Below are positions 1 to 23,249 of a stretch of 23,249 nucleotides of DNA, one piece after another. The position numbers and the translations under genes were made by a program. The notes beneath the pieces were generated by a model that was given only the letters and a program-made list of their open reading frames with translations, had not been told where the DNA came from and ran no database searches. Source of the stretch: a virus; the IMG/VR virus record IMGVR_UViG_3300021357_000012, positions 1 through 23,249 of that record, one strand, 5' to 3'. Each line of letters begins with the position of its first letter. Position 1 is the stretch's first letter.

Positions 1-1067
1 CCTATCACCCGATTATCGAATGGCTGGAAGCCTTACCAGAGTGGGACGGCATCGAGCGAGTCAACTACCTACTATCGGACTACTTAGGAGCCGACGATAA
101 CAGCTACACCCAAGCAGTTATCCGAAAAACCCTCGTTGCCGCAGTGGCAAGGCTTTACCAGCCAGGAACTAAGTTCGACTCCGTACTTATCCTCAGCGGT
201 CCACAAGGCTGTGGAAAATCAACCATCTTCGCCCGCCTTGGCGGTGACTGGTTCAGCGACTCGCTCACTATCACGGATATGAAGGACAAAACCGGTGCGG
301 AAAAACTACAGGGCTACTGGTTCCTAGAACTCGGCGAACTCGCAGGTATGCGTAAGACGGACGTCGAGACGGTAAAGTCGTTCATCTCACGAACGGACGA
401 TAAGTACCGCGCCAGCTACGGGATCAGCGTCGAGTCACACCCTCGCCAATGCGTCATCGTCGGCACAACCAATGCTGAGAGTTTCCTTAGAGATGTAACG
501 GGCAACCGCCGCTTCTGGCCAGTCAAAGTAACCGGCGACGGACTTATGAAGCCGTGGGAGCTGGACAGTGAGACTGTGCAGCAGATATGGGCAGAAGCCG
601 TACTCATGTACCGCAAGGGCGAAAAACTCTACCTCTCAGGCGAAGAAGCGGAACTCGCACAAGCAGAGCAGTCAGGCGCTATGGAGTCTGACGAACGCGA
701 GGGGATCGTCCGCCAGTTCCTAGAAACTCCCGTACCTGCGGGGTGGGAAAACTGGACTAGACACCAGCGCAACACATGGCTGCAAGGCGAAGAATTTGGA
801 GGCGATAGCTGCGATGAAGTCGACCTAGCACTACGTCAAGAAGTTTGTAACTTGGAAATCTGGTGCGAATGCTTCGGACGTGAAAAAGCCTCTATCAAAC
901 CCCAAGATTCTTACGCGATAGCGTCCATCATGGCAAAAATGGAAGGCTGGGAACGAGCAAGTAAAACTAAGCGTATAGGTCCTTATGGAATGCAAAGATT
1001 TTATCGCCGGTTGCCTCTAACAACCGGTGTAACAACCTCTGTAACAAGTGAGGTTGTTACACCATGA
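1..1067 (+). CDS. VapE-family phage primase-helicase (C-terminal part)
   Basis: The reading frame is open from base 3, so the gene begins upstream of the window and this is only its C-terminal part, about 354 residues. The upstream codons read HPIIEWLEALPEWDGIERV, typical of virulence-associated E (VapE) proteins just before the ATPase domain. A Walker A motif (GPQGCGKST) is encoded around 199-225 and a Walker B-like segment (WFLELGEL) around 319-342. The C-terminal region (EVCNLEIWCECFG, then YGMQRFYRR) matches the usual end of the family. VapE proteins are superfamily 3-like ATPases, often with primase domains, that drive replication initiation in phages and islands. The last codons overlap the start of an octamer repeat array, so the protein ends in Val/Thr-rich sequence. 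The internal GTG at 144 is not a real start. The family call is secure; the primase activity is inferred. Confidence 0.93.
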   Translation, partial: YHPIIEWLEALPEWDGIERVNYLLSDYLGADDNSYTQAVIRKTLVAAVARLYQPGTKFDSVLILSGPQGCGKSTIFARLGGDWFSDSLTITDMKDKTGAEKLQGYWFLELGELAGMRKTDVETVKSFISRTDDKYRASYGISVESHPRQCVIVGTTNAESFLRDVTGNRRFWPVKVTGDGLMKPWELDSETVQQIWAEAVLMYRKGEKLYLSGEEAELAQAEQSGAMESDEREGIVRQFLETPVPAGWENWTRHQRNTWLQGEEFGGDSCDEVDLALRQEVCNLEIWCECFGREKASIKPQDSYAIASIMAKMEGWERASKTKRIGPYGMQRFYRRLPLTTGVTTSVTSEVVTP

Positions 1068-1183
1068 AATGTAACAAGAGCATGAAAACGAAAAAGTTGT
1101 TACACGGTTGTTACAGGAGTTGTTACATTCTAAAAATGTTGGCACTGCAACGAAAAACACATTTATGGAACAACTGTAACAAG
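1028..1183. repeat. Array of eight TGTAACAA octamers (candidate iterons)
   Basis: The octamer TGTAACAA occurs perfectly eight times in both orientations. Forward copies start at 1028, 1040, 1070 and 1175; inverted copies (TTGTTACA) start at 1054, 1097, 1108 and 1120. Each copy is followed on its own strand by C or G. Adjacent copies lie 11-13 bases apart in two clusters, about one helical turn, as expected for cooperative binding of a protein. The array begins inside the 3' end of the VapE gene and leads into an AT-rich stretch. The position beside the replication gene suggests iterons of a replication origin. An operator array is the alternative. Confidence 0.85.
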
Positions 1184-1306
1184 AAATTACCTAACGAAGT
1201 TATACATATAAAAAAGAGAGTAATTGTTCCTCAATTACGCACATACGCGCGTATAGGGAAATTTCAGAAGTTGTTCGTTACATCCAAATCAGAGGTCGCG
1301 TCATGA
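1064..1306 (+). CDS. Doubtful small basic ORF over the repeat array
   Basis: An 80-codon frame overlaps the VapE stop (ATGA) and the nuclease start (ATGA), which would fit a coupled operon. I nevertheless doubt that it is a gene. It has no clear ribosome binding site, and its composition is simply the translation of the octamer repeats and AT-rich DNA (many Lys, Cys, Leu, Thr). I recognise no motif in it. The four-base overlaps at both ends are the only argument in its favour. Confidence 0.2.
   Translation: MKCNKSMKTKKLLHGCYRSCYILKMLALQRKTHLWNNCNKKLPNEVIHIKKRVIVPQLRTYARIGKFQKLFVTSKSEVAS
1184..1302. other. AT-rich segment with two palindromes; candidate replication origin
   Basis: By hand count bases 1181-1260 are about 34% G+C, far below the neighbouring genes. 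The stretch contains a hairpin with a 7-bp stem (GTAATTG at 1220-1226, CAATTAC at 1232-1238, 5-base loop). It also contains a perfect 12-bp palindrome (ATACGCGCGTAT, 1243-1254). With the octamer array just upstream and replication genes on both sides, this has the arrangement expected of a phage origin: protein-binding repeats beside an easily melted segment. The origin role is inferred from layout only. Confidence 0.45.
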
Positions 1307-1584
1307 GAGAACGCGACGTAGAAAAAGCAATCGTTCAAGCGGTCAAAAAAGCCGGTGGAGTCTGCTGGAAATGGACATCACCGGGAACAAACGGGGTGCC
1401 CGACAGGATCGCGCTGCTTCCAAATGGGAGGTGTGCGTTTATCGAAGTCAAAGCACCGGGACAAAAACCCACAAAACTACAACAAGCAATACACGGGCGG
1501 ATGGCGGCGCTGGGCCACCGAGTTTATGTAATCGACAATCCAGAGCAGATAGGAGGTGTTTTAGATGAAGTTCAATCCGCATGA
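1303..1584 (+). CDS. VRR-NUC domain nuclease
   Basis: This 93-residue protein is a stand-alone VRR-NUC domain, a PD-(D/E)XK-fold nuclease found in many phage replication modules. The active site is visible: Glu7 in the first helix, Gly-Val-Pro-Asp at 31-34, Glu48-Val-Lys50 (the E-x-K element), then a Gln pair at 60-61. Length is typical for the phage form. AGAGG near 1290 precedes the ATG. The gene overlaps the downstream helicase by 20 bases, a standard pairing that suggests the two act together on replication or recombination intermediates, perhaps branched DNA. The substrate is inferred. Confidence 0.93.
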   Translation: MRERDVEKAIVQAVKKAGGVCWKWTSPGTNGVPDRIALLPNGRCAFIEVKAPGQKPTKLQQAIHGRMAALGHRVYVIDNPEQIGGVLDEVQSA

Positions 1585-2932
1585 CTACCAAAAACATGCC
1601 GCTAAGTTCATCATCGAACACCCGAGGGCGGCACTGTTCCTAGACATGGGTCTAGGCAAAACCGTTATCACGCTGACCGCGTTGGATGACCTGCTGTACG
1701 ACTACTTTGACGCGGGCAAGGCTTTGATTATCGCACCGCTTCGCGTAGCGCGAGACACTTGGCCGACTGAGATTGAAAAATGGGATCACACAAGAGGGCT
1801 CAGCTACGCAGTGGCAGTGGGAACAGCGGACGAACGTCTGCAGGCGCTACGCAAAAATGCTGACATCACGATTATTAACCGTGAAAACATCGACTGGCTG
1901 GTAAACAAATCTCACTACCCGTGGGACTTCGACACCGTGATTATCGACGAGTTATCTAGCTTCAAGTCTCACCAGTCGAAACGATTCAAAGCGCTGCGCA
2001 AAAAACTACCGAAGATTGACAGGATAGTGGGCTTAACCGGCACCCCTTCCCCTAACGGGCTCATTGATTTATGGGCACAGTACCGCCTCATTGACGGCGG
2101 CGAACGGCTGGGAAAGTGCATAGGACGATACCGAGATAACTTTTTCGAGCCAGACAAAAGGAACCAAGAGCGAGTCTTCAGTTACAAGCCGAGGGCGGGG
2201 GCTGAAAAACATATTTACCGCGCTATCGAGGACATCACGCTATCAATGCAGACGAGCGATCATCTGGTACTGCCGCCACTGACTATCACGCAGACGGATG
2301 TGAAGATGTCTGCTGCCGAACTAGAAAAATACAACCGCCTAGAGGCAGAGATGGTGCTAGAACTCGAAGGCGAAGAAGCCATTACTGCGGTATCTGCCGC
2401 CGCGTTAGCTGGGAAACTGTGCCAACTGGCATCGGGAGCTATTTATAAGAACGAAGACCACGAATACAGCGAGATCCACGACCGCAAACTTGACGCCTTA
2501 GAAGACGTTATCGAAGCAGCAAACGGCAAGCCCGTGTTAGTCGCGTATTGGTTCAAGCACGACTTGGAACGGTTGATGAAACGCTTCCCGAAGGCTAAAC
2601 GAATCGACAGCTCCAAGGCAATCAAAGCGTGGAACAGCGGAGAAATCGAAATCGGACTCATTCACCCCGCCTCAGCAGGTCACGGACTGAACCTACAGGC
2701 CGGGGGCAGTCACCTTGTCTGGTTTTCGCTGACATGGAGCCTAGAACTCTACCAACAAACGAACGCCCGGCTTTACAGGCAAGGACAGAAAAACCCCGTA
2801 GTTATTCAGCACCTTGTCACTAAAGGAACACTTGATGAACGAGTAATGAAAGCGCTTGCCACTAAAGATGCCACACAAACAGCCCTTATCACCGCCGTTA
2901 AGGCACAACTCACCCAAGGAGAAAACAAATGA
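1565..2932 (+). CDS. SNF2-type DEAD/DEAH-box helicase
   Basis: This 455-residue protein has the complete set of superfamily 2 SNF2-like motifs. Walker A is DMGLGKT (residues 27-33). The Walker B/DEAD-like box reads VIIDELSSFKS near residue 125. Motif III is LTGTPSPNGLIDLW near 156. Motif VI reads QTNARLYRQGQ near 400, followed by the typical LVTKGTLDERVM end. GGAGG at 1551-1555 lies a good distance before the ATG. It is an ATP-dependent DNA translocase or helicase, probably working with the adjacent VRR-NUC nuclease in phage replication or recombination. Its stop overlaps the next start (ATGA), so the genes are translationally coupled. Length and motif order are normal for the phage family. 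Confidence 0.95.
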   Translation: MKFNPHDYQKHAAKFIIEHPRAALFLDMGLGKTVITLTALDDLLYDYFDAGKALIIAPLRVARDTWPTEIEKWDHTRGLSYAVAVGTADERLQALRKNADITIINRENIDWLVNKSHYPWDFDTVIIDELSSFKSHQSKRFKALRKKLPKIDRIVGLTGTPSPNGLIDLWAQYRLIDGGERLGKCIGRYRDNFFEPDKRNQERVFSYKPRAGAEKHIYRAIEDITLSMQTSDHLVLPPLTITQTDVKMSAAELEKYNRLEAEMVLELEGEEAITAVSAAALAGKLCQLASGAIYKNEDHEYSEIHDRKLDALEDVIEAANGKPVLVAYWFKHDLERLMKRFPKAKRIDSSKAIKAWNSGEIEIGLIHPASAGHGLNLQAGGSHLVWFSLTWSLELYQQTNARLYRQGQKNPVVIQHLVTKGTLDERVMKALATKDATQTALITAVKAQLTQGENK

Positions 2933-3180
2933 GCACCGATACCATCAGCTTCAGCACCACCACCGACGTAGAAGTTAACTTCACACTGGAAGAACTAGCA
3001 AACGTACTAACAGTGGATCAACTGAACAAGATTAGCGAAATAGTAAACTACCCAGGCGCACCAGAGCCTTCAGAGGAACCCGCAGTAAAAGAAATCGCCC
3101 GAGAGATAGACGACATGTGGCCGTGGCAGGTGGAAGATCTTAACCGTGAGTTAGAGCGCTACAAGGTCGTGAAGAAGTGA
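2929..3180 (+). CDS. Small acidic protein of unknown function
   Basis: This 83-residue acidic protein starts at an ATG overlapping the helicase stop, with AAGGAG about 7 bases upstream inside the helicase gene. It has a Ser/Thr-rich N-terminus, a helical segment (FTLEELANVLTVDQLNKISEIV), a proline-rich hinge and a charged C-terminal helix (EDLNRELERYK). I see no catalytic motif, membrane segment or cysteine. Tight coupling to the helicase and to the following GTG start (GTGA overlap) supports a real gene in the replication operon. I do not recognise a family. Confidence 0.65.
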   Translation: MSTDTISFSTTTDVEVNFTLEELANVLTVDQLNKISEIVNYPGAPEPSEEPAVKEIAREIDDMWPWQVEDLNRELERYKVVKK

Positions 3181-3461
3181 GGCTACATCGAGCACTGAAA
3201 CTATCGCGAGCAATCTTACGAATGGGGAGCCATGGACGCATGAGATTAGCAACAAGGAAGATTCCAACCCGAGAACGGCTAAGCCGAAAGAAAGAAGTTG
3301 AGCTTCATCTCAGCAAAGCACAGTGCCACATCTGCAAGCGTCGGTACCGCTACGGACAAAAAGGATGGCACTTTGAGCTTGCTTGGATACCACTTTTATT
3401 TCTTGGAGAAGAGTGGCCCCAGCTCACCTGCCCCAATCACGAGACGTTCACCAAAAATTAA
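3177..3461 (+). CDS. Small basic putative zinc-binding protein
   Basis: This 94-residue protein begins at a GTG overlapping the previous stop, with AAGG at 3163-3166. An in-frame ATG at 3240, preceded by GGGGAG near 3223, would give a shorter 73-residue form, so the start is uncertain. The N-terminal half is very basic (many Arg and Lys). The C-terminal half has a CHIC pair and a later CPNH pair about 32 residues on, a plausible C-x2-C...C-x2-H zinc site. Such small zinc proteins in phage early operons are often nucleic-acid binding, but no specific role can be assigned. Confidence 0.6.
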   Translation: MRLHRALKLSRAILRMGSHGRMRLATRKIPTRERLSRKKEVELHLSKAQCHICKRRYRYGQKGWHFELAWIPLLFLGEEWPQLTCPNHETFTKN

Positions 3462-3483
3462 AAGACGCTATAAGGAGTCGAAC

Positions 3484-4260
3484 ATGCCCCCAAAAATCTG
3501 CCCCATCACCAACGAGCCATTACCGGATGGATACGCCATACATCCGGCTTGCGCAGGCAAGCTCATTGCCGAAACTTCGGATCTTCCCGAGTTATACAGC
3601 TGCGTTTTCGACGCCAAGGCCAAGCGCTTGCGCACCGGAACCGGGTCAACACATCCCGGTGCGCCATGTCCAATAAACCTCGGAGCCATGGACGCGTCAG
3701 ACGCAGAGTTCAAACGCATAGACACCGTCTGGCGCGAACTTTCAGTAGCTTTGCAGACGACTATTCCATTAAGTGCCGCCGCTGTGAAGTCGCAGATGTA
3801 TATCTACGCTGATCGTATCTGCCGACTAACTCAAAAAGGGCCCACCGAAGACGGGAATGACTGGCCGACCTTAGGCGAATGGGCCTATGCGCAACTCATG
3901 CACGCTTTCAAGCGGCTGAGAACCATCATTGACCGCGCCCCGGAGAGAGCCTATGCAGGGCCGTGCCCTGGATGTGGACGTGATACTACGACGAAACTCC
4001 ACAGCCAACTAGCTACCTGCCCAGCATGTGGAAGGATATGGGACCCCGTAGCCGCGCGCGAGATGATGCGTGAGTACATACTGCAAACAAAGTGCGATAC
4101 CGTATCGGCTTTGCAAAAAGCGCTACTAATGACTGGGCATAGCGGCTCTTATCAGGTGGTCCATGCGAAAATGCGTAGAAACGGCCTTAGCTTGCCAATA
4201 TCCCCCGCTGAATACTTGCAAAAAACTGAAGGCGATAATATGCTTATGATAAGTCGTTAG
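3484..4260 (+). CDS. Zinc-ribbon and HTH protein upstream of the terminase
   Basis: I start this 258-residue protein at the ATG at 3484 because AAGGAG (3472-3477) stands just before it; upstream in-frame starts lack a site and overlap the previous gene. The N-terminus has Cys6 and a later HPAC (Cys23). A second pair of knuckles, CPGCG and CPACG, lies near residues 160-180. The last 60 residues (VSALQKALLMTGHSGSYQVVHAKMRRNG in part) look like a helix-turn-helix. Proteins of this design, with terminal zinc knuckles around a helical core, commonly precede the terminase in actinophages. They are thought to bind DNA or RNA, possibly as late-gene regulators. The role is inferred from domains and position. 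A strong terminator follows at once. Confidence 0.72.
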   Translation: MPPKICPITNEPLPDGYAIHPACAGKLIAETSDLPELYSCVFDAKAKRLRTGTGSTHPGAPCPINLGAMDASDAEFKRIDTVWRELSVALQTTIPLSAAAVKSQMYIYADRICRLTQKGPTEDGNDWPTLGEWAYAQLMHAFKRLRTIIDRAPERAYAGPCPGCGRDTTTKLHSQLATCPACGRIWDPVAAREMMREYILQTKCDTVSALQKALLMTGHSGSYQVVHAKMRRNGLSLPISPAEYLQKTEGDNMLMISR

Positions 4261-4276
4261 AAGTGTAACTAGAGAG

Positions 4277-4307
4277 AAACCCCGGAGATATTCTTCGGGG
4301 TTTTCTT
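4277..4307 (+). terminator. Rho-independent terminator ending the early operon
   Basis: AAACCCCG (4277-4284) pairs with CGGGGTTT (4296-4303). The stem extends inward by G-T, A-T and G-C pairs to a 5-base loop (4288-4292), and TTTTCTT runs on from the outer end of the stem. It sits 16 bases after the stop of the zinc-ribbon/HTH gene and separates the early module from the packaging module. Its right half is nearly identical to that of the terminator at 22451-22482. Confidence 0.87.
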
Positions 4308-4354
4308 ATGCCCAAAACAACTGCGGTTGATTCAACCTTAGTTCTAAATATGTG

Positions 4355-4377
4355 TGGGGTAACGAAACGCTACCCCA
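4355..4377. other. Stem-loop in the packaging region
   Basis: TGGGGTA (4355-4361) pairs with TACCCCA (4371-4377). A further CG/CG pair lies inside, across one mismatch, closing an AAA loop. There is no T-run, so it is not a terminator. It lies between the first two palindromes. Confidence 0.55.
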
Positions 4378-4432
4378 TCGGCTCGATAACGATTCGTGAC
4401 ACCCTTTTGAGTTGTGGTCGATTCGACCGTAA

Positions 4433-4453
4433 CTGCCTGTAAAACACAGGCAG
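4433..4453. other. Perfect 8-bp stem-loop in the packaging region
   Basis: CTGCCTGT (4433-4440) pairs perfectly with ACAGGCAG (4446-4453) around a 5-base AAAAC loop. No T-run follows. A second GC-rich hairpin comes directly after it: GGGGG at 4456-4460 with CCCCC at 4475-4479, and an inner GCC/GGC pairing at 4463-4465 and 4472-4474. Confidence 0.6.
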
Positions 4454-4608
4454 ATGGGGGTAGCCGAAACAGGCCCCCCCCTGAAGTGTTGTTGATTCGA
4501 CAACGGTTAAAAATTCCGTAGCTTAAACCGACGCTATTACCTGATACGCGCTAGGTGCGTACCAGCCTTGTTTTTCCGTGTCTTAGGAGAAGGAGGTATC
4601 AGCCTCCC

Positions 4609-5061
4609 ATGCCAACTAAGAAACAGAAAGCGATCGCCAAAGACACAGAGCGGAAGCTCACTCTCGCTGAGCGTCGTTGCAAAGCCTTACAGCTTCGCAA
4701 AGAGGGAATGTCTTATCGGCAAATAGCTAATGAGCTAAAAGTGGCGTTGAATACGGCCCATAAAGACGTGACAACAGAGTTAGCGAAGGTAACGAAAGAG
4801 CCTGCCGAGCAAGTTCTTGAAATCGAGTTACACCGGTTAGATGACCTGCTTCGCGTTGCTAGTCAGGTTGCCTTCGATGGAGGCCAAAAGGCGGGAAACA
4901 GACTCGCCGCCATCGACCGGACACTCCGCATCATGGACAGGCGAGCCAAATACCTCGGCATCGACGAGCCCAAGCAAACGAATGAGTCCGAGGAAGTTAA
5001 GAAAGCACTGCTTGATCTGAAAGAGGTGGCCACGCAGTTTGCGCAAGCCGAGGAGGTCTAA
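4609..5061 (+). CDS. terS: Terminase small subunit
   Basis: I start this 150-residue protein at the ATG at 4609, preceded by AAGGAGG (4590-4596). An upstream in-frame GTG at 4555 has no such site and adds an unrelated leader. The N-terminal third is basic and contains a helix-turn-helix (RRCKALQLRKEGMSYRQIAN, then NTAHKDV), as in DNA-recognition domains of small terminases. The remainder is predicted helical and would form the oligomer and contact the large subunit. The direct junction (TAATG) with the large terminase and the adjacent palindrome region support the assignment. The Shine-Dalgarno GGAGG can pair with CCTCC at 4603-4607, so translation may be regulated. The similarity is structural, so the call rests partly on position. 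Confidence 0.85.
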   Translation: MPTKKQKAIAKDTERKLTLAERRCKALQLRKEGMSYRQIANELKVALNTAHKDVTTELAKVTKEPAEQVLEIELHRLDDLLRVASQVAFDGGQKAGNRLAAIDRTLRIMDRRAKYLGIDEPKQTNESEEVKKALLDLKEVATQFAQAEEV

Positions 5062-6326
5062 TGCTGACATTCTCTCGGAAACAAAAATACGCCATGGGCG
5101 CGGCAACAAAGCGCGTAAACCTCTGGGAAGGCTCCATCCGGTCCGGCAAAACGTATTCCAGCCTTTTCGCCTTTCTCATGGCAGTCGCTAACCCACCCGA
5201 GGGCGGGCAAATCGTTATCTGTGGCAAAAACACAGACTCCATCTATCGCAATGTGTTCGCCCCCATCTGGGCTGAGCCAAGCCTTGCCGCTATCGGCTCG
5301 GCAATCAGCTACCGCCAAGGCTCCAATGTTGCGAAGATATTCGGCAGGACTGCTCATATCATCGGCGCGAATGACAAACGCTCGGAGCACCGGCTACGTG
5401 GTATCACTGCCGCTCTGGTTTACGTCGACGAAGTCACGGTTTTGCCGATGGAGTTCTTCAAGCAGTTACTTGGGCGTATGAGTCCGCCAGGCGCACAGCT
5501 ATTCGGTACGACGAACCCGGATGGTCCGAATCACTGGCTGAAACGCGATTATCTCGACCGACTGGACGAACTTCCTTCGTGGAATCGCTTCCACTTCACG
5601 CTAGACGATAACCCCGTTCTGTCCGAGGAATACAAGGCGGATATTAAAGCTGAGTACACCGGCCTGTGGTACCGCCGCTTCATCTTAGGTGAGTGGGTAA
5701 GCGCTGAGGGCGCGATATACGACATGTGGGACGCCAATAAGCACATCGTCAAGTGGGAAGACTTGCCCGAGATGAGGCAAGTTCTTGCTGTGGGCATCGA
5801 CTACGGGACGACCAACCCGTCAGCTGGGCTCATGTTAGGCCAAGCACACGACGGAAAACTTTATTTCATGGACGAATGGCGCATCGACTCCACTAATAGA
5901 GGACAAGGAACCTGGACTGATGCGCAGCTGTCGAAGTCTTTCAAGGAATGGCTACACAACGACAACCACCACCCGACACGAATGACTGAGCCGCGCTTTA
6001 TCCTCGTGGACCCTGCCGCCGCGTCGTTCAAAGCGCAGCTGTTTCACGACGGAGTTGAACACGTTCGCAACGCCGATAACGATGTTTTGTTCGGTATTCG
6101 ACTCATGGCAACTGGGCTGTCTTCGGACTGGCTGTATGTCACCGACCGTTGCAAAGGCTTTCTGAGTGAAGTAACCGGATATTCGTGGGACTCGAAAGCC
6201 TCCGAAGAAAAGGGCATCGACCGACCGATAAAGCTCGCTGATCACAGTCTTGACGCCGCACGATATGCGCTTACTAGCACCGAGGCGTTATGGCGCGGAT
6301 ACCTACCAAAGAAAGGGGCGAAATAA
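5061..6326 (+). CDS. terL: Terminase large subunit (PBSX-like family)
   Basis: This 421-residue protein is the packaging motor ATPase-nuclease. Walker A is GSIRSGKT (24-31). Walker B is LVYVDEV with Asp123-Glu124. A coupling motif TTNPDG follows near residue 152. The C-terminal RNase H-like nuclease has acidic residues in VGIDYGTTNPS (near 247), ILVDPAAASFK (near 315) and ADHSLDAARYAL (near 395). The N-terminus (LTFSRKQKYA...WEGSIRSGKT) is characteristic of the PBSX-type family. It translocates DNA into the prohead through the portal and makes the packaging cuts. Its ATG overlaps the small subunit stop by one base, with GAGGAGG upstream. Confidence 0.96.
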   Translation: MLTFSRKQKYAMGAATKRVNLWEGSIRSGKTYSSLFAFLMAVANPPEGGQIVICGKNTDSIYRNVFAPIWAEPSLAAIGSAISYRQGSNVAKIFGRTAHIIGANDKRSEHRLRGITAALVYVDEVTVLPMEFFKQLLGRMSPPGAQLFGTTNPDGPNHWLKRDYLDRLDELPSWNRFHFTLDDNPVLSEEYKADIKAEYTGLWYRRFILGEWVSAEGAIYDMWDANKHIVKWEDLPEMRQVLAVGIDYGTTNPSAGLMLGQAHDGKLYFMDEWRIDSTNRGQGTWTDAQLSKSFKEWLHNDNHHPTRMTEPRFILVDPAAASFKAQLFHDGVEHVRNADNDVLFGIRLMATGLSSDWLYVTDRCKGFLSEVTGYSWDSKASEEKGIDRPIKLADHSLDAARYALTSTEALWRGYLPKKGAK

Positions 6327-7870
6327 TGGCACTCCCAGAAAACGGCACTGAGTGGCCGCCCAAAGATGCGAATACAGTTTTCGCCGACATGGCCGAGTTT
6401 GCCGCATGGTGGGCCGGAACCCCAGAGCGCATCGTAGCCCCCGACGACACAGATAAGCAGAAGCGTAAAGGCTGGCTAGGCAAATGGCTTGACTCGTTTT
6501 GGGGACGTGTTTCAACCAACGAACAAGTATCACGTCGCAATCTGCACGTGCCCGTCGCGTCTGACATAGCACAGACCAGCGCAAACCTGCTCTATGCTAA
6601 TGCGCCAGCTATCACCAGTGATAATGAGGAAACAGCTAACCGGCTCGCGGAATACCTGGAAGACGGGCTGATAGACACTCTGCTCGCAGGTGCTGAAACA
6701 GGCGCGGCGCTAGGTGGACGTTACCACCGCGTCACATTCGACCCGATGCGGGACATGCCGTTCCTCACCACCGTTGACGCTGACGCCGCGATACCGGAGT
6801 TCCACTGGGGCCGACTCGTGGCCGTCACATTCTGGACCATCGTCGAAGACAAACACGGCACCATCACCCGCCACGTAGAGCGCCACGAGCTCAACGCCAA
6901 CGGCATCGGCTTAGTCGCTCACGGCCTTTACGTTGGCACGAGCAGTAACCTCGGCAACGCCATGCCACTAACCGATCACTCCTCCACTGCTCCCCTAGCA
7001 ACAATGGTGGACGAGAACGGCTATCTAATCGAGGGACGTACACCAGGCCTTAACGTGGCATACTTTCCGAACCTGAAACCACAGAGGCGCTGGCGAAACA
7101 ACACATTCGGCAGAGAGCTAGGCCGCTCCGATTACGACGGCGGCATTATCGGCCTCATGGACGCACTCGACGAAACGTACACGTCGTGGATGCGAGACAT
7201 CCGAGTAGGACAGGCAAAACTGCTCATTAGTGAGGACATGCTCGACGACAAAGACGGGCAACTCGCTTTCGACCATTCCCGTGAAGTATTCGCACCGCTT
7301 AAAGGCGTACTGCCCGGACGCGACACAAACGGAATGCCGATTGAGCAAGTACAGTTCCTACTTCGCGTTGAGGAACATGCCCGCACCTGCGAGGAACTAA
7401 CGAAGGTTATTGTTCGTCAGTGTGGTTACTCCGCCGCGACTTTCGGAGAGCACACCGCAGATACGGATATCACCGCAACGGAAGTCAAGGCACGAGAAAA
7501 ACGCTCTCACACCACGAGGGGCAGAAAGATAAGGCTCGAACAGCCAAACCTTGAAGCACTGCTGCGCAAAATGCTTGAAGTGGACGCGGAGGTGTACGGC
7601 ACAGCGGGTCTGGATCCAGATTCGCTTGCGGTCACATTCCCACCCGCCGTATCTGAAACAACTAACGAACTGGTACAAACCGCCGCCATGATGGCTAACG
7701 CGCGACTAGCGACCACAAAGACGCTAGTCCAGATGGTCCATCCGGACTGGGACAGTAAGCAGGTGGACGCGGAAGTCGAGGCAATCAAGGCCGAGTCAAC
7801 GGTCATCGACAACGTCGACACGTGGCGGCCGCCCGTGCCGGACGCGGACGAGAGCGAAGAGGGCGAGTAG
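6326..7870 (+). CDS. Portal protein (SPP1 gp6-like)
   Basis: This 514-residue protein starts best at the ATG at 6326, which overlaps the large terminase stop (TAATG) and is preceded by AAAGGGG. An in-frame ATG at 6290 would extend it 12 residues into the terminase gene with no ribosome site. The N-terminus (TEWPPKDANTVFADMAEFAAWWAG) and the helical C-terminal half match SPP1 gp6-like portal proteins common in actinophages. Twelve copies form the ring at one head vertex through which DNA passes. The last residues are very acidic (DADESEEGE). The order terminase, portal, minor head protein confirms the call. Confidence 0.94.
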   Translation: MALPENGTEWPPKDANTVFADMAEFAAWWAGTPERIVAPDDTDKQKRKGWLGKWLDSFWGRVSTNEQVSRRNLHVPVASDIAQTSANLLYANAPAITSDNEETANRLAEYLEDGLIDTLLAGAETGAALGGRYHRVTFDPMRDMPFLTTVDADAAIPEFHWGRLVAVTFWTIVEDKHGTITRHVERHELNANGIGLVAHGLYVGTSSNLGNAMPLTDHSSTAPLATMVDENGYLIEGRTPGLNVAYFPNLKPQRRWRNNTFGRELGRSDYDGGIIGLMDALDETYTSWMRDIRVGQAKLLISEDMLDDKDGQLAFDHSREVFAPLKGVLPGRDTNGMPIEQVQFLLRVEEHARTCEELTKVIVRQCGYSAATFGEHTADTDITATEVKAREKRSHTTRGRKIRLEQPNLEALLRKMLEVDAEVYGTAGLDPDSLAVTFPPAVSETTNELVQTAAMMANARLATTKTLVQMVHPDWDSKQVDAEVEAIKAESTVIDNVDTWRPPVPDADESEEGE

Positions 7871-7883
7871 GAACGATAGCTGC

Positions 7884-7928
7884 GAGGGCGGGGTGATGGC
7901 ATCATGAGCGACCGTCTCCCCGCCCCTC
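7884..7928 (+). promoter_or_regulatory. Inverted repeat enclosing the minor capsid gene start
   Basis: GGCGGGG (7887-7893) is complementary to CCCCGCC (7918-7924). With one bulged C the pairing extends to GAGGGCGGGG against CCCCGCCCCTC. The start codon at 7904 lies in the 24-base loop, and the GGGG part of the ribosome binding site is in the stem. Folding would reduce initiation, so it may tune minor capsid protein dose. Confidence 0.4.
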
Positions 7929-9073
7929 GTGGTGTCAACCCGCGCATTACCCGAATGTGGGGCGAGCTTATCGCCCGAATGCTCGCTCACACCGAAGAGC
8001 GGTTGTGGGAGCGGATGAAAGAGCAAATCGCCGCCGAGCAAGGCGTAGCAGAGTACGACGTTTTCAAAGCGGCACAACTCGCGAAACTCCGCTCACAGGT
8101 GGAGGCAGAGCTTGGACGCTCCGCCGAGCAGGTGCTTCGCAAAGCCGAAGAGATGCTCGACAAGGCCCGCGAAGCTGGACAGGGTATGGCTGAGACGGAC
8201 CTGCGCGCCCTTGGCTTAGATTATGCGGTGAGCCGGACAACATTCCACGCGCTAGGCCAAGTCTCCGCTGACACCCTAGCGGCGCTAACCGGAATCTTCC
8301 CGGTTGCGTTGCGTGAGTTCACCGACGTGTATCAGCGAATCGCCGCCGCGCCGGTGTCAAGCGTGATTTTGGGTACGCAAACCCGCATAGAGGCCACGCA
8401 GGAAATGCTCACACACGCCGCAAGGCACGGGCTGACCGGCTTCATTGACCGTGGCGGCAGGCGCTGGCGCATGGACTCCTACGCGGAGATGGCCACGCGG
8501 ACCGGAACCATGCACGCCATGAACGGCGCATATCTCCACGGCTTGCATGAGGCCGGACACAACCTCGTCCAGATACCGGACCATTCCTATGAGTGCGACC
8601 TATGCAGGCCGTGGGAGGGCAAGATTCTTACCCTCGCTAACACCGCCGCGCCTGTGGTTGTTGAGCACCTGATTAATGACGGTGAATACATCACTATCAA
8701 GCCTGCTGGGACTGTGGCCGAGGCTAGCGCGGCCGGGTTGTGGCACCCGAACTGTACGCATAGGGCGGTTGCCTACCTGCCCGGTGCGACACCGGCACGA
8801 CGGACGGTAGACGACAAAGAAACCTATGAGGCGTCGCAGGTTCAGCGCGGTATTGAGCGCAAGATACGCGAAGCAAAGAGAGAACGTGCCGCCGCGTTTA
8901 CCGAAGACGCGAAGAAGCAGGCCAACGCCAAGGTGGCGAAGTGGCAGAAAGCCATGCGTGATCACCTTGATAAGCATCCGAAGTTGAACCGTAAACGTTA
9001 CCGAGAAATAGACGTCATGAACGTCAAAACCCCACATGGAGGCCGCCCACCGGGGGCCTTCTTCCATATCTAG
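7904..9073 (+). CDS. Phage minor capsid protein (MuF / minor capsid 2 type)
   Basis: This 389-residue protein follows the portal gene, the usual place for the MuF/SPP1 gp7-type minor head protein. The first 150 residues are helical. The central region has the conserved YECDLCRPWEGKILTL followed by LWHPNCTHRAVAYLPG, the signature Cys/His cluster of phage minor capsid protein 2. The basic C-terminal helix (VQRGIERKIREAKRERAAAF) and the motif near the end, with RKRYREIDV, also match. These proteins bind the portal, enter the head in low copy and may be delivered with the DNA. The start is preceded by a GGGG-rich site held in an inverted repeat. Confidence 0.88.
   Translation: MSDRLPAPRGVNPRITRMWGELIARMLAHTEERLWERMKEQIAAEQGVAEYDVFKAAQLAKLRSQVEAELGRSAEQVLRKAEEMLDKAREAGQGMAETDLRALGLDYAVSRTTFHALGQVSADTLAALTGIFPVALREFTDVYQRIAAAPVSSVILGTQTRIEATQEMLTHAARHGLTGFIDRGGRRWRMDSYAEMATRTGTMHAMNGAYLHGLHEAGHNLVQIPDHSYECDLCRPWEGKILTLANTAAPVVVEHLINDGEYITIKPAGTVAEASAAGLWHPNCTHRAVAYLPGATPARRTVDDKETYEASQVQRGIERKIREAKRERAAAFTEDAKKQANAKVAKWQKAMRDHLDKHPKLNRKRYREIDVMNVKTPHGGRPPGAFFHI
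9040..9062 (+). other. Terminator-like stem-loop at the 3' end of the minor capsid gene
   Basis: AGGCC (9040-9044) pairs with GGCCT (9055-9059), and CCC (9046-9048) with GGG (9052-9054), across one bulged G. TTCTT follows. It could be a weak attenuator before the highly expressed scaffold and capsid genes, or a processing site. The T-run is poor, and the hairpin is inside coding sequence. Confidence 0.3.
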
Positions 9074-9085
9074 GAGGAACTAAAA

Positions 9086-9766
9086 ATGTCAGATACCACT
9101 AATACCGCCGCAGATACCAGCGACGAGGCTACCAATGCCAACGCTGAGAGCGCCGCTGGCGATAAGGCTACGCCGAATACTGAAAACAAAGACAACGGTA
9201 AGGCCCAAGGTGACGACCTACCCGACTGGGCACGCGCCCAACTCACCAAGGCAAACAAGGAGGCCGCACGCTATCGCACCGAGGCGAAGGCCGCAGCCGA
9301 AAAAGCGCAGCAGGAAACAGTCGCAAAACTATTAGGCGCGCTTGGCCGCACCCCCGACGGGGACAAGGCCGCGCCCACCGCCGACGAACTCGCCAAAGAA
9401 CTTGAAGCTAAGAGCAAAGCGGAACGGCAGGCGCTCACAGAGCTAGCGGTTTACAAGCATGCTGCCAAGGCGGGCGCGAACCCCGAACTGCTACTCGACT
9501 CCCGAACTTTTATCGACGGGCTCAAAGACATTGACCTCGCCGACACCGACGCGCTCACCGCTCACATCACCGAGACGGTGAAAGCGCATCCGTATCTTTC
9601 CGGCAAGAAAACCCCAGGAGGGTCTTCTTCCGTCGACCATTCCGCCAGGAGCGGGGAGGGCGAAATCACGGCTGAGCGCTTCGCACGCATGGGTATGCGC
9701 GAGCGAACTCAGCTGAAACGAAGCAATCAGGCGCTTTACGACCAGCTCGTAAGCGCCACCTCCTGA
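9086..9766 (+). CDS. Capsid scaffold protein
   Basis: This 226-residue protein is preceded by an excellent site (AGGAGG, 9073-9078). It has the usual scaffold design: a disordered acidic Asp/Thr/Asn/Ala-rich N-terminus (residues 1-50), a long predicted coiled coil (DWARAQLTKANKEAARYRTE onward, about 53-130), and a C-terminal segment that would contact the coat protein. It lies directly ahead of the major capsid gene, as scaffolds do. It assembles the procapsid and is lost when DNA enters. Such proteins diverge fast, so the call rests on composition, length and position. Confidence 0.82.
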   Translation: MSDTTNTAADTSDEATNANAESAAGDKATPNTENKDNGKAQGDDLPDWARAQLTKANKEAARYRTEAKAAAEKAQQETVAKLLGALGRTPDGDKAAPTADELAKELEAKSKAERQALTELAVYKHAAKAGANPELLLDSRTFIDGLKDIDLADTDALTAHITETVKAHPYLSGKKTPGGSSSVDHSARSGEGEITAERFARMGMRERTQLKRSNQALYDQLVSATS

Positions 9767-9779
9767 AAGGAAAATAACT

Positions 9780-10634
9780 ATGACAGCAGGACCTACTTTA
9801 TCCTCTGACCTTTTCGATCCAGACGTATGGGCCGACATGATTCAAGCCGACTTCAAGGGCAAGGCCCGAGTTGTCGGCTGGGCACAATCCGATAACACCC
9901 TGGTCGGTAAACCAGGCTCAACTATCCACTTCCCTAAGTGGAATACTCTCGGCGAGTTTGAGGACTTGACCGAAAATGTCGATATCGTCCCAGAGAAGCT
10001 GACGCAGTCCGACGGCACCGCCACGATTAAGGAAGTCGGCAAGGGCTTTAGCTTCACCGACACCGCAGACCTCGTCGGCCTTGGCGACATTGACTCCGAG
10101 GGCACCCGCCAAATGGGCACCCTCGCCGCGCGTAAGATCGACGCCGACCTTATCGTCGAGTCTGCAGCTGAAACCGAAGCATCTGGCACTACGCGAGAAC
10201 AAAAGCCGTACAAACTTGACGTTTCCGGCACCACGTCGGCTCTTTCTTGGAGTGTAATCGTTGACGCCATCGCCATGTTTGGCGACGAGTGGGAAGCCGA
10301 TACAAACACCGGCCTATTCATTCGCTCCGAACAAATGGCCCAAGTGATGAAGGACGATGAGTTCATCAAGGCTGATAAGGCTGGCTCCACTGTGGTTAAG
10401 ACCGGCGAAATCGGCATGATTGGTGGTATGCCGGTCGTTGTCACGAACCGTCTGCCTAAGAATGAATTTCGCATCATCCAGCGTGGCGCGCTAGGCGTTT
10501 TGTTTAAGCGCCGCCCGATCATCGAACGCGATCGCGACATTCTCGGCCGTAAGTGGGTCGTTACAGCCAACGTTCACTATGCGGTTAAGCGCCTAAATGA
10601 TAAGGGCATCGTCGTTGGAAAGTTGCAGGCCTAA
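9780..10634 (+). CDS. Major capsid protein (HK97 fold)
   Basis: This 284-residue protein is the main shell component. GAAAGGA precedes the ATG. The N-terminus (TLSSDLFDPDVWADMIQADFKGKARVVG), the segment PGSTIHFPKWNTLGEFEDL and the EKLTQSDGTATIKEVGKGFSFTD region are typical of N4gp56/SPP1-type coat proteins of the HK97 fold. The C-terminus has the usual GALGVLFKRRPIIERDRDIL followed by a strand before the final VVGKLQA. There is no N-terminal delta domain long enough for cleavage, consistent with the separate scaffold gene. Its place between scaffold and connector genes fits. Each quoted segment is in family-typical order, so confidence is high. Confidence 0.92.
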   Translation: MTAGPTLSSDLFDPDVWADMIQADFKGKARVVGWAQSDNTLVGKPGSTIHFPKWNTLGEFEDLTENVDIVPEKLTQSDGTATIKEVGKGFSFTDTADLVGLGDIDSEGTRQMGTLAARKIDADLIVESAAETEASGTTREQKPYKLDVSGTTSALSWSVIVDAIAMFGDEWEADTNTGLFIRSEQMAQVMKDDEFIKADKAGSTVVKTGEIGMIGGMPVVVTNRLPKNEFRIIQRGALGVLFKRRPIIERDRDILGRKWVVTANVHYAVKRLNDKGIVVGKLQA

Positions 10635-10636
10635 TC

Positions 10637-10849
10637 GTGGGGATGCTACTGCACAAGAAAAAGAAGAAAGCTCAGAAAGTCGAAGACAGCCCCCAGGTCG
10701 TCGAAACTGAGCCCACTGAGCCGGTAGAGGACACGACACCTCTGCCTGACGCAGAGGAGCTACCGGAGCCTGAAGAAGACGCCGCTGTAGTTGACTCTGC
10801 ACCGTCTGAGCCTGAAAAACCTGCCACGAAAGTCAAGGCAAAGAAGTAA
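10637..10849 (+). CDS. Small Lys/Pro/Glu-rich protein after the capsid gene
   Basis: This protein has 70 residues from the GTG at 10637; an ATG two codons later is possible. It begins with a Lys run (HKKKKKAQK), has a long acidic proline-rich middle full of EP, PEP and EE, and ends in a Lys-rich tail (TKVKAKK). It is low-complexity and probably disordered, without cysteines or membrane segments. Similar small proteins sit after the capsid gene in many actinophages and may decorate the head or act in assembly. The role is unknown. A strong hairpin follows the stop codon. Confidence 0.6.
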   Translation: MGMLLHKKKKKAQKVEDSPQVVETEPTEPVEDTTPLPDAEELPEPEEDAAVVDSAPSEPEKPATKVKAKK

Positions 10850-10860
10850 CTCAGACAAGC

Positions 10861-10899
10861 GAGACGGCAGACTATGCGCCTCCCATGGTCTGCCGTCTC
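10861..10899 (+). terminator. Strong 16-bp hairpin between capsid and connector genes (attenuator)
   Basis: GAGACGGCAGAC (10861-10872) pairs perfectly with GTCTGCCGTCTC (10888-10899). The stem continues inward through one T-G and three Watson-Crick pairs to a 7-base loop (10877-10883). It lies wholly between the stop at 10849 and the next start at 10928. The downstream ACTTATAACTTT is only weakly T-rich, so it probably causes partial termination or protects the 3' end of the capsid mRNA. That would lower expression of the following genes relative to the coat protein. Confidence 0.72.
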
Positions 10900-10927
10900 A
10901 CTTATAACTTTCACAAAAGGATTCACA

Positions 10928-11326
10928 GTGAAACTCACCGAGATAAAAGTCCAAGACTGGGCCGACGACGCCACGCTAAAGCTGTCTGACAACCTGCTTA
11001 ATGCCGCATGGCGCTTCGTAGTTCGGCAGGCAGGAAAGCTCCAGCCACCAGCAGAGCAAGACGCCGCCGATGAAGGACTACTCAATGCTGCCGCCGCGCA
11101 AGTCGCTAACTGGGCATGGGCCGGAATCACCGACCCACATAAGGCGGCAGTGGAAGGCGGAAGTGTGAAATCGTCTGCAAGTATCGACGGCGCTTCCATC
11201 TCCTATGCTGACTCGGCAACCGCAGTTGAATCGCGTCGCGATCTACTTAACCGGCTCTGTGATGACGCAGTTTATGAACTGCAACAGGCTGGTTACACCC
11301 GCCGCCGCTTCATCGTCAAAGGATGA
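10928..11326 (+). CDS. Head-tail connector / adaptor protein
   Basis: This 132-residue protein starts at the GTG at 10928, preceded by AAAAGG (10915-10920). An in-frame ATG at 10874 lies inside the hairpin and is unlikely. The protein is mostly helical: KVQDWADDATLKLSDNLLNAAWRFV, then ANWAWAGITDPHKAAVEGG, and a C-terminal helix ending in Tyr-Thr-Arg-Arg-Arg. This layout and position after the coat protein match the SPP1 gp15-type adaptor that docks below the portal. The serine-rich central segment (GGSVKSSASIDGASISY) may be the loop that contacts the portal. The assignment is by order and design, not a unique motif. Confidence 0.75.
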   Translation: MKLTEIKVQDWADDATLKLSDNLLNAAWRFVVRQAGKLQPPAEQDAADEGLLNAAAAQVANWAWAGITDPHKAAVEGGSVKSSASIDGASISYADSATAVESRRDLLNRLCDDAVYELQQAGYTRRRFIVKG

Positions 11327-11330
11327 GAAC

Positions 11331-11654
11331 ATGAGCGAACTACTAGCACTCTTCGGAGTCCACACAGTCACTCTGCACACTCCCGGCGAACTCGATGATT
11401 ACTCACGACCCACAGCCGAGACAAGCGAAGAAGTCTCCGGTGTGTGGGTCGATGAGCGAACTCGCACAGTACGCAACGCCAACGGTGAGGAAATCCTATC
11501 CACCGCAACGGTCATACTGCCACCAGACAAAAAAGCCGCCGCCGTCACAGCAGTAACACTTCCGTCCGGCAGGCGAGCAAATGTCATTAGCTACACCGAA
11601 GCAACATCGGGAGAACTCGGACTGCCAGACCATAACCGACTCACTCTCGAATAG
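11331..11654 (+). CDS. Probable head-closure (stopper) protein
   Basis: I start this 107-residue protein at the ATG at 11331, four bases after the adaptor stop; AAAGGA is just upstream. The sequence is rich in predicted strands: HTVTLHTPGELDDYSRPT, GVWVDERTRTVRNANGEE, TATVILPPD, AVTLPSGRRANVISY. It is small and beta-rich with a length of about 110 residues. That and the place between the adaptor and an HK97 gp10-like protein fit the stopper that closes the head (SPP1 gp16 type). No catalytic motif is present. The family call is by gene order and size. Confidence 0.68.
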   Translation: MSELLALFGVHTVTLHTPGELDDYSRPTAETSEEVSGVWVDERTRTVRNANGEEILSTATVILPPDKKAAAVTAVTLPSGRRANVISYTEATSGELGLPDHNRLTLE

Positions 11655-11662
11655 GAGGGACA

Positions 11663-12016
11663 ATGTCGAACTACAAACTCGTGTGGAGGGGCGCGCAGGC
11701 CGTAATGACGGTTCGCCGAGGGGCACAAGAAGGCGTAAGACTAGCCGCCGAACACTTGCTCGCAGAGTCGGTGAAGCAATGTCCTGTCGACGAAGGAACA
11801 TTGCGGCGCTCAGCCCGCAACACCCCTACCGATGACGGCCTCGGCGCGGTAGTTTCTTACGACACCCCATACGCGGTGAAACAGCACGAAGAACTTAGCT
11901 ATATCCACCCCAAAGGTGGCAAAGCTAAATACCTCGAAGACCCGCTCCATTCTGAAGCTCCGAAGATGCGCAGAATCATCCGAGCCCAAATCAGAAGGGC
12001 GGTAAAGAGTGTCTGA
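11663..12016 (+). CDS. HK97 gp10-like / minor capsid tail-joining protein
   Basis: This 117-residue protein has AGGAGG eight bases before its ATG. It has a basic N-terminal helix (RRGAQEGVRLAAEHLLAESV), then CPVDEGTLRRSA, a conserved element of HK97 gp10-like proteins, and SYDTPYAVKQHEEL before a short basic tail. Family members join the head to the tail at the connector end. The order adaptor, stopper, this protein, tail terminator is standard. The 3' end overlaps the next gene by 8 bases. The C-terminal RRIIRAQIRRAVKSV helix is strongly basic. Confidence 0.82.
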   Translation: MSNYKLVWRGAQAVMTVRRGAQEGVRLAAEHLLAESVKQCPVDEGTLRRSARNTPTDDGLGAVVSYDTPYAVKQHEELSYIHPKGGKAKYLEDPLHSEAPKMRRIIRAQIRRAVKSV

Positions 12017-12401
12017 GCCAACCACTAAAGCTATCGAAGACGAAGTAGCCCGAGTCATTCGGGAGATGGGCGAAAACGTAGTCGTAAAAAAGCGATTCAT
12101 GCCCCCTGAACCGGACCGATGCGTTCTTGTCACGGCAAGAGCTCGATATAAGCCCGTCGACAGAAGCGGCGACGCTATCCGGACTTTCGCACTGCAGGTC
12201 AGAGTCCGCGACCCGAAACTCGCTATCGACCTCGCAGACAAAATCGACGTTCATCTAACTCTCTACCCATGGGCGGCGCATCCCTCCCCCATTGACTCTC
12301 TGACGTGGGAGTCCACCGGAGACATAGGCCGCGACGCCAACGACAGAGACGAAATCGCCTACAACTACGAGGTAATCGCGAATGTCACCAGAATCCACTG
12401 A
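12009..12401 (+). CDS. Tail completion / terminator protein
   Basis: This 130-residue protein starts at a GTG inside the previous gene, preceded by AGGGCGG. Its design is a helix (TKAIEDEVARVIREMGENV), several strands (FALQVRVRD, YEVIANVTR) and helix AIDLADKIDVHLTLY. This is typical of the tail terminator/completion family that caps the tail tube and joins it to the head. It stands directly before the major tail protein, as expected. The identity is inferred from order, size and fold pattern; I see no unique motif. Confidence 0.7.
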   Translation: MSEPTTKAIEDEVARVIREMGENVVVKKRFMPPEPDRCVLVTARARYKPVDRSGDAIRTFALQVRVRDPKLAIDLADKIDVHLTLYPWAAHPSPIDSLTWESTGDIGRDANDRDEIAYNYEVIANVTRIH

Positions 12402-12420
12402 AAAAGAATCAACCCCAAAA

Positions 12421-12437
12421 CGTACACGCCGTGTACG
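12421..12437. repeat. Perfect 17-base palindrome before the tail tube gene
   Basis: CGTACACG-C-CGTGTACG reads the same on both strands apart from the centre base. It sits 26 bases ahead of the major tail protein start, between the end of the tail completion gene (12401) and the ribosome site at 12451-12456. It may be a protein-binding site or a hairpin that affects mRNA stability. No T-run follows. Confidence 0.5.
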
Positions 12438-12462
12438 ACGATCACTAGAAAAGGAGCCAACA

Positions 12463-12999
12463 ATGGTTACCCCCTTCTCACCACAAGAGCTACCTACTGA
12501 CACAAAGCTCGTAAAATCTTACGAATACTCCATCGACGTGCTGAAATCTGGCGGAACCGCCCCCGAATACGCAGACGGAGAATGGCTACGCGTGCGTTTC
12601 CTATCTGCCGTAGACCCCGACGTATCAAACGTCGAAGTGGACGGCGCAACTTATGAGGATAAAGGCTCACCGCACCCCATCGTTACCGGCGAAAACTGGA
12701 CACTGAACTTTACGATCCAACTACACCGTAAAGACGATGGATCGTTCCTTGAAGAAGTCGAGGAGTTTATGAAGCGGACCCGCCCGGGGGCAAACAACTC
12801 AATTGTTGTTCGCTGGTACGACGACCCACGTGGAACTTCAAATGCTAAGCCCAACAAGGATGAAGCCTACGTCGGCACCGCCACGGTAACGATTAAGCGA
12901 GGGGAGACTGGCAACGCCGGAATCGGTACTTGCAGCATCACACTCACCGGGCAGGGCCCGCGCGTGAAGACCAAGAACCCACTAGCGGCGGACGCGTAA
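12463..12999 (+). CDS. Major tail (tube) protein
   Basis: I start this 178-residue protein at the ATG at 12463, preceded by AAGGAG (12451-12456). An upstream in-frame ATG at 12382 would add a 27-residue basic leader across the palindrome and is less likely. The protein is beta-rich, with GENWTLNFTIQLHRKDD, VVRWYDDPRG and VGTATVTIKRGETGN before the ITLTGQGPR segment, the typical pattern of siphovirus tube proteins. It polymerises into hexameric rings around the tape measure. Its place just ahead of the frameshifted chaperone genes and tape measure fixes the identity. Confidence 0.86.
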   Translation: MVTPFSPQELPTDTKLVKSYEYSIDVLKSGGTAPEYADGEWLRVRFLSAVDPDVSNVEVDGATYEDKGSPHPIVTGENWTLNFTIQLHRKDDGSFLEEVEEFMKRTRPGANNSIVVRWYDDPRGTSNAKPNKDEAYVGTATVTIKRGETGNAGIGTCSITLTGQGPRVKTKNPLAADA

Positions 13000-13024
13000 T
13001 CCAACGTTTTAAGGAGGCGAAACG

Positions 13025-13414
13025 ATGGCAAAAAAGAATCTCACGCAATACCTGCTGAAGCCGCTCGAACTAGAGGCGGGAGACATAACCCTCGTGTCTC
13101 CCGTCCCTAGCGTCGAAAAAGGCAAGCAGCTGACTATCCTGACCGAACGCGGCCAACAGTTACTCGACGGCGACGAGTCCGCAGCCGACTACCAAATACA
13201 CGGCATTGAGACAGTCGAAGATATGGCCCGCTACATCTTCACCAAAGAAAGCGTGGACGCGGCGTTAAAGGCAGGCATTAGCCTTCCAGACCTCACCAAT
13301 TTCATCACTTACGCAATGGCATATTGGGTGATGGGCGAGGAAGCCGCAGACGCATATATGCAGGCTATCTCGGAGGCGAACGACCCAAAAGGCCAAAGCC
13401 CCCGCAAACCCTAG
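13025..13414 (+). CDS. Tail assembly chaperone, short product (G)
   Basis: This 129-residue product has AAGGAGG just upstream. Its N-terminal part (residues 1-60) is beta/loop-rich and its C-terminal part is helical (VEDMARYIFTKESVDAALKAG, then FITYAMAYWVMGEEAADAYM). This is the common shape of the upstream member of the chaperone pair located before the tape measure gene. It would hold the tape measure in an assembly-competent state with the longer product. The last codons contain the slippery heptamer CCCAAAA, and the frame stops at TAG 13412-13414. Confidence 0.85.
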   Translation: MAKKNLTQYLLKPLELEAGDITLVSPVPSVEKGKQLTILTERGQQLLDGDESAADYQIHGIETVEDMARYIFTKESVDAALKAGISLPDLTNFITYAMAYWVMGEEAADAYMQAISEANDPKGQSPRKP

Positions 13415-13695
13415 AGGAGTGGGCGCAATACGGCGTCGGCGAACCCGACGCGGACGGTATCTATCCCGACTACTGTATCCCCGCTGATCTACGGCCTAAA
13501 CCACCGCAGGAAGCGGGGATACGGTGGGCGGACCTCATAGACAACTGGGACACCGTAATATGCGACCTCGCCGCAATCTACGGCATTAGAGAATGGGAGT
13601 GCGGCGACATGCCGTGGCCGCGCTTCCGCTCCCTAGTCCTTGGGCTACTTTCACGCGAGGACAGCGTTCTCAGAGAGCAGTTAGTCAGTAACTAA
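13025..13695 (+). CDS. Tail assembly chaperone, -1 frameshift product (GT)
   Basis: The second reading frame (13390-13695) has no ribosome site or good start of its own and overlaps the first. A -1 slip at 13384-13390 joins them: after Pro-Lys the reading continues Arg-Pro-Lys-Pro-Pro-Gln-Thr-Leu to the TAA at 13693-13695. The fusion is about 223 residues. The C-terminal extension includes LEEWAQYG, the PADLRPKPPQEAG segment and the helical LIDNWDTVICDLAAIYG, typical of the T-part of GT chaperones. The ratio of short to fused product normally matters for tail length control. A -1 shift at this position is the rule in siphoviruses; here it is inferred from the heptamer and frames. Confidence 0.8.
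13384..13390 (+). promoter_or_regulatory. Slippery heptamer for -1 ribosomal frameshift
   Basis: The sequence C CCA AAA (zero-frame spacing) fits X-XXY-YYZ with X=C, Y=A. After a one-base slip the tRNAs can re-pair with CCC and AAA. It lies 22-28 bases before the stop of the short frame. A 7-bp stem (GCGTCGG 13433-13439, CCGACGC 13445-13451, 5-base loop) starts 43 bases downstream, rather far for a classical stimulator. Confidence 0.78.
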
Positions 13696-14087
13696 TACTT
13701 GATGTCGCTCTCTGGAAAGAGTTTAGAAACGGCGGCAAGCCTATTGTTGCTTGGGCATTTGTACTTAACCGCTGCTTCTAACGCTAAGCCAAGTTTTCTA
13801 GGTGTTATTCCGGGGTTATGTGACTGGAACATAGATAGCAGATCGTCTCTCACAGCGTTCGCGCTCACTTCGTCCTTGGCGTCATCGTACGCCGCGAGGA
13901 AGTCACAGGCGCGTGGAACTACTTCATCTGTTTTTTCTCGATTAAATGCAAGTTTCGCCTGCCAAGTGGAGTAAAAAATCTCTTCCTCAGAGTTAATCTG
14001 CCGAGGCTCACTACTAGGTGCAGGCGTACAGCCACTGAGACTCACAGCCAAAACGACCACGGCAAAGACCGATATCACTCGTTTCAT
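13692..14087 (-). CDS. Lipoprotein on the opposite strand (moron; possible superinfection exclusion)
   Basis: This 131-residue protein is read from the minus strand, against all its neighbours. A signal peptide (MKRVISVFAVVVLAVS) ends in the lipobox LSGC with Cys20, so it should be a membrane-anchored lipoprotein on the host surface. The mature part is Ser/Pro-rich, then helical, with two further Cys in RACDFL and KYKCPS that could form a disulfide. GGGAG lies 5' of its start on that strand. It fills the gap between the chaperones and the tape measure and overlaps the chaperone stop by four bases. Hand counts give about 48% G+C here against about 57% in the chaperone extension, a sign of separate origin. 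It is probably expressed in the lysogen. The exclusion role is inferred; I do not recognise a specific family. Confidence 0.84.
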   Translation of the reverse strand: MKRVISVFAVVVLAVSLSGCTPAPSSEPRQINSEEEIFYSTWQAKLAFNREKTDEVVPRACDFLAAYDDAKDEVSANAVRDDLLSMFQSHNPGITPRKLGLALEAAVKYKCPSNNRLAAVSKLFPESDIKY

Positions 14088-14117
14088 TTTCTTTTCTCCC
14101 TCGAAAGGCGGCTATCC

Positions 14118-17100
14118 ATGAAATTAGGCGAATTATTTGCCGTCATCTCTGTCGATGATAGCGCAGTCGACAAAGGCGTAGAAAGGGCGAAGCGGAAAAT
14201 ACGCGAGGTGGGAGACGAGTCCGAACGCATGAGTACGCGGACCAATCGGGCTTTCCGTGTTGCTGGGCACGGCGCGAGCGCGCTATTCAAAGGCGTGTCC
14301 ACTGGATTCGCGGTAGGCTCCGCCGCTACCGGGACTTTTATTGCTTCACTAGGCAAAGTGGGTCTGGGGTACAACAAACTCCAACAAAATTCTCGCGCGG
14401 CCCTGAAAACTATTCTTGGTGGGACAAAAGAAGCCAACGAGCAGATGGACAAGCTCGACGCTTTTGCGAAAACCTCCCCTTTTGCTAAGCAAGTTTTCAT
14501 CACGGCTCAACAACAATTACTAGGCTTCGGTGTCGAAGCGAAAAAGGTCTTGCCGATTCTTGACGCCATTCAAAACGCTGTTGCCGCGACGGGCGGAAGT
14601 TCTCAGCAGGTGGGCGAGTTGGCTTTTGTGCTGGCACAGATCCAGGCGGCGGGCAAAATCACCGGCCAAGACCTCATGCAGCTGGGCCAACGAGGTGTGA
14701 ACGCCGCTGAGCTCATCGGGGAATCGCTGGGCAAAACCGGAGCTGAAGTCAAGGGGCTCATTTCCAAGGGAAAAATCGACGCTACTGACGCCATCGACGC
14801 TATCACCTCTGGCATGACCAAGAAGTTCGGTGGAGCCACGAAGAGTATCAAAGAGCAGATGGACGGTGCTCTTGACCGTGTTGCTGGCGCGAAGCGCGAC
14901 ATCGGTGCGAACCTAGCAGAACCGTTTGTCTCCAAAAACGGTGGTGGCGCAGCGGTTCAATGGACTAACCAAGTAGCGGACGGCTTGCGCAAAGTCGAAA
15001 AACTCACCGGCACGGCCATGAAGCGCGTCGACGCGTCTAAAGGTGCTTTCAAGACCGTCTCAGACGGGCTGAACAGCGTTAACAAGTATCTGGACAAAAT
15101 CGACGCGAACAAGCTCATTGACCAGCTCGGGCAGTTCAAGAAATATACCCCGATAGTCACCGGCCTTGGCACGGCTTTCGGCATTCTTGGACTGCAAGGA
15201 GTGCCCGTTATTGGCGCACTGGCCGGTGGACTATCGCCGGTAGTTGTGGGACTGGGAGCACTGGCCGCAACATCTCCAAAAGTTCGCGAGTCTTTCAAAG
15301 GCGCAGCCGAATCAGCAGGTGAACTGGCTCCAAAACTAGGCGACCTAGCTGTCAAGGCGCTAGACCTTGCGACAAACGTGGTCGAGGAAGCCGCCCCCGG
15401 TGTAGGCGATTTGGCAGAAGCAGGAATAAAACTGCTCGATGCTGGAATACCTCTCGTATCCATGATGGCCGACGCGCTTAACACAGGAACACCCCTTATC
15501 GGTGTTATCGGCGACATTGCCGGGCTGGTGAAAGATATTCCGCAGCCGGTTATGGCAATGGGTCTTGCTTTTGCGGTGACTCAACGCGCGACTAATGGGC
15601 TTGGGCCGAAGTTGCAAAGCGCTGCTGAGTCTATTCTTCTCACGGGCATGTATGCCAAGGACTCCGCGACTAAAGTCGGGCTCATGGGTACCGCTATGGG
15701 AGTCGCCAAGGCGGGAATCAAAGGTGTTGGAACAGCACTTAAAACAGCGTTTATTTCTAACCCGATCGGCCTAGCCATCACTGCAATCACAACTGCTATC
15801 GCTTTCTTTATCTCAAAACAAGCGGAAGCAAAGCAATCGGTTGACGAGATGGCTGACACGTTGGACCGGCAGACGGGCGCCATTACTGCTAATACGCGAG
15901 CGCTCATAGCTAAGAAGTTAGAAGAAGACGGAATGCTGGAAACCGCGAAATCACTCGGCGTCGCCACCGAAGATGTCATCAGTGCCATCATGGGACAAAA
16001 AGAGGCTGTAGCCCGAGTTAATGAAACTTTGGAAAAGACCCGGCATACCACTAGCCTTTACTCGGCTGGCGTGGGCGGCTCCGCTGAAGAAGTATCAGTT
16101 CTTTCAGAAAAAGCTAACGAACTAAAAACGGCAATTGGTGAAAAAACTGAAACCCTTAATGACGCTATCGAAACAACCAAGCGCCAAACGGAGGCTACAG
16201 GAACGGACACCAACGCTCTCGAAGCAAATAGTGAAGCCATTGAGGAAAACCGTCGCATTCAGGAAGGGCGAACTAACGCTCTAATCGGAGCGATCAACGC
16301 GGCACGAGGTTTTCAGGACGCGCAGGAATCGCTGACTAAAATCATCGAGGACGGCGGGCGGGCTACTCTGGGAGCAAACGGGAGTTTGGATCTTTACTCG
16401 GAGGGCAATCGTCGTGTCCTAGAGCCGCTGACTCGAATGTCTAAAGCAATTCTTGATCAAGCAGCGGCAATGGACAAACAGGGCGAATCCCAAGCAACTA
16501 TATCTGCGAAGTGGGATGAAAACATCGGAGCTTTCCGAAAGGCGGCCGAACAAGCTGGCATCACCGGTAAAACGCTCGATGATCTCATGGCAAAACTCGG
16601 TCTAGTAAAAAAGTACGAGTCGGTCAATATCCAGCTTGGCGCAAATACTAAACCCGCTGAAAAGGATATCGACGACGCGATTAAAGTTGCATCGGGTAAA
16701 ACTGGCAAAATCAAGATCGACGCGAACAATAACCCGGCAATCAAGCAGTTACTTACCACGATGGGCAAAGTTGACGAATCTACGGGTATTGCAACCATTG
16801 ATGCCGAGAACGATAAGGCCTTGGCACGTCTCCTTGTAACCATGGGAGCAATTAACCGCGAGACTGGTGTCGTCACCATTGATGGCAACCCATACAACGC
16901 TAAGCAGAAGGTGCAAGAGGTAAAGAATTACGCCTCGTCACAAACTGCAGTTATGCGTCTTTACGTCGATACAAGCGGGGTGCAACAGGCCGTCATACGT
17001 GCAAAGCACAGCGTCTCGGGCATCAGTATGACTACGCAACTCGCTAACGGCGGGCTCGTGGAATACTACGCTCGCGGCGGTACGCGTAGTGAAAACCATG

Positions 17101-17423
17101 TCGCACAGATCGCTCCGGCTGGTACTTGGCGAGTCTGGGCAGAACCCGAGACAGGCGGCGAAGCGTATATCCCTCTGGCACCGTCTAAGCGGCGTCGCTC
17201 AATGGAGATTCTGCATGAGGTGGCAGACCGCTTCGGGATGATACCTGTCCCTAAGAGTGGAAAGCGCTTCGCAGACGGTGGGAGCAATTCTGCGTCGAGG
17301 TCTATTGACCGAGGGCCGCGACTGCCTATTCCGGTGATTATCCAAATCGACGACAAAACCGCTCTCGCCGCTCACATTAGAGGCATAGCCACAGAACAAG
17401 TGCTAGAGGGGATGATGGTCTAA
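14118..17423 (+). CDS. Tail tape measure protein (TP901-like)
   Basis: This 1101-residue protein sets tail length. GAAAGG precedes the ATG. The N-terminal coiled coil (AVDKGVERAKRKIREVGDES) leads to the conserved TP901-type region, with FVLAQIQAAGKITGQDLMQL and GQRGVNAAEL near residues 170-200. Hydrophobic segments at about 345-385 and near 550-565 could enter the host membrane. Residues 836-970 form five successive 27-residue repeats. The C-terminus has GGEAYIPLAPSKRRRS, a common ending of actinophage tape measures, followed by a Dit-proximal helix. It resides inside the tube and helps DNA entry. Length relates to tail length. Confidence 0.96.
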   Translation: MKLGELFAVISVDDSAVDKGVERAKRKIREVGDESERMSTRTNRAFRVAGHGASALFKGVSTGFAVGSAATGTFIASLGKVGLGYNKLQQNSRAALKTILGGTKEANEQMDKLDAFAKTSPFAKQVFITAQQQLLGFGVEAKKVLPILDAIQNAVAATGGSSQQVGELAFVLAQIQAAGKITGQDLMQLGQRGVNAAELIGESLGKTGAEVKGLISKGKIDATDAIDAITSGMTKKFGGATKSIKEQMDGALDRVAGAKRDIGANLAEPFVSKNGGGAAVQWTNQVADGLRKVEKLTGTAMKRVDASKGAFKTVSDGLNSVNKYLDKIDANKLIDQLGQFKKYTPIVTGLGTAFGILGLQGVPVIGALAGGLSPVVVGLGALAATSPKVRESFKGAAESAGELAPKLGDLAVKALDLATNVVEEAAPGVGDLAEAGIKLLDAGIPLVSMMADALNTGTPLIGVIGDIAGLVKDIPQPVMAMGLAFAVTQRATNGLGPKLQSAAESILLTGMYAKDSATKVGLMGTAMGVAKAGIKGVGTALKTAFISNPIGLAITAITTAIAFFISKQAEAKQSVDEMADTLDRQTGAITANTRALIAKKLEEDGMLETAKSLGVATEDVISAIMGQKEAVARVNETLEKTRHTTSLYSAGVGGSAEEVSVLSEKANELKTAIGEKTETLNDAIETTKRQTEATGTDTNALEANSEAIEENRRIQEGRTNALIGAINAARGFQDAQESLTKIIEDGGRATLGANGSLDLYSEGNRRVLEPLTRMSKAILDQAAAMDKQGESQATISAKWDENIGAFRKAAEQAGITGKTLDDLMAKLGLVKKYESVNIQLGANTKPAEKDIDDAIKVASGKTGKIKIDANNNPAIKQLLTTMGKVDESTGIATIDAENDKALARLLVTMGAINRETGVVTIDGNPYNAKQKVQEVKNYASSQTAVMRLYVDTSGVQQAVIRAKHSVSGISMTTQLANGGLVEYYARGGTRSENHVAQIAPAGTWRVWAEPETGGEAYIPLAPSKRRRSMEILHEVADRFGMIPVPKSGKRFADGGSNSASRSIDRGPRLPIPVIIQIDDKTALAAHIRGIATEQVLEGMMV
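16623..17027 (+). repeat. Five tandem 27-codon repeats in the tape measure gene
   Basis: Residues 836-862, 863-889, 890-916, 917-943 and 944-970 align without gaps at a period of exactly 27. Each starts with a short alternating strand (for example IKIDAN, ATIDAE, VTIDGN) followed by a helix ending in a polar turn and usually Thr. The second, third and fourth units are the clearest. The DNA has diverged, so the repeats are old. Confidence 0.7.
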
Positions 17424-18095
17424 ATGCTAGAAGTCAAGCTGACGCAATCTGGCCTTCCGCTGGTGTCTGCCAAGAGCGAGTCGGGCGAGTGGCTGACAGT
17501 CAACGGCAAACGGGCTGTCCGCGTCACAGGGCATAAGCTGTTCCGTGACGCGGCGGCAATAGGCGGGGAAACTACGACATACCGGCTGGGCAGTGAAAGC
17601 GTTTCTATCACGGCCACAGCCGGTATGGGTATCGTCTCCGCAGGCGGCGAGTTTATCCCCTGCCGCACGCTGGACAGAAGCGACCCTGTCGATCACAACC
17701 CGAATGTCGCCATTTTCAACCTTGCCAGCGGCGGCGTGGCTGTACGTCGGCCCCTCACCCCACCGCCGGTAAAGGTGTCAATCGATCTATGGGTGCCTCT
17801 AGTCAACGCCGAGCGTGTCGCCGACTTCGCCCGCACTGGGCCAATCTTCGTCCGTGCAGGGTACACCGGAGGAAGACTACCTGCGGTGCGCTTAGTGGAG
17901 CCAAGCTCAGTCACAACCACCTCGAATCCGAAAGCAGTGCTCTTCCGGATCGAGGGTCACTGCGCCTATCCCGGTGTGGGTGATTATCCGGGGCTGGTAG
18001 CACCGGCAACAGTCGGTGAAGTCTGCCGAATGGGTATTACCTGCGTGGGGACGATGGCGGACATCGTCCACAGAGTAAACGGGGTGACGGGATGA
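17424..18095 (+). CDS. Distal tail protein (Dit-like)
   Basis: This 223-residue protein begins right after the tape measure stop (TAA then ATG), the usual site of the distal tail protein. The sequence is beta-rich: TVNGKRAVRVTGHKLF, GGETTTYRLGSESVSITAT and, in the C-terminal half, VKVSIDLWVPLV and VLFRIEGHCAYPG. Dit proteins form a hexameric hub at the tail tip linking the tube to the tail-associated protein. Its C-terminal end overlaps the next gene by four bases (ATGA). The call is by position and strand-rich composition; sequence conservation of this group is low. Confidence 0.73.
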   Translation: MLEVKLTQSGLPLVSAKSESGEWLTVNGKRAVRVTGHKLFRDAAAIGGETTTYRLGSESVSITATAGMGIVSAGGEFIPCRTLDRSDPVDHNPNVAIFNLASGGVAVRRPLTPPPVKVSIDLWVPLVNAERVADFARTGPIFVRAGYTGGRLPAVRLVEPSSVTTTSNPKAVLFRIEGHCAYPGVGDYPGLVAPATVGEVCRMGITCVGTMADIVHRVNGVTG

Positions 18096-19144
18096 TACCG
18101 GGTCCGCACCCCAGCGAGGTCGCATCCTATGGCGCGTTTGTCACTGTGAATCGTGGTCGTGACGTGCTTTCGACTGGGACAGACGTTGTTGAGGGTGCTC
18201 TGGAAATCAACGGGTCTGATACGGTGCCGGAAGCGCTGAGTTTCACAGTGCCTAAGTCTGAGTTACCGACGCACCCTCGGGGTACTTTTGCGCCTTACGG
18301 GCAGACCGTAACCCCGTCATGGCGGGCAGTAACACATGACGGCGTGGAGACGGTGATTCGGCGTGCCCCTATGCTTCTCACTGGTTGGGATGCGTCTGGG
18401 CGTATCCGCGCTACAGGGCTACTCGCTCGTGTGGATGAGGCACCCTGGGCACTCCCCTCGTCTCCCCGCCCTGGTGCGACGCTCCGTGAGGAAGCGCAGC
18501 GGCTTGTTGGTAATGAGCTGCCAGTGGTGGTGGAGGGCGCGAATCCTGTTCTGCCGTCTACGCTTGCGTGGGGTGGCGACAGGATGAAGGCGCTGCTGGA
18601 CCTGTGCGCCGCTTATGGTTTGCGTCCGTTGGTGAAAGCTGACGGGCAGTTGCATCTGGTGGACGCGGAGCAGTCCGGGCGGGATATGGTGGCCCGCTAC
18701 TCCACGGACAGGGATGTTATCGAGGTGTCCGGCGGTGAACAGCGTGAACGCCACAATATTTTTAAGGTTTTTGCCAAGCCGAAGGACGCGCGTAGTGACG
18801 TACCGGAGGGCCGTCCTGTGCCGGGCACGGTTATAGCTACAGAGCGGATAACTACCGGCCCGCTGGCGGTTAGCACCTATGGTGAGCGGAGCATTATCCG
18901 TGAGCTAGAGGCAGGCACATCCTACTACCAGTGCCAGCGTGAGGCTGTCCGCATGATGCGTGAGGAAATGGCGGCACTCGGCACGGTCCAAGCGTCTATT
19001 GTCGCCGATCCCCGCTTGGAGGTTGGCGACATCATTAGCGTTACTACCCCGTCCCGGATTGTAGTCGGGCGGGTTATCAAATTATCCATTCCTATGCGGC
19101 ATAGCGATTCTATGCGCGTCGATTTGCAGGAGGTTGCCTACTAA
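18092..19144 (+). CDS. Tail-associated / baseplate hub protein
   Basis: This 350-residue protein follows the distal tail gene. It has an N-terminal beta-rich domain, a region with RIRATGLLARVDEAPWALP, then a hub-like segment GDRMKALLDLCAAYGLRPLV and ADGQLHLVDAEQSGRDMVAR. It ends in EVGDIISVTTPSRIVVGRVI, which resembles the terminal beta domain of gp27-like hub proteins. It probably forms the trimeric hub through which DNA passes and to which fibre proteins attach. I see no peptidase or lysozyme motif. Codon use is more G/T-rich at third positions than in the upstream genes. Confidence 0.72.
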   Translation: MIPGPHPSEVASYGAFVTVNRGRDVLSTGTDVVEGALEINGSDTVPEALSFTVPKSELPTHPRGTFAPYGQTVTPSWRAVTHDGVETVIRRAPMLLTGWDASGRIRATGLLARVDEAPWALPSSPRPGATLREEAQRLVGNELPVVVEGANPVLPSTLAWGGDRMKALLDLCAAYGLRPLVKADGQLHLVDAEQSGRDMVARYSTDRDVIEVSGGEQRERHNIFKVFAKPKDARSDVPEGRPVPGTVIATERITTGPLAVSTYGERSIIRELEAGTSYYQCQREAVRMMREEMAALGTVQASIVADPRLEVGDIISVTTPSRIVVGRVIKLSIPMRHSDSMRVDLQEVAY

Positions 19145-21765
19145 TGGCAGAAATCAGAAAATCTTTATGGCTGGACAAACCCAGCAAACAGCCTGCTGTG
19201 GTGCGTCAGTCCCAGACTTTCGAGGGGACACTGGTATCGGCTCACCCCGAGGCGGGGTATGCGGTAGTGGATGTGGGCGGGAATCTGGTTAATGTCCGTA
19301 TGGACGGGAGTAGTATCGGCTGGGACGGTGCCCCCGTCACGGTGACTACCACCCCGGATGCTATGCCCCAGTCCGCGTCTGTGACCTCTGGTGTGGTGCC
19401 CCCGAAAGAAGCCCCGAAGTATGGGTTCGGCGCATCCGCGCAAGCCATTTTGGAAAACGAGAGGGCGTTTGTGGGGGTCCGCTCCGACCTTGATACTGCC
19501 AAACAGCAACTTGATGATGCGCGGGCGCGACTAGCTGAAGCGGAAGCGGCTATCAGTGAATCTGCTGAGACTACACCGAAAGCACTCCAAGCGCTCAAAG
19601 AAGCCCAAGAGTCCGCACGTCAAGCGTTAGACACGTACACACAACAGTCCACTAAGCGCATTGACGCACTCAAAGCGGAAACTGCTGAGGCTGTGGCTAC
19701 CGCTAACCGGGCTGTGGAGCAGGCTCAGTCGGCGGTCCAGTCTGCCGCACAAGCAGCGGGGATCGCTGACGGTAAAGGCGAAACCATTATCAGCCGCAGT
19801 GAGCCTGATGTGTCGAAACGCAAAACTAATAATCTGTGGATCGGGCCAGGCAAAACAGCAGGCACTATCCAAACTTATATTTGGGATGAGGCAACATCCC
19901 AGTGGATCCCTGTGGATGATGACTCGATTCAGCAGGCCGCACAAAACGCGCTGGACGCTATGGGCAAAGCGTCAGCGGCGGAGGACGCTGCACGCCGGGC
20001 CAGAACCGAAGCAGCGAACGCGAAACTCGCGGCAGCGACCGCGCAGTCAACAGCGGTAGAAGCACAATCAACAGCAGACAATGCCATGTCTGAGGCGAAG
20101 AACGCACCCCGTGTAGCGGTAGGACACTCCTATTCTTACGCGCGAGGGAGACTACAACCCCCATACCGTGATGGTGACATGCTGATAATCGGTGACGGTA
20201 GTCCAGTAAAGGTGTCCGAGACGTGGGTGTATGAGTCCGGGGCGTGGAAGCGTCACCTGTTCACAGTAGATAACCTCGTGGTCAACCAAGCCATGTGGGC
20301 CAAGCTCATTCAGGCTGATACCGGCGAGTTAGGCACACTGATTGTTAACGACAAAGCAATGGCAAAAGACCTTTTTGTCACGAATCAAGCCGCGCTTAAA
20401 GACGTGATTGTCACAGGTAACGCGAATATCGCGCAAGCGGTACTGGGTAAGCTCACGGCTGAGCAGATTAACGCGCTCAATATCAAGGCATCCGCCGTGG
20501 ATGTGGGTCCGCGCATGAAAATAGACGTACATGGCGTGCGTGTTTTCGATGGTCCTGCCGATGAGGAAACGTCTAACGTCGTCACCCAGCTCACGGGCGA
20601 GGACCAGTCGCTGGGCATCATGAAAAACGGCCAAGTGGTAGCCGGGTTTAACAGTGATGGGGACATGTCCGCACAAGACGCCACAGTATCAGGAACACTC
20701 ACCACAAAAGACCTGCTCGTTAGTGGCGTGAACCTCATGGACCGGCTAGATGAGAACATGGCCCGCGTGATAGCGAGAGTGGCAGGAACACTGAATTACA
20801 AGAGCCTTGGAGCGGACCACGCGGCGAACGCATGGTGCAAAATCGGTGAACTGATTTTCACCAACGACGACACTGAGCGCCACGCCTACGGACTAATCAC
20901 CTCTGGCGTGCCGATGAAAGCACTTACAGGCGGGATGAACCACCTGTATCTACGTGCCACCATTGAGGTAAAAGAAGGAGGAAACCCAAGCACCCCCGAA
21001 AAAGACTCTCCCGTGGTTGACTCACGGGTACAAGCAGTAACTGGCGCAGGCTGGGCTACTCTATCTCTGTCCTCGTCCATGACCCTAGACCCCGGAGTGA
21101 CTGGGCGGGTAGGCATCTGGACTTATTCCACCAGTAGATATAATTTTTGGTCAATCCCTTTCCTAGCCCACATCGTCGACTACGGACGCGACATGGCCGT
21201 GCCAGGAAACGGCCGCATGTCAGGATGGTCAACCGACCTTGGTTACTCGTCTCAACCGCCAGCCGAACCAGTGGTAGAGAAACGCAGGTACACGCGCGAA
21301 TGGACAGCCTCATCATCTGCCACATACTCACAAAACAGCGGCACCCTAGTCAACGGCTGGTACCGCAACAGCGGCAAACGCTGGGTAGGACGCTCCCCAT
21401 CCGATGCACGCGATGGGGCCATGAAATCCAAATTCTGGTTCCCATCCGACATGACAAGCACGGTACGCGGGGCCGAGGTAGAACAAGTGCTCGTTTACGT
21501 CGAGGTTGGCCACTCATACGGCTCTAATCTGAACTTGCGCGTCTACCCCGCTTCACCGTCTGGGGGCTGGTCCCGCTACGGAGAACTCACCACCACCAGC
21601 ATCGGGAAATATCAGGGCAGATGGATAGACGTAACCAGTGCTTTCCGCAGTCACTTGCAAGCCGGGAACCTCGGCGCAATCGCTTTCGACCCAGACGGTA
21701 ACACCAGCACCGCCTACTACGGTCACGTCTTGAATGTCCGTCTAAAAGTCACCTACAAAAAATAA
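19144..21765 (+). CDS. Tail fibre-like minor tail protein
   Basis: This 873-residue protein starts one base into the previous stop (TAATG). Residues about 110-210 are an alanine-rich coiled coil (LDTAKQQLDDARARLAEAEA and following), and another lies near 260-320. Between them is an element with NLWIGPGKTAGTIQTYIWDE and QWIPVDDDS, frequent in siphovirus tail proteins. A repetitive strand-like part follows (LFVTNQAALKDVIVTGNANI), then a C-terminal jelly-roll-like domain (EWTASSSATYSQNSG to the end, about 730-873). This is the architecture of a trimeric fibre with a receptor- or sugar-binding head. The exact receptor is unknown. Confidence 0.76.
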   Translation: MAEIRKSLWLDKPSKQPAVVRQSQTFEGTLVSAHPEAGYAVVDVGGNLVNVRMDGSSIGWDGAPVTVTTTPDAMPQSASVTSGVVPPKEAPKYGFGASAQAILENERAFVGVRSDLDTAKQQLDDARARLAEAEAAISESAETTPKALQALKEAQESARQALDTYTQQSTKRIDALKAETAEAVATANRAVEQAQSAVQSAAQAAGIADGKGETIISRSEPDVSKRKTNNLWIGPGKTAGTIQTYIWDEATSQWIPVDDDSIQQAAQNALDAMGKASAAEDAARRARTEAANAKLAAATAQSTAVEAQSTADNAMSEAKNAPRVAVGHSYSYARGRLQPPYRDGDMLIIGDGSPVKVSETWVYESGAWKRHLFTVDNLVVNQAMWAKLIQADTGELGTLIVNDKAMAKDLFVTNQAALKDVIVTGNANIAQAVLGKLTAEQINALNIKASAVDVGPRMKIDVHGVRVFDGPADEETSNVVTQLTGEDQSLGIMKNGQVVAGFNSDGDMSAQDATVSGTLTTKDLLVSGVNLMDRLDENMARVIARVAGTLNYKSLGADHAANAWCKIGELIFTNDDTERHAYGLITSGVPMKALTGGMNHLYLRATIEVKEGGNPSTPEKDSPVVDSRVQAVTGAGWATLSLSSSMTLDPGVTGRVGIWTYSTSRYNFWSIPFLAHIVDYGRDMAVPGNGRMSGWSTDLGYSSQPPAEPVVEKRRYTREWTASSSATYSQNSGTLVNGWYRNSGKRWVGRSPSDARDGAMKSKFWFPSDMTSTVRGAEVEQVLVYVEVGHSYGSNLNLRVYPASPSGGWSRYGELTTTSIGKYQGRWIDVTSAFRSHLQAGNLGAIAFDPDGNTSTAYYGHVLNVRLKVTYKK

Positions 21766-21774
21766 GGAGCAAAC

Positions 21775-22434
21775 ATGGCTACAGCCCTCACCCCGATACA
21801 TGCGGCACTACCAAAACCAGAGGACAATTTCTGTGAAGCAATCGCCAGACTAGAAGCCGCACGCATACACACCTATGCGCATCCATCTGTTGCGGCCGCA
21901 CGAGAGAACCTACACCAGCTAGAAGGCACTCCGTACGAGGCGACACCCGACCACCCGGTGATGCTCATAATCCAAGGCGTGCTCTACTGCTCCTACAGCG
22001 TAGAAGCACTCGCCCCAGTCAACGAAACAGAACGCAAGGTAGACGGGTATAGCAATCAGCAGCGAGAACACTCTGTTGGACGCAACCAGTTCTCCACCAT
22101 GGTCACCACAACAATGGCCGCCAAAAACTACGACCGCATGTTCGTGGCCTACGCCCAAGCATGGGGCAAAGCCAGTACGGGAGCCAACGTTAATCTGGCC
22201 TTGGCAGGACAGGACGACCGAGTCGCTTTCGTCTCCAAGATCGAGGCAGGGTCCAGCGGTGAGGGAGTGAGCGTATCCGGTATTTTCAGAGTCAACGCGG
22301 GTGAAACCCCCCGAGTGAAAATGGGCATTTACGGCAGCCCCGAATGGGGCAACGGCGGCACCGTCTCACTCACCTCCCAATCACAACACACCGCGCTCAC
22401 CTGCCTAGCGATGCCAGTCACAATGGCCAGCTAA
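21775..22434 (+). CDS. Tail tip or receptor-binding protein of unknown family
   Basis: This 219-residue protein has AAGGAG 6 bases before its ATG. The N-terminal half is helical (DNFCEAIARLEAARIHTYAH, then HPSVAAARENLHQLEG). The C-terminal half is strand-rich (VAFVSKIEAGSSGEG, VSVSGIFRVNAGETPRVKMG, GTVSLTSQSQHTALTCLAMP), like the head of a small trimeric tip or accessory fibre. It is the last gene before a terminator and follows the fibre gene. I do not recognise a family; function as an adhesin is inferred only from place and composition. Confidence 0.6.
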   Translation: MATALTPIHAALPKPEDNFCEAIARLEAARIHTYAHPSVAAARENLHQLEGTPYEATPDHPVMLIIQGVLYCSYSVEALAPVNETERKVDGYSNQQREHSVGRNQFSTMVTTTMAAKNYDRMFVAYAQAWGKASTGANVNLALAGQDDRVAFVSKIEAGSSGEGVSVSGIFRVNAGETPRVKMGIYGSPEWGNGGTVSLTSQSQHTALTCLAMPVTMAS

Positions 22435-22450
22435 TCTCACCACCAAGGCC

Positions 22451-22482
22451 ACCCCGACACCATCCGGTGCGGGGTTTTCTTA
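22451..22482 (+). terminator. Rho-independent terminator ending the tail operon
   Basis: CCCCG and CACC (22452-22461, with one bulged A) pair with GGTG and CGGGG (22466-22474) over a 4-base ATCC loop. TTTTCTT follows at once. It lies 16 bases after the stop of the preceding gene. From 22470 it shares a 26-base stretch with the terminator at 4277-4307, so the two probably derive from one element. Confidence 0.85.
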
Positions 22483-22506
22483 TACCCAAAAACAAGGAGA
22501 AAACAC

Positions 22507-22620
22507 ATGGAAAACGAAACCCCTATCCCTGCAGATGTGGAACTGCCTGCATCATCCGGGGCAGATAAACCCGACGTGCATAAGCCAGAACCCATCGAGT
22601 ATAAGGAGGTGGCGAAATGA
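22507..22620 (+). CDS. Short acidic peptide ahead of the endolysin
   Basis: A 37-codon frame has an excellent site (AAGGAG at 22494-22499) before its ATG and ends in TGA overlapping the endolysin start (ATGA). The peptide is Pro/Glu/Asp-rich (ETPIPADVELPASSGADK), with no hydrophobic segment, so it is not a holin. Since it is coupled to the endolysin it may set lysin translation or be a leader. I do not recognise it. It is too short for confident proof, but its site and coupling are good evidence that it is translated. Confidence 0.6.
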   Translation: MENETPIPADVELPASSGADKPDVHKPEPIEYKEVAK

Positions 22621-23249
22621 GGGCCGCTGATTACGCGCTAGCCTATGCGGCGAAACGAATCGGGTACTACGCGCCAGCCGACCCGCTCCCTGGGTCTGAG
22701 GCTGGACGCTGGATGGCCGAGAAAACCGGGGAACCGTGGCTGGCAGGGCCATCCTGGTCGATCTGGTGGTGCATGTGCTACGCGTCCATGTGCGTCTACG
22801 AAGCGGGTGGCCAACTGCCCGGCGGCCCGTCATATAACTGCCAGTACACCGTTAACGCGGCGCGACGCGAGGGACGACTCGTTGACAAGTCTGACACCCA
22901 ACCGGGCGATCTCGCAATGTTCGACTGGGACGGCGGCCGCGTAGACCACGTGGGCATCATCGAACGCGTCTACTCCTGGGGAGTTCAAACCATCGAAGGC
23001 AACACCTCGCCGGGCACACGCGGCTCACAGCGCGCAGGCAACGGCACCTACCGTCGCACCCGCTCATGGGTTGACGTGAAATACGTGGTCCGCCCCTACT
23101 ATCCGCAGGACAACGGCACCAGGCCAGCTTCCCGGTCGGATAAGCCCGCGAAGCTGGATGTGGACGGCTGGTGGGGTTCAGACACCACACGCGGCTTGCA
23201 ATACATCAACAGGCATAAACCGGACGGCGTGGTGTCATCACAGCCAGTC
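22617..23249 (+). CDS. CHAP-domain endolysin (partial, runs off the window)
   Basis: The frame is open for 211 codons to the end of the window. AAGGAGG (22602-22608) lies before the ATG. The protein has no signal peptide. Residues 5-160 form a CHAP (cysteine, histidine-dependent amidohydrolase/peptidase) domain: the nucleophile is probably Cys52 in WSIWWC (C54 and C59 are close alternatives), the base is His111 in RVDHVGIIE, and Glu127/Asn129 lie in TIEGN. An Arg/Ser/Pro linker leads to a wall-binding module with LDVDGWWGSDTTRGLQ (180-195) and DGVVSSQ (203-209), a unit typical of actinobacterial phage lysins. It cleaves peptidoglycan peptide bonds or the amide to release progeny. A holin is expected downstream. 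Confidence 0.92.
   Translation, partial: MRAADYALAYAAKRIGYYAPADPLPGSEAGRWMAEKTGEPWLAGPSWSIWWCMCYASMCVYEAGGQLPGGPSYNCQYTVNAARREGRLVDKSDTQPGDLAMFDWDGGRVDHVGIIERVYSWGVQTIEGNTSPGTRGSQRAGNGTYRRTRSWVDVKYVVRPYYPQDNGTRPASRSDKPAKLDVDGWWGSDTTRGLQYINRHKPDGVVSSQPV

Follow-up and report, generated by a model that had tools for sequence, protein, structure and literature searches.

A candidate superinfection-exclusion lipoprotein from a recurrent antisense slot at the chaperone–tape measure junction of actinobacterial prophages

What does a lone lipoprotein gene do when it is read against the late operon of a siphophage, between the genes for the tail assembly chaperone (TAC) and the tape measure protein (TMP)? 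The question is raised by a 23.2-kb viral contig (23,249 nt; the window, meaning the whole stretch of DNA that was analyzed), in which a canonical siphophage late operon is read from left to right and the sole minus-strand gene between the frameshifted chaperone and the TMP lies at 13692–14087 (131 codons, ATG start). We hypothesized, at a probability of roughly 0.45, that this gene may encode a lysogen-expressed, membrane-tethered moron product that excludes superinfecting siphophages at genome entry.

The ORF, its ribosome-binding site (RBS), its signal peptide and its lipobox could all be read directly on the minus strand. The RBS is GAGGGAG (14096–14102), and the signal peptide (14028–14087) comprises a positively charged n-region (MKR) followed by a hydrophobic h-region and the lipobox LSGC (residues 17–20; 14028–14039), bearing out the first-pass annotation, which had described a lipoprotein with a clear signal peptide. 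After processing, the predicted mature protein has 112 aa and a net charge of −3. The plus-strand flanks define the borders of the slot. On the left, the chaperone (13025–13414; DUF7426, Pfam PF24201, E 6.6e-9) is followed by its frameshift extension frame (13324–13695), which is homologous to extensions in the related loci L024, L086 and others; the two overlap in different frames around 13379–13425, as programmed frameshifting predicts. The TMP (14118–17423) lies on the right and is identified by Pfam TMP_3 (E 7.6e-20), by NCBIfam tape_meas_nterm and by matches to PHROG tape measures. Where the chaperone and lipoprotein genes converge, their stop codons overlap, as had been noted, by exactly 4 bp (CTAA, 13692–13695), and the lipoprotein start codon is 30 bp from that of the TMP; both the stop overlap and the start position match the slot geometry of other loci. 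The chaperone–TMP gap is 422 bp in the window, compared with closest relatives in which the chaperone frame ends 14–60 bp before the TMP. Among 1306 shadow antisense ORFs of matching size from related loci, only 8 were lipoprotein-like, indicating that the window ORF is more than a product of chance.

Because the gene opposes the late operon, brings translation signals of its own, is not present in collinear relatives (L017, L024, L034, L086 and L087, the closest by TMP) and is of a kind that recurs in temperate phages, we read it as an antisense moron, as the first-pass annotation had done. Its composition adds little to this reading. The gene does have lower G+C than its flanks (48.5%, versus 56.7% for the chaperones, 54.7% for the first kilobase of the TMP and ~55% for the window), but the argument is a weak one because 6% of contig windows of the same size have G+C as low. 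The contig minimum, ~41% G+C, falls elsewhere, in a stretch with a small ORF at 1064–1306 that may be a foreign insert in the early region. An Rfam search gave no match, a sigma-70 scan of the minus strand of the slot found no consensus promoter, and a search on either side of the cassette for inverted or direct repeats, which would point to a mobile element, found no convincing ones.

We gathered loci with related TMPs from viral contigs and genomes, called their genes with a home-made codon-usage script and left out three doubtful weak antisense calls (L096, L112 and L168). The prophage nearest to the window lay in a genome of the Actinomycetaceae family. The TAC–TMP junction held a minus-strand gene in 28 of 76 loci, and each of the other late-operon junctions with any antisense gene had one in just 1–3 loci; in a larger set, an antisense gene was present at this junction in 38 of 108 loci, around a third (both proportions are given without correction for shared ancestry). 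The geometry was likewise recurrent. The exact 4-bp stop overlap occurred in 14 of 33 cargo genes against an expected 2.9%, antisense starts mostly lay 14–58 bp from the TMP start, and the same overlap and spacing were found across unrelated cargo families. These mutually unrelated families include a DUF4177-like group, PHROG 2320, proteins that combine a membrane helix with an RGYxL domain, a family of short proteins with a CELTQSM...DYC-type motif at the end, a homologous lipoprotein pair (L125 and L164), the lone lipoproteins of L145 and L158, and others. Across actinobacterial prophages, the TAC–TMP junction serves repeatedly as a slot for antisense cargo genes that are unrelated to one another.

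Independent GenBank records contain the same arrangement. A reverse gene lies between chaperone and TMP in the Gordonia phages Finkle (gp16), Apricot (gp16), GMA1 (Orf16) and Birdsong (gp16), and at the same junction in the Kita/Nymphadora/Yeezy/Bosnia/Powerball group (~60 records). By sequence, Finkle gp16, GMA1 Orf16, Birdsong gp16, and Kita gp16 with its relatives are lipoproteins, and Apricot gp16 carries a membrane helix at its C-terminus. Kita and Finkle carry an integrase and a repressor, indicating that they are temperate, and GMA1 resides in its host as a prophage; together, Kita, Bosnia, Finkle and GMA1 are temperate Gordonia phages with antisense slot lipoproteins. Slot cargo was absent from Yakult, Jace and CarolAnn, the last a phage for which lysogen RNA-seq exists, and from five Arthrobacter phages with related TMPs. 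The record of Birdsong gp16 (L240, 2512–2958) names a tail assembly chaperone, yet the product is an antisense lipoprotein, and the annotation is probably wrong. Reverse genes at the slot have evidently been seen by annotators already, and morons and exclusion proteins were known before; we found no description of the junction as an antisense cargo slot in the literature, an absence that is weak evidence given the open-access scope of the search.

Analysis of 36 curated cargo proteins revealed a pronounced membrane bias. A transmembrane (TM) helix was present in 24 and another 6 were lipoproteins, so 30 of the 36 (83%) were membrane-anchored, compared with 53 of 604 sense genes of 60–170 aa from those loci (~9%); among the 1306 shadow antisense ORFs the figure was 129 (Fisher p ~1e-23, uncorrected for phylogeny). 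In L157, which was assigned to PHROG 2320 through its similarity to L203, a TM helix anchors the domain; in the lipoproteins of L203 and Kita (gp16, 10161–10478) the anchor is a lipid. One domain with two types of anchor therefore points to membrane tethering as the property that is kept. Slot genes that have relatives are also under purifying selection: dN/dS was ~0.2 between Bosnia gp16 and Powerball gp16 and between L091 and L223, and ~0.4 for more distant pairs (the close pair L127/L134 was uninformative); these values come from other loci, not from the window gene.

Some cargo did not resemble exclusion genes. In bifidobacterial prophages the slot held a toxin–antitoxin pair, a common cytosolic family, and membrane proteins accompanied by either an XRE regulator or an alpha/beta hydrolase. 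The slot of L179 contains, 648–53 bp before the TMP, a complete antisense addiction module composed of an HI1420-type antidote and a Gp49/HigB-like toxin. The cytosolic family (~130–175 aa, RWWxSQREHM...LWIAEALG) is antisense in L175, L180, L181, L186, L192, L195 and L196, prophages of a second, Bifidobacterium-like TMP group; its L175 member had no Pfam or PADLOC match, and we consider the family a candidate for an anti-phage or regulatory role inside the cell.

The cargo of this second kind bears on the main rival to an exclusion role, general lysogenic cargo, according to which the slot is a permissive site for any moron and the window lipoprotein serves some other lysogenic conversion, such as a changed surface property, interaction with nutrients or with the host, or masking of a receptor. 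Addiction module, regulator, hydrolase and cytosolic family all speak for such a site, as does the change of cargo under a constant TMP. The membrane-anchored fraction of the sampled cargo is, however, above the expectation for neutral insertion, and the gene found at the same junction in phage HK97, gp15, is an exclusion gene. We therefore regard general cargo as a serious alternative, though a somewhat doubtful one. The membrane-biased hotspot and the HK97 precedent also lend support to exclusion, which the first-pass annotation had raised, as the likeliest kind of function.

The first-pass annotation had further proposed, as plausible, a matched pair of genes swapped as one unit; on such a reading the lipoprotein would recognize its own class of TMP. 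The genes are indeed adjacent, with starts 30 bp apart. The TMPs nearest to that of the window (L034, L086, L087 and L017) have no cargo beside them, and among Leucobacter TMPs with a similar N-terminal part (0.82–0.83), one is accompanied by a lipoprotein and two by none. In the bifidobacterial prophage pairs L192/L196, L187/L192 and L180/L190, chaperone DNA is 86–92% identical and TMP DNA 81–91% identical; homology ends at the chaperone stop or close to it and restarts at the TMP start, and the cargo between these breakpoints differs. Because the flanks stay homologous while the cargo changes, the cassette in these prophages is swapped on its own. Outside the bifidobacterial group, same-cargo loci did have somewhat closer TMP C-terminal parts (similarity 0.103 versus 0.051, permutation p 0.006, near-duplicates removed), an excess that is weak, is not separated from shared ancestry and may be explained by it. 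Since the closest TMPs lack the gene and TMPs 81–91% identical in DNA carry swapped cargo, a matched pair is unsupported here and largely refuted in the bifidobacterial prophages, and we consider it improbable for the window. A separate feature of the TMPs of L192, L187, L194 and L196 is a set of ~132-bp internal repeats at ~1700–2020; their copy number seems to vary among near-identical prophages, which would alter tail length.

An effect of the antisense transcript rather than of the protein is very improbable in our estimation. Opposed strands across the TAC–TMP boundary, and an antisense start no more than 30 bp from that of the TMP, would suit a transcript that silences leak-through chaperone and TMP transcription in the lysogen, but the slot genes keep their reading frames, signal peptides and lipoboxes, slot-gene dN/dS is 0.2–0.4, cargo sequences are unrelated and most relatives have no cargo at all. 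Equally improbable is a recently acquired or decaying gene with no function, since the missing homologues, lower G+C and weak codon fit of the window gene are set against an intact RBS, signal peptide, lipobox and cysteine pair and a geometry identical to that of constrained cargo elsewhere.

We searched for the identity of the lipoprotein by sequence and by predicted fold. Searches with the whole gene gave no significant homologue in phages, plasmids, viral contigs, 213 genomes of the Actinomycetaceae family or a small number of other genomes. A Pfam scan down to E 1 listed DUF732 (PF05305) alone, at E 0.012 and 16.4 bits, below the Pfam gathering cut-off of 22.4; this sub-threshold match covers a putative helical region at residues 60–113 (13749–13910, minus strand), including C61 and C111. 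An AlphaFold single-sequence model was all-helical and of low confidence (pLDDT 67.5). Of its 11 best neighbors in a BFVD fold search, 8 bore the DUF732 name, each at E > 0.4 and none significant alone, and a PDB fold search with the same low-confidence model gave no meaningful match. DUF732 proteins are small, secreted and actinobacterial, and the likeness would lie in the predicted helical character and the two cysteines within the matched stretch. Because the Pfam score is under the cut-off and no fold match is significant alone, we describe the protein, on these sequence features, as DUF732-like and do not class it as a DUF732 member. Nor do we claim common ancestry with the DUF732-looking slot lipoprotein of L145, for which direct comparison gave nothing significant.

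Returning to exclusion at genome entry, we propose the following scheme. The gene would be a moron of a temperate actinobacterial siphophage, occupying an antisense slot dedicated to such cargo between the chaperone and TMP genes, and its orientation against the late operon would make a promoter of its own usable while the prophage is silent. To judge from the motifs, the product is probably exported and lipid-anchored on the outer face of the cell membrane. There it may interfere with genome entry by superinfecting siphophages, as HK97 gp15 and the Ltp protein of phage TP-J34 do, its target being either the incoming TMP and tail complex or a membrane partner that the complex needs. By analogy with the related prophages, the cassette would be exchanged as a unit from the chaperone stop to the TMP start, largely independently of the TMP. 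Several observations count against an exclusion role: antisense promoters were not enriched inside the TMP 5′ end (29 cargo-bearing versus 79 other loci, a null result), some cargo is not exclusion-like, the PADLOC defence library gave no match, and DUF732 genes occur elsewhere in phage genomes, as in GordDuk1, where DUF732 sits outside the chaperone–TMP slot, unlike the window gene.

A broader proposal, which we advance tentatively and at less than even odds, is that the junction in actinobacterial temperate siphophages may be a dedicated antisense anti-phage slot through which unrelated membrane-tethered entry-blockers and addiction modules are rapidly swapped, so that position alone would predict exclusion genes, with HK97 gp15 as the Gram-negative counterpart. 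Because exclusion genes have no sequence in common, finding them is difficult. If the proposal is true, a fixed address, from chaperone stop to TMP start, would list dozens of unrelated candidate entry-blockers, and the slot would explain the recurring reverse genes at the junction in annotated actinobacteriophages. The candidates would come from prophages of Gordonia, Cellulomonas, Leucobacter, Actinomycetaceae and Bifidobacterium, and could be tested in standard systems such as Gordonia terrae 3612.

Comparison with known systems places the window gene among several partial counterparts. Among these are the Gordonia slot lipoproteins (gp16–17 of Kita, Bosnia, Yeezy, Powerball and Finkle, GMA1 Orf16 and Birdsong gp16), which occupy the same antisense chaperone–TMP site and, in most cases, have a 3′ end that overlaps the chaperone end and a start near the TMP start. 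They belong to families unrelated to the window protein (PHROG 2320 in Kita and Bosnia), and their GenBank annotation states no role. GTE6 Orf12, an Ltp-type protein (PMC4524720), was rejected as a slot Ltp, as it is on the sense strand with no annotated chaperone or TMP beside it. Ltp itself, from S. thermophilus phage TP-J34, is a lipoprotein that acts on the TMP of incoming phages (PMC3952083). The window protein is predicted to share its lipid anchoring, having the signal peptide and lipobox of Ltp-type lipoproteins, but PF07553 is matched by Ltp alone, and membership in the streptococcal Ltp family, which the first-pass annotation had brought to mind, is ruled out. Tab of Pseudomonas phage JBD26 is also a prophage moron targeting the tape measure (PMC10884400); its gene sits between those for the terminase, in contrast to a gene at the chaperone–TMP junction, and its effect comes after entry, at tail assembly. 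HK97 gp15, from an E. coli phage, shares that very junction, between a frameshifted chaperone and the TMP, and is a small predicted membrane protein. It differs in being on the sense strand with the late operon, in having a Gram-negative host and in not being a lipoprotein, and no local alignment with the window protein was found. As a superinfection-exclusion moron, HK97 gp15 is reported to block DNA injection, and its exclusion is escaped by hybrids with the tail tube and tape measure of another phage (PMC10883804).
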